Shown one piece after another: positions 1 through 51,714 of a stretch of DNA of 51,714 nt (the first letter of the stretch is position 1; each line of letters starts with the position of its first letter). The DNA comes from a bacterium (GTDB taxonomy: Bacteria; Patescibacteriota; Gracilibacteria; UM-FILTER-43-11). The translations under genes and the position numbers were made by a program. Under the pieces are notes generated by a model. It was not told the DNA's origin, searched no databases, and worked only from the letters and a program-made list of their open reading frames with translations. Location of the stretch: the NCBI GenBank assembly GCA_030427295.1, contig JAUHWS010000004.1:1-51714 (forward strand), read 5' to 3'.

Positions 1-105
1 TTTGGTTTCTTTGGAATGATGAAGGTAAATATATCAGGAGCAAGCTCCCAAAAAACGTACCTCCATGACCACCCTCCATTTCCACTAAGGGAAATGAAGT
101 ATCAC

Positions 106-169
106 TCCTGTGGTCACAACATAGCTTCTAGTCCATTTAAGACCCTAAAAGACATATTGTGACACAGGA
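106..169. repeat. Inverted repeat TCCTGTGGTCACAA / TTGTGACACAGGA
   Basis: Arms 106-119 and 157-169 are reverse complements with one extra base; 37-nt loop. Confidence 0.6.
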
Positions 170-208
170 GCGTGACAATTGTTAATAAATCGCTTATAAA
201 TCGAGCTG

Positions 209-285
209 TAAAAGATCATAAACACGGGAGTAGGCCACTCCCATAAAGATGATCTTTTAGTGGGAAGGCAGGTCCACTGTGTTTA
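209..285. ncRNA. Candidate structured RNA or DNA element: nested hairpin with possible pseudoknot
   Basis: TAAAAGATCAT(209-219)/ATGATCTTTTA(249-259) is a perfect 11-bp stem; inner GGGAGT(226-231)/ACTCCC(237-242) with AGGCC loop; internal-loop TAAACAC(219-225) is complementary to GTGTTTA(279-285). No family recognised. Confidence 0.45.
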
Positions 286-380
286 GGAGGAGAATTCTAT
301 CATAATAATATAAAAATGTCAAGGGTAATCCCTCATTTTTTGATGTTCGAGTCTATTTCTAAAAAAATCAGGCAACACGA

Positions 381-416
381 AAACCCGATGCCGCTTCTTT
401 CGAAGGCAGCACCGGG
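381..416 (-). terminator. Rho-independent terminator for the 442..1233 gene
   Basis: Minus strand CCCGGTGCTGCCTTCGAAAGAAGCGGCATCGGGTTTT: GAAA-loop hairpin followed by T run. Confidence 0.7.
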
Positions 417-441
417 CTCTCGCTAGGGCTCTGCTACGGCC

Positions 442-1233
442 CTACGCACCGACACCCGCGGGCTGGCGCATGTCTGGCTGCCCGACCCGGGTATCCTGAT
501 CGAGCTCCTCCTCATCGCGGGACCACTCGGGATCCTCATGATGCCGCACCGGGATGCCCCGGGCACGGGCCGACTGACCGCGATTAGCCCACTTGGTCTT
601 CACCCGGTTGCGGGTCTCCGGCGAGAAAACGAAGATGAGACCCGCCATGACCATCAGGATCAGGAGGGCGAGACCGAGAATGCCGCCGGTGGACATGCCT
701 TCCGCGGGCGGCTGGATGCCGTTGACGGAGCCGGCCGCGCCAGTAGCCGGGCTGGCCACGTCGTTGCCCTTCTGGAGCTCCGCGACGGCCTGGCCATTCG
801 CGTCGACCTGGCCCTTGAGGGTGGTCAGCGCGGCCGAATTGGCGTCGACGGCCTGCAGGACTTTGGCGTTGTCGTTGTTGGTCGCGACCGCGACGTTCGG
901 GTTCGTGCCGGCCACGATGGGCAGGCACAGGACTTGGTCAGCCGCGTCGACCGTCACCAGCCACTCGATCGTGTTGGGGCAGGGCGCCGGCTCGGTACCC
1001 GCCGCGTCCAAGAAGCCCGGGTAGAGCTTCTGGCGAGACGAGTCGATGACGGGCGTGGTGGCTGACACGCGAGTCGAGTTGGTCACCGTAGCCTGCTGGG
1101 CCGCGGGGTTGGGGTTGTTGTTGAAGTTCGCGCCCAGCTCGCCGATGTACGGCGAGACGAAGGGGGATACGAACCAGATGAAGATCGCAACCCCGAGAAG
1201 GGCGACGATCGTGTATGCGGCTTTCTTTGCCAT
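442..1233 (-). CDS. GC-rich predicted membrane protein (two TM segments) of unknown function
   Basis: ORF 442..1368 (-); GGAGAA Shine-Dalgarno just upstream of the internal ATG at 1233 (MAKKAAYTIVALLGVAIFIWFV) favours that start. TM at N-terminus and near C-terminus (GGILGLALLILMVMAGLIFVF). Confidence 0.75.
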   Translation of the reverse strand: MAKKAAYTIVALLGVAIFIWFVSPFVSPYIGELGANFNNNPNPAAQQATVTNSTRVSATTPVIDSSRQKLYPGFLDAAGTEPAPCPNTIEWLVTVDAADQVLCLPIVAGTNPNVAVATNNDNAKVLQAVDANSAALTTLKGQVDANGQAVAELQKGNDVASPATGAAGSVNGIQPPAEGMSTGGILGLALLILMVMAGLIFVFSPETRNRVKTKWANRGQSARARGIPVRHHEDPEWSRDEEELDQDTRVGQPDMRQPAGVGA

Positions 1234-1797
1234 GCGAGTTCTCCAGTTGTGGGGGGGCCGAATGGCCCCAAACGAGGGGGCGCTTTTCAGGCCCCCCACA
1301 TTGTTTTTGTCAGTGAGTGAGAGGGTATTCGCCCTCTTCCGGTGCATACACTCATTTTGCTGCACCATAATGCGCTCTTAAAACAGGGATATGCTTTAAA
1401 AGTCCATTCTGGTGCAGGATGGAGTGTGTTTGGTTATTTCCGTAGCAAAATTCAAACCTTTTAGACCGCCGTATTCAAGGGTTAACTTGAATCAGCATAG
1501 TTCATAAAAGATCTGACCCTAGCGATTTAAAGATCATTCCATCCCACAAAAAATAGGGGAGGGAAGAGTTCCTACAAAGGTAGGACTCGGATATTATCAT
1601 AAATTTTAAGAAAAGTCAAGTGTTTAGGATATCATTTGACCGAGGATAGCTTCTTAAAAGTATTCAGAAAGTGTTGGAAATTTCACAATTTGATGCGATA
1701 AAACTACAAAAATCATCAACTAGAACATTGGAACAGCTAAATCAGGACGATTCCAGGGTCTTCGCCCTGGAATGACGAAAAAAACACTCTAAACACC

Positions 1798-1827
1798 AAA
1801 AAACCCAGCCGCTTTGGACTGGGTTTT
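1798..1827. terminator. Bidirectional terminator-like hairpin
   Basis: AAAACCCAGCCGCTTTGGACTGGGTTTT directly 3' of the 1843..3111 (-) gene. Confidence 0.7.
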
Positions 1828-1842
1828 AGGATTTTTAAAGGA

Positions 1843-3111
1843 TTATTCAGCAGCACTCGGATCACCCATGTATCTAGAATTTGGTCTAAGTGGGGCAGGG
1901 GTTGGGGTAAATTTAGGTCCTGTTGGCATGTTTTGATCTACTTCTGGTAGTAGGTCATCTCTTGTTTGACTAGCAGATATTGATTCTAGATCTGGAAATG
2001 AGCGATGGTGCATGCTAGACATAATTCCTATTAATTTATTATCTGATTGAAATCGATCTTGACGATCCCATCGTTCAACATTGGCTTGCCACATTTCTTC
2101 ATATTCCCGACGCCTTCGCCTAGCTAATGCAATTAAAAATGCCGTGTAAGCTCCCAAAATCAGTGTTGTGCCCAAAGCTGCCTTTAGTTTATCTCGATTT
2201 TCTTGGGTTTGGTTGACCACAGATTCTGGAGCTTCTTCATCAAAGATCACATCAGGGTCATTTTCAGGATCTTCGATGAGAATCACTCCATCCGTATCGA
2301 TTTCTTCAACGTCCGGATCATGATCCGGATCAAGGGGGAGGATGGCATTTTCCCCCATCAGACTATCTACCGTCACCCGCATCGGCCCCCGATCTACAAT
2401 CGGCGCAGAAGGTGTTTGGGCGGTAAACCACTCATCTAAATCGATGTCAGCGGGTGCAGGAATATTCGGGGCAGGTTGTTCACTTGTTGAAATGTCAGGA
2501 TTGAATAAATCATCCAATTCATCCTCAGACATGGCCAATTCAATAGGTTCTGGTGTAGACGGAGGATTCTTAGAAGTGCTATCAGCATCCTTTTTACCAT
2601 CAGGTCTTTTTTTAGATGCTTTCTTAGCTGGCTTTTTATCCAGCTCCTGTTCCACTTTCTCCAAAGCTGCCAAAAAATCAGCGTCTTCTGCAATCGTTGA
2701 AGGGGTTATTTTATCTACCTTTGGAGCTTTTACTTGAGGAACAGGAATATTCATCGCATAAGCTCCCATTCCAATGGTTTTTGTTGGATGCGTTGGAGCA
2801 TTATTCACTGCTAAAGGGCCTTCATAAGCACGTCCAGAAGAAGGAGTACTAACTTCAGTTGCTTGGCTTAATTTATAGCCTAGTCCAGCATTAAATCCAT
2901 CAGTATTGCCTGTCTTTGTTTCAACGGTTGGAGCAGGGGGCTTGGCAGAAGCTTCTGAAGCGGCCCCAAAGGCAGCGGTACCCGCTAAAACACCAGCAAA
3001 CACCTTGCTGCGAAGCATTCTACTGGCACTTTCAGCAGCAGCATGTATGCCAGTTCTGGCTACTTCTCTTGCCCCGCTCGCTAATTTTCTCAGATGCTCA
3101 GACAATCTCAT
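1843..3111 (-). CDS. Hypothetical protein, acidic/low complexity with C-terminal TM segment
   Basis: 422-aa ORF; N-terminal hydrophobic FAGVLAGTAAFGAASEASA; C-terminal TM TTLILGAYTAFLIALARRRRREY. Confidence 0.75.
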   Translation of the reverse strand: MRLSEHLRKLASGAREVARTGIHAAAESASRMLRSKVFAGVLAGTAAFGAASEASAKPPAPTVETKTGNTDGFNAGLGYKLSQATEVSTPSSGRAYEGPLAVNNAPTHPTKTIGMGAYAMNIPVPQVKAPKVDKITPSTIAEDADFLAALEKVEQELDKKPAKKASKKRPDGKKDADSTSKNPPSTPEPIELAMSEDELDDLFNPDISTSEQPAPNIPAPADIDLDEWFTAQTPSAPIVDRGPMRVTVDSLMGENAILPLDPDHDPDVEEIDTDGVILIEDPENDPDVIFDEEAPESVVNQTQENRDKLKAALGTTLILGAYTAFLIALARRRRREYEEMWQANVERWDRQDRFQSDNKLIGIMSSMHHRSFPDLESISASQTRDDLLPEVDQNMPTGPKFTPTPAPLRPNSRYMGDPSAAE

Positions 3112-3444
3112 AAAATATTCATAAAAATTTAATATAAATTACTTATAACATATTTCAAATAAAAAGTCAATAGCAATTTTTTAAAAAAAATTAAGAAATG
3201 AAGCCATCAAAATTGTATCAATTTTCGAGGGTTTGGCAATCAATCAGGGCACAAATAAAGCTTTTGGCCAGTCAAAATCAGTAAGATCTCAATCAAATGG
3301 CACAACCCTCTCTTTTTGTGAGTGCAGATTCCCGGATCAAATCCGAGAATGACAAAAAGAGAAGCTTTCGGAGCTAGGCGATTAATTGTAATTCAGCTCG
3401 AAGAACCCGGGCGTCCATCCTTGGACGTCATCCGGGCCTTGATT

Positions 3445-4884
3445 CTAGGGGCTTGCTTTTTCTCCAGCAGTCGCGGCTAGAACCACCAATTGGGGTCTTG
3501 GCCGGGGCTCGATCGCGTCATCCGCCTCGCCTTCTCGAGACGGAAGCGGTGGTGGCTTGAAGTAGACCTTGGGCCTCTTGCCCTCCTTCTGAGCTTCACC
3601 TGGCTCATTAGTCCGCTCAGTAGACCCAGGAGATTCTTCGGGCTCTTCTAAGGCGTCAGACTCCTGGGTCTCAACCTCTGAGGCGTCAGCGACTTCTTCA
3701 TCACCAGGCTTGGGGTCACACTTGGACTCCTCTGAGGAAATGTCGACTCCGGAGGATACCCGAACTTGGTCCGCCCGCCAGACTCCCGTTTGCTCCAAGT
3801 CCTGATCGCCTGAGGTATTGGAGATTTCCCCGCTGAGTGCGCTGGGGGGTGCCTGCTCCAGAGTGCCCCCAAGATCATCAACGTGCCTCATCAGCTCCTC
3901 GACCGGAGCGGTGAGATAGTACTCACCCTCCGCCGAGATCGGGTCGAGCCGTTTGGGCCCATTCCCCGTAATACCTCGCAGGATCTGAATCAGCACAAGT
4001 TGGCTGCTCGTGTGAGCATCTCTGAGGGCCTCTTTTACGGCCTCCGTCTGCCCCCCAATGGCAGCTGCGAGCTGCTCGCCCTGAAAGGCCTGCGCGCTCG
4101 TGATTGCCTCAACGAGCGCCGCCGTTTGGGCGTGCAAGGTTGCCGTGAGCACCTGCGCCCGCTCTTCGGCCTTCTCTTGCGTTGCGTCGTGGTGCCCGGC
4201 ATTGAGCTCAAGGAGGCGCTCGTGGACCTCACGGAGATCGTTCCAGGCCTTCAGCATCGCCCCCGACTCGCCGCTCGGACGATTGCGCCAGACCTGAACC
4301 GCGACCAGCAGCACCAAGAGCCCCACCAGGGCCCAGATCTGGCGCTCGCGCGCCTTCAGTGCTGCAGTTCGCTGACCCTCCCGCTCGGCCAGCGTTTCGA
4401 GGGCCGCGGTCTGGGTGGTTGTGCTGCTCGCCGCAGCGTTTTGGGCCTCGGTCAAGGCCTTCGTTTGCTCCAGCTGCCTCGCAGCGAGCTTGTTGGCCTC
4501 TTCCAAGGCCTTGGCGCGGCGGGTGTTCGCCGCGACCGCCTCCTCCCGAACTTTCTTGACTTCCTCCTGGGCAGTCGCGAGGCCTTCGGTGACCTCTTTG
4601 AGCTTGTTGCTCGTGCGCCGGAGCTCCCGACGCAAACGCTTCGCCTCGCGAAGCGCCTTCTCGTCGGCATCACTCCCGCCGCTGCCCAGCAGCGGCACGG
4701 CCTCCACGTTAGCCTCAGTCTCCGCTCGAGCCACCGATGGGGTGGCGAGCAGGCCAAAGGCTAGCACGAAGGCTGGTGTGAAGCGAAAAAAGGCTCCGAG
4801 AAAATTGAAAAATTGAGCCATCTTCATCAGAAACACGAAGATAGCCATGAAAGAAACAAGAACGATGATGTTTGGCATTCCCAC
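3445..4884 (-). CDS. GC-rich hypothetical protein: signal peptide, coiled coil, TM, acidic tail
   Basis: 479-aa ORF; FTPAFVLAFGLLATPSVARA signal-like N-terminus, long coiled coil, TM IWALVGLLVLLVAVQVW. Start uncertain (GTG with GGGAGTGA upstream, or an internal ATG). Confidence 0.7.
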   Translation of the reverse strand: MGMPNIIVLVSFMAIFVFLMKMAQFFNFLGAFFRFTPAFVLAFGLLATPSVARAETEANVEAVPLLGSGGSDADEKALREAKRLRRELRRTSNKLKEVTEGLATAQEEVKKVREEAVAANTRRAKALEEANKLAARQLEQTKALTEAQNAAASSTTTQTAALETLAEREGQRTAALKARERQIWALVGLLVLLVAVQVWRNRPSGESGAMLKAWNDLREVHERLLELNAGHHDATQEKAEERAQVLTATLHAQTAALVEAITSAQAFQGEQLAAAIGGQTEAVKEALRDAHTSSQLVLIQILRGITGNGPKRLDPISAEGEYYLTAPVEELMRHVDDLGGTLEQAPPSALSGEISNTSGDQDLEQTGVWRADQVRVSSGVDISSEESKCDPKPGDEEVADASEVETQESDALEEPEESPGSTERTNEPGEAQKEGKRPKVYFKPPPLPSREGEADDAIEPRPRPQLVVLAATAGEKASP

Positions 4885-5170
4885 TCACTCCCGGCCCGTA
4901 AAAGGACCAAAACACACTCACGACCGCCAACATCCCTGTTATAATCTGCCAAAACTCCTGTCTTGGCGTGAACGTTTCGATGCTCCTTTTTTTGCACCGA
5001 AACCCAAACGCTGCTGGCAGAGCTCAGATCACGGTGCAAAAATCAAATTTTAAGCAAATGTAAATCCATCAGACACCCCATATTTTAGAATAAAATCAGG
5101 GCCATCATGACAATTTACCCCCTAGTTGTAAATGAGCAATCTCATCCAAAAATAGGATGAGACACTGCAC

Positions 5171-5860
5171 GTGGCAGTGGGGTTCATCATATCATCTTTT
5201 CATCATATGCCGATAATGTTTATACTACGCATCTTTTTCATACAGGTTTTAAAACGAATGAGGGCAGATTTTGTTACAGAATGGGGGGATAACCGACTGA
5301 GTGATAAGTTCTTCAGAATGACTCCATTCATTTGGCCTAGACAACCCCCTTGGTCCCCCTCTTCATATAAGGAGGGGGAAGGATTTGAAGGTGAGTTGAT
5401 GGGAAAGGGGGTGGTTATAAATTAAAGATGGAAGCAATCCCTGAAGGCGAGGATATATATCCTCGCCTTCATTGAGAGATGAGGAAACAAGTCTCACTCT
5501 CGCGCGTTAAACCCTAGAGTCATCCGAATTCAGGGCTTCGGTATTTAGACGATTCCAGGATCTTCCCCTTCGACTTCGCTCCGGGTCCGTCCTGGAATGA
5601 CAACAGCCACTTAGGTATATACTTTGCTTTAGGGTGGGTATATACTTCCATCTCAAGGACTAACGATTATCGAGTAACGATTAAGTCCTATTTTAGAATG
5701 GCCAGTGATTAGTGGTGAGTGATGAGACTTATTTAAGCTATATTCTAGCTAATCGCTATTCGCTAATTGCTAATCGCTTGCTGAAAAAAAGGTGATGAGG
5801 TGACCCCCAGCATTCTGAAGAGGAATAGGTATATAGTTGGGAAGAAGATAAGTATATACT
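5171..5860 (-). repeat. Composite modular repeat, copy A (inverted orientation)
   Basis: Reverse complement of modules seen at 9341-9800: GTATATAC blocks at 5611-5650 and about 5829-5860, AGCGATT heptamers, GTCATTCC palindrome, GAAGGCGAGG palindrome 5443-5470, CCCCCTC/GAGGGGG hairpin near 5350-5385. Confidence 0.85.
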
Positions 5861-5914
5861 CTTGGAATTTCATCCCATTTGAGGTACATTAAAAACACTC
5901 CTTAAAATTGAATC

Positions 5915-7009
5915 ATGAGCTTAAAAATCGGAATTGTGGGCCTTCCTAATGTAGGAAAATCAACCCTATTCAATGCCCTGACACGGACTAGTACGGCCCA
6001 AGCGGCCAATTATCCTTTTTGTACCATCGACCCCAACGTAGGCATTGTCGAAGTGCCCGACCCACGCATGGAAAAATTGGTCGAAATGGTCAGTCCTGAA
6101 AAAACCATTCCCGCCGTGGTCGAATTTGTCGACATTGCTGGCTTGGTCAAAGGCGCCAGCGAAGGGGAGGGGCTTGGGAACAAATTCTTAGCCAACATTC
6201 GCGAATGTGATGCCATCGCCCAAGTGCTTCGTTTTTTTGAAGATTCGGACATCACACACGTACATGGAGGGGTCAATCCCAAATTGGACATGGATGTGAT
6301 CCAGCTCGAGCTCATTCTGGCCGATTTGGACACCGTCAATAAACGCCTGGGAGAAACCGAGCGGCGGGCCAAATCTGGCGATAAGAAACTCATGACTGAG
6401 GTAGAAATCTATCAACGCCTCAAAAAAGCCCTCGAAGATGAAATCATGATCATCAATCTCGATTTGACTGAAGATGAACAACTGAAGATCAAAGACCTCC
6501 ATTTGCTCACCAACAAACCTATTTTGTATATCGCGAATGTCAAAGAAGATGAAATCAGCTCTTTTGAGGCCGAAAAAGCGGCGTCAGACCTTGGATTGGG
6601 TGAGGGACAGGTCATTTTACCCATTTCCGCCAAGGTGGAGGAGGATTTGATCGATTTTAGTCCCGAAGAGGCCACCGATTATTTGGCCGATTTAGGCCTC
6701 AAAGAATCGGGCCTCAACGCCGTCATACGGGCAGCTTACCGGCTTTTAGGCCTCCAGACCTACTTTACAGCCGGCGTTAAAGAAGTCCGCGCCTGGACCG
6801 TTAAAATCGGTGCCACAGCCCCTCAAGCCGCAGGGGTTATCCACACCGACTTTGAAAAAGGATTCATCAAAGCCGAAACCATCGCCTATGCGGATTTCGT
6901 GGCCTGCAATGGCGAACAAGGCGCCAAAGAGCAAGGAAAAATGCGCATGGAAGGGAAAGAATACGTGGTCCAAGACGGCGATGTGATGCATTTTAAGTTT
7001 AACAACTAG
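5915..7009 (+). CDS. ychF: Redox-regulated ATPase / GTP-binding protein YchF
   Basis: MSLKIGIVGLPNVGKSTLFNALT P-loop, EFVDIAGLVKGASEGEGLGNKFL, C-terminal TGS-like region KEVRAWTVKIGATAPQAAGVIHTDFEKGFIKAETI. Confidence 0.97.
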   Translation: MSLKIGIVGLPNVGKSTLFNALTRTSTAQAANYPFCTIDPNVGIVEVPDPRMEKLVEMVSPEKTIPAVVEFVDIAGLVKGASEGEGLGNKFLANIRECDAIAQVLRFFEDSDITHVHGGVNPKLDMDVIQLELILADLDTVNKRLGETERRAKSGDKKLMTEVEIYQRLKKALEDEIMIINLDLTEDEQLKIKDLHLLTNKPILYIANVKEDEISSFEAEKAASDLGLGEGQVILPISAKVEEDLIDFSPEEATDYLADLGLKESGLNAVIRAAYRLLGLQTYFTAGVKEVRAWTVKIGATAPQAAGVIHTDFEKGFIKAETIAYADFVACNGEQGAKEQGKMRMEGKEYVVQDGDVMHFKFNN

Positions 7010-7113
7010 AAGTCTTGCTTCGCGAGGGTCTATTGAGGTTCAATTGTGGACTTAGGTGATACTGATAACCACAACAGACCTTCGAAAGACCCCCGACTGA
7101 AAAATTAAAAAAT

Positions 7114-8760
7114 ATGAATCAAAAAAATAAAAAAATCGCCTACTTTTCTATGGAATTCGCCCTTGATCCTGCCATTCCTAATTATGCCGGTGGGTTGGGG
7201 GTGTTGGCGACGGACATTCTGCGCTCCGCAGCAGATTTAGAGCTACCTGTAGTGGGGGTTTCCCTCATCTATCATCAGCATGATGACCCTAAAAAAGCCT
7301 TTCCCATTGCGGATTATTTTGAAGCACTGCCCAAAACCATCGACGTCGAAATTGAGCGCCGTCACACCCGTATCAATATTTGGGAGTACACCATCACCGG
7401 CCAAACAGGCTTCAAAATTCCGATTTATTGCCTCAGTAGTTTTCACCCAGACAATGTGCCGTGGGACCGCGATCTGACCAAAGAGCTTTACAGCACAAAC
7501 CAGTACACCCGCCTTTGCCAAGAAGCGATCTTAGGCATTGGTGGCATCCGAGCCCTCCGAAAACTAGGTCATCATGACCTCGAACGCTTTCACATGAATG
7601 AGGGGCACGCGAGTCTACTCACCCTCGAACGTCTCAAAGAGGAGGAAGGGGATAAAGAAGCGGTCAAAAAGACCTGTGTCTTCACCACGCACACTCCTAT
7701 TCCTGCAGGACACGACCGCTTCCCTTACGATTTGGCCCACCAAGTCTTGGATGGGATCATTCCCGATAACATCAAAGTCATGGCCTCCGAAAAAGAGCTT
7801 CATACGACCAAGTTGGCCCTCAACATGAGCCATGTGACCAATGGCGTGTCCCAAAAACATGCCGCGGTTTGTCACAAGATGTTCCCTCATCACTCATTTT
7901 TAGGTATCACTAATGGAGTGCATATTCCCACCTGGACCACACAATCCACACAATCCATTTATAATCAGTACTTTAAAGGATGGCAAAATGATCCCTCTCA
8001 ACTGAAAAAAGCGCTCAATTTACCGAACGAGGAGGTAAGAAACCTCCGAAAAGCCAATAAAAGCACACTCATTGACTACGTGAATCAGCATCCTGAATTT
8101 CTAGTGCACAGTTCTCACCAGCTCACCGAGGATGATTATTTTGATGAAAATACCCTCACTCTCACCTTTTCACGCCGTTTTGTGCCTTACAAGAGGCCCT
8201 TGCTTATTTTTGAAGATCTGGATCGCCTTCGCGAGATGGCCCATCGCCAGATTCAAGTGATTTTCAGTGGGCGTTGTCATCCGGATGATTCCTATTGCAA
8301 TGGCATCATGCAACGACTTTTAGAGCTACAAAAGGAACTCAGAGGTCAAATTCGCTTAGCAGTGTTACCCAATCGAAACCTAGACAACACCAAAATTCTC
8401 GTGGCTGGCAGTGACGTTTGGCTCAATAACCCAGAGCCACCCATGGAGGCCTGCGGCACCAGCGGGATGAAGGCAGCGCTCAATGGAGGCCTCAATTTTT
8501 CTTCGCCTGATGGCTGGTGGCTGGAAGCCGAAAAAATGGACGCCGAGAGTGGTTTTTCTTCGGGCTGTGATTGTGCTGGACACGATTCACTCGATTGCAA
8601 CGCCCTTTATCGCACCCTGGAAAAAATCATTGATCTATATTATAATCAACCCCAAAAGTGGCTCCAGAAAGTCAAACACTCGATCGCCTTAGGCGCCTAT
8701 TTCAATAGCCATCGCAATGTTCAGGATTATCTGGAGAAAATGTGGAATACTAAGGACTAA
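7114..8760 (+). CDS. glgP: Alpha-glucan phosphorylase (short GlgP family)
   Basis: IAYFSMEFALDPAIPNYAGGLGVLATDILRSAADL; FHMNEGHASLL; TFSRRFVPYKRP; NPEPPMEACGTSGMKAALNGGLNFSSPDGWW. Confidence 0.93.
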   Translation: MNQKNKKIAYFSMEFALDPAIPNYAGGLGVLATDILRSAADLELPVVGVSLIYHQHDDPKKAFPIADYFEALPKTIDVEIERRHTRINIWEYTITGQTGFKIPIYCLSSFHPDNVPWDRDLTKELYSTNQYTRLCQEAILGIGGIRALRKLGHHDLERFHMNEGHASLLTLERLKEEEGDKEAVKKTCVFTTHTPIPAGHDRFPYDLAHQVLDGIIPDNIKVMASEKELHTTKLALNMSHVTNGVSQKHAAVCHKMFPHHSFLGITNGVHIPTWTTQSTQSIYNQYFKGWQNDPSQLKKALNLPNEEVRNLRKANKSTLIDYVNQHPEFLVHSSHQLTEDDYFDENTLTLTFSRRFVPYKRPLLIFEDLDRLREMAHRQIQVIFSGRCHPDDSYCNGIMQRLLELQKELRGQIRLAVLPNRNLDNTKILVAGSDVWLNNPEPPMEACGTSGMKAALNGGLNFSSPDGWWLEAEKMDAESGFSSGCDCAGHDSLDCNALYRTLEKIIDLYYNQPQKWLQKVKHSIALGAYFNSHRNVQDYLEKMWNTKD

Positions 8761-9003
8761 CAACTAGGGACTAAGGACTAAATTATTCGCAACTGATTTG
8801 TTAGCCATTCGTAAAACTATCCGTGAGACGATTCGTAAATCAACACGTAAAACAATTCGTAATTAAAAATTTGCAATTAATAAGCGATCAGCGACTAGCG
8901 CGTAGTGACTAGCCAAAATGAATCTTAAAATAAGGCTAAACGCTGTACGCTAATTGCTAAACGCTCTAAAAAATTCGTAATTAGTAATTAAAAACTCGTA
9001 ACT
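8759..9003. repeat. Heptamer arrays (GGACTAA, ATTCGTA, AGCGACT and CGCTAAA types)
   Basis: AGGACTA-ACAACTA-GGGACTA-AGGACTA; AGCGATC/AGCGACT/AGCGCGT/AGTGACT; CGCTNNN units; ATTCGTAATTAGTAATTA. Confidence 0.8.
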
Positions 9004-9029
9004 AAGTCAACGTGCACATCCGAAAGAAC

Positions 9030-9338
9030 ATGATTCAAAACAACGAAGGGTTCAAATGCAAGAATTGTCGACGCGTCGTGGAACCGCATCCAGGAGGCAG
9101 TTGCCGGAATCATTGTCCCCATTGCCTCTACTCCCTCCACGTTGACCTCGATGTGCCAGGCGACCGGGCGAATGATTGCCAAGGGCTGATGGCGCCGATT
9201 GGGATGGAAAACAACAAGAAGAAAGGCATTCGTATTTTGCACATGTGCAAGACCTGTGGATTCCAAATCTACAACCGCACTGCCCCCGATGACGACTGGG
9301 AATTGGTCTGCTGTCTGTCGCGAGTTCCACAAGGGTGA
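9030..9338 (+). CDS. RNHCP-domain zinc-binding protein
   Basis: FKCKNCRRVVEPHPGGSCRNHCPHCLYSLHVD...RILHMCKTCGFQIYNRTAPDDDW; includes the RNHCP motif and CxxC pairs. Confidence 0.88.
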   Translation: MIQNNEGFKCKNCRRVVEPHPGGSCRNHCPHCLYSLHVDLDVPGDRANDCQGLMAPIGMENNKKKGIRILHMCKTCGFQIYNRTAPDDDWELVCCLSRVPQG

Positions 9339-9340
9339 AG

Positions 9341-9985
9341 ATGAAGTATATACCCACCCTCTCCCCATCTATATACTAACCTTCAGTGAAATGCTGGGAG
9401 TCACCTCATCACCTTTTTTCAGCAAGCGAGTAGCAATTAGCGAATAGCGATTAGCTAGAATATAGCTTAAATAAGTCTCATCACTCACCACTAATCACTG
9501 GCCATTCTAAAATAGGACTTAATCGTTACTCGATAATCGTTAATCCTTGAGATAGAAGTATATACTCACCCCAACCCAAAGTATATACCTAAGTCACCTA
9601 TCATGAACACCCCTGCACCCCTCTTAGAAGAGGGGAATTGATTATAAGTTAATCTCCCAAACAATTCCCCTTCTTCGAAGGGGTGCCCGGAGGGCGGGGT
9701 AGTTTAAATACAGACGACTCTAGGGTCTAACGCCCTAGAGTGACGACCGTTTTTCTTATTCCTCAATGAAGGCGAGGATATATATCCTCGCCTTCAGGGT
9801 TGGTAATTGCTCCATCCAGAGCCTCCCCCTAAAAGCCATTTGTCGACCAATCCCTTTCCCTTTCCGCGGGGAGGGGGACAATAAGATGGGTTTGATAAAA
9901 TGAAGGGGGTGGTTCAGATCAAAAGAGTGGAGTCGTTCTGAATACCGACTAGTCTACCAGCTAACAGCTAATAGCTCCCAGCTCT
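9341..9985 (+). repeat. Composite modular repeat, copy B
   Basis: AGTATATACCCACCCTCTCCCCATCTATATACTAACC...AGCGAATAGCGATTAGC...TAATCGTTACTCGATAATCGTTAATCC...AAGTATATACTCACCCCAACCCAAAGTATATACC...GACGACTCTAGGGTCTAACGCCCTAGAGTGACG...GAAGGCGAGGATATATATCCTCGCCTTC (9768-9795). Confidence 0.88.
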
Positions 9986-9992
9986 AAAAAAT

Positions 9993-11261
9993 TTATTTCA
10001 CAACCACCTTTAAACACTTCTGGTACTCAACACTCTTCTCATACACCTCCTGATACGTCTTGCCCACCAGCAAAAATCGAAGACAAGGAGGGTAGTTGTG
10101 TTTTGCTAGGCCCACTTTGTCACCTTGCTTCACCATCAGTTCAAATGACCTCACTTGAGGATCGTTTTCTGCTGTTTTTAGTTGCTCAATGTGATCAAAG
10201 ACCCCCTCCTTTTCAGGAAAAAACTCCAACATCGACACATAGTGCTTGGGTTTTCGATCCACCTTAATCGCTTTACCCAAAACGCTCTGGACCATCAACT
10301 TATTTAGATTGATGCCATAAGCTTCCTCATACATCAAAGGGCGGTAACCCCCCATTCGACTGGCAATTTCAATCAATTTGATTTCATGATCTGGGGTGAT
10401 GATCAGTTCGGTGTAGGCAGGGCAATAGCGCAAGCCCAAAATTTTAGTCGCCGTTTCTGCCACATTCTTGGTCTTAGTGATGACCTCTGTTGGAAACTTG
10501 GAGGGGAGAATTCTGAAAGCCAAAAAGGAGTCCTTCCGGCCCATTTGGCTAGCCGAATAGACATCACAAATTGAAGGGGCATTCCAAATACTGTAATTGC
10601 TAGCCAGCGACTGCACACTAACCTGCTGTCCGTGAACCGCTTTTTCGGCAATGAATATTTTCTTAGGGTTGGGATACTCAAAGGAAAAATCAAAATAGTC
10701 GTAATCGTTGTAAAGGTCTTCATCAAGCTCAGTACTCGTTTTTTTTAGGTGTTTAAACGACGGGGCAATCTCCGTTTTCTCGTCGATGTGAAACACCAAT
10801 CGACTTTTGATGCCAGCAATAGATTTGAGATAAATATCTCCTCCGAGTTCCTTGAAGGCTGCTTCGGTTTCCTCCTGGGTCGTGACAACACGATAATCAA
10901 TATTCTCCTTCATGAAGGTGAGGGCATGGCGCTGCATGGCTTTATTTCGAGTGCAGGCGGCGCTGTAAGGCGAGGCAGAAGGAAGGTTAAAACGCTCTCC
11001 TAAATACGAACGCGTCACCACGTAATGCTCGTAATTACTGATGATGCCTTTGATGGCATACTTTTCCTTTAGGTCAGGGATGAATTGATCAAAGGTTTTC
11101 ACATTCACCAGGTCCCCTTCCACCACTTCATCGAACAATTCTCGGGCGACCGAACTGGGATTCTGAGTGAGTAAAACCGCCTTGTAACCCAGGGATTGGG
11201 CTAGCTCGACACTCCCTTTTTTATGTCTAAATCCAATAAAAAGAATAGCTTTGTCTTTCAT
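9993..11261 (-). CDS. ATP-grasp domain protein (carboxylate-amine ligase-like)
   Basis: KAILFIGFRHKKGSVELAQSLGYKAVLLTQNPSS pre-ATP-grasp fold; TELIITPDHEIKLIEIASRMGGYRP metal/ATP-site motif. Track ORF extends to 11402 but overlaps pstB; MKDK start is an inference. Confidence 0.8.
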   Translation of the reverse strand: MKDKAILFIGFRHKKGSVELAQSLGYKAVLLTQNPSSVARELFDEVVEGDLVNVKTFDQFIPDLKEKYAIKGIISNYEHYVVTRSYLGERFNLPSASPYSAACTRNKAMQRHALTFMKENIDYRVVTTQEETEAAFKELGGDIYLKSIAGIKSRLVFHIDEKTEIAPSFKHLKKTSTELDEDLYNDYDYFDFSFEYPNPKKIFIAEKAVHGQQVSVQSLASNYSIWNAPSICDVYSASQMGRKDSFLAFRILPSKFPTEVITKTKNVAETATKILGLRYCPAYTELIITPDHEIKLIEIASRMGGYRPLMYEEAYGINLNKLMVQSVLGKAIKVDRKPKHYVSMLEFFPEKEGVFDHIEQLKTAENDPQVRSFELMVKQGDKVGLAKHNYPPCLRFLLVGKTYQEVYEKSVEYQKCLKVVVK

Positions 11262-11325
11262 CAAAAAAGACTCATGAGATAATGCTTCGATTATCTCTGA
11301 TTTACCAAAAAAAGCAATGGATTTT

Positions 11326-12123
11326 CTATCCAAATCGCCCTCCAATGTAGTGCGCGGTTTGCTCTTCTTTGGGCTGGGTAAAGACTTGCTCCGTATTTCC
11401 ATATTCCACTAATTCGCCGAAATACAAGAACGCTGTTTGATCACTCACACGCCTAGCCTGCTGCAAATTGTGCGTGACGATCAAAATAGTGTGCTTCTTC
11501 TTGAGCTCTTCGACTAATTCCTCAATTTTAGCCGTTGAAATAGGGTCCAGCGCTGAAGCCGGTTCATCCATGAGCAAAATAGAAGGGTCGACCGCTAGTG
11601 ATCTAGCAAGACACAAGCGCTGCTGCTGGCCTCCGGATAAACTCAGGGCGTTTTTTTTGAGATGATCTTTGACTTCATCAAACAAAGCCGCTTTGATCAA
11701 CGATTCTTCAACCACTTGATCCAAACGCTTTTTGTCTTTGACACCACGAATGCGCAATCCATAAGCCACATTTTCATAAATCGATTTTGGAAAGGGATTG
11801 GGCTTTTGAAAAACCATTCCCACGGTTTCACGCAATTCTTCCAGATGTTTTTGATCGTGATAAATATCCTCCCCATCAATCAGGATTTCCCCTTTTCTTT
11901 GAAAGCCTTCCAAGTGATCATTCATGCGATTGAACAGTCTTAAAAAGGTGGACTTTCCACAACCAGAGGGGCCAATCAAGGCGGTGACTGTTTTTTCAGG
12001 AATGTCGATGGAGACATCTTTTAAAACATGCTCGGCGCCATAATCGACAAAAATATTTCGAGCACTGAGTTTTACTTTGGATTGAGCTTCTTTTTGAGAA
12101 GTGTCAGAGTGGATTTGAGTCAT
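11326..12123 (-). CDS. pstB: Phosphate ABC transporter ATP-binding protein PstB
   Basis: [22 protein letters not shown] Walker [33 protein letters not shown] signature/Walker B. Confidence 0.96.
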
Positions 12124-12147
12124 GGAAACAAATTAATGAAGTACAGA

Positions 12148-13005
12148 TTACCATTTGATTTTATTGCGAGCGCGTTGACGGATCACCACAGCAATGCCAT
12201 TGAGTACAAAAACAATGCCAAGGAGCACAATGATGCCAGCAGCAGCATTGATGGCAAAGCCCGCTTGAGGCCGTGAAATCCAGTTGAAGATCTGAATGGG
12301 AAGAACCGTAAATTCATCAAGAGGGCTCTTGGCCACAAAGGGCACATAAGTTAATGCACCAATCATAATGAGTGGAGCGGTTTCACCAATGGCTCTAGAA
12401 AGGGCTAAAATGATTCCCGTCAAAATATTAGGAAAGGCAGCCGGAAGCACTTGATGCCAAATCGTTTGCCACTGACTAGCTCCCAGTGCGAGCGAGGCTT
12501 CTTTGATCGTTTTGGGAACCGCCCGCAGGGCTTCTCGGGTTGAGACCACGATGATGGGCATGATGAGTAGGGAAAGGATTAGGGCACCTGAAAGCACACT
12601 TTCTCCCAGGCGAAGCGTCCGAACAAAAATAGTCAGGCCCAAAATACCGTAAATAATAGAGGGGATACCGGCCAGGTTGGCTATATTGATCTCCAAAACG
12701 TTTGATAAAAACCCTTTTCTGGTATATTCCTCCAAATAAATGGCGGCTCCCACCCCCAACGGGATGGCGATTAAAATCGTCAATCCGAAAATCCATAAAG
12801 TCCCTGTCCAGGCGGTCAAAATTCCCGCTTTTTCAGGAAAACGAGAGGGGAGAGCGGTGAAAAAATCAATGGATAAGCGGCCAAAGCCATCCGAAAAAAC
12901 GTTGATGAGCAAGGCGGCGAGCATGATTAGTCCAATCGAGGTGCACAAAATGCCAAAATATTTGAAGAGTTGATCGATGATTTTACTCCGTGTGATCCGG
13001 TTCAT
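12148..13005 (-). CDS. pstA: Phosphate ABC transporter permease PstA
   Basis: IPLGVGAAIYLEEYTRKG, AGIPSIIYGILGL, ALSRAIGETAPLIMIGA. Confidence 0.95.
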   Translation of the reverse strand: MNRITRSKIIDQLFKYFGILCTSIGLIMLAALLINVFSDGFGRLSIDFFTALPSRFPEKAGILTAWTGTLWIFGLTILIAIPLGVGAAIYLEEYTRKGFLSNVLEINIANLAGIPSIIYGILGLTIFVRTLRLGESVLSGALILSLLIMPIIVVSTREALRAVPKTIKEASLALGASQWQTIWHQVLPAAFPNILTGIILALSRAIGETAPLIMIGALTYVPFVAKSPLDEFTVLPIQIFNWISRPQAGFAINAAAGIIVLLGIVFVLNGIAVVIRQRARNKIKW

Positions 13006-13016
13006 TTCTAAGAAAA

Positions 13017-13916
13017 TTATTCGTATTTTTGTCGATAGCGACGATTGAATTGAAAACTAATGTTGTTCAAAATCAAAGTTAAGACAAAAAGCATGGCGCC
13101 GGCGGCAAAAATCGTCTGGTATTCAATCGAGCCATGCGGTACATCTCCCAGGCTGACCTGGACGATGTAGGTGGTGATGGTTTCAACCGACTCCAGTGGA
13201 TTAAAGGTCAAGTTGGGTTGTTGACCGGCAGCGATGGCTACAATCATGGTTTCCCCAATGGCCCTCGACACAGCCAAAATCACAGCTGAAACGATGCCAG
13301 ACGAAGCAGCCGGTAAAAGCACTCGAAAGACCGTTTGAAGCCGAGTTGCCCCCATTCCATAGGAGGCGTCTCGAAGCGATTGGGGGACAGCAAATAGGGC
13401 ATCTTCACTCAAAGAAGACACAAAAGGGATAATCATGATTCCCATGATGATTCCAGGAGAAAGGGCATTAAAGCCCGGCAGATCAGGAATGATTTTTTGT
13501 AAAAAAGGAGTCATCACCACTAGGGCAAAGAATCCGTAAACCACCGTCGGAACAGCAGCCAGAATTTCCAGAACCGGCTTGATGACTTTTCGAAAGCGCT
13601 TGGAGGCGTATTCATTCAAATAAATGGCAATGGTGAGTCCAACGGGTAGGGCGACCAAAATGGCGATGAAGGTAGTCAAAAGGGTGCCCGAAACCAAAGG
13701 GAGGATGCCAAAATGTTTTTGGGTGAAAAGGGGGGTCCACTCGGTGTCGGTCAAAAATTCCTTCAGAGAAACGGTTTGAAAAAAAGAGATCGATTCACTG
13801 AAAAGGACCCAGATGATACCCGCCGTGGTCAGTACAGTGACCAAGGCACATAGAAACAGAATCATTTTAATCACGTGTTCTGCCAGGCGGGTTTTTTGTT
13901 TCATGATAGGGAGCAA
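13017..13916 (-). CDS. pstC: Phosphate ABC transporter permease PstC
   Basis: [49 protein letters not shown]. Confidence 0.95.
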
Positions 13917-13934
13917 AAATGGAATTTAAAGGGC

Positions 13935-14897
13935 TTAAAGCGTCTCTAGAAACGTCTCATATTTTTCCATTTCAGCAGCGTATTCCTCATCGGTAAGAGG
14001 AATGTAACCCACTTCACTCACAAGCTCACCAGCCGTTTCAAGGTAAAACTGAGTGAATTCAGCAGCATCTTCACGAGCTAGGGCTTGATCGTTTAAATAA
14101 ATGAAAAGAGGTCGAGAAAGTGGGGAATAAGTCCCATTTTTAACTGTTTCCTCTGATGGAAGAACGGCTTCATCTCCATTGTTAACCGGCACGAGGCTAA
14201 GTTTATCTTTATTTTCCTCATAATAAGCCAATCCAAAGAATCCCAGGGCATACTTATCGCTGGCAACACCTTGAACCAGGACATTGTCATCTTCGCTAGC
14301 GGTATAGTCCCCACGACTGGCCCCTTCTTCTCCTACAATGGCTTCAGTAAAGTAATCAAAGGTTCCAGAGGCCGTTCCAGGTCCGTAAAGACTTAATTCT
14401 TCGTCGGGCCACTCGTCCCGAATTTGATTCCATTTGGTGATTTCTCCCTGCGCATCAGGTTCCCACATCATTTTAAGTTCTGCAACCGTCAATTCGTCCA
14501 CCCAATCATTATCAGGATGCACAATAACCGCTAGGCCATCGTAGGCAACAGTAAAATCAACATAGTCGATGCCAGAGGAGTCACACAACTCAATCTCCGT
14601 CTCTTTAATGGGTCTAGAAGCATCATTGACGTCGGTTTCACCGCGACAGAATTTCTTGAAGCCACCCCCAGTTCCTGAAAGCCCGACGGTCACTTTAATG
14701 TCCGGATTAACGGCATAGAATTCTTCAGCCACTGCTTCGGTCACTGGAAAGACTGTGCTTGATCCATCAATAGAAACTTGACCTATGGATTCAACTTCTC
14801 TGTTACTTGTTTCTTCGTTTGCCATGTCAGTATTGGGGCTCGTCGAACATGCCACTAGAATAAAACTAATGGCTATAAAAAGGGCGCCTTTTTTCAT
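13935..14897 (-). CDS. pstS: Phosphate ABC transporter substrate-binding lipoprotein PstS
   Basis: Lipobox [48 protein letters not shown]. Confidence 0.95.
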
Positions 14898-15403
14898 GAT
14901 TTTTTAATTAATAGTAAAAAAGACTAATAAGTTTATATGCTCATCGAGTCTGTTTAACGTCATCGTAACACAACTTTTTAAAAAGTAAAAAAAATCGTGT
15001 TGGCGAAAAATTTGAAGCCTATTTTTAAGCTAGAATAGACTGAGAATTTGGTTTTCTGGGGATAATGTATAACCCGAAGAAAGAGGCTCAGAAAAGACTC
15101 ATTCGTAAGTTGACGCATAAAAAATGGGCCTGCAAAAAAATGCGAAGTGAACTCCGAACGAAGTTGAGGAGGAGCGAATTTTTTGGGAAGGAGTAAAATC
15201 ATGTGTATGCTGGGCGACGATGACTCAAAAATGAGGCATGTTCGTAAGTTGGAACATGATTTTAAGATGGAGCTCAATTTCATGTAAAATATAGACTTAA
15301 GATATTTAATTGGCACACCAAAGCCCCAGAACTATAATTGACATATTATTATTAATATGATTTATTATATATATCTGTCTAAATTAAAATATAATTAGTT
15401 TAC

Positions 15404-16168
15404 ATGAGAATTATTTCTAATATGCCTCCAGAAGTCGGCAGGCTAGATATGCAACTAGTAAGGCCACATTTAAAAGCTATTTTACATTTGTTTGAAAACC
15501 ATGGTTTGACGGGATTAGATCGAGGTGCTGAACTTTGGGATGTTTCAGTGCCAGATACTCAACTATCTTTTTTGGGGCAAGATGGAGGTCTAGTTTCTTA
15601 TAGCGCTTTAAATAGCCAAATGTTTAGAGGTAATCTAAGGGATACACGTGTTTCAGCTCGAGCCATATTTGAAATGATTGATGATGAAATTCGCCCTATT
15701 GGCACTTATTGTCCGGGGTTAGTAATGGGGGTTGAATCACATACGGATATCACATCTGTGAGTTTATTTCATGCTGACCCTCCAAACATTGTGGGGTCTC
15801 TTCGCCTTGATCCAAGTAAACCCTACACTCCTACCGAGTTTGCCGTGGGTTCTTTTGCATTTGATGGGGATAGGAAGATTAGAAGAGAATTTGCTGAATA
15901 TAACAAGGCGCTTGAAGCTTATAGGCTAAATGGCTATATGGGGCCTGAACCAGCTGATAAATCCACTTCTCAGTTGGATGTGATTAGCGCATTTAATGCA
16001 AGTCTTAAGCCAAATTCTTATGAAATAGTTCCAAGTGAAGAAGGTGTGTTTTACCAATTGAAGGGTAATGACTTGGAACATTTTCCTCCTGAACTAGATG
16101 AGGCTGAGGCAAGTATCCATAGGAGAGGTGTTCATCAAGGAGGCTATCGCGCCTTCTTTGAAGCTTAA
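15404..16168 (+). CDS. Hypothetical protein (orphan)
   Basis: 254-aa ORF; no family recognised. Confidence 0.6.
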   Translation: MRIISNMPPEVGRLDMQLVRPHLKAILHLFENHGLTGLDRGAELWDVSVPDTQLSFLGQDGGLVSYSALNSQMFRGNLRDTRVSARAIFEMIDDEIRPIGTYCPGLVMGVESHTDITSVSLFHADPPNIVGSLRLDPSKPYTPTEFAVGSFAFDGDRKIRREFAEYNKALEAYRLNGYMGPEPADKSTSQLDVISAFNASLKPNSYEIVPSEEGVFYQLKGNDLEHFPPELDEAEASIHRRGVHQGGYRAFFEA

Positions 16169-16229
16169 AAATAAAGGGAAAATAAGCCATTTTCACATCA
16201 TTGAGTTTGGGGGTCATAGGAAAAAAATA

Positions 16230-16339
16230 GTCCGCCCATCCCCTCAGGAGACCTAAATCCTAAAACTAACTAAAGCGCTTTAAATAAAGCCAAAAGCTGG
16301 TTTGGTTTTTCTGGAGCTCCTTACTGGACGAAGTGCGGA
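16230..16339. repeat. Direct repeat DR1 (~110 bp)
   Basis: GTCCGCCCATCCC...AAAGCGCTTTAAATAAAGCCAAAAGCTGGTTTGGTTTTTCTGGAGCTC...GGACGAAGTGCGGA; shares a 48-nt identical run with 17074-17121. Confidence 0.9.
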
Positions 16340-16386
16340 TTGGCTTCATGCTTCAACTTTAAGCTCAAGATGGGTAAGCCTAAGGT

Positions 16387-16977
16387 TTATTGAAGATCAG
16401 CTCGTTGCAATTGCAATGCCTCTTCAAGTAAACTAAGTATAATTTCATCTTCAGTGTCAAACACTCTCTGATCCTCTCTGGTGGGTGTGCTACCCATTAG
16501 AACATGCCAGCCACCAAAAGTTTCTGCAAGTTGCTCCTCATCCATACCCATTGCCTCGGTAGCCTTACCCCTCATCCATTTCAAAAGGCGCTCTTGTGTG
16601 TCGAAGGGCTTTTCGTCCTCTCGTCCCCAGGCGGAGAGCACTTCAGCTCTAACACTCCGATATTTTTCAACTTCTTCCCACCACATAAACATCCTCTGTA
16701 TTAATTGAAAAATCAAATGATCAGCAGTGTCAAATGATTCGCATTCGCCCATAGGAGCAGTGCCTTCTAGAAGGCGCATAGCTCCAAATTTTCTTCGAAT
16801 TTCCTCAATTGTTAGTCCTGTTGCTGCGGCAATTTTTTTTCCTATATTTTCTGCAACCTTTTCTCGAATCGTTGCCAACTGACTTTGCTCTTGGGCCATA
16901 CTCTTAATAATCGCATCAAAATATCTACCATATGTGCGATTATTCTGCTCCCATGATTCGCTAGCTCCCTGGCTCAC
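16387..16977 (-). CDS. Hypothetical protein with two internal ~50-aa repeats
   Basis: 196-aa ORF; IGKKIAAATGLTIEEIRRKFGAMRLLEGTAPMGECESFDTADHLIFQLI aligns by eye with MRGKATEAMGMDEEQLAETFGGWHVLMGSTPTREDQRVFDTEDEIILSLL. Confidence 0.65.
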   Translation of the reverse strand: MSQGASESWEQNNRTYGRYFDAIIKSMAQEQSQLATIREKVAENIGKKIAAATGLTIEEIRRKFGAMRLLEGTAPMGECESFDTADHLIFQLIQRMFMWWEEVEKYRSVRAEVLSAWGREDEKPFDTQERLLKWMRGKATEAMGMDEEQLAETFGGWHVLMGSTPTREDQRVFDTEDEIILSLLEEALQLQRADLQ

Positions 16978-17031
16978 AAAGACTGTAATTATTGAGCCTT
17001 AAGTGTACCACCTTTATGGCACACTAATAAA

Positions 17032-17141
17032 GTCCGCCCATCCCTTCAGGAGGCCTGAATTATCAAAATAGCCAAAGCGCTTTAAATAAAGCCAAAAGCT
17101 GGTTTGGTTTTTCTGGAGCTCAATGATGGACGAGGTGCGGA
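17032..17141. repeat. Direct repeat DR2 (~110 bp)
   Basis: Second copy of DR1; 48-nt identical run at 17074-17121. Confidence 0.9.
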
Positions 17142-17549
17142 GTTGAAAACACGAACGGCGAACTGCTTAGCGATGAAGAATTTAAAACCCAAAAGCAATC
17201 AATCAGCAAAAAGCGGGAGACTTTCTCTCAAAAAATTACTGAATTTGACTCACGAGCAGACAAATGGATGGCAATCGTAACGGATGCTTTTGATACAGCT
17301 CGCTATGCTACAAAAACATTTGAAAATGGAACCATTCAGGAAAAGAAAGTCCTGTTGGCCAAAATTGGGGCAAACTTTATTCTAAAAAGTAAAAAATTGA
17401 GCATAGAAGCCAAAAATCCCTATATCACCCTTGAAAAGTACATGCCCATGAGCCACAAGCTAGAAAGGCAAAGGGGCAAACTGGTTAAATCGCAAAATAA
17501 AGCCAAAAAAGACGTTTCTGAACAGTTAGAAACACTTTGGAGCGGGTGA
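17142..17549 (+). pseudogene. 5'-truncated C-terminal remnant of a serine (resolvase-type) recombinase
   Basis: Open frame reads VENTNGELLSDEEFKTQKQSISKKRETFSQKITEFDSRADKWMAIVTDAFDTARYATKTFENGTIQEKKVLLAKIGANFILKSKKLSIEAKNPYITLEKY, resembling the C-terminal region of large serine recombinases; catalytic domain absent. Confidence 0.75.
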
Positions 17550-17614
17550 AGGGACTCAAACCCTCGGCCTCTGCCATGGCAAGGCAGCGCTCTAATCAAC
17601 TGAGCTACACCCGC
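17538..17614 (-). tRNA. tRNA-Gly (GCC)
   Basis: GCGGGTGTAGCTCAGTTGATTAGAGCGCTGCCTTGCCATGGCAGAGGCCGAGGGTTTGAGTCCCTTCACCCGCTCCA folds as cloverleaf; loop TTGCCAT; CCA encoded. Confidence 0.97.
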
Positions 17615-17749
17615 AAAATGTAAGCCAGCCCATTTTATCAAACAAGAAGCGTTTTGCAAGCCATTGGAATATTTAAATCAAACAATTAAGTAGACGTTTA
17701 CAATTGAGTGTGGGTTGATTATTCTCAAGGCATAAAAATTTACTCAACC

Positions 17750-18769
17750 ATGAAATTCAACGAACTCAATGCCATTCTAAAACTCTCCGCATTCCTCCTC
17801 TTTGCCTATTTATTTTTTCTCATTCTCAAGCCCTTCATCGCTGTGATTGTCTTGGCAAGTGCCTTTGCCATCGTTTTTTATCCCGTCTCACGTGCCTTCC
17901 ACAAAAAACTAAAACTGAGTCAAGGAGCGTCTTCATTATTAACCCTCATTTTAACGGTCTTATTCATCATCCTCCCCATTGCTTTGCTGTTAACACTCAT
18001 TACCCGTGAAGCCATCATTTTTGCTGAAAACACTGATTTCCAAGCCCTAGAAAGTCAATTAAACGGCCTCCAAGAGCAAGCCTGGTGGGGATCTTACGTG
18101 GACATTGCCACCCTCAAAGAAAAGCTCATCGGCAGTCTCAGTGGGGCAGGGGAGTGGATTTACAGCAGTGGGTCAGCCATTCTAACAAGCTTTTCCAACT
18201 CCATTTTTCTCTTTTTTGCCTTCATACTCCTCTATTATTATTTTTTAAAAGATGGAACCCTCCTCCTCCAAAAGTTTAAAACCATGCTGCCCTACCAAAA
18301 AAGTGAGCAAAAAAAGCTATTTGAAGCACTTAAGGGAATTTCGACCACCATTTTTTATGGCAATTTGCTCAGTGGATTATTGGCTGGCTTAGTGGCTTAC
18401 ATCGGCTTCATGTTATTTGGCTTCAGAGGGGCCTTGATCTGGGCCTTGCTGGCCGCTCTTTTTTCACTCATCCCCACCCTGGGCACCTTGCTGATCTATT
18501 TGGCAGGCATCGCCATTGTCTTTGTTTCAAAGGGGGGGATGCTAGCCGGACTCATGCTAGCCTACTTTGTACTCGCTGAACTCCTCTTGAGAGAAAATTA
18601 CCTCCGTGGAAAATTGTTGGAAGACAAGCTCCCTTTTCACCCCATCGTGATCTTTTTTGCCCTAGTCGGAGGTGTAGCCGCCTTTGGCTCCATGGGATTC
18701 ATCTATGGCCCGCTCATTGTGACGGTTTTAGGAGCCCTATATCAATTTTACGCCATCGAAAAGAATTAA
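17750..18769 (+). CDS. AI-2E family transporter (PerM/YdiK-like membrane protein)
   Basis: Multiple TM helices; GLLAGLVAYIGFMLFGFRGALIWALLAALFSLIPTLGTLLIYL; LLEDKLPFHPIVIFFALVGGVAAFGSMGFIYGPLIV. Confidence 0.9.
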   Translation: MKFNELNAILKLSAFLLFAYLFFLILKPFIAVIVLASAFAIVFYPVSRAFHKKLKLSQGASSLLTLILTVLFIILPIALLLTLITREAIIFAENTDFQALESQLNGLQEQAWWGSYVDIATLKEKLIGSLSGAGEWIYSSGSAILTSFSNSIFLFFAFILLYYYFLKDGTLLLQKFKTMLPYQKSEQKKLFEALKGISTTIFYGNLLSGLLAGLVAYIGFMLFGFRGALIWALLAALFSLIPTLGTLLIYLAGIAIVFVSKGGMLAGLMLAYFVLAELLLRENYLRGKLLEDKLPFHPIVIFFALVGGVAAFGSMGFIYGPLIVTVLGALYQFYAIEKN

Positions 18770-18852
18770 ATAAATTTAAATTTTTAGCCCGAGGACTTGA
18801 TTCATTTGATCTAAGCATTATCTTGGGGGATGTTAAAACTAATCCCAAAAAC

Positions 18853-19005
18853 ATGCATTATTATTGTGATGGAGGTTGTGGTGGTGTGGCCACCGAAGAG
18901 GCCCTTGAAAGAAAAGACAAGGTTTGCCAAATGGAAGGCTGCGATAAATATCAAAAACCACTCATTCAGTGTGATTGTGACAACATGGGCAGACACAAAA
19001 ATTAA
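18853..19005 (+). CDS. Small Cys-rich putative zinc-binding protein
   Basis: MHYYCDGGCGGVATEEALERKDKVCQMEGCDKYQKPLIQCDCDNMGRHKN; track ORF 18823..19005, internal ATG preferred. Confidence 0.6.
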   Translation: MHYYCDGGCGGVATEEALERKDKVCQMEGCDKYQKPLIQCDCDNMGRHKN

Positions 19006-19087
19006 GAGCTTCATAGGTCAAATAAATTGACTATAATGGTATTTTAGTTTATATTAATACCCATTTTCGTTTAATTTAAAATCGACC

Positions 19088-19222
19088 ATGAAAAAATGGC
19101 ACTATCTCATTTTAGGAATTGTAGCCGTACTCACCTTAACCAGTTGCACCGAGTCCCCAAATGCAACAGATAGCGAATCAAACTCTAAAGTTTTAAATGA
19201 AATACCATCGTCGGTGGTCTAG
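19088..19222 (+). CDS. Small predicted lipoprotein (44 aa), not in the ORF track
   Basis: ATG AAA AAA TGG... reads MKKWHYLILGIVAVLTLTSCTESPNATDSESNSKVLNEIPSSVV*; lipobox LTSC. Confidence 0.65.
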   Translation: MKKWHYLILGIVAVLTLTSCTESPNATDSESNSKVLNEIPSSVV

Positions 19223-19240
19223 CAGTGCTCTGATCACTTT

Positions 19241-19981
19241 CTAATGTAGTGCTTGCAAAAACTGCTCAGATTTGAAGGGATGATTTAAAATCGTTCCTAA
19301 AACCGACTTGAGAACAAAAAAAACCTCAGCCCTTTCCCCTTGGCTAGGCTGGATCTGGACACAAGAAGTGACTGAGTTTTTTTGAATGTAATTCACCCAT
19401 TTGATCACCGAGGGGCTCAATTGAAAGTCAGTGTCTGAGGCATCTTCTCGGTGAACGATACTGGCATCCTCCACGGAAAGAAAATAGGGGATGGATAGGT
19501 CAATTTTTTGATCGGTGTGTCGACAATGATCCCACTGTCCCATAAAGCCCAAAAGGGTCAATAATTTGACCATGTAAGCATAAAACAAAACCTCTGATTG
19601 CTGAGAGTCAATCAACATCAGACAATTCTTTAAAAGCTGAAAAGCCGCGTGGCACTCTTCACCTTCAGGAATCAGTTTTTGAGTAGCCTCTGCCATGTAA
19701 AAAAGAAGCCCACGGGTCTTCAAATCCAGCTCATTCGTCTCGACAGAATGAATCGGTTCAACGTCATTCAAGTAACCCAAACTTTGCCCCTGAAAATAAC
19801 TCAAATGAAGCGTATCCAAAAGGCCCAAAGAACCCGCCAATTTACTTTTTAAGCGCCTAGATCCTCGTGCCACCAAGGCAATTTTACCAAAATCTTCCGA
19901 CAGCACGGTGATGATTTGATCCGCTTCAGAAAAATCGATTCGCCTCAAAACAATCCCGGTTGTTTTATGGTGCTGTTTCAT
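19241..19981 (-). CDS. recO: DNA repair protein RecO
   Basis: TGIVLRRIDFSEADQIITVLSEDFGKIALVARGSRRLKSKLAGSLGLLD. Confidence 0.92.
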   Translation of the reverse strand: MKQHHKTTGIVLRRIDFSEADQIITVLSEDFGKIALVARGSRRLKSKLAGSLGLLDTLHLSYFQGQSLGYLNDVEPIHSVETNELDLKTRGLLFYMAEATQKLIPEGEECHAAFQLLKNCLMLIDSQQSEVLFYAYMVKLLTLLGFMGQWDHCRHTDQKIDLSIPYFLSVEDASIVHREDASDTDFQLSPSVIKWVNYIQKNSVTSCVQIQPSQGERAEVFFVLKSVLGTILNHPFKSEQFLQALH

Positions 19982-19988
19982 GGGTAAA

Positions 19989-20957
19989 TCAAAAGGCTTG
20001 TTGCTTTCTTAGGTAAAGCTCAATGGCCAGGTAACTGCTCACCAGTCCTGCAGCCATAACTAACAAAAATTGCCATCCTAGCGTGAGCCAAAAATTATCT
20101 TGAAAGTGAATCAGAATGGCATTGAGTCCAGCCACCAAGGTTTCGTTCGTCACGATGGTGACTAAATTTTGAGCCAAATAAGCGAGGACCAATCGAGAAA
20201 ACAAAAGACTGATCAACAATGCCAAAATGGCAAAAAAGAGACCTTCTAAAACATAGCCCCCCCGAATAAATCCATATTTTGCCCCCACCAACTTCATGAT
20301 TTGAATTTCCTTTTCATGGGAGTGAATATTGATGTTGATGCTGTTAAAAATAATCATGACCCCTACGATGGCAAAAATGATGATGAGCCAAAAACTCACC
20401 CGTTTGATGCTTTGGGTGATGGCTAGAATCTTTTCATTGCGCTCCTTTTGATCAAAATTCTGTATAAGCTCATCCTGATTGACGATGCTGCTGAATTGGG
20501 CCGATTCCAAAAATTGAATCACCTCATTATTGCTTTCAACAGTATCGGTCACCAGCCTCACCACATCAGGCAAGGGGTTTTCCAAATCGTTATAATCCAA
20601 AAATGCCGTTACATTGGGATACTTAGAGCTAAAATCCTTGAGCGCCTCGTCTTTTCCCACAAAAATCACTTCCTTAATTTGAGGATTCTCACTCAAGGTC
20701 TGAATGAAGGACTGAACGGTGTAATTTTCAACTCCCTCATTAATCTCAATGCTAATGTCAAACTTCTTGCCCACGGCTTCAATCACCGAGTCGCTGGCCA
20801 AACTCAAGGCCAGAACTAGGTTAAAAACAAAAAGCATCAAGGCAATAATGAAAACAGTAGCAACGGTCAAAAGCTTGTTTCGCATCAAATTGTGCCACGC
20901 ATTTTTCATAACGCGTCGGGCAAAGTTCCACTGCAATGATGAGGGGCGATCAGCCAT
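19989..20957 (-). CDS. ftsX: Cell division protein FtsX-like permease
   Basis: RRVMKNAWHNLMRNKLLTVATVFIIALMLFVFNLVLAL; IFAIVGVMIIFNSININIHSHEKEIQIMKLVGAKYGFIRGGYVLEGL. Internal ATG (MADRPSS) preferred over the track start at 21032. Confidence 0.9.
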   Translation of the reverse strand: MADRPSSLQWNFARRVMKNAWHNLMRNKLLTVATVFIIALMLFVFNLVLALSLASDSVIEAVGKKFDISIEINEGVENYTVQSFIQTLSENPQIKEVIFVGKDEALKDFSSKYPNVTAFLDYNDLENPLPDVVRLVTDTVESNNEVIQFLESAQFSSIVNQDELIQNFDQKERNEKILAITQSIKRVSFWLIIIFAIVGVMIIFNSININIHSHEKEIQIMKLVGAKYGFIRGGYVLEGLFFAILALLISLLFSRLVLAYLAQNLVTIVTNETLVAGLNAILIHFQDNFWLTLGWQFLLVMAAGLVSSYLAIELYLRKQQAF

Positions 20958-21037
20958 TTTTTGTTTTTTTAAACTGGCTAAACTATAACAGGATTGAACT
21001 TTATCAGCAAGCGATTCCCAATGAGAATTCATGATCC

Positions 21038-21472
21038 TTAATCCGAAATCCCTAATCCCTTTTTAACCAAACTGGACTTGAATTTTTCTGGAAAATGCGC
21101 CTCAGCACGTCGTACTTCGATGCCTGGAAAAGCCTCTTTTATAGCTTCTAAATTGGCCTTCTGATCATAACCAAGCCCGATGATATCAGGCTGAAATCTA
21201 CGGATAACGTCAAAGAAATCATATTCATGACCCAAAATAACCTCATCGGCAATCTGACTGGCTTTGACAGCTTCTAAACGCTCTTCTTCACTAAAATGAG
21301 GAGGGTGCCCCTTAATTTTAGTCACATTTTTATCTCGCGCAATGACCATGATCAATCGATCGCCCCAGTTTTTCAGACGCTTCAAATAAAAAGCATGACC
21401 AGGGTGAAAGGCATCAAAGGTGCCAAAGCCCATAACAGTCATTGCATCCGATGAAATTGATTGCTTGGTCAT
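21038..21472 (-). CDS. Cytidylyltransferase-family nucleotidyltransferase (RibL/TagD-like)
   Basis: MGFGTFDAFHPGHAFYLKRLKNWGD (HxGH-type motif) and GLGYDQ. Confidence 0.88.
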   Translation of the reverse strand: MTKQSISSDAMTVMGFGTFDAFHPGHAFYLKRLKNWGDRLIMVIARDKNVTKIKGHPPHFSEEERLEAVKASQIADEVILGHEYDFFDVIRRFQPDIIGLGYDQKANLEAIKEAFPGIEVRRAEAHFPEKFKSSLVKKGLGISD

Positions 21473-21484
21473 TTAGAAATAAGA

Positions 21485-22105
21485 CTAACTAGTCTTTTTC
21501 ATTCCCATAAAACGGTCTCGAAAGGCATTGGCTGCCTCAAAACAATCCTTAACTCGCTTGTTATCTGGGTCTAACTTCAAAGCCCGTTTGAGGAGTTGAA
21601 TGGCTTTGTCAAAGTTCTTCATTTGCATGTAGCAGATGCCCAAGTCACAAAGGGTCAGCGGATTTTCAGGATCCAAATTCAAAGAGCGCTCTAAAATAAC
21701 AATCCCTTGGGTTCGTTTTTTGTTATTAAAAAGGGCCCATCCCAAGCAGCGAAGAATCTCAGGATTGTTCGCATGAATAGTGTTTGAACTCTTCAGGTAG
21801 GAAACCGCCGTATTCCAATCTTGCTTCTGGGAATGAATGAAGCCTAAAATATACTTAGCAGTATAGCTTTCTTTATCCAGTTTAAGGGCACGGTGGCAAG
21901 CTTTCTCTGCCTTCTTATACTCGTCCAGACTCACATAGTTATCCGCAATTTCCTCCAGAGCTTCTACACAATCCGGGTTTTCAAAAAGAAGTTTTTCGGC
22001 TTCAGTAATAGATTCCTCATGTTCACCATTCAGCTTCAGTTCTTCAATTTGATTGAGGGCTTGTGCCACATGGTCAGGATAGTGATTGTCTTGTTTTTGA
22101 GTCAT
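21485..22105 (-). CDS. Tetratricopeptide repeat protein
   Basis: Repeated TPR units, e.g. NPLTLCDLGICYMQMKNFDKAIQLLKRALKLDPDN. Confidence 0.9.
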   Translation of the reverse strand: MTQKQDNHYPDHVAQALNQIEELKLNGEHEESITEAEKLLFENPDCVEALEEIADNYVSLDEYKKAEKACHRALKLDKESYTAKYILGFIHSQKQDWNTAVSYLKSSNTIHANNPEILRCLGWALFNNKKRTQGIVILERSLNLDPENPLTLCDLGICYMQMKNFDKAIQLLKRALKLDPDNKRVKDCFEAANAFRDRFMGMKKTS

Positions 22106-22219
22106 ACGAGCTTTTTTATTCGTTAACCTATTTTAACTTATTTTTCCGCCCATTGCAATTTATTTTGCTTTTGGAAGAATAGATTTTATGGTCCGTTAAT
22201 ATCCCAAAAATAACCCCCC

Positions 22220-23029
22220 TTATAGATCGTCATGAAACGCCCGATTCGCCTCAATCAAGCCTTTCGCTTGCCCTGTATCAAAACGTTCTCCTTCAATGTG
22301 ATAGGCCCACACCCCCTCTTTTTCAGCTAACTTGATAAAACCATCAATCAAACGCAATTCGCCATCCTTACTGGCTGCGCCTTCCCGAATCGCCTCAAAA
22401 ATCGTTGGGGGACAGACGTATTTGCCAATCACTCCCAAATCACTTGGGGCCTCTTCTTGGGCAGGTTTTTCAACCAGGCCGTGCACTTCGTACAAACGAC
22501 CTTGGTTCTCCCCAGGATGAATCACGCCATAAGCTGAAATGGATTCTTTCGGAACTCGTTCAACGGCAATCACCGATTCACCTTTAAATTGATCAATCAA
22601 CTGCTTGGAAGCAGGAATGTCATGCTTGACGATATCATCCCCAAACAAAACCAAAAAAGGCTCATCACCCACCAGGGATTCTGCTTGAAGGATCGCGTGG
22701 CCATCTCCCAAAGGTTCATCTTGATAAATATAATGAAAATGAGCCATCTCATGAATCGGACGAATTTTCTCTGCAATATGCTCTTTATTACGTGCTTTTA
22801 AAACCGACTCCAATTCCGGATAATGCGAAAAATGGTGTCGGATCAACTCTTTATTCTTAGAGATCACAAAAATAATCTCCTCAATCCCGCTCAAAACAGC
22901 CTCTTCAACCAGGTATTGAATCACGGGTTTGTCCACGATGGGAAGGAGCTCCTTAGGAACCACTTTGGTCGCTGGCATGAAACGAGTTCCCATACCAGCC
23001 ACAGGCAAGACGGCTTTTTTGATTTTCAT
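22220..23029 (-). CDS. galU: UTP--glucose-1-phosphate uridylyltransferase
   Basis: KKAVLPVAGMGTRFMPATKVVPKELLPIVDKPVIQYLVEEAV; GLVEKPAQEEAPSDLGVIGKYV. Confidence 0.96.
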   Translation of the reverse strand: MKIKKAVLPVAGMGTRFMPATKVVPKELLPIVDKPVIQYLVEEAVLSGIEEIIFVISKNKELIRHHFSHYPELESVLKARNKEHIAEKIRPIHEMAHFHYIYQDEPLGDGHAILQAESLVGDEPFLVLFGDDIVKHDIPASKQLIDQFKGESVIAVERVPKESISAYGVIHPGENQGRLYEVHGLVEKPAQEEAPSDLGVIGKYVCPPTIFEAIREGAASKDGELRLIDGFIKLAEKEGVWAYHIEGERFDTGQAKGLIEANRAFHDDL

Positions 23030-23056
23030 AGATTCTAGATTGCTTTACAAAATCTC

Positions 23057-23491
23057 TTACTTGGATTTAATCTTCACAATTCGCATCTGGACTAAAGGTT
23101 TCTTAGGAATGCGAATATACAAAATATGATTCTTTTGAGTGGCCTCAATCTGACTCGTGTCAGCATGAAGCGGGAGGATGATACTTCTCGAAAAATCTCC
23201 CCAATAGCATTCTTGAACATAGGCATCGACCCCTCGCAGTTCAGAGAGTTCTTGGTCCAGCATACGTTCTCCTTTAATGGTTAAAACATCACCATTGATG
23301 ATGATCTCAACCGCATCAATATCCACCCCAGCCAAAGGGGCAATCACCCGGATTTCTTTTTTATTCTCCAAAACATCCAGGGGAAGTTGACCCACATTAT
23401 CAGGAGTATTGATATTGGGCTCCAAAACAGGATCAGAGCCGATCGTGATTGTTTGAGTGGCCTGGTTTTTTTTGTTAAAGGCTGTTTTCAT
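23057..23491 (-). CDS. Hsp20/alpha-crystallin family small heat shock protein
   Basis: EIRVIAPLAGVDIDAVEIIINGDVLTIKGER...YWGDFSRSIILPLHADTSQIEATQKNHILYIRIPK. Confidence 0.9.
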   Translation of the reverse strand: MKTAFNKKNQATQTITIGSDPVLEPNINTPDNVGQLPLDVLENKKEIRVIAPLAGVDIDAVEIIINGDVLTIKGERMLDQELSELRGVDAYVQECYWGDFSRSIILPLHADTSQIEATQKNHILYIRIPKKPLVQMRIVKIKSK

Positions 23492-23512
23492 AGTCTAAGT
23501 CTAGAACGAAGC

Positions 23513-25405
23513 TTATTTGGAGGCAACCTTTTTCTTAGAATCAGTTTTCTTTGAGGATGCAGGGTCAAAAAAGGCATCAAATTCTTCTTTTGAAAGCACT
23601 TCTTTCTTTAGAAGCTCCTTTGAAATTTTAGTCAAAAGGTCTTTATTGTCTTTCAAAATTTTAACCGTACGGGTTTGAGCCTCATGAACTAGCTTAGAAA
23701 CCATTTGATCGATTTCATAAGCCACTTGCGGCGAGTAATTGGCCTTAGAGCCAATATCCGTTCCCATAAAGCTCGAGCTGGGTTGTTCACCAAAAATCAC
23801 TGGACCCAATTCACTCATTCCAAAATCCTTCACCATACGGCGAGCAATGTCCGTCGCCCGCTTCAAATCACTGCTTGCCCCTGTGGTCACTTCACCAAAA
23901 ATCAACTGCTCCGCAGCGTGCCCACCAATCAATGAACACATACGGTCCTTGAATTTAGAAACCGAGGTTAAATGCTTTTCTTCTTCAGGTAAAAACCAAG
24001 TGACTCCCAAGGCCATGCCGCGTGGAATGATCGAAATTTTTTCAACGGGATCACAACCCGGCAGCAGCTTTCCAACCAGTGCATGCCCCACCTCATGATA
24101 AGCCGTGATTTCTTTTTCTTCCTCACTCAGTCGACGAGATTTTTTCTCGGGCCCTAGACCAACCTTTTCAATAGAATTGTCGATGTCACTCGGCTCAATC
24201 TCTTTCCGGTCATTTTTGGCCGCTAAAATAGCGGCTTCATTCAATAAATTTTCAAGATCCGCCCCCGAGAAACCAGGAGTTTTTCGAGCAATTTTCTCTA
24301 AATCTACGGTTTTACTCAAGGTTTTATTGCGGATATGAACCTTCAAAATCTCCAAGCGTTCCTTAATGTTGGGCATATCGATGATGACCCGACGATCAAA
24401 ACGACCGGGACGCATCAAAGCTGCGTCCAACACGTCAGGGCGGTTGGTGGCAGCGATGACAATGACATTGGTATCATTTTCAAAACCATCCATTTCCGTC
24501 AAAATCTGATTCAAGGTTTGCTCCCGTTCGTCATGACCACCCCCCATACCAAAGCCACGCTGTCGTCCCACCGCGTCAATTTCGTCGATAAAAATGATAC
24601 ACGGAGCATTGTTTTTAGCCTTTTGAAAAAGATCTCGAACTCGGCTCGCCCCCACCCCCACAAACATCTCCACAAATTCTGATCCCGAAATGCTGAAGAA
24701 GGGGACATCGGCTTCTCCAGCGACCGCACGAGCGAGTAAAGTTTTACCGGTCCCTGGATTCCCCACTAAAAGGACGCCTCGAGGAATTTTAGCCCCCATT
24801 TTGGTGTACTTTTTAGGATGCTTCAAAAAATCGACCACTTCCACAAGATCTTCTTTAGATTCGTCCATTCCCGCCACATCAGCAAAGGTAGTCTTCTTCT
24901 TTCCATCCTTGCTGTAGACTCTGGCTTGAGATTTACCAAACGAGAAGGCATTGCTGGCCCCCTTACCGAGTTGCTTGACCATAAAAATGATCAAGGCAAG
25001 GAAGAGAATGACCGGAAGCCAATTCGAGAGGAGGCCCATCCAAAAAGCAGCCTGTTCATTGCTTCTAATACTGACTTCGGTGGGCACATCGGGGTTATCC
25101 AAGCCAAGTTCGTCGATGCCGTCATTGATGTCTCGATAAGCAAAAAAAGTTTCCCCCTTCTCGGTTTCGGCAACCACTCGACTGTTGTCTAGGGTGATGG
25201 TTTTATAACTTTCATCCTGATACTCTTCAAGTAGCGTGCTGATTGGAATTTCAGTTTCTTCAGTATTGTCAAAGCCGTTTGGATACAGGAATTGGTAAAG
25301 CAAGCCCAAGGCCAAAAAGAAAATGATGACATAAATCAAATTACTCCCATTGCGTTTGGGCGGTTTAAATTTAGGTGAACCAACTGGTTTAGGCAGTTGC
25401 GCCAT
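23513..25405 (-). CDS. ftsH: ATP-dependent zinc metalloprotease FtsH
   Basis: [63 protein letters not shown] zinc motif. Confidence 0.98.
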
Positions 25406-25406
25406 G

Positions 25407-26672
25407 TTATTTTGGGTTAATTTTTTTGAAGTTCAAAAAGGATTGTAGCACGTCCGGCACACGAACGCTGCCATCGACCTCTTGATAATTTTCTAAAATA
25501 GCAATCAGGGTTCTGGTAGACGCCATGGCTGTTCCATTTAACGTGTGCAGAAAGTGGTTACCCTTATCATCTTTAAATTTAATCCCTCCTCGGCGGGCTT
25601 GAAAATCGGTGCAGTTCGAACAACTGGTCAATTCTCGATACTTTTCTTGAGTCGGAATCCACACTTCACAATCGTATTTTTTAGCGGCAGGCGCCCCAAG
25701 ATCTCCTCCACAAATATTCATGACTTGGTAGGGGAGGCCTAGGTCTTGCAAAATTTCTTCCTCGATGCTCAGTAAAAATTCATGTTCTTCCCACGATTTT
25801 TCAGGATGACAAAACGAGAACATTTCCATCTTATCAAATTGGTGTACCCGCAAAATACCTCGGGTATCTTTGCCATAACTTCCCGCTTCTCTCCTAAAAC
25901 AAGATGAAAAGCCAATGTATCGCTTTGGCAGGTCCTCCGCAGAAGGAGTGTTGAACATGTGAAGACCCGCTAAAGGCACCTCGGAAGTTCCAACCAAATA
26001 CAAGTCATCCTCGCCGGGATTCACTTTGTAGATTTCATTTTTATCGGCAGGAAAGAAACCCGTGGCATACATCATTTCTTCCTTCACCAACATGGGAACA
26101 GTAACAGGAGTAAAGCCTTTTTCAACATATTTTTGAAGGAGCCAATTCACCAAGGCGAATTCGAGCTGAACGAGTTCATTTTTGAGATAATAAAACCGAG
26201 CCCCGCTGGTCTTGGCAGCGGTTTCCATGTCGATCACATCCAAAAGCTTTCCCAGTTCTAAATGATCTTTGGGCTCAAAATCAAATTGAGGGCGTTCACC
26301 CACCGTCCGAATCACTTGATTCTCTTCGTCAGTTTCGCCTTCGGGCACGGATTCATGGGGAGGGTTGGGGAGGGTTGAAAGGATTTCCTTGAGTTCCACA
26401 AAAATCGTGTTCAAGCTGTATTCCATCTCATCCAACTCTTCGCCAAGCGTCTTCATTTCAGCAATTTTTGCAGTCCTCTCGGCGGCTTCCATTTGAGGGA
26501 TGGCTTTGGACACCTCATTTTTTTTGGCGCGCAAGGCTTCCACGCGAGTGATGAGGTCCCGGTGTTTTTCATCCAAGGCTAAAAGCTGATCAAGGTTGGC
26601 TTTAACCTGTTTTTTGTCGAATCCAGCTTGGTACTCTGCCTGGTTGTCACGTAATTTTTTGAGGTCAATCAT
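25407..26672 (-). CDS. serS: Seryl-tRNA synthetase
   Basis: MIDLKKLRDNQAEYQAGFDKK; GFSSCFRREAGSYGKDTRGILRVHQFDKMEMF; NGTAMASTRTLIAILENYQ. Confidence 0.98.
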   Translation of the reverse strand: MIDLKKLRDNQAEYQAGFDKKQVKANLDQLLALDEKHRDLITRVEALRAKKNEVSKAIPQMEAAERTAKIAEMKTLGEELDEMEYSLNTIFVELKEILSTLPNPPHESVPEGETDEENQVIRTVGERPQFDFEPKDHLELGKLLDVIDMETAAKTSGARFYYLKNELVQLEFALVNWLLQKYVEKGFTPVTVPMLVKEEMMYATGFFPADKNEIYKVNPGEDDLYLVGTSEVPLAGLHMFNTPSAEDLPKRYIGFSSCFRREAGSYGKDTRGILRVHQFDKMEMFSFCHPEKSWEEHEFLLSIEEEILQDLGLPYQVMNICGGDLGAPAAKKYDCEVWIPTQEKYRELTSCSNCTDFQARRGGIKFKDDKGNHFLHTLNGTAMASTRTLIAILENYQEVDGSVRVPDVLQSFLNFKKINPK

Positions 26673-26761
26673 CCAAAATTGGACGTTTAATTTTTTAAAT
26701 TAAGGGTACGGATGTACAAAAGGTAGAGTACCGTTTTTTGAGTTCAATCGCAAGGATTTAG

Positions 26762-27118
26762 TCAGCGTGTGATTCGAAGGAGTTTCACCTTGTCTCGGCC
26801 ACCGCTCACAATCACCACCTCACTGGCCGAGAGGCTTTTTTTAAGGAATTTGCATAGCTCTCGATTGGCCGCACCCCTTACGGGAATGGCATGAACCCGA
26901 ATTTTATAGGTAGGATTCCCCTCACTATCCTCCATCATATCAACGATTTCAGTCTGGGGCATTTTAGATAAAATCTTCACCTTTATATAGAGGGGGGATT
27001 TTTGTGCCAATTGACCCTTGATGTGATCGAGATAATCCATGTCATATTTTGTTACCTTTTTAAGGATAGAATCCGTAAACCTATTTTGGAACCCAGAGTG
27101 GGCCTTTAGACTTGACAA
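26762..27118 (-). CDS. DUF167 (YggU) family protein
   Basis: YKIRVHAIPVRGAANRELCKFLKKSLSASEVVIVSGGRDKVKLLRI; true start may be an internal ATG. Confidence 0.85.
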   Translation of the reverse strand: MSSLKAHSGFQNRFTDSILKKVTKYDMDYLDHIKGQLAQKSPLYIKVKILSKMPQTEIVDMMEDSEGNPTYKIRVHAIPVRGAANRELCKFLKKSLSASEVVIVSGGRDKVKLLRITR

Positions 27119-27186
27119 ATTTAAAAAAATTGTTAAAATAAACTCACAAAAGATTAAATTATTCTAAAAAAGTAACCCTACAAAGC

Positions 27187-27847
27187 ATGAATCGTTCCAA
27201 ACTTCCTTCTTTGACACTCGTCGCTGCTCTTTCAGCTTGTAGTGGACCAATAAGCGTAGGGACCCAGGCTCCAAAACCGGCTCAACCAGGTCCCACCTCC
27301 ACCAGCCGCACCTGTTGATCCTGTAGGAGCTGCCATGGACTCAGCGCCCGTCCCAGCAGGAGCAAGTGTTCAAAGAGTAAGTTGCAGCAAATTTCGACAA
27401 ATGTATGGAGATACGATAGACCTTTCTAAAATCGACTGTGTAGACGTGGTGCAGGTCAGCGATGAAGTGCATGTCGATTCAAAGGATAACAATATGAGTG
27501 CAATCAGTGCTGCTGAGGAGTTGTCTCAGGCTAATAAAGAAGCGCAACTAGGTATACCTGCTGAATCAGCTCAAGACACTGAAATGCCTAGCCCAAATCC
27601 TCAGCAAATAGATCAATCTAATCCTGAAAATCTAGAGGCTAATGTGGAAGATAATTCTACGTTGAGGCAGCGAACAGAGTATGAAATGTCACTTTGCGTA
27701 GCAGCATGTCGTGAGAGTTTTCTTCGATGTTACATGGATTCGGGTTCGCTGAGAAAAGAAAAAGATCAAAAAAAAGCCTATGACAAGTGTCAGGAAACTA
27801 AGGGGGAATGCATGACCAGCTGTGATGAGCCAATAGTAGAAAGCTAG
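27187..27847 (+). pseudogene. Lipoprotein gene split by an apparent +1 frameshift in a Pro-rich linker
   Basis: ATG at 27187 encodes MNRSKLPSLTLVAALSACSGPISVGTQAPKPAQPG then stops at a TGA (about 27316); removing one C of CCC (27292-27294) continues as PPPPAAPVDPVGAAMDSAPVPAG into ORF 27335..27847. Confidence 0.7.
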
Positions 27848-27912
27848 TGGCCCCTCCAAACCCTCACGTAACGTCATAGTTTAATATCACCCCCCTCAAA
27901 ATGGGCCCCGGG

Positions 27913-28572
27913 CTACTGCAAGTGTTCACGGCGCCATTTTTCGATCTCGGCATGATGCCCTCCCAGCAGCACATCCGGCACTTTCATACCCCGAAAATTG
28001 GCAGGCTTCGTGTAGTGAGGGTACTCTTTTTTGCGTCCCAAGCGCTTCGAAAAGCTCTCTTCTTGATGTGACTCTGCATTGCCCAAAACCTCGGGCACCA
28101 GGCGACTCATCACATCCACAAAAACCATCGCCGGAATTTCCCCTCCCGATAGAACATAGTCTCCAATGGACAATTCAAAATCCACCAGCGAATCGATCAC
28201 GCGCTGGTCGATTCCTTCATAGTGGCCACAGATCAAAATAAACTGATCAAATTTTTTATTCAACTTTTCCGCCCGCACTTGGGTTAGTCGCATACCACGG
28301 GGGGATAGATAAATCACAGGAGCTTCGAGAGTTTTTTTCTTGATCGCCTCAATGCAGTCAAACAAAGGTTGTGGCGTAAACACCATCCCGGCCCCACCCC
28401 CGTAAGGCGTATCATCCACTTTTTTGTGCTTATTTGTCGAGTAGTCCCGAATATTGTGCAAGGTGATTTCAATCAAACCATTTCCTTGAGCTTTCTTGAG
28501 AATACTTTCATTTAAAAACCCCTGAAACATCTCAGGAAAAATCGTCAAAATATGAAATTGGGCGTGGGGCAT
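27913..28572 (-). CDS. trmD: tRNA (guanine-N1)-methyltransferase TrmD
   Basis: FHILTIFPEMFQGFLNESILKKA; DDTPYGGGAGMVFTPQPL; IGDYVLSGGEIPAMVFVDVMSRLVPEVLGN. Confidence 0.97.
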   Translation of the reverse strand: MPHAQFHILTIFPEMFQGFLNESILKKAQGNGLIEITLHNIRDYSTNKHKKVDDTPYGGGAGMVFTPQPLFDCIEAIKKKTLEAPVIYLSPRGMRLTQVRAEKLNKKFDQFILICGHYEGIDQRVIDSLVDFELSIGDYVLSGGEIPAMVFVDVMSRLVPEVLGNAESHQEESFSKRLGRKKEYPHYTKPANFRGMKVPDVLLGGHHAEIEKWRREHLQ

Positions 28573-28740
28573 AATAAAAATGGAGTCAGTAAATTTACTT
28601 TCAGTTTAAGGAAGATTAAATAAAAATCAATCCACATTTCCGGTTGGTGGCAAGACGATTTTTTTGTCAATCACTTCAATTATCCATAAACTCTTAATAA
28701 ATAAGTAACAAAAAATTTATCATCTAACTTCTTAATCAAG

Positions 28741-30624
28741 ATGACTCACCTCCTAAAAAACAGATTAGTGGAAGTCGTAAAAGGATGGAAAGCATTGCTT
28801 TCAACCTTCATTCTAGGCTTCGCATTGATCGCTTACATGCCTCAAGCGCATGCCGCTGTGCCCACCTTCACCATGACTGTCCAATCGTTGGCAGGTACGA
28901 ATAGTAAAATTCTAGTCACCTTCTCCGAAGGAGTATCAGGTACTTCAGGGGGAAGTACCGCCCTCAATTCAGCTGATTTTGTGATTGGTGGAACCGATGG
29001 CTTATCCATTGTCACTGTCTCGCACACAGCAGGAAATGATTATGCCGTCTTAAGCCTAGATGGAAATGTGAATGTAGGCGGTGCCGGAGAATTGACGATT
29101 GCCTGTGCGGCTGCTGCCATTTATGATGAAAACACAGCCGATGCCTGTGTCCAAGGAGATACCGATGTGCTCGGTGCAGCCATTGACAATACAATCACCG
29201 TAACAGATGCCAATATTTCTATTGCGGGGGGAACAGGAACGGGGGGTGCTTACATTGTAGGAGACACAGTGACAGTTACGTGGGACAATTCTGCAGGAGG
29301 AGATAATAACACCGATCCACTCGCCGCACTGTCACCAGTGACAGCCACATTGAATGGATTTGGGGGTGGAGCTGCAGCGGGCATGACCGATACAACCGCT
29401 TGCGGAGGAACTGCGAATGACGACATTTATGAAGCCTGCTACACGATTGCGGCAGGTAACATTGATAATGTCAATGTCAATGTCAGTGTCTCGGCAGTTG
29501 ACGCACTAGACAACTCAAGCGGTCTTGTGGCTGACACGACTAATGCTACGGTTGATAACGAGCCACCAGTCATTGTTATACCAGGTAATTTAACAATCAC
29601 TACTGATAATGATGTACCTGGTCAGGCAGATGTTGGCGATGAAGTGACTTATAATGAAGGTACAGCTGTTGCAGATGGAAACACCTGGTCTGTTGATTTG
29701 ACTAGTTTGACTGGGGATGCTGCGGCAACCAATGCGGGGAGTCCCTACACAGTCATCATTGGGATTTTAGATGGAAGCATCCAATTCACTGAAAATGTAG
29801 TCGACAATGCCGGAAATCGAACGCCGGGTAGTACAGTTGCTTTAAATGTAGACAACTTCTATTCACCGCCTAGTCAAGGAGGGAATGTAACACCACCTGA
29901 AGATAATAATGATGCTTGTGATCCTGAGGTAGACACCTGTCCTGATGAAACCCCTGCCGAAGAAGAGCCCGCAACGGAAGAAGCTCAGCCAACCGCGACA
30001 GAGGACGATACAACAATGAACGATGAGGAGGCTGAAGAAATGATCAATGATGTAGTCGACATGGTGGATCAATCTGAATGTGGTCGCAGCATGACCTCTA
30101 ATCCATTTGGAGACATTGCCAGTCACTGGGCTAAAGATTATATTCAAGCTCTTTATGCCAGTTGCGTGATTGATGGAAAAACCTCCACAAGCTTTGATCC
30201 AGATGCCTACATCACACGTTGTGAACTCACTAAGGTTGCTGTCAATGCCTTTGGATATGACGTTGAACCGGTTACAGAAAAACCTTTTGATGATGTAGAA
30301 ATCGATAGTTGGTGTGCTCCATATGCCGCTGCCGCTAAAAAGGCAGGTATTGTCGAGGGCATTTGGGAAAATCTCTTCGCTCCGGACATGCTCGTTGACC
30401 GTGCTCAAGCTGTGACCATCTTTGTTCGAGCTGGAAACTTTGGAGAATCTGAGGCTGGTTCACCTTTCTCTGACGTTGGAGAGGATTGGTACAAGGGGTA
30501 TGTCGTCCGTGCTTCTGAGCTTGATATTGTGGATGGGTATGGAAACGGCAAATTTGGACCTTCTGACCACATGACTCGTGGACAAGCGGCCAAAGTGACC
30601 GTTGAAACGCTTAAAAATCTATAA
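28741..30624 (+). CDS. Secreted S-layer homology (SLH) domain protein
   Basis: Signal peptide; C-terminal SLH repeats FGDIASHWAKDYIQALYASCVIDGKTSTSFDPDAYITRCELTKVAVNAFGY, FDDVEIDSWCAPYAAAAKKAGIVEG, FSDVGEDWYKGYVVRASELDIVDGYGNGKFGPSDHMTRGQAAKV. Confidence 0.92.
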   Translation: MTHLLKNRLVEVVKGWKALLSTFILGFALIAYMPQAHAAVPTFTMTVQSLAGTNSKILVTFSEGVSGTSGGSTALNSADFVIGGTDGLSIVTVSHTAGNDYAVLSLDGNVNVGGAGELTIACAAAAIYDENTADACVQGDTDVLGAAIDNTITVTDANISIAGGTGTGGAYIVGDTVTVTWDNSAGGDNNTDPLAALSPVTATLNGFGGGAAAGMTDTTACGGTANDDIYEACYTIAAGNIDNVNVNVSVSAVDALDNSSGLVADTTNATVDNEPPVIVIPGNLTITTDNDVPGQADVGDEVTYNEGTAVADGNTWSVDLTSLTGDAAATNAGSPYTVIIGILDGSIQFTENVVDNAGNRTPGSTVALNVDNFYSPPSQGGNVTPPEDNNDACDPEVDTCPDETPAEEEPATEEAQPTATEDDTTMNDEEAEEMINDVVDMVDQSECGRSMTSNPFGDIASHWAKDYIQALYASCVIDGKTSTSFDPDAYITRCELTKVAVNAFGYDVEPVTEKPFDDVEIDSWCAPYAAAAKKAGIVEGIWENLFAPDMLVDRAQAVTIFVRAGNFGESEAGSPFSDVGEDWYKGYVVRASELDIVDGYGNGKFGPSDHMTRGQAAKVTVETLKNL

Positions 30625-30635
30625 AACGCCATTCC

Positions 30636-30669
30636 AAAAAACACTCTGTCGCAAGATGGGGTGTTTTTT
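30636..30669. terminator. Rho-independent terminator 3' of the SLH gene
   Basis: AAAAAACACTCTGTCGCAAGATGGGGTGTTTTTT hairpin with T run. Confidence 0.8.
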
Positions 30670-30842
30670 GTTTATATAGAAGTCATTGATTTACTTGAGA
30701 AGCTTACAGAGCAGCCACTTCGCTAACTTATAAGCTCCAGTTGTCGTTAGTGAATGAAGAAAAGGCCACACACCACTGACCCCTCATCACTTAACAAGGA
30801 GGGCGAAGTCTGAGAAAAAAATATAAGGTTTCTATCAAAATA

Positions 30843-31376
30843 TCACTCCGACATGCTCAAGAGCTTTTCGACCGTTTTCCAGTTCCTTGTGGTGGCCGAT
30901 ACTTTCAATTTAGACTCTAGAAAGTTATTCGAGAGCTTGCTCCGTCCGTAACCATCAGGCGAATAGAAATAAGAGGTGTCTGATTTAAAATGAATTACAT
31001 CTCGACCATAATCACCCTCTAAAATCTTGTGGATCAATTCTGAGTCTGGTGTTTTCGAAAAAAACGTGATCATGAGCCTATTTTCAGGAATCGTTTTGTG
31101 ATCCAGTGGGCATGCCTCCAGGACCTTTCTAAAGTGTTGAGGACTTCGAACGAAGACTTGAATCTCCAGGTCAAATGCATTGCTTATTCCAGCCTTAATC
31201 TCTTTTTCAAGTTCTGCTTCTGACTGCTCTGAGCTAAAAACTGCATTCCCACTTTGAATGTAGGTTTGAACCTGTTTTAGTCCTATTCTATTTAAAAAAT
31301 TTCTAAGGTCCTCCATCTTGAGACGATTCCTACCCCCCACATTGATCCCCCGAAGCAAACAAATGTATTTTTTCAT
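30843..31376 (-). CDS. DUF1697 family protein
   Basis: YICLLRGINVGGRNRLKMEDLRNFLNRIGLKQVQTYIQSGNAVFSS. Confidence 0.92.
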   Translation of the reverse strand: MKKYICLLRGINVGGRNRLKMEDLRNFLNRIGLKQVQTYIQSGNAVFSSEQSEAELEKEIKAGISNAFDLEIQVFVRSPQHFRKVLEACPLDHKTIPENRLMITFFSKTPDSELIHKILEGDYGRDVIHFKSDTSYFYSPDGYGRSKLSNNFLESKLKVSATTRNWKTVEKLLSMSE

Positions 31377-31462
31377 AGCTAATCGTTACTCGCTAATCGT
31401 TAATCCTTAGAAAAGATACCATTTGACAGATCAGCTTCACAAGGCTAGAATGCTTGCAACAA

Positions 31463-31597
31463 TTCATTCATCACGAGTGGCAGCTAGGGATTTGGCCCGC
31501 TAAACTGCCCCGCAACCGATCCGTGTGACGACGGAGAACGGTGCGACATCCAACAAGATGAAAAGTCCGCCACTTCTCATCGCAGAAGTCTTTTTTA
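31463..31597 (+). ncRNA. SAM riboswitch (SAM-I / SAM-I-IV clan) with terminator/antiterminator expression platform
   Basis: TTCATCACGAGTGGCAGCTAGGGATTTGGCCCGCTAAACTGCCCCGCAACC...GGTGCGACATCCAACAAGATGAA matches the S-box-type core layout; P1 TTCATC/GATGAA; terminator ACTTCT-CATCGC-AGAAGT-CTTTTTT; located upstream of metK. Confidence 0.88.
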
Positions 31598-31686
31598 ATT
31601 AGTGTGTAGCTGGTAACTACGTAAGTTTTAATTGACTAAACACTTACCAGCTAAACACCTACCACTTAAACACTTAAATTTAATAA

Positions 31687-32847
31687 ATGGGAAATTATTT
31701 TTTCACCTCCGAATCGGTCACCGAAGGACACCCCGATAAAATCTGCGACCAAATTTCAGATGCGGTGCTCGACGCCGTCCTCAAGGATGATCCCAACGGG
31801 GCCTGCTGCTGCGAGGTCTACACCACCACAGGATTGGTACTGGTGGGAGGAGAAATCACCACGAGTACTTACGTCGACATCCAAAAAATCGTCAGAGATA
31901 CCCTCAAAAATATCGGTTACATCCATGCGGATTATGGCATCGACTATAAAAGCTGCTCGGTGCTCAATGCCATTCACGAACAAAGTCCCGACATCGCTCA
32001 GGGGGAAGATGCCCACAGAAGCCCTCACAAGGCTCAGGGGGCAGGGGACCAGGGCATCATGATGGGGTATGCGTGCAAAGAAACCCCTGAACTCATGCCT
32101 CTCCCCATTATGTTGGCTCATAAACTTGCCAGGCGTTTGGCTGAGGTGCGTAAGAATGGCCGGCTGACTTACCTGCGCCCCGATGGAAAGTCTCAGGTCA
32201 CGATCGAATATGAGGATGAAAAGCCCAAAGCGGTTGAAGCGGTGGTCATTGCGGCTCAGCATGATCCAGAGGTGGACCCAGAGCAATTGCGGGAGGATAT
32301 TTTTCAGCAGGTGATTAAACCCATTTGTGGGGATTATCTCACGGAGCAAACAGAACTTTTCATCAATGAGACCGGTAAGTTTGTCGTAGGCGGGCCCCAG
32401 GGTGACACAGGTATGACCGGGCGTAAAATTATTGTGGATACTTATGGGGGTATGGGGCGACACGGCGGCGGGGCCTTCAGCGGAAAGGTGCCCAATAAGC
32501 AAGACCGCTCCGCCAGCTACATGGCCCGTTACATCGCCAAAAACATTGTGGCAGCCGACCTAGCGGACCGTTGTGAAATTCAACTAGCTTATGCCATTGG
32601 TTATCCCGAGCCTGTTTCAGTTCACGTGACAACTTTTGGCACTGGGAAATATTCCGACGAAAAAATCGAAGCCGCCGTCAAGGCCACCTTCGACATGACC
32701 CCCGCTGGCATCATCAAAACTCTAGACCTTAAACGCCCGATCTACCAAAGGACCTCTGTTTACGGCCATTTTGGCCGAGCAGAATTCCCCTGGGAGCAAG
32801 CAGATCGTATGGATGAGTTGAACAAATTTTTTGAACGGAAAGGGTGA
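31687..32847 (+). CDS. metK: S-adenosylmethionine synthetase
   Basis: [69 protein letters not shown]. Confidence 0.98.
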
Positions 32848-32849
32848 AG

Positions 32850-33096
32850 TATATACTCACCCTACTCCCAACTATATACTTATCTCCCACAAAATGCTGG
32901 GGTTCATCTCAGCACCTTTTTCAGCAAGCGGATTAGCGAATAGCGAGTAGCGATTAGCTAAGAACCCTATTTTAAAAAGCTAAACGCCATACGCTGACCG
33001 CTAAACACTCAAAAAATAAATTCGTAATTGGTAATTTGTAATTCGTAATTGAGAAAAAAGTATATACCCACCCCAATTCAAAGTATATACCTAAGT
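32850..33096 (+). repeat. Composite modular repeat, copy C (lacks the 3' palindrome modules)
   Basis: AGTATATACTCACCCTACTCCCAACTATATAC...AATGCTGGGGTTCATCTCAGCACC...AGCGAATAGCGAGTAGCGATTAGC...AAGTATATACCCACCCCAATTCAAAGTATATACC. Confidence 0.85.
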
Positions 33097-33202
33097 GAAG
33101 CATTTCAAGTCATTTTTTATAACCGGACGGGGCGAAAATATCAAATAGGCAAAAAAGCAGAAAGTGTTCCATGTGAGTGGACTCTCTTATATTAAAGAGG
33201 AA

Positions 33203-33625
33203 TTAATTAATACTAAAGGCGAATGGTAGTAGTGACCTTACCCCTATTAAGCGCATTACTTTATTGCGCCCTGCCAAAATAATAGTTATTTCTTCATCTC
33301 CATTACTTTCAATCTCCCTTAGATCTTGGCAACACTGCCCGCATGGTGTGATTGGGTGTTCGGTAGCACATTGCTCTGAGCCAACATCTAAATCATCATT
33401 CACAGGACCCCCAACTACAGCGATTTTTCTAATTTTATCTCTTTTTCCTGCTACGGATGCAAGAATAATGGCTGCACGTTCGGCGCAAGTGCCCTTGTAA
33501 TTAACCACCTCTTGGTTAGATCCTTTGAATACGTGGCCGTCTGCTGCCAATACGGCAGCTCCAACGCCAAAGCCAGAATATACCGAATAGCTCGTTTTCC
33601 TGCCACTGTAGGCTGCTTGCACCAA
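33203..33625 (-). CDS. cdd: Cytidine deaminase; N-terminus interrupted by an in-frame TAA or starting at TTG
   Basis: YSVYSGFGVGAAVLAADGHVFKGSN; GTCAERAAI; TPCGQCCQDL. Same frame upstream to an ATG at 33700 reads MASQELVIRYEEFDSVDVLPEDER-TAA-LVQAAYSGRK. Confidence 0.85.
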   Translation of the reverse strand: MVQAAYSGRKTSYSVYSGFGVGAAVLAADGHVFKGSNQEVVNYKGTCAERAAIILASVAGKRDKIRKIAVVGGPVNDDLDVGSEQCATEHPITPCGQCCQDLREIESNGDEEITIILAGRNKVMRLIGVRSLLPFAFSIN

Positions 33626-33774
33626 TTACCTTTCATCTTCGGGCAATACATCTACGGAATCAAATTCTTCATATCGAATAACCAATTCTTGACTAGCCAT
33701 AATTTTATTAAAATAATTTAAAAGGGAATCATGTTACATAATCTTTTTAAAAAAGTCTAATTTCTATTTAATAT

Positions 33775-34602
33775 TTATTCATACTCCACTCGTTCCACCT
33801 CAATTTTCTGCCCCAAAAACTGACCCCCCAATGCTGCGAAACGTTCAGGAGAATCGGTCGTCAAATACCGTCGCACCCCATTTTTGGAAAGTTTTTCCAG
33901 AAGTTCCGGATGTTTTTCAAAGTAATCCGCGATGGCTTCCACCGACGCCTCAGACGACGAAATCACACGACAGTTTTTACCCATCATCCGATTAATTTCT
34001 TTCTGGAGGAGGGGATAGTGGGTGCATCCCAAAATAAGGGTGTCCACATGAGCATTTTTGAGCGGGCGAAGATAGTTCCTCAAAATCATGCGCGTGGCCG
34101 GATGCTTAATCAGACCCTCCTCGATCAGGGGAACCAACAAGGGGCACGCCTGTGAATAAAGTTTGACCTTTTCACGAGCCCGTTTGTCCTTGGGTTGGTA
34201 GAATTCTGTATAATTTTCCAACTCCCGCTCATACTTACCAGAGTCAACCGTGCTCCTTGTGGCAATCAATCCAACATTGCCAAAGCGGCTTTGCTTTAAG
34301 GCTTCCTGAGCCGTGGGCACCAGGACGCCTAAAATCACCGGTTTACCTTGATATTTTTCTTGAACCGCTCTCAGCGCCTCGGCACTCGCCGTATTGCAGG
34401 CCACGATGATGAGTTCACAACCTTGTTCGACCAAATAGCCGACCCCCGCCAAAGTGAGTTTTTCGATACGCTCCTGACTATGAGGGCCATAGGGATAGTT
34501 GGCTTGGTCTCCCAAATACATGTAATCAAATTCGGGATAGCGTTTTAAATATTCCTTCATTACGGTCAATCCTCCAAAGCCTGAGTCAAAGAAACCAATC
34601 AT
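33775..34602 (-). CDS. murI: Glutamate racemase
   Basis: IGFFDSGFGGLTVMKEYLKRYP; IIVACNTASAEALR; DTLILGCTHYPLL. Confidence 0.97.
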   Translation of the reverse strand: MIGFFDSGFGGLTVMKEYLKRYPEFDYMYLGDQANYPYGPHSQERIEKLTLAGVGYLVEQGCELIIVACNTASAEALRAVQEKYQGKPVILGVLVPTAQEALKQSRFGNVGLIATRSTVDSGKYERELENYTEFYQPKDKRAREKVKLYSQACPLLVPLIEEGLIKHPATRMILRNYLRPLKNAHVDTLILGCTHYPLLQKEINRMMGKNCRVISSSEASVEAIADYFEKHPELLEKLSKNGVRRYLTTDSPERFAALGGQFLGQKIEVERVEYE

Positions 34603-34672
34603 TATATAGCGGTTAGCGATTAGCGTTTAGCGCTTAGACCTATTCTAATCGAAAGAAAGTCGTTCGTCCAAT

Positions 34673-35275
34673 CTAGCATTGTTCCAGAAAATACCGATGA
34701 ATAACGGGGTCTTCCAAATACTCCGGATGAAAGGTGCTTGCCAAGACATTATCCTGGCGAATCAAAATCGGTTCATCGTTCAAGTGCGCTAAAACCTCGA
34801 CACTCTCTCCAAAATGTTTGAACTGAGGGGCTCGAATAAAGGTCGCCATGATCTTTTGCTGAGTGGGCAAATATTCCACCTCCGTTTCAAACGAATGCAG
34901 TTGCGAGCCAAACGCATTTCGATTGATGTCCGCCTCGATCAATCCCAACGGCTCGACTTTTTCAGCCGGATAAACTTGTTTTGAAAGCAGTATCGCCCCC
35001 GCACAGGTGCCGAAGACGGACAACGCTCCTGATTGAGCACGTTCCTTTATTACTTTGCCCAAGCCTGATTCCACTAAAAAAGCACTCATGACCGTGCTTT
35101 CTCCTCCCGGAATGATCAGGTGAGTGAGGCGTTCTACCTCCTGGACCGCCAAAACCCGCCGCCCCTGAATGCCACATTTTTTAAGGGCCAAGAGATGCTC
35201 TTCGACATTGCCTTGAAAGGCGAGTACACCGCCATTGATTTGGGTCTTAGGCTTGATCTTCTTTTCGAGTGACAT
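34673..35275 (-). CDS. pdxT: Pyridoxal 5'-phosphate synthase glutaminase subunit PdxT
   Basis: GVLAFQGNVEEHLLALKKCG; LIIPGGESTVMS; VFGTCAGAILLSK. Confidence 0.96.
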   Translation of the reverse strand: MSLEKKIKPKTQINGGVLAFQGNVEEHLLALKKCGIQGRRVLAVQEVERLTHLIIPGGESTVMSAFLVESGLGKVIKERAQSGALSVFGTCAGAILLSKQVYPAEKVEPLGLIEADINRNAFGSQLHSFETEVEYLPTQQKIMATFIRAPQFKHFGESVEVLAHLNDEPILIRQDNVLASTFHPEYLEDPVIHRYFLEQC

Positions 35276-35328
35276 AACTTAGGGAGTGGTCAGTGGCTAG
35301 TGGTCAGTACTTTAGCTGATGGACAAAA

Positions 35329-35360
35329 AATTAATTACGTAATTAATTACGTAATTAATT
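35329..35360. repeat. 32-nt perfect palindrome overlapping the pdxS stop codon
   Basis: AATTAATTACGTAATTAATTACGTAATTAATT. Confidence 0.9.
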
Positions 35361-36206
35361 TTCAATTCGGATTTCTTCAGTACTCAATCCCTTCATGCTC
35401 TCACCCAATCCTTTGGAGACCTCCGCCACTTTTTTAGCATCGCGCCAGTGGGTGGTGGCCTGAACAATGGCTTTTGCGGTTTTTTCGGGATGCTCGGATT
35501 CAAAAATACCGGAGCCAACAAAGACCCCATCACTCCCCAAGGCCATCATCAGAGCGGCATCAGCAGGAGTGGCAATCCCACCGGCAGCAAAATTCACCAC
35601 GGGTAGGCGACCCAGTTCTTTCACCTCTTTCAATAAATTTAGATCGACTCGGAGCGTTTTGGCTTGTTTGCTAAGCTCCATGTCAGACAGCCCCATCACT
35701 TGCTTGATTTCAGATTGAATGCTGCGTTGATGGCGAACGGCTTCCAAAATATTTCCTGTCCCAGCCTCGCCTTTCGTTCGAATCATACTTGCCCCCTCCT
35801 CAATCCGACGCAGGGCTTCGCCCAAATTCCGGCAACCGCACACAAAAGGAATTTTAAATTGAGTCTTATCCACATGAAATTGGTCATCAGCATCCGTCAA
35901 AACTTCGGATTCATCGATGTAATCAATTTCAATGGCTTCCAATACTCTTGCCTCCATAAAATGACCGATGCGCACTTTGGCCATCACGGGGATGGAAACC
36001 GCCGCTTGAATTTCTAAAATCATCTTTGGATCACTCATGCGGGCCACCCCACCTTCCCGACGAATTTTAGAAGGAATACGCTCCAAGGCCATCACTGCGC
36101 AAGCCCCTGCTGCTTCGGCAATAAGGGCTTGCTCGGGCGTAGAAACATCCATAATGACGCCGTTTTTGAGCATTTGGGCCAACTTGATACCCGATTCGTT
36201 TTTCAT
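35355..36206 (-). CDS. pdxS: Pyridoxal 5'-phosphate synthase lyase subunit PdxS
   Basis: [77 protein letters not shown]. Confidence 0.98.
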
Positions 36207-36247
36207 AACAATGAGTGGTGTGTGGTTAGTGGTGCGTGGTCAGGTGC

Positions 36248-36616
36248 CTATTCCAGATTTGAAGTTAATTTTCTACGAAAAGAAAAAAGCATTCGGTTTA
36301 ATTTATCTAACTGTTCCAGAATATTTTCAAGCGTCTCTTCATCAAGATAGTTAAGTTCTTTGGCAAGTATAATTTGTGTTTCTAATTCAGCAAGCGAACC
36401 CTTTGCGATTAAAATGAAATTTGCAAATTCCTTGTTTGATTTTCTTTGGCTCCCTTCAGCGATATTGGAAGGAATAGAAACAGAAGCTCTTCGAATTTGA
36501 CTTGTCAGACCGTACAGTTCTTCTTTAGGAAATAATTTACTCAACTGGTAAATCTCTTTTGCGAGGTCCATTCCAATTTGCCAAACTTGTAGCTTCTTAA
36601 ATGGTAATTTTAACAT
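36248..36616 (-). CDS. Four-helix-bundle protein (23S rRNA intervening-sequence protein family)
   Basis: KLQVWQIGMDLAKEIYQLSKLFPKEELYGLTSQIRRASVSIPSNIAEGSQRKSNKEFANFILIAKGSLAELETQI. Confidence 0.95.
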   Translation of the reverse strand: MLKLPFKKLQVWQIGMDLAKEIYQLSKLFPKEELYGLTSQIRRASVSIPSNIAEGSQRKSNKEFANFILIAKGSLAELETQIILAKELNYLDEETLENILEQLDKLNRMLFSFRRKLTSNLE

Positions 36617-36690
36617 AGTGTTTTATTATATGAATTGGGTCAGACAACTTCATATAAAAAACTCATCACACATCACGCCCCACGCACCCC

Positions 36691-39294
36691 TCAGAGATTC
36701 GCCTGCGCGGCCGCAATCCTGGCCACTGGCACCCGGTACGGGGAACAGGACACATAATTCAATCCAGTGTTGTGAAAAAATTGAATCGAATCTGGGTCAC
36801 CTCCATGCTCGCCACACACCCCCATCTTCAAATCCGGAGTGGATTTTCGGGCGTTGACCGTGCACTGACGAACGAGCTCACCCACCCCTTTCGTGTCGAT
36901 GCTCACAAACGGATCACGTCTTAAAATGCCTTGTTCCAAGTAGTCAGGAATGAATTTACCAGCATCATCTCGGCTGTAGCCATAGGTCATTTGGGTCAAA
37001 TCATTCGTTCCAAAACTGAAGAAATCGGCTTCTTTAGCAATGTCCTTGGCCCGAAGACAAGCACGAGGAATTTCAATCATGGTCCCCACTTTGTATTTTA
37101 CAGTTGCTTTTTGTTCTTCCAAAATCTGTTCGGCCACTCGCTTGATGTCTTTGCTAATGATTCTGAATTCGTCCAGGGTTCCCACTAATGGAATCATGAT
37201 TTCAGGACTCACCTCCACCCCCTCTGCAGCCAAGTCACAGGCCGCATTCATGATGGCTCGGGTCTGCATTTCAGTGATTTCAGGGTAGGTAATCATCAGT
37301 CGGCAACCCCGGTGACCCAGCATGGGATTCACCTCCGTCAAGCCCACAATCACATCCTTGAGCTGCTCAAAACTCATGCCAGCCTTCTCAGCCAAAGTAG
37401 CGATGTCCGTGTCTTTGTGTGGCAAAAATTCATGGAGTGGGGGATCGAGCAGACGAACGGTGCATGGGTTTCCATTCATGGCTTTAAAAATCCCTCTAAA
37501 GTCTTCCGTTTGCATCACTTCCAATTTAGCTAGCGCCTTCACGCGTTCCTCCTTGCCGTTGGCCAAAATCATTTCTTGCATGGCAGGAATGCGATCGGCT
37601 TCGAAAAACATGTGCTCGGTGCGGCAGAGTCCAATGCCTTGGGCGCCAAAATTAAAAGCCGTACGAGCATCTTTGGGGGTGTCGGCGTTGGCTCGGACAA
37701 CGAGCTTAGAAAATTCATCCGCCCAGCCTAAAATCGTTTCAAAGTTCTCATCCAGCTCAGGTTGGATGGTCGGCACTTCTCCCAAAATCACTTCTCCGGT
37801 CGTTCCATTCAAGGTGAGTTGATCGCCAGCGCGAACCTCGGTGCCATCCTGCAAGACAAACTTTTCGGCTTTGGAGTTCACAACAATATCCGAGCATCCG
37901 GCAATACAACATTTATTCATTCCACGAGCGACCACGGCTGCATGAGAGGTCATCCCTCCCGTGGCAGTCAAAATCCCTTTGGCCGCATGCATCCCTTCGA
38001 TATCCTCAGGGCTAGTTTCTTTGCGGACCAAGATCACCGCTTCTCCTTTTTCGGCCATTTCGGCCGCGTCAGCACTCGAAAAGACCACTTTTCCGCTGGC
38101 AGCTCCCGGACTTGCGGGTAAGCCTTTGGCAATCACGGGTTTTCCGTGATCGGGCGCAATAGTAGGATGCAACAGTTGGTCGATTTGTTCTGGATCCAAT
38201 CGTTTGAGGGCTTCTTTTTTATCGATGAGCCCCTCCTCGACCATCTCTACCGCCATGCGAACCGCAGCACTGGCCGTGCGTTTTCCTCGTCGGGTCTGAA
38301 GCATATAAAGTTCGCCATTCTCGATGGTGAATTCCAAATCCTGCATGTCTTTATAATGGGCTTCGAGTTTTTGATAGATATCGACCAGCGTTTGATAGGC
38401 CTCGGGCATGACGGCTTCGAGTTTGTCGATGGATTCCGGTGTACGGATCCCCGCCACCACATCTTCCCCTTGAGCGTTCATCAAAAATTCTCCATAAAAA
38501 GCCCTCTCACCGGTGCTGGGATTTCGTGTGAAAGCCACCCCCGTTCCGGACGTCTCCCCCATGTTTCCAAACACCATGGATTGCACATTGACGGCCGTTC
38601 CTAAATCGTGAGGGATTTTGTGGATGCTGCGGTAGCTGATGGCGCGCGGGGTGTTCCACGAATCAAAAACAGCGTTGATGGCCATTTTCAATTGCACTTG
38701 CGGATCGTCGGGAAAAGGCTCACCCCGTTTTTGCTCGATATGCGTTTTATATTGATTCACAATTTCTTTCAAATCGTCCGCCGAAAGGTCGCTGTCATAT
38801 TTAGCATGAACCGCTTCTTTTTTGGTTTCCAAGATCTCTTCAAACGCCTCCATGTCCATGCCCAAAACCACATTCGAGAACATTTGAATGAACCGCCGGT
38901 AGGCATCCCAACCAAAACGTTCATTGTTGGTGCTGGCAATCAGACCTTGCAAAGTTTCTTCATTCAATCCCAAATTCAAAACGGTATCCATCATCCCCGG
39001 CATCGAAATTTTAGCTCCACTACGCACGGACACCAAAAGAGGGGAGGACTGGTCACCAAACCCCTTGTTCATCGCTTCTTCTAATTTTTTAAGGTTGGAT
39101 TCAACGGCTTCTTCCAATCCCTCTGGCCAGGCATTGCGATTCTCTAAATATTGATTACAAACCTCAGTCGTGATGGTAAACCCCGGAGGCACTTGAATCC
39201 CCAAGCGGGTCATTTCATTTAAATTGGCTCCTTTTCCTCCCAATAAATCGACATCTACCCTCGATCCCTCTCCAAAAAAATAAACAGGCTTCAT
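36691..39294 (-). CDS. ppdK: Pyruvate, phosphate dikinase
   Basis: VYFFGEGSRVDVDLLGGKGANLNEMTRLG; ILTATGGMTSHAAVVARGMNKCCIAGC; SFGTNDLTQMTYGYSRDD. Confidence 0.98.
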   Translation of the reverse strand: MKPVYFFGEGSRVDVDLLGGKGANLNEMTRLGIQVPPGFTITTEVCNQYLENRNAWPEGLEEAVESNLKKLEEAMNKGFGDQSSPLLVSVRSGAKISMPGMMDTVLNLGLNEETLQGLIASTNNERFGWDAYRRFIQMFSNVVLGMDMEAFEEILETKKEAVHAKYDSDLSADDLKEIVNQYKTHIEQKRGEPFPDDPQVQLKMAINAVFDSWNTPRAISYRSIHKIPHDLGTAVNVQSMVFGNMGETSGTGVAFTRNPSTGERAFYGEFLMNAQGEDVVAGIRTPESIDKLEAVMPEAYQTLVDIYQKLEAHYKDMQDLEFTIENGELYMLQTRRGKRTASAAVRMAVEMVEEGLIDKKEALKRLDPEQIDQLLHPTIAPDHGKPVIAKGLPASPGAASGKVVFSSADAAEMAEKGEAVILVRKETSPEDIEGMHAAKGILTATGGMTSHAAVVARGMNKCCIAGCSDIVVNSKAEKFVLQDGTEVRAGDQLTLNGTTGEVILGEVPTIQPELDENFETILGWADEFSKLVVRANADTPKDARTAFNFGAQGIGLCRTEHMFFEADRIPAMQEMILANGKEERVKALAKLEVMQTEDFRGIFKAMNGNPCTVRLLDPPLHEFLPHKDTDIATLAEKAGMSFEQLKDVIVGLTEVNPMLGHRGCRLMITYPEITEMQTRAIMNAACDLAAEGVEVSPEIMIPLVGTLDEFRIISKDIKRVAEQILEEQKATVKYKVGTMIEIPRACLRAKDIAKEADFFSFGTNDLTQMTYGYSRDDAGKFIPDYLEQGILRRDPFVSIDTKGVGELVRQCTVNARKSTPDLKMGVCGEHGGDPDSIQFFHNTGLNYVSCSPYRVPVARIAAAQANL

Positions 39295-39415
39295 TATAGT
39301 TAATCGTTAATCGTTAATCGTTATTTGTTTGAGCTGTTTATTTTCTTTTTGCCCGAGGAGGTCCACAAGCCATCAAATATTACCGATATAAAGGATGAAT
39401 TTCTACTCATAGCTA

Positions 39416-39444
39416 TTGAATCCAAATTTAAAATGTGTTATAAT
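39416..39444 (+). promoter_or_regulatory. Sigma70-like promoter with extended -10
   Basis: TTGAAT (39416-39421), 17-nt spacer, TGT-TATAAT (-10 39439-39444). Confidence 0.6.
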
Positions 39445-39452
39445 GAAACGAA

Positions 39453-39655
39453 TAGTGTAACGAATAGCAGCGAATCGTTAAACGCATTGTCAACGAATGG
39501 TTAGTTAAAGTTCTACAAATCCATCCGTAAAACAATCCATAATTTAAGCGATTAGCAATTAGCGAGTAGCGATTAGCTAAAAACTCCATTTTAAAAAGCT
39601 AGGCGCTACACGCTAAACGCCATTCGCTCTAAAAATTAGTAATTCGTAATTAAGT
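39453..39655. repeat. Heptamer array in the leader of the 39659 gene
   Basis: AGCGATT-AGCAATT-AGCGAGT-AGCGATT-AGC; CGCTACA-CGCTAAA-CGCCATT-CGCT; ATTAGTA-ATTCGTA-ATTAA. Confidence 0.85.
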
Positions 39656-39658
39656 TAA

Positions 39659-39985
39659 ATGCCCGGCAACCCCTTCCAACAACGCTACGAAGCCACGATG
39701 GCGAAATATCATGCCTACTTTGAGCATGTGCGCGATGCTTTCAAGGCTCACTGTGAGGACATCAAACAAAAAACTTTGAAAAAATTGGAAGATATTTCCG
39801 AGGACGACACCGATGCCCGAAAGAAGATTTTGTTAGAGCAAAAAAAGGAACTCGATGAAACCTTAGCCGAACTCAAACAACTCCTCAATTACCAATCTTC
39901 CAAAATGCGCAAAGCACTTGAAGAGATCCGGCGAGAGCAAGAATCCCAGGAGTTTGATTTAGAAAATGAACTTGCAAGCCTTTAA
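39659..39985 (+). CDS. Small coiled-coil protein, hypothetical
   Basis: 108-aa ORF rich in K/E/Q heptads. Confidence 0.75.
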   Translation: MPGNPFQQRYEATMAKYHAYFEHVRDAFKAHCEDIKQKTLKKLEDISEDDTDARKKILLEQKKELDETLAELKQLLNYQSSKMRKALEEIRREQESQEFDLENELASL

Positions 39986-40000
39986 AATCTTTGGTATAAT
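39972..40000 (+). promoter_or_regulatory. Sigma70-like promoter with extended -10
   Basis: TTGCAA (39972-39977), 17-nt spacer, TGG-TATAAT (39995-40000). Confidence 0.65.
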
Positions 40001-40035
40001 TGAGAGATTCAATATCAAAAATAACAAAAAATAAA

Positions 40036-40374
40036 ATGCAAGAACGTGGACCAGAATACACACCCGAGCCAATTGATAAAGCAAGTGAAGTTCAAGAGAT
40101 TAGTGAGCTAAAAAGAGGGCAAGAAGCACTTAAGAAGAAGGTGGAAGAAAAACCAGAAAACAGACGCTTAATCGATCGCATTCGTGCTAAACGAGAGGCT
40201 AGACAAGCCCAAAGAGAAGCAGTTAAAGCAGCTAAAGAACAAGCGGAACTTGCAAAAGACATTGATTCTGTGACCGACGGACAATGGAATGTCATGGATC
40301 AAAGTGATCGAAATGCTCCCTTTGGTTACTCAAAAAAGCATTATGAAAGACGCGACGGGAAAGCTAAAAAATAA
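40036..40374 (+). CDS. Small highly charged hypothetical protein
   Basis: ATG at 40036: MQERGPEYTPEPIDKASEVQEISELKRGQEALKKKVEE; the track start at 40000 lies in the promoter. Confidence 0.72.
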   Translation: MQERGPEYTPEPIDKASEVQEISELKRGQEALKKKVEEKPENRRLIDRIRAKREARQAQREAVKAAKEQAELAKDIDSVTDGQWNVMDQSDRNAPFGYSKKHYERRDGKAKK

Positions 40375-40408
40375 TTAATAAAAAAATACACACTAACACT
40401 TTACGATC

Positions 40409-42415
40409 ATGCCAAAAGGAAGAGAAAAACCAAAAAGAAATGATGATAACATAAAGGATAAATTCCCTAAGGTGACGGAAATTCCACCAGAGCAGGTGGA
40501 TATGCGCGATTCAAGCACACCTGACTACAAACGCCGTGATCGTTTTGGGGAGGCGTTGAGTGATGCAGAAAGGGCTCATACAGAAGGTATGCTAACCCTA
40601 GAGAAATATGTGGAAGAAGAATCACTTGACCGAGTAAAATCAGCTAGAAAACAAAAGGAAATCGAACGAACTATTGGCGTCTACCGTCGTGAAAATAACC
40701 TGCATGTCTTGATTTCTGCACCTGACTCTCAATTCAAGAGTCCTGAAGAAGCTAAAATGGTAAAAGAACAAGCTTTTAAAGCCCTAGTTGAAATGGGAGA
40801 CAACGGTCGTGGAATGCTCTACCTACTAAAAGACAAAGGAGGTGAATATGGTCGACGTGCAGCTCAGGTAATCTCCGAGGAGGGCTATAAACGACCTGAT
40901 CCAAAAATTGAAGATGGTTATTACCCTGATTCAGCTGAAGAAAGAGCTGAAAGAATCAGAAAGGCAGAAGAATACAATGCGGAGCATGCTGATGACACTG
41001 TTGGTGATGACTTACTAGAATGGATGGGGGGACCATTGACAGATTTGCCTGATGAAAAACTGGCGCTTAAAGTAGCTGAGGGCGGTGAAGAAGGAGAAAT
41101 TGCGCAGCAAATTCTAGACAACCGTGAAGCAAGGCGAAACAAGCCAGGCGAGAAAGGTCAGTCAGAACGTGGGAAGTTGTTTGCTGATACAGTCGATAAA
41201 AAAACAGGTAAATCAAAGCGAGATAAGCTTGTAAGGACTGGAAAAGAAGGTGTAACAACGGTTGGGAAAGAAACAGAGCGATCGACTAAAGGAAAGTCTA
41301 AAAAACTAGATGAAGTCAAATTTGCCGCTGCTTCTGATGACGCCATTGAAATCAGGGATGCCGAAGAAATGGACCCATTGACCGGTATTGATGAGGAGGT
41401 AAAAGCTCCCAAAAAGAAAAAAGAAACAAGGGCTGAAAAACCAGCCAAGGAAAAGAGCAAAAAAGAGCGACCAGCTCGAGTGGCAAAAAGAAGTGCTGAA
41501 AAGGCATCAAAAGAACCCGTTGGCTATGAAGAATTTAAGGAGGCTGTCCTTGATGAGAGTCGACCGATGGAAGACAGAAAAGGTTATGTTGAAGAAATGG
41601 CACTCACAGGAGGCCCTGAGGCAAAAGATGTGTTGATAGCAGCCGTAGAAAGCGAAAATAAAGAAATTGGTGATTATGCCCAAGAACAATGGAGGGCAGC
41701 GCAAGAGGGTGAACTAGTCCAATGGCCTGGGGACATCGGTGAATCTGCTGGGAAAGAAGGTTTAGAAGATGGGCCAACCGTTCTGGCCTCTGCCGATGAA
41801 GCAACAGCGGAACGTCTTTACACTCCGTCTGACATGACACCAATGGATATGGATGAGGAAAACATGTCCATCCCGGATGAAACCACAGCTGAAAAGCCAA
41901 AAGAAGAAGTCAAAGAAAAGGAAGAGGCACCTAAAGTCGCTCAAGCTGAATCGAGTGACATTCCAGGGGTCGACCTCTACAACGAATTCATGGAAGGGTT
42001 TGAGCCCGCCAAGCAACCAGAAGCATCGACTGAGGAGGCTCCAGCTGGTGAGCCTATCGACTTAGAGGCACTTGCAGCTGCGGGTAAAAAAGGGCTTGAA
42101 TTTTTAGGGGGAGCGAATGAGGCGATTAGCATAATCAATGAAGGCAATTACTACCGCCTGCTTGAAGACCATTCAGATAAAATTCCAATGATGGTTGAAA
42201 AAGGGGTTGGTAAAGCATCAAAGATCACTGGTATGATCGATTACCTTGGAAGTCAAATGTGGGAAAATCCAAAGGCGCTACCTGTACTTGAAAAAATTGC
42301 TGCTACCGAAGGACTGAATACACGTTACAAAAACCCAGCAGAAAATTATGTTGCTGCTTACAAACGACGTGAGGAACTCGAAAAGCAGTATAGTGTGGAC
42401 GAAAGAAATTCTTAA
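40409..42415 (+). CDS. Large charged hypothetical protein with HEAT-like segments
   Basis: 668-aa ORF; KALVEMGDNGRGMLYLLKDKGGEYGRRAAQVI and GGPEAKDVLIAAVESENKEIGDYAQEQW look HEAT-like; remainder K/E-rich. Confidence 0.8.
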   Translation: MPKGREKPKRNDDNIKDKFPKVTEIPPEQVDMRDSSTPDYKRRDRFGEALSDAERAHTEGMLTLEKYVEEESLDRVKSARKQKEIERTIGVYRRENNLHVLISAPDSQFKSPEEAKMVKEQAFKALVEMGDNGRGMLYLLKDKGGEYGRRAAQVISEEGYKRPDPKIEDGYYPDSAEERAERIRKAEEYNAEHADDTVGDDLLEWMGGPLTDLPDEKLALKVAEGGEEGEIAQQILDNREARRNKPGEKGQSERGKLFADTVDKKTGKSKRDKLVRTGKEGVTTVGKETERSTKGKSKKLDEVKFAAASDDAIEIRDAEEMDPLTGIDEEVKAPKKKKETRAEKPAKEKSKKERPARVAKRSAEKASKEPVGYEEFKEAVLDESRPMEDRKGYVEEMALTGGPEAKDVLIAAVESENKEIGDYAQEQWRAAQEGELVQWPGDIGESAGKEGLEDGPTVLASADEATAERLYTPSDMTPMDMDEENMSIPDETTAEKPKEEVKEKEEAPKVAQAESSDIPGVDLYNEFMEGFEPAKQPEASTEEAPAGEPIDLEALAAAGKKGLEFLGGANEAISIINEGNYYRLLEDHSDKIPMMVEKGVGKASKITGMIDYLGSQMWENPKALPVLEKIAATEGLNTRYKNPAENYVAAYKRREELEKQYSVDERNS

Positions 42416-42434
42416 AAATAAATGTAATTCATTT

Positions 42435-42473
42435 CAAAACCTCTCTCCTTACATGCTAAGCAGGGAGGTTTTG
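42435..42473 (+). terminator. Hairpin terminator
   Basis: CAAAACCTCTCTCCTTACATGCTAAGCAGGGAGGTTTTG. Confidence 0.65.
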
Positions 42474-42497
42474 ATTCATTAGATAATATCAAAACCC

Positions 42498-43055
42498 ATG
42501 CCAGGACCAAAATCATTCGAAGGCAATCGAGGATTAGAAGACATTAAAAAGCCAGACAAAGGCCCACAAAAGCCAGCCTTTGGCGAACAATTGAATCAGA
42601 CCTTTAAAGGCGTCGAAAAAACAGAAGAAGCCTTGAAACAAGTCGAGCAAAAAGAAACTCCCACAGGCGACCAAGCCGATACCGGCAAGAAGCCAGCGAA
42701 GAAAGTCAAATACGGCAAAGTGCCCGAGCCCGAACGGCAAGCTAAAATGGATAAGGTTGAAGCTATTGTTCAAAAAGATGGCAAGCTGGATTTACAACAT
42801 TGGGCAAAATATGTCCTTACTGGTTCGGGTTTGGACAGTGGGCTTGGAGCACAGGTCATCAAATACCTTGGAAAACCAGACACAAACCTGGCAGACATCC
42901 AAAAAAAGAATCCAAACGCAGCCAAAGTCATTGCGTCTTACCAAGGCGCCGATGCTAAGTTTCCACGGGATGAAAAAGGAAGCATAACAGACATCGATGC
43001 TTGGGGCGAATCCACCAGTCAAGCCCTCGTGAAAGCCATCGTGGAGTATTCGTAA
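42498..43055 (+). CDS. Hypothetical protein
   Basis: 185-aa ORF; charged N-terminal half, more globular C-terminus. Confidence 0.75.
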   Translation: MPGPKSFEGNRGLEDIKKPDKGPQKPAFGEQLNQTFKGVEKTEEALKQVEQKETPTGDQADTGKKPAKKVKYGKVPEPERQAKMDKVEAIVQKDGKLDLQHWAKYVLTGSGLDSGLGAQVIKYLGKPDTNLADIQKKNPNAAKVIASYQGADAKFPRDEKGSITDIDAWGESTSQALVKAIVEYS

Positions 43056-43575
43056 GTATATACTCACCTTCGCCTCATCTATATACTGACCCTCTTCGAA
43101 ATACTGAGGGTCAATAACTCACTTTTTTCAATAAGCTGTTAGCTATTAGCTGTTAGATCGCTTTGCTTTTAGATGTTTTTCAGCCTAATAGCTAAGAATC
43201 TCGATGAAATCAAGATGGTCTAAAAGCTGACAGCTAGAATAAAGTATATACTCACCCCAACCCAAAGTATATACCTAAGTAATTATTGTCATTCCATGAC
43301 TTGATCATGGAATCGTTCGAATCCAGTCACTCCAAATACTGACGACTCTTGGATCAAGCCCAAGAGTGACAACTGTTTTCTCATTCCTCAATGAAGGCGA
43401 GGTTTGCAAGCCTCGCCTTCAGGGGTTGATTAAATACTTCCTAAGAACCACCCCCCTACCATCAACTCACATTCCAAATTCCTCCTCCTCATATGAGGGG
43501 GCCAAGGGAGTGAGGGGGCCAAGGGAGAGGCTTGAAATAGAACGAATGAAATCATTCTAAATCCACCTACAACAT
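43054..43575 (+). repeat. Composite modular repeat, copy D
   Basis: Starts at the stop codon (CGTAAGTATATACTC); TGACCCTC/GAGGGTCA hairpin; AGCTGTT heptamers; AAGTATATACTCACCCCAACCCAAAGTATATACC; GTCATTCCATGACTTGATCATGGAATCG; GAAGGCGAGGTTTGCAAGCCTCGCCTTC (43393-43420). Confidence 0.88.
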
Positions 43576-43597
43576 CAAGGTCAAAAAACTTGATTTT

Positions 43598-43606
43598 TGC
43601 TATAAT
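43598..43606 (+). promoter_or_regulatory. Extended -10 promoter element
   Basis: TTTGCTATAAT; no clear -35. Confidence 0.5.
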
Positions 43607-43658
43607 TTATGATAAAATAGTATATTGAAAAAAATCTAAAAAATAAACCCCAAAAAAA

Positions 43659-44120
43659 ATGAGCAAATTCGACAAACCAAAATCAGCTGAATCATATAGA
43701 GAAGCGGCCGATAAAAAGGAGGCCAATCTATCCTTTGACCAACAGGCAGAACTGAAGAAAGAAACTGAAGCCGTTTTTAAGGTGGCAGGTAGAGATCCTG
43801 AGCAGCCCCAAAAAGTTTATGACCCTGAGGCAGAAAGAATTACTAAGTCCTTAAAGGCTCGCAAAGGAATAGAGCTCGCAATAAAGGATGGTAACTTTGA
43901 TGCGATTGTTAAAGGTGTAAAAGAGCTCGATGTTCAAGGTAGAGTGAGTGACATTGACAACATTATCAATGCTTTAGGTGCATTAGGGTCCAAAGAACAA
44001 AATCCTGAAAAATATAAAGGTATTTTAGATACACTTGAGCGAATTCGAGCCTTAGGTGCGGGTAAAGAATATTTTGAGAATGCGGATAGGGCATTGGCTC
44101 AAGCAAGGGGGGTAAATTAG
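43659..44120 (+). CDS. Hypothetical charged helical protein
   Basis: 153-aa ORF; IELAIKDGNFDAIVKGVKELDVQGRVSDIDNIINALGAL resembles a segment of the 45246 product. Confidence 0.75.
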   Translation: MSKFDKPKSAESYREAADKKEANLSFDQQAELKKETEAVFKVAGRDPEQPQKVYDPEAERITKSLKARKGIELAIKDGNFDAIVKGVKELDVQGRVSDIDNIINALGALGSKEQNPEKYKGILDTLERIRALGAGKEYFENADRALAQARGVN

Positions 44121-44128
44121 TCTAATAT

Positions 44129-44440
44129 ATGGCCTCTAAAGACACCCTACAACAACTCTTCCAGGTCGCCAAAGCCTCGCTCTACTTCGAGGGTTCAACC
44201 GACGAAGAGATTTGGAGCGCCTGCCTGACCCAGCAAGATCGCTCGGATGAAGACATAAAAATCGCCATCCAAAACATATATGCTCAAGATAAGGCCATCT
44301 CAGAAGCCTCCGAACAAAAAAAGGCCAAACAGGAACAACAAAAAAAAGATCTCGACCTCATGCGTCAAAACGAAACCTCAGAACGCGAAGCGAACCATCA
44401 TGAAGCCGATTCGATGCTTGATGATTTTTTCAATCTGTGA
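44129..44440 (+). CDS. Small charged hypothetical protein
   Basis: 103-aa ORF, 8 nt after the preceding stop. Confidence 0.72.
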   Translation: MASKDTLQQLFQVAKASLYFEGSTDEEIWSACLTQQDRSDEDIKIAIQNIYAQDKAISEASEQKKAKQEQQKKDLDLMRQNETSEREANHHEADSMLDDFFNL

Positions 44441-44446
44441 TATAAT
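44418..44446 (+). promoter_or_regulatory. Sigma70-like promoter overlapping the end of the preceding CDS
   Basis: TTGATG (44418-44423), 17-nt spacer, TGA-TATAAT (44441-44446); this TGA is the stop codon of 44129..44440. Confidence 0.65.
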
Positions 44447-44472
44447 AAAACGATAAAAATAAAAAAAATATC

Positions 44473-45027
44473 ATGCCAAAAGAAATACCAAATCATCTAG
44501 AAGCATTGGCTGAAAAGGCAAAAGAAACACAAAAAAAAATCGATGCTGTGATGCCACCCAAAGCGGAAAAGATGAGTAATGGAATCGATATGTCAGAAGA
44601 CATCTTTGAGAAAGAAGATGTTGAGCGTGTTATAGAAGAATACAAGCAGGATGGATACGAGCACGTGAATTCAAAAAAACATCAAAAAGAGATTTTGATG
44701 GCAAAGCGCGCTCTTGGAGAAGCACCTAAGTCGGGGGCGGTTGCCACTGTGGAAGGTGAAACGCACCAGTACAAAGTAAAATACGTTGGCAAGGGAAGGT
44801 GGCTGGTTTTTAAAGGGGAGGCTTTAGAAGTTCAAGACGATACTGGAATGGCTGAGGTCAAAGAAGCCCTTGGTGAAGACTTTATCACCGTAAAAGGGAA
44901 TATGGCTAAAAGAGTGAAGCTCCAATTTGACGCCTCTGAGTTGAATAGTGGCAATGTACTCACCATTGAAGGCCCTGATGGAAAAACCTATGCCGTTTAT
45001 AAAAAGAAAGTCTACCGCGAAAGCTAA
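44473..45027 (+). CDS. Hypothetical charged protein
   Basis: 184-aa ORF; globular C-terminal part HQYKVKYVGKGRWLVFKGEALEVQDDTG. Confidence 0.75.
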   Translation: MPKEIPNHLEALAEKAKETQKKIDAVMPPKAEKMSNGIDMSEDIFEKEDVERVIEEYKQDGYEHVNSKKHQKEILMAKRALGEAPKSGAVATVEGETHQYKVKYVGKGRWLVFKGEALEVQDDTGMAEVKEALGEDFITVKGNMAKRVKLQFDASELNSGNVLTIEGPDGKTYAVYKKKVYRES

Positions 45028-45109
45028 TTTTGAAAGGACTATTTTTAAAAGGACTGTGGACTAAGAACTAAGTGTTAACAATCCGAATCCTATTCGCACC
45101 CGATCCGCA

Positions 45110-45240
45110 GCCCATTTGTCATCTATAAGCGACTAGCGGCTAGTGACTAGCGATAGGATTAAACGCTACACGCTACACGCTAATCGCTAAACGCTACACG
45201 CTCAACGCTCAAATAAATTCGTAATTAGTAACTCGTAATT
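45110..45240. repeat. Heptamer array in the leader of the 45246 gene
   Basis: AGCGACT-AGCGGCT-AGTGACT-AGCGATA then CGCTACA-CGCTACA-CGCTAAT-CGCTAAA-CGCTACA-CGCTCAA-CGCT then ATTCGTA-ATTAGTA-ACTCGTA-ATTAA. Confidence 0.9.
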
Positions 45241-45245
45241 AAATC

Positions 45246-46475
45246 ATGCCACCACGAGGAGAATTCAAACCACCATCCATTCTAGAAGCTGAGCCAGAGT
45301 CTATCACGCAATCACCTGAGCCGGAGGAGAAGGTCAGTGATACGGACACCCCTCAAGATTTAGAGAGCCAGGCTGAAGAGGCCTTTGATGTAGAAATTGA
45401 TCGGGAAGCTTATGCTGGAATCGTCCGAGGAGAGCTGGAAGGAGGGAATGCCGGAGGAATCGTAAAAACGATTGAAGAGCTCATTGAACAAGGGGGGCGT
45501 CAAGCGCACATCGACATCATCATGGAAACCCTGCGTGCCGAAGTGGATCAAGACATGGGTCATGCTGAAGAGGCTCAAAGAGGGCTAGATTTGATCGCTG
45601 AGCGAGGATTGACCGTTGAGAATGAATTGGCAGAAGGGGATTTAAGAGACCCACTTACGGATAGTCTAATGGAAGGAGATTTTACCGATCTTAAAGAAAA
45701 AATTCGTTCTCTCCCAGACCGCCGAAAGTCAGAAGTAATCAAGGTTTTAAAAACACTTGCTGAAAAAAGTAGTAATCAACGTCTCCAGGACACCGCAGGC
45801 CACGTGCTTGATTTGGTACAGGAGGCTGATGCTCAAGCAGCTGAAGAAGATGAAATAGTCATGTTGGACGATGATGATCTTCCCATTGAGCAAGCATCTG
45901 AGGAGATCGACACCAAAGCAGCCGCCCAGAAGGGGATTAAGGCCACGGATGAAATGTTTGACCAGTGGCAAGAAGAAGTTAACGCCGAAAAGGCCAGAAA
46001 ATTGGCCCAAAGAAGAGCCGAAAAGAAGGCTGAAAGAGCCAAAAGAGAAGCCGAGCGCCAACGCATCGAGCAAGAACTAACTGGTAGGACAGAAACAGGA
46101 GAAGCCTATGCCTACCAGGATCCTGACATTGCAAGTGATGTGGCTGGCGTCATGACCGGACCTGATGTTGAGCCCGTCAAAGCACCAGAAACCCCCGAAA
46201 CTCCCGAGGTAGAAACCAAGGTTGCCACCAGTTTGACAGGTGATCCAGCGCTTGATGAATTATTTTTCTCTGATTCATCGACAGAGCAACCAGAATCACC
46301 AACTCCTGATCAGCCCTTCGGCGAAGCTAAAGAGGCTACGAAAGAAGAGAAGGCGAAAATTGCTCAGCAAATTAAAGAGCAAGAAGCAGCCAAAAGAAAA
46401 GCGCGAGAAGATCGTATCAAACGCGAGGGGACAGAAGTAGTAGAAACCAATGATCCGCTCGCAGGCATTTCATAA
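45246..46475 (+). CDS. Hypothetical charged helical protein
   Basis: 409-aa ORF with K/E/A-rich coiled coil. Confidence 0.78.
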   Translation: MPPRGEFKPPSILEAEPESITQSPEPEEKVSDTDTPQDLESQAEEAFDVEIDREAYAGIVRGELEGGNAGGIVKTIEELIEQGGRQAHIDIIMETLRAEVDQDMGHAEEAQRGLDLIAERGLTVENELAEGDLRDPLTDSLMEGDFTDLKEKIRSLPDRRKSEVIKVLKTLAEKSSNQRLQDTAGHVLDLVQEADAQAAEEDEIVMLDDDDLPIEQASEEIDTKAAAQKGIKATDEMFDQWQEEVNAEKARKLAQRRAEKKAERAKREAERQRIEQELTGRTETGEAYAYQDPDIASDVAGVMTGPDVEPVKAPETPETPEVETKVATSLTGDPALDELFFSDSSTEQPESPTPDQPFGEAKEATKEEKAKIAQQIKEQEAAKRKAREDRIKREGTEVVETNDPLAGIS

Positions 46476-46492
46476 ACTAATCATCCACAAAA

Positions 46493-46843
46493 ATGAGTAA
46501 CGGAAAACTCAATCAATTAGGACCCAAGCCCCAAGAAGATCAGCCCAATGAAAATTTAGATCAGCTGATCACACCCTCTAAGCAGCTTGATCAACCAGCT
46601 AATGTAGAGAGGCTGTTTGAAGACGCTGAAAACGAAGGGGTCAAGACGGCAGAAGATTTCATTGCCCAGGCGGAAAATCAAGGGATTGGGAAAAATGGTA
46701 ATACACCTGATTTTGAAGGTCCCAAAGCAGACGTACCCAACGGCCAGGCTCGAGAAAAAAATGAATTTCTCCCAGATAGCGAAGAAAAACCCATTGGGCC
46801 CATGCCCGCCAATGACGATGAAAGTGGCGAGGAGCTCGGCTAG
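46493..46843 (+). CDS. Small hydrophilic hypothetical protein
   Basis: 116-aa ORF, 17 nt after the previous stop; Q/N/E-rich. Confidence 0.65.
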   Translation: MSNGKLNQLGPKPQEDQPNENLDQLITPSKQLDQPANVERLFEDAENEGVKTAEDFIAQAENQGIGKNGNTPDFEGPKADVPNGQAREKNEFLPDSEEKPIGPMPANDDESGEELG

Positions 46844-47145
46844 AACTCAAAAAACCGCTCCTTAAAACCGACAATTTTGCCCTGCTTCACCTCAATGCCA
46901 TCCGCCTTGAGTCGACGGATTTTTTCTGTGTCTCCTAAAGCAAAACCGCCCAAGCGCCCATCGGCATTCACCACCTTGTAACAAGGAAATTGCTCCGGGT
47001 GAGGGTTTTTATTCAGCAGTTGACCCACAAAGCGATACCCCTTGGTTCCCATCGCGTGGGCAATGGCCTTGTAGGTGGTCACCTTACCCGGTGGAATTTG
47101 AAGAAGAAGCGCATGCAGCCGCTCCATGTTTGCATTGGAGTTCAT
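46840..47145 (-). CDS. MGMT-family DNA-binding domain protein (alkyltransferase-like)
   Basis: LLLQIPPGKVTTYKAIAHAMGTKGYRFVGQLLNKNPHPEQFPCYKVVNADGRLGGFALGDTEKIRRLKADGIEV. Confidence 0.9.
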   Translation of the reverse strand: MNSNANMERLHALLLQIPPGKVTTYKAIAHAMGTKGYRFVGQLLNKNPHPEQFPCYKVVNADGRLGGFALGDTEKIRRLKADGIEVKQGKIVGFKERFFEF

Positions 47146-47221
47146 AAATGAAGTCGTTATTCAATTGTGAAATCAACCATTAATATAGTATATTGAAGCT
47201 GGAAAAAAGTAAATGAGGTAG

Positions 47222-47400
47222 GGGTAAGGACTATCGACTATGGACTAGGGGCTAAGTGTTTCTCAATTCGCATCCCATTCGCATCCCATTCGTCATTGAT
47301 AAGCAACCAGCGAATAGCTAAAATAAGGCTAAACGCTACACGCTAAACACTACACGCTCTAAAATTAGTAATTCGTAACTAGTAATTAGTAATTAAAAAA
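47222..47400. repeat. Heptamer arrays upstream of the ATPase gene
   Basis: AGGACTA-TCGACTA-TGGACTA-GGGGCTA; CGCTACA-CGCTAAA; ATTCGTA-ACTAGTA-ATTAGTA-ATTAAAA. Confidence 0.88.
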
Positions 47401-50295
47401 ACTGTTCTGCTAGAATTTCTCATTGTCATTATCGGAGCCTTGGCCATTGGCGCTTTACTGCTCAAGCGCATGCGCGATCAAGCCAATCTCAACCGTAGTT
47501 TGAACATGGTTTTTTTAAGAATCTCGGTGCCCCTCAAGGATTCCAAAGAAGACAAAGAACGAGATTCCGAGCAATACGGAGCTCAAAGTACTCAAAAAGA
47601 AGTCAACGATGTGATGACGCACTTTTTTGAAGCCTTACATTCCATTTACAACGGTGAGGTGGTCAACTTCTTCAAGGGGGAAGACTTTTTCTCCTGCGAA
47701 TACGTCATTCTCGAAGGCCAACTCCAGTTCTTTTTAGTGATGCCGTCTCATCTCAAATCGCTCTTTGACAAGCAAATCACCGCCTTTTATCCTGATGTAT
47801 TTGTCGAGCAAGTCGAAGATTTCAGCATCTTCCGTCAAGGCTACAAAGCCACAGGGCGCTACGTTCACTTGTCCAAGTCCTATATATATCCCTTTCGGAC
47901 CTACCAATTTTTGGGCTCCGATCCATTCAATAACCTGGCCAACGCTCTATCCAAAATCGAATTAGACGAAGGGGCCGCCGTCCAACTGATGCTGCGACCC
48001 GTCAAAAATGGGTGGCAAGAAAAGGGGCGTAGTGCTGCCAATGAGCTCTTTTCGGGCAAGAAAAAGAAAAAATCATTTTGGAGTTACATCAATATTTTTG
48101 CCTGGATAGGCAATGCCTTTCGCATCCTCATGCAAGGCGCCGAAAATGAAAAATTTGGAGCCGATGCGCAGCAAACTGAACGCACCACACCTCTGATGGA
48201 TGAACAGGTAAAAATGATGGAAGGAAAAAATGTCAAAGTGGGGTTTCAAGCCGTCATTCGAGTGGTCGCCTCCGCCAAAAACATGTACCGAGCCAATCAG
48301 ATTGTGGGCGAAATCATCAGTTCTTTTGCCCAGTACAATGACCCCAACAACAACAGTTTTGCTAAATCTAAGCGCTTCAGTCGCAATAGCTTACTCAAAG
48401 GATTCATTTTAAGGGACATGCGCAAGGGCTGGATTCAACAACTCTTCAAGCCAGCTCGCAAAATGATCTTGAGCTCCGAAGAAGCCGCCTCGATTTTTCA
48501 CTTCCCCAACATCAAATACAATCGAAGCCCTGTCATCAAGTGGCAAGAATTTAAGATTGCCGGGGCACCCAAAAACCTTCCCACCGAAGGAATCTTTTTG
48601 GGCAACAATAACTACCGAGGAGAGACCCGGAAAGTGCACATTAAAGTGGACGATCGGCGTCGACATTTCTACATCATTGGGAAGTCGGGAACGGGGAAAT
48701 CTACCCTCCTTAAAACCATGCTCAAGCAAGATGCTCAAAAAGGGCATGGAATGTGTTTGATCGATCCACATGGCGATTTGGTGGAAGGGATCCTGCCACA
48801 TGTTCCACGGGACCGCGCGGATGACGTGGTGATTTTTGACCCAGGAGACCTGGGCCGACCGATGGGGATGAATATTTTGGAGGCCTACAGTACCGATGAG
48901 AAAGAATTCATGGCTCAAGAAGCCTTGGCAATTTTCATTAAGCTCTTTGGGGAAGAAATCATGGGACCGCGTCTGCAACACTACTTCCGAAACGGATGTT
49001 TGACCTTGATGGAAGATGATGAGGAAGGGGCAACCCTCATCGACTTGCCACGTCTATTTACGGATGAATCCTGGCAGCGCTACAAATCTAACAAGGTTAA
49101 AAATCCAGTCGTCAAAGCCTTCTGGGAAAAGGAAATGGCCAACACCGGTCAACGCGAAAAACAGGAGATGATCCCGTACTTCAGTTCTAAATTCGGCCCC
49201 TTCATCACCAATGCCCAAATCCGGAATATCATTGGACAAACCAAATCTGGATTCGACTTCCGCAAAATCATGGATGAAGGACGCGTGCTACTCTGCAACC
49301 TTTCGAAGGGTAAATTGGGAGATTTGAACGCCCAGCTTTTGGGGATGATCTTGGTCTCCAAGCTCCAAATGAGTGCGATGAGTCGGGTGGACACCGAAGA
49401 AGAAGAGCGTCGTGACTTCTACATGTATGTGGATGAATTCCAAAATTTCGTGACCGAATCCTTCGCATCCATTTTGTCTGAGGCTCGTAAATATCGCTTG
49501 AATTTGATCATCGCTCACCAATATATCTCTCAGATCACCAAGTTGGCCGGAGGGAAGGGGAAGCAAGAAGACACCACGATTCGCGATGCGGTTTTCGGGA
49601 ATGTGGGGTCCATGATGTGTTTTAAGATCGGTGCTTCTGATGCGGAGTATATTGCTAAAGAATTTGCGCCCGTCTTCAGTGAGCAGGACCTGGTGAACAT
49701 TGCCAATTACCAGGCCTACATCAAGCTCAATATAGACAATGCCACCAGCCGGGCCTTCTCGATGGCCACCACCTACGACCCAGATAAGGGGGATCCACAA
49801 GCGGCTGAAGCCTTTAAGCAACTTTCACGCTTGAAATTTGCTCGCGAAAAAGACTTTGTCGAGCGCGAAATTTTCAGGCGAGTGGGTGCAGCCAACAAAA
49901 AACCCGATTTTGGGAAGCCACCCGCAACGCCTGCCCCAGCCACCTCGGCACCAGCCGTTGCTTCGGCAGTCACTCCTCCTTTACCCGGCACAGCGCAACC
50001 GACAACAGCACCTACCCAAGCACAAGCTCCAATGCCAGGACAAATGCCAGCCGCTCAAGCCCCACAAGCCCCACAAGCTCCTCAGCCTGCCCCCGCGCCT
50101 GCACCGATGCCAGGAGTACCTCCTCAAACCCCAGTGCAACCCCCTGTTACACCCCCTCCAGCTCAACAAACCCCCTATCAAGCACCAACCCAGCCTGGTG
50201 TGCAGCCTACATCTTACCCACCCACTCAGCCCCCTCAAACCCAAGTTCCTCCAGCTACGCCCACACCGCCTCAGTCGCAGCCACCTCTTGGTTAA
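47392..50295 (+). CDS. HerA/VirD4-like (type IV secretion/conjugation-type) membrane-anchored ATPase with Pro-rich C-terminus
   Basis: FYIIGKSGTGKSTLLKTMLKQD Walker A, GMCLIDPHGDLVEGIL Walker B-like, DFYMYVDEFQNFVTESFASILSEARKYRLNLIIAHQY. The frame opens upstream of the track start (47440) and encodes IKKTVLLEFLIVIIGALAIGALLLKR (TM), so the start is probably upstream. Confidence 0.9.
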   Translation: MKKTVLLEFLIVIIGALAIGALLLKRMRDQANLNRSLNMVFLRISVPLKDSKEDKERDSEQYGAQSTQKEVNDVMTHFFEALHSIYNGEVVNFFKGEDFFSCEYVILEGQLQFFLVMPSHLKSLFDKQITAFYPDVFVEQVEDFSIFRQGYKATGRYVHLSKSYIYPFRTYQFLGSDPFNNLANALSKIELDEGAAVQLMLRPVKNGWQEKGRSAANELFSGKKKKKSFWSYINIFAWIGNAFRILMQGAENEKFGADAQQTERTTPLMDEQVKMMEGKNVKVGFQAVIRVVASAKNMYRANQIVGEIISSFAQYNDPNNNSFAKSKRFSRNSLLKGFILRDMRKGWIQQLFKPARKMILSSEEAASIFHFPNIKYNRSPVIKWQEFKIAGAPKNLPTEGIFLGNNNYRGETRKVHIKVDDRRRHFYIIGKSGTGKSTLLKTMLKQDAQKGHGMCLIDPHGDLVEGILPHVPRDRADDVVIFDPGDLGRPMGMNILEAYSTDEKEFMAQEALAIFIKLFGEEIMGPRLQHYFRNGCLTLMEDDEEGATLIDLPRLFTDESWQRYKSNKVKNPVVKAFWEKEMANTGQREKQEMIPYFSSKFGPFITNAQIRNIIGQTKSGFDFRKIMDEGRVLLCNLSKGKLGDLNAQLLGMILVSKLQMSAMSRVDTEEEERRDFYMYVDEFQNFVTESFASILSEARKYRLNLIIAHQYISQITKLAGGKGKQEDTTIRDAVFGNVGSMMCFKIGASDAEYIAKEFAPVFSEQDLVNIANYQAYIKLNIDNATSRAFSMATTYDPDKGDPQAAEAFKQLSRLKFAREKDFVEREIFRRVGAANKKPDFGKPPATPAPATSAPAVASAVTPPLPGTAQPTTAPTQAQAPMPGQMPAAQAPQAPQAPQPAPAPAPMPGVPPQTPVQPPVTPPPAQQTPYQAPTQPGVQPTSYPPTQPPQTQVPPATPTPPQSQPPLG

Positions 50296-50442
50296 TGGTT
50301 TACGAATTGGGCGCGAATGGGTAGCGGATAGTTTACGAATGGCTTCTTATTTAAGGATTACATAATACGCAGTACGCATTACGTGTCGACTATTTCCCGT
50401 TTTTTTTCGCGCCTCGCACTTAGCACTCAGCACCTGACATGA

Positions 50443-50865
50443 AGTATATACTCACCCTCTCCCCAACTATATACCTAACCTCTGTAAAATGCTGAGGTTC
50501 ATCTCGATGCCTTTTTCAATAAGCGACTAGCGACTAGCGAATAGCGATTAGCTAAAATAGATCTTAGAATAGAGCTAAACGCTATACGCTAAACGCTACA
50601 CACTCAAAAAATAAATTCGTAATTAGTCACTCGTAATTCGTAACTAAGAATAAAGTATATACCCACCTCAACCCAAAGTATATACCTAAGTGTACAGTTG
50701 TCACTCTAGGACGAAACGGAGAGGAGATCCTAGAATCGTCTGAATCCAGAGGCTCCAAATACAGACGACTCTTGGATCAAGCTCCTAGGGGGACCCTTTG
50801 GGTTCCAAGGGTGACAAGCAACCTCTCATTCCTCAAAGAAGGCGAGGTCTCGAGACCTCGCCTTC
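50443..50865 (+). repeat. Composite modular repeat, copy E
   Basis: AGTATATACTCACCCTCTCCCCAACTATATACC; AACCTC/GAGGTT hairpin 50477-50499; AGCGACT heptamers; AAAGTATATACCCACCTCAACCCAAAGTATATACC; palindromes; GAAGGCGAGGTCTCGAGACCTCGCCTTC (50838-50865). Confidence 0.88.
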
Positions 50866-50891
50866 TATTTCTATTTTAAGGTTTGGCTATT

Positions 50892-51714
50892 CTATTCACC
50901 TCCACCACTATCGTCAGACGCGTCTGCATCTGGGGTTTGACGTTTAGCAGAGGCAGCATCACTCTTGGTCTGGGCCTGATGCTTCTTGACCATTTCATCC
51001 GCCCCATCGATGGCCTTGATGGCATCATCGATATTCTTACCGTTCCTTGTTTCTTCCATCACTTTTTCGGCAATTTCTTTACGTTTTTTATCAGCTTCAG
51101 CGCTTTGTTTAGCCTGCTTGATCCTTGTGTTGATCCCTTGCTTTTCTGTGTCAGAAGCCGTCTTTAGATTATTCTCCAACTGAGTGATTTGCTCATTGGT
51201 TTTTGTGATAGAGGCCTGAGCATCTTCTTTGATCTTATTGAGATCATCCAAACTAATGGTTGACACAGTTGCTGCCGCTGCTGGTTGTGCCTTGTCTTCT
51301 GCTTTTGGTGGCTTGGCGGTTGGTGCTGCTTCAGCTCGACTACTTGGTTTTGGCGTGGCCACCCCCCACTTGCTTTGAAGACGCTTGTAGAGTTCATCGG
51401 CTTGTTTTTCATTGGCGCCCACATCGCGGAATTTACGCTTCACATCCGTTGCATTCATATTTTTCAATTTGTCTAAACTCGTATCAAATTGTTGAGTGAT
51501 GAACACCGCATCATCGTGACTAAAGCTACCAGATTCAATTTTAGGCAGGATATCTCTTTCGAAGTTTGGTCGTGAGCGTTCGAAGCGAATCTTATCGCCC
51601 ACATTATCTTGTTCAAATTCGCGAGCACTACTAACCACATTGTAATAAGGGTCGACAGTGCGCACCTCCTGCTGAATCGAACGGCCTCCCGGCAAAATCG
51701 GCGCGACGTAAGGT
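50892..51714 (-). CDS. Hypothetical helical protein, 5'-truncated by the window edge
   Basis: The track start (51695) is an internal TTG; the frame continues to the edge as PYVAPILPGGRSIQQEVRTVDPYYNVV, with no start seen. Confidence 0.75.
   Translation of the reverse strand, partial: PYVAPILPGGRSIQQEVRTVDPYYNVVSSAREFEQDNVGDKIRFERSRPNFERDILPKIESGSFSHDDAVFITQQFDTSLDKLKNMNATDVKRKFRDVGANEKQADELYKRLQSKWGVATPKPSSRAEAAPTAKPPKAEDKAQPAAAATVSTISLDDLNKIKEDAQASITKTNEQITQLENNLKTASDTEKQGINTRIKQAKQSAEADKKRKEIAEKVMEETRNGKNIDDAIKAIDGADEMVKKHQAQTKSDAASAKRQTPDADASDDSGGGE

Follow-up and report, generated by a model that had tools for sequence, protein, structure and literature searches.

A conserved gene for a predicted helical hairpin at the head of a variable run of charged proteins in Candidatus Peregrinibacteria

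The window, a 51,714-nt stretch of contig JAUHWS010000004.1, comes from a 1.48-Mb genome (98 contigs) of Candidatus Peregrinibacteria. Between positions 39659 and 46843 it carries nine coding ORFs, all on the + strand, bounded by a pyruvate phosphate dikinase (PPDK)-like gene (36691-39294, - strand) and an MGMT-like gene. The features of the run and its downstream edge are as follows.

39659..39985, +, P108, the lead gene, a predicted 108-aa helical hairpin with helices 5-44 and 51-107 (conservation and structure model)
40036..40374, +, orphan charged protein, 112 aa (ORF, family searches, coding score)
40409..42415, +, orphan charged protein, 668 aa, GC3 0.34, with sub-threshold HEAT similarity (family searches, coding score)
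42434..42474, +, 18-nt inverted repeat (89%) between 40409 and 42498 (repeat search)
42498..43055, +, orphan charged protein, 185 aa, with a distant same-slot counterpart in the sister species (L047:1985-2509)
43659..44120, +, charged protein with one copy of a DGNF..IVK..EL..GR..DI unit (unit alignment)
44129..44440, +, P103, three-helix head and long helix, C-terminal LDDFFNL (orthologues, structure model)
44473..45027, +, 184-aa protein paired with P103 (neighbourhood comparison)
45246..46475, +, acidic 409-aa protein with one clear and one marginal copy of the 43659 unit and an internal LDELFF
46493..46843, +, acidic low-complexity 116-aa protein
46840..47145, -, MGMT-like DNA-binding-domain protein, far edge of the variable slot (Pfam)
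47407..50295, +, VirD4/HerA-like ATPase, N-terminal membrane helix, Walker A GKSGTGKS (Pfam, hydropathy, TrwB comparison)

All nine ORFs lie where the preliminary description had placed them, and each scored high for codon usage in its own frame, with scores near zero or negative in the two other frames, so the co-oriented genes are real; for 40036 an ATG start was preferred over the TTG at 40000. The charged fraction of the encoded proteins ranged from 0.31 to 0.44. A composition class of at least 30% charged and at most 28% hydrophobic residues held 8 of the 9 run ORFs compared with 4 of 208 ORFs drawn from a 240-kb sample of the same genome, which upholds the highly charged composition first reported; 44473 was the sole ORF outside the class, by a small margin. 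Neither a membrane helix nor a signal peptide was found in the charged proteins of the run, which are almost without cysteine, and the GC3 of several genes (0.27-0.34) lies at the low end of the genome. A further charged, low-hydrophobicity protein is encoded at the contig end (50892-51695, - strand), convergent with the ATPase gene.

No ORF of the run had a match above cut-off in Pfam or NCBIfam, and a sequence search of solved structures (PDB) with the two profiles tried returned nothing above cut-off, in agreement with the earlier statement that the proteins belong to no recognisable family. Searches of the charged ORFs against PHROGs, phage and plasmid records and PADLOC gave no meaningful match, and the viral, phage and plasmid collections searched with 45246 and 40409 gave no match; an origin as prophage, plasmid or defence island was rejected on these results.

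The members of the run are not alike: only the lead gene is conserved, and the other genes are mostly confined to the genus or species. For 40409 no relative was found in 19 related genomes, and the HEAT-like units once ascribed to it scored 13.5 bits against PF13646 (cut-off 27.7); a HEAT-repeat scaffold was rejected on this score. The inverted repeat behind this gene may mark the end of a transcription unit. A search of 58 relatives gave no relative of 45246, and none convincing was found for 43659, whose weak matches in G007 (E 0.04, inside an ORF that reads as a secretion-ATPase-like protein) and G006 (E 0.6) were treated as chance. The sister species encodes a similar protein in the 46493 slot, its homology not demonstrable. 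The helical unit said to be shared by 43659 and 45246 was genuine in its first copy, whose Smith-Waterman score was reached by 0 of 300 local-composition shuffles; the second copy in 45246 was only marginal (9 of 300), as was the G001 counterpart (4 of 300). A profile search did not find the unit outside the genus; G000 and G001 did match, but their rows had gone into the profile, which makes those matches circular and leaves only the absence elsewhere as informative. The unit is a genus-level feature.

A short acidic motif, LDDLF or LDELFF, recurs in several proteins of these loci and might be a shared binding motif. It was found in 3 of 256 sampled ORFs of the same genome, all three within the window. 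Its sites are given below, first in the window and then in the loci of relatives.

44129..44440, +, C-terminus of P103
45246..46475, +, residue 336
1843-3111, -, residue 199
Relatives: L047:3229; L132:8705; L133:1656; L134:2382 and 4014

Relatives of P108 were identified in 16 of the 18 genomes of its own family and in two genomes (G058 and G122) of family f20 of the same class; among 287 genomes drawn across the phylum it occurred in two, the window's own and G058. Named relatives come from metagenome-assembled genomes of Candidatus Peregrinibacteria and other Patescibacteria. Between the two species of the genus P108 is 70% identical, with dN 0.21 and saturated dS, and it is under purifying selection while the adjoining genes turn over. 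The AlphaFold model is a long helical hairpin with a pLDDT of 89. Foldseek returned no match to it with E below 1, and CFP10-ESAT6 was among the weak fold matches (E 2.8). The engineered protein 4rzp matched at E 4.6e-5 overall but over no individually significant stretch, and we attribute this to chance similarity of coiled coils.

P103 has orthologues in 4 other genomes of the family. Its structure model has a confident three-helix head with a long helix, again with no Foldseek match of E below 1. A relative of 44473 follows P103 in G001 and G017. The pair lies directly behind a second paralogue of the ATPase in G001 and behind a membrane-protein gene in G015 and G017, and from these differing contexts it follows that the pair has changed place. 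The slot itself is empty in G015 and G017, which have no charged gene beside P108, and holds different genes in G001. Conservation of the neighbourhood, which the preliminary description had named as its own test, was therefore mixed: one gene and the slot are kept, whereas the remaining genes turn over.

Much of this pattern would also arise at an orphan-gene hot spot, in which insertions are tolerated between PPDK/P108 and the MGMT-like gene and unrelated young or transferred genes without a joint function collect there, their shared composition reflecting recent origin. The slot contents just described, the lack of any relative for most of the genes, the low GC3 of several of them and the occurrence of the P103/44473 pair at other sites are all consistent with such a hot spot; the composition, far from the genome average, argues against it.

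The regulatory regions gave a divided result for the good promoters that had been proposed. Sigma-70-like sites numbered 15 in total compared with 11.7 ± 3.2 expected, which is chance level; sites with TG before the -10 element lie just upstream of 39659, 40036, 43659 and 44473, and the first of these is conserved in the sister species. The P108 promoter of most genera has a TATAAT element and a 17-base spacer and usually stands about 40-60 bases ahead of the start codon, compared with 243 bases in the window, where a composite heptamer-like repeat lies in the gap.

39416..39444, +, P108 promoter TTGAAT-17-TATAAT with TG before -10 (in an 87-bp block 76% identical in the sister species)
39544..39655, +, composite heptamer-type repeat between the promoter and the 39659 start (repeat comparison)
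39638-39652, 45213-45241, 47367-47395, 8851-8990, 33037 and 50611-50646, period-7 repeats TTAGTAA/TTCGTAA, CGCTACA/CGCTAAA and CGATTAG

Related repeat blocks end just before 45246 and, more loosely, before the ATPase gene. Near-identical 17-mers of the repeat occur 17 times in the genome, and 9 of these stop 2-12 bases short of an ATG that reads in the same direction; the genes that follow include apparent CTP synthase, adenylate kinase and adenylosuccinate lyase genes. Since the repeat also precedes such housekeeping-like genes, the data suggest that 39659 and 45246 are treated as ordinary chromosomal genes. Other heptamer-like arrays precede P108 in some sister genera.

The ATPase gene downstream of the run was examined as a possible partner. 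Its product matched PF10412 (TrwB_AAD_bind, 35.4 bits, cut-off 20.5) and PF02534 (T4SS-DNA_transf, 30.6 bits, cut-off 20.1) and aligned with TrwB at E 1.5e-5; the Walker A motif lies at residue 430 of the extended ORF, and hydropathy peaks at 2.8 within 30 residues of the extended start, marking a membrane anchor. Positions 47392-47440 hold no ATG, GTG or TTG start before the membrane helix, and translation probably begins at CTG 47407, where the sister species has TTG. A match to mad8 we read as reflecting the P-loop domain only. In some families of the class (G028, G048, G056 and others) the ATPase frames contain many in-frame TGA codons, as expected of genetic code 25 (Gracilibacteria). In family f8 (L050-L052) a VirD4-like ATPase follows a small membrane protein resembling FtsL, from which a link of this ATPase with cell division is possible.

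Each of the 58 relatives searched encodes the ATPase, usually more than once and with differing gene neighbours, whereas most of the charged run genes are absent outside the genus. P108 itself occupies several chromosomal contexts (gene names are from Pfam for the window and from sequence reading for the other genomes). In the first, found in genera g1, g8, g9 and g12, it lies with Asp/Glu racemase, SAM synthetase, PPDK, MGMT and ATPase genes, and in g7 it adjoins only the racemase and SAM synthetase genes of this set. In the second (g2, g3, g4 and g10) it lies with L27 and riboflavin-synthesis genes and no such ATPase is close by. In f20 it stands between apparent glmS and pyruvate kinase genes, with no charged gene there. 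Because the ATPase is class-wide and multicopy and its neighbours depend on lineage, its position beside the run says little about joint function.

These results bear on the proposal that the run encodes type IV secretion-like substrates with the 47407 product as coupling ATPase, in line with the preliminary description. The four genera of the first context and the position of P103 behind the second paralogue in G001 speak for it, as does a survey of Patescibacteria that counted 5,713 VirD4 homologues, of which only 148 lay close to virB4 (PMC12102498). Against it, P108 and the leader-bearing proteins described below lie away from any such ATPase in most other genera, and the ATPase occurs throughout the class with no charged genes beside it; we consider the proposal improbable. 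As a general rule an eight-gene system coupled to the ATPase was rejected because the pairing is limited to four genera; the part of the claim that stands is an undescribed, lineage-specific cluster of charged proteins.

In most sister genera P108 adjoins other charged proteins, which differ by genus and have a common N-terminal segment, MKxLF...ENRLVFAGGE (for example MKELFNKLSNLFSFGKEHRLVNEG and MKNLFKNFIDLLFNKRFAFFAGGE). Charged proteins are the products of the next co-oriented genes at ten P108 loci, and almost all of them have this leader. A leader profile searched against 20 whole genomes gave 16 matches with E<1e-5. Of these, 15 were no more than about 7 kb from P108, and they fell into two unrelated chromosomal contexts; the seeds had been drawn from P108 loci, so that the profile favours similar leaders, but the search was open to leaders elsewhere. 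In G003 two copies of P108 are separated by about 61 kb; a leader protein of its own is encoded directly behind each, and each paralogue tracks its own leader type. Distances between P108 proteins and between leaders were correlated across 12 pairs (Mantel r 0.83, permutation p 2e-4); shared descent contributes to this correlation and is still contained in it, and would by itself yield correlated distances. Random accumulation at a hot spot would not predict that leader proteins track P108 across genera and two contexts, though we rate that explanation as nearly as probable as the one preferred below. The leader-profile search gave no convincing match in either genome of the window genus, which appears to have a leaderless version of the P108 arrangement.

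Our tentative interpretation, to which we give a probability of about 0.35, is that a single conserved gene heads a hypervariable slot, and that P108, its product, is a dedicated chaperone or adaptor for lineage-specific clients. As a small soluble hairpin, P108 would bind fast-evolving charged proteins from the adjoining genes; these clients would be soluble and largely helical or disordered, and in the sister genera their amphipathic N-terminal leader would be recognised by P108 or by machinery that P108 feeds. The clients might then reach the cell surface or be exported towards a host cell. A chaperone or adaptor role accounts for a constant partner with changing neighbours, for the N-terminal segment that the sister-genus proteins share and for the duplication of P108 together with a leader gene in G003. 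It is weakened by the leaderless clients of the window genus and by the P108 loci in g9 and f20 that have no client; since the window clients carry no leader, P108 and client are paired there only by position.

The proteins could instead be cytosolic, hydrophilin-like scaffold or stress-protection proteins, with P108 and P103 as coiled-coil organisers and no export. High charge, the near absence of cysteine, the lack of membrane segments and signal peptides in these proteins and the long helices of both conserved members accord with this, whereas complete turnover between genera and a common N-terminal leader are not required of such proteins, and we think it unlikely. A bolder form of the chaperone/adaptor reading, which we also hold to be unlikely, is that P108 and the MKxLF...RLVFAGGE leader constitute a new Peregrinibacteria protein-targeting system, in which the hairpin would recognise the leader as a signal on hypervariable proteins and pass them to a route of export or surface display that acts on host cells. 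Peregrinibacteria are uncultured and probably host-dependent CPR bacteria. If a conserved adaptor-like gene points, in each genome, to the most variable soluble proteins beside it, sequence alone would give a handle on candidate interaction proteins in a group where family searches return nothing.

Comparison with known systems places these components only in part. The ATPase resembles VirD4 and TrwB in its Walker A motif, its N-terminal membrane helix and its two Pfam domains above cut-off; it differs in having several paralogues per genome. No relaxase or VirB4 was seen among the part of the window's genes scanned with Pfam, and in Patescibacteria only a minority of VirD4 homologues lie near virB4. 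The WXG100/LXG partners of type VII secretion are helical hairpins of about 100 aa encoded beside variable proteins, and P108 is like them in predicted fold, size and neighbours. P108 is unlike them in its longer second helix, in the absence of the W-x-G turn (the window protein has no tryptophan, and WxG is absent from a 20-sequence alignment) and in that no EssC-type gene was seen beside it. In VirE1-VirE2-type and type III secretion chaperone-effector pairs, a small helical protein is encoded directly upstream of a larger variable client, and the clients share an N-terminal region. P108 showed no sequence relation to these chaperones, and its candidate clients have no recognised effector domains; by position, P108 is like them in being encoded directly beside a candidate client in most genera.
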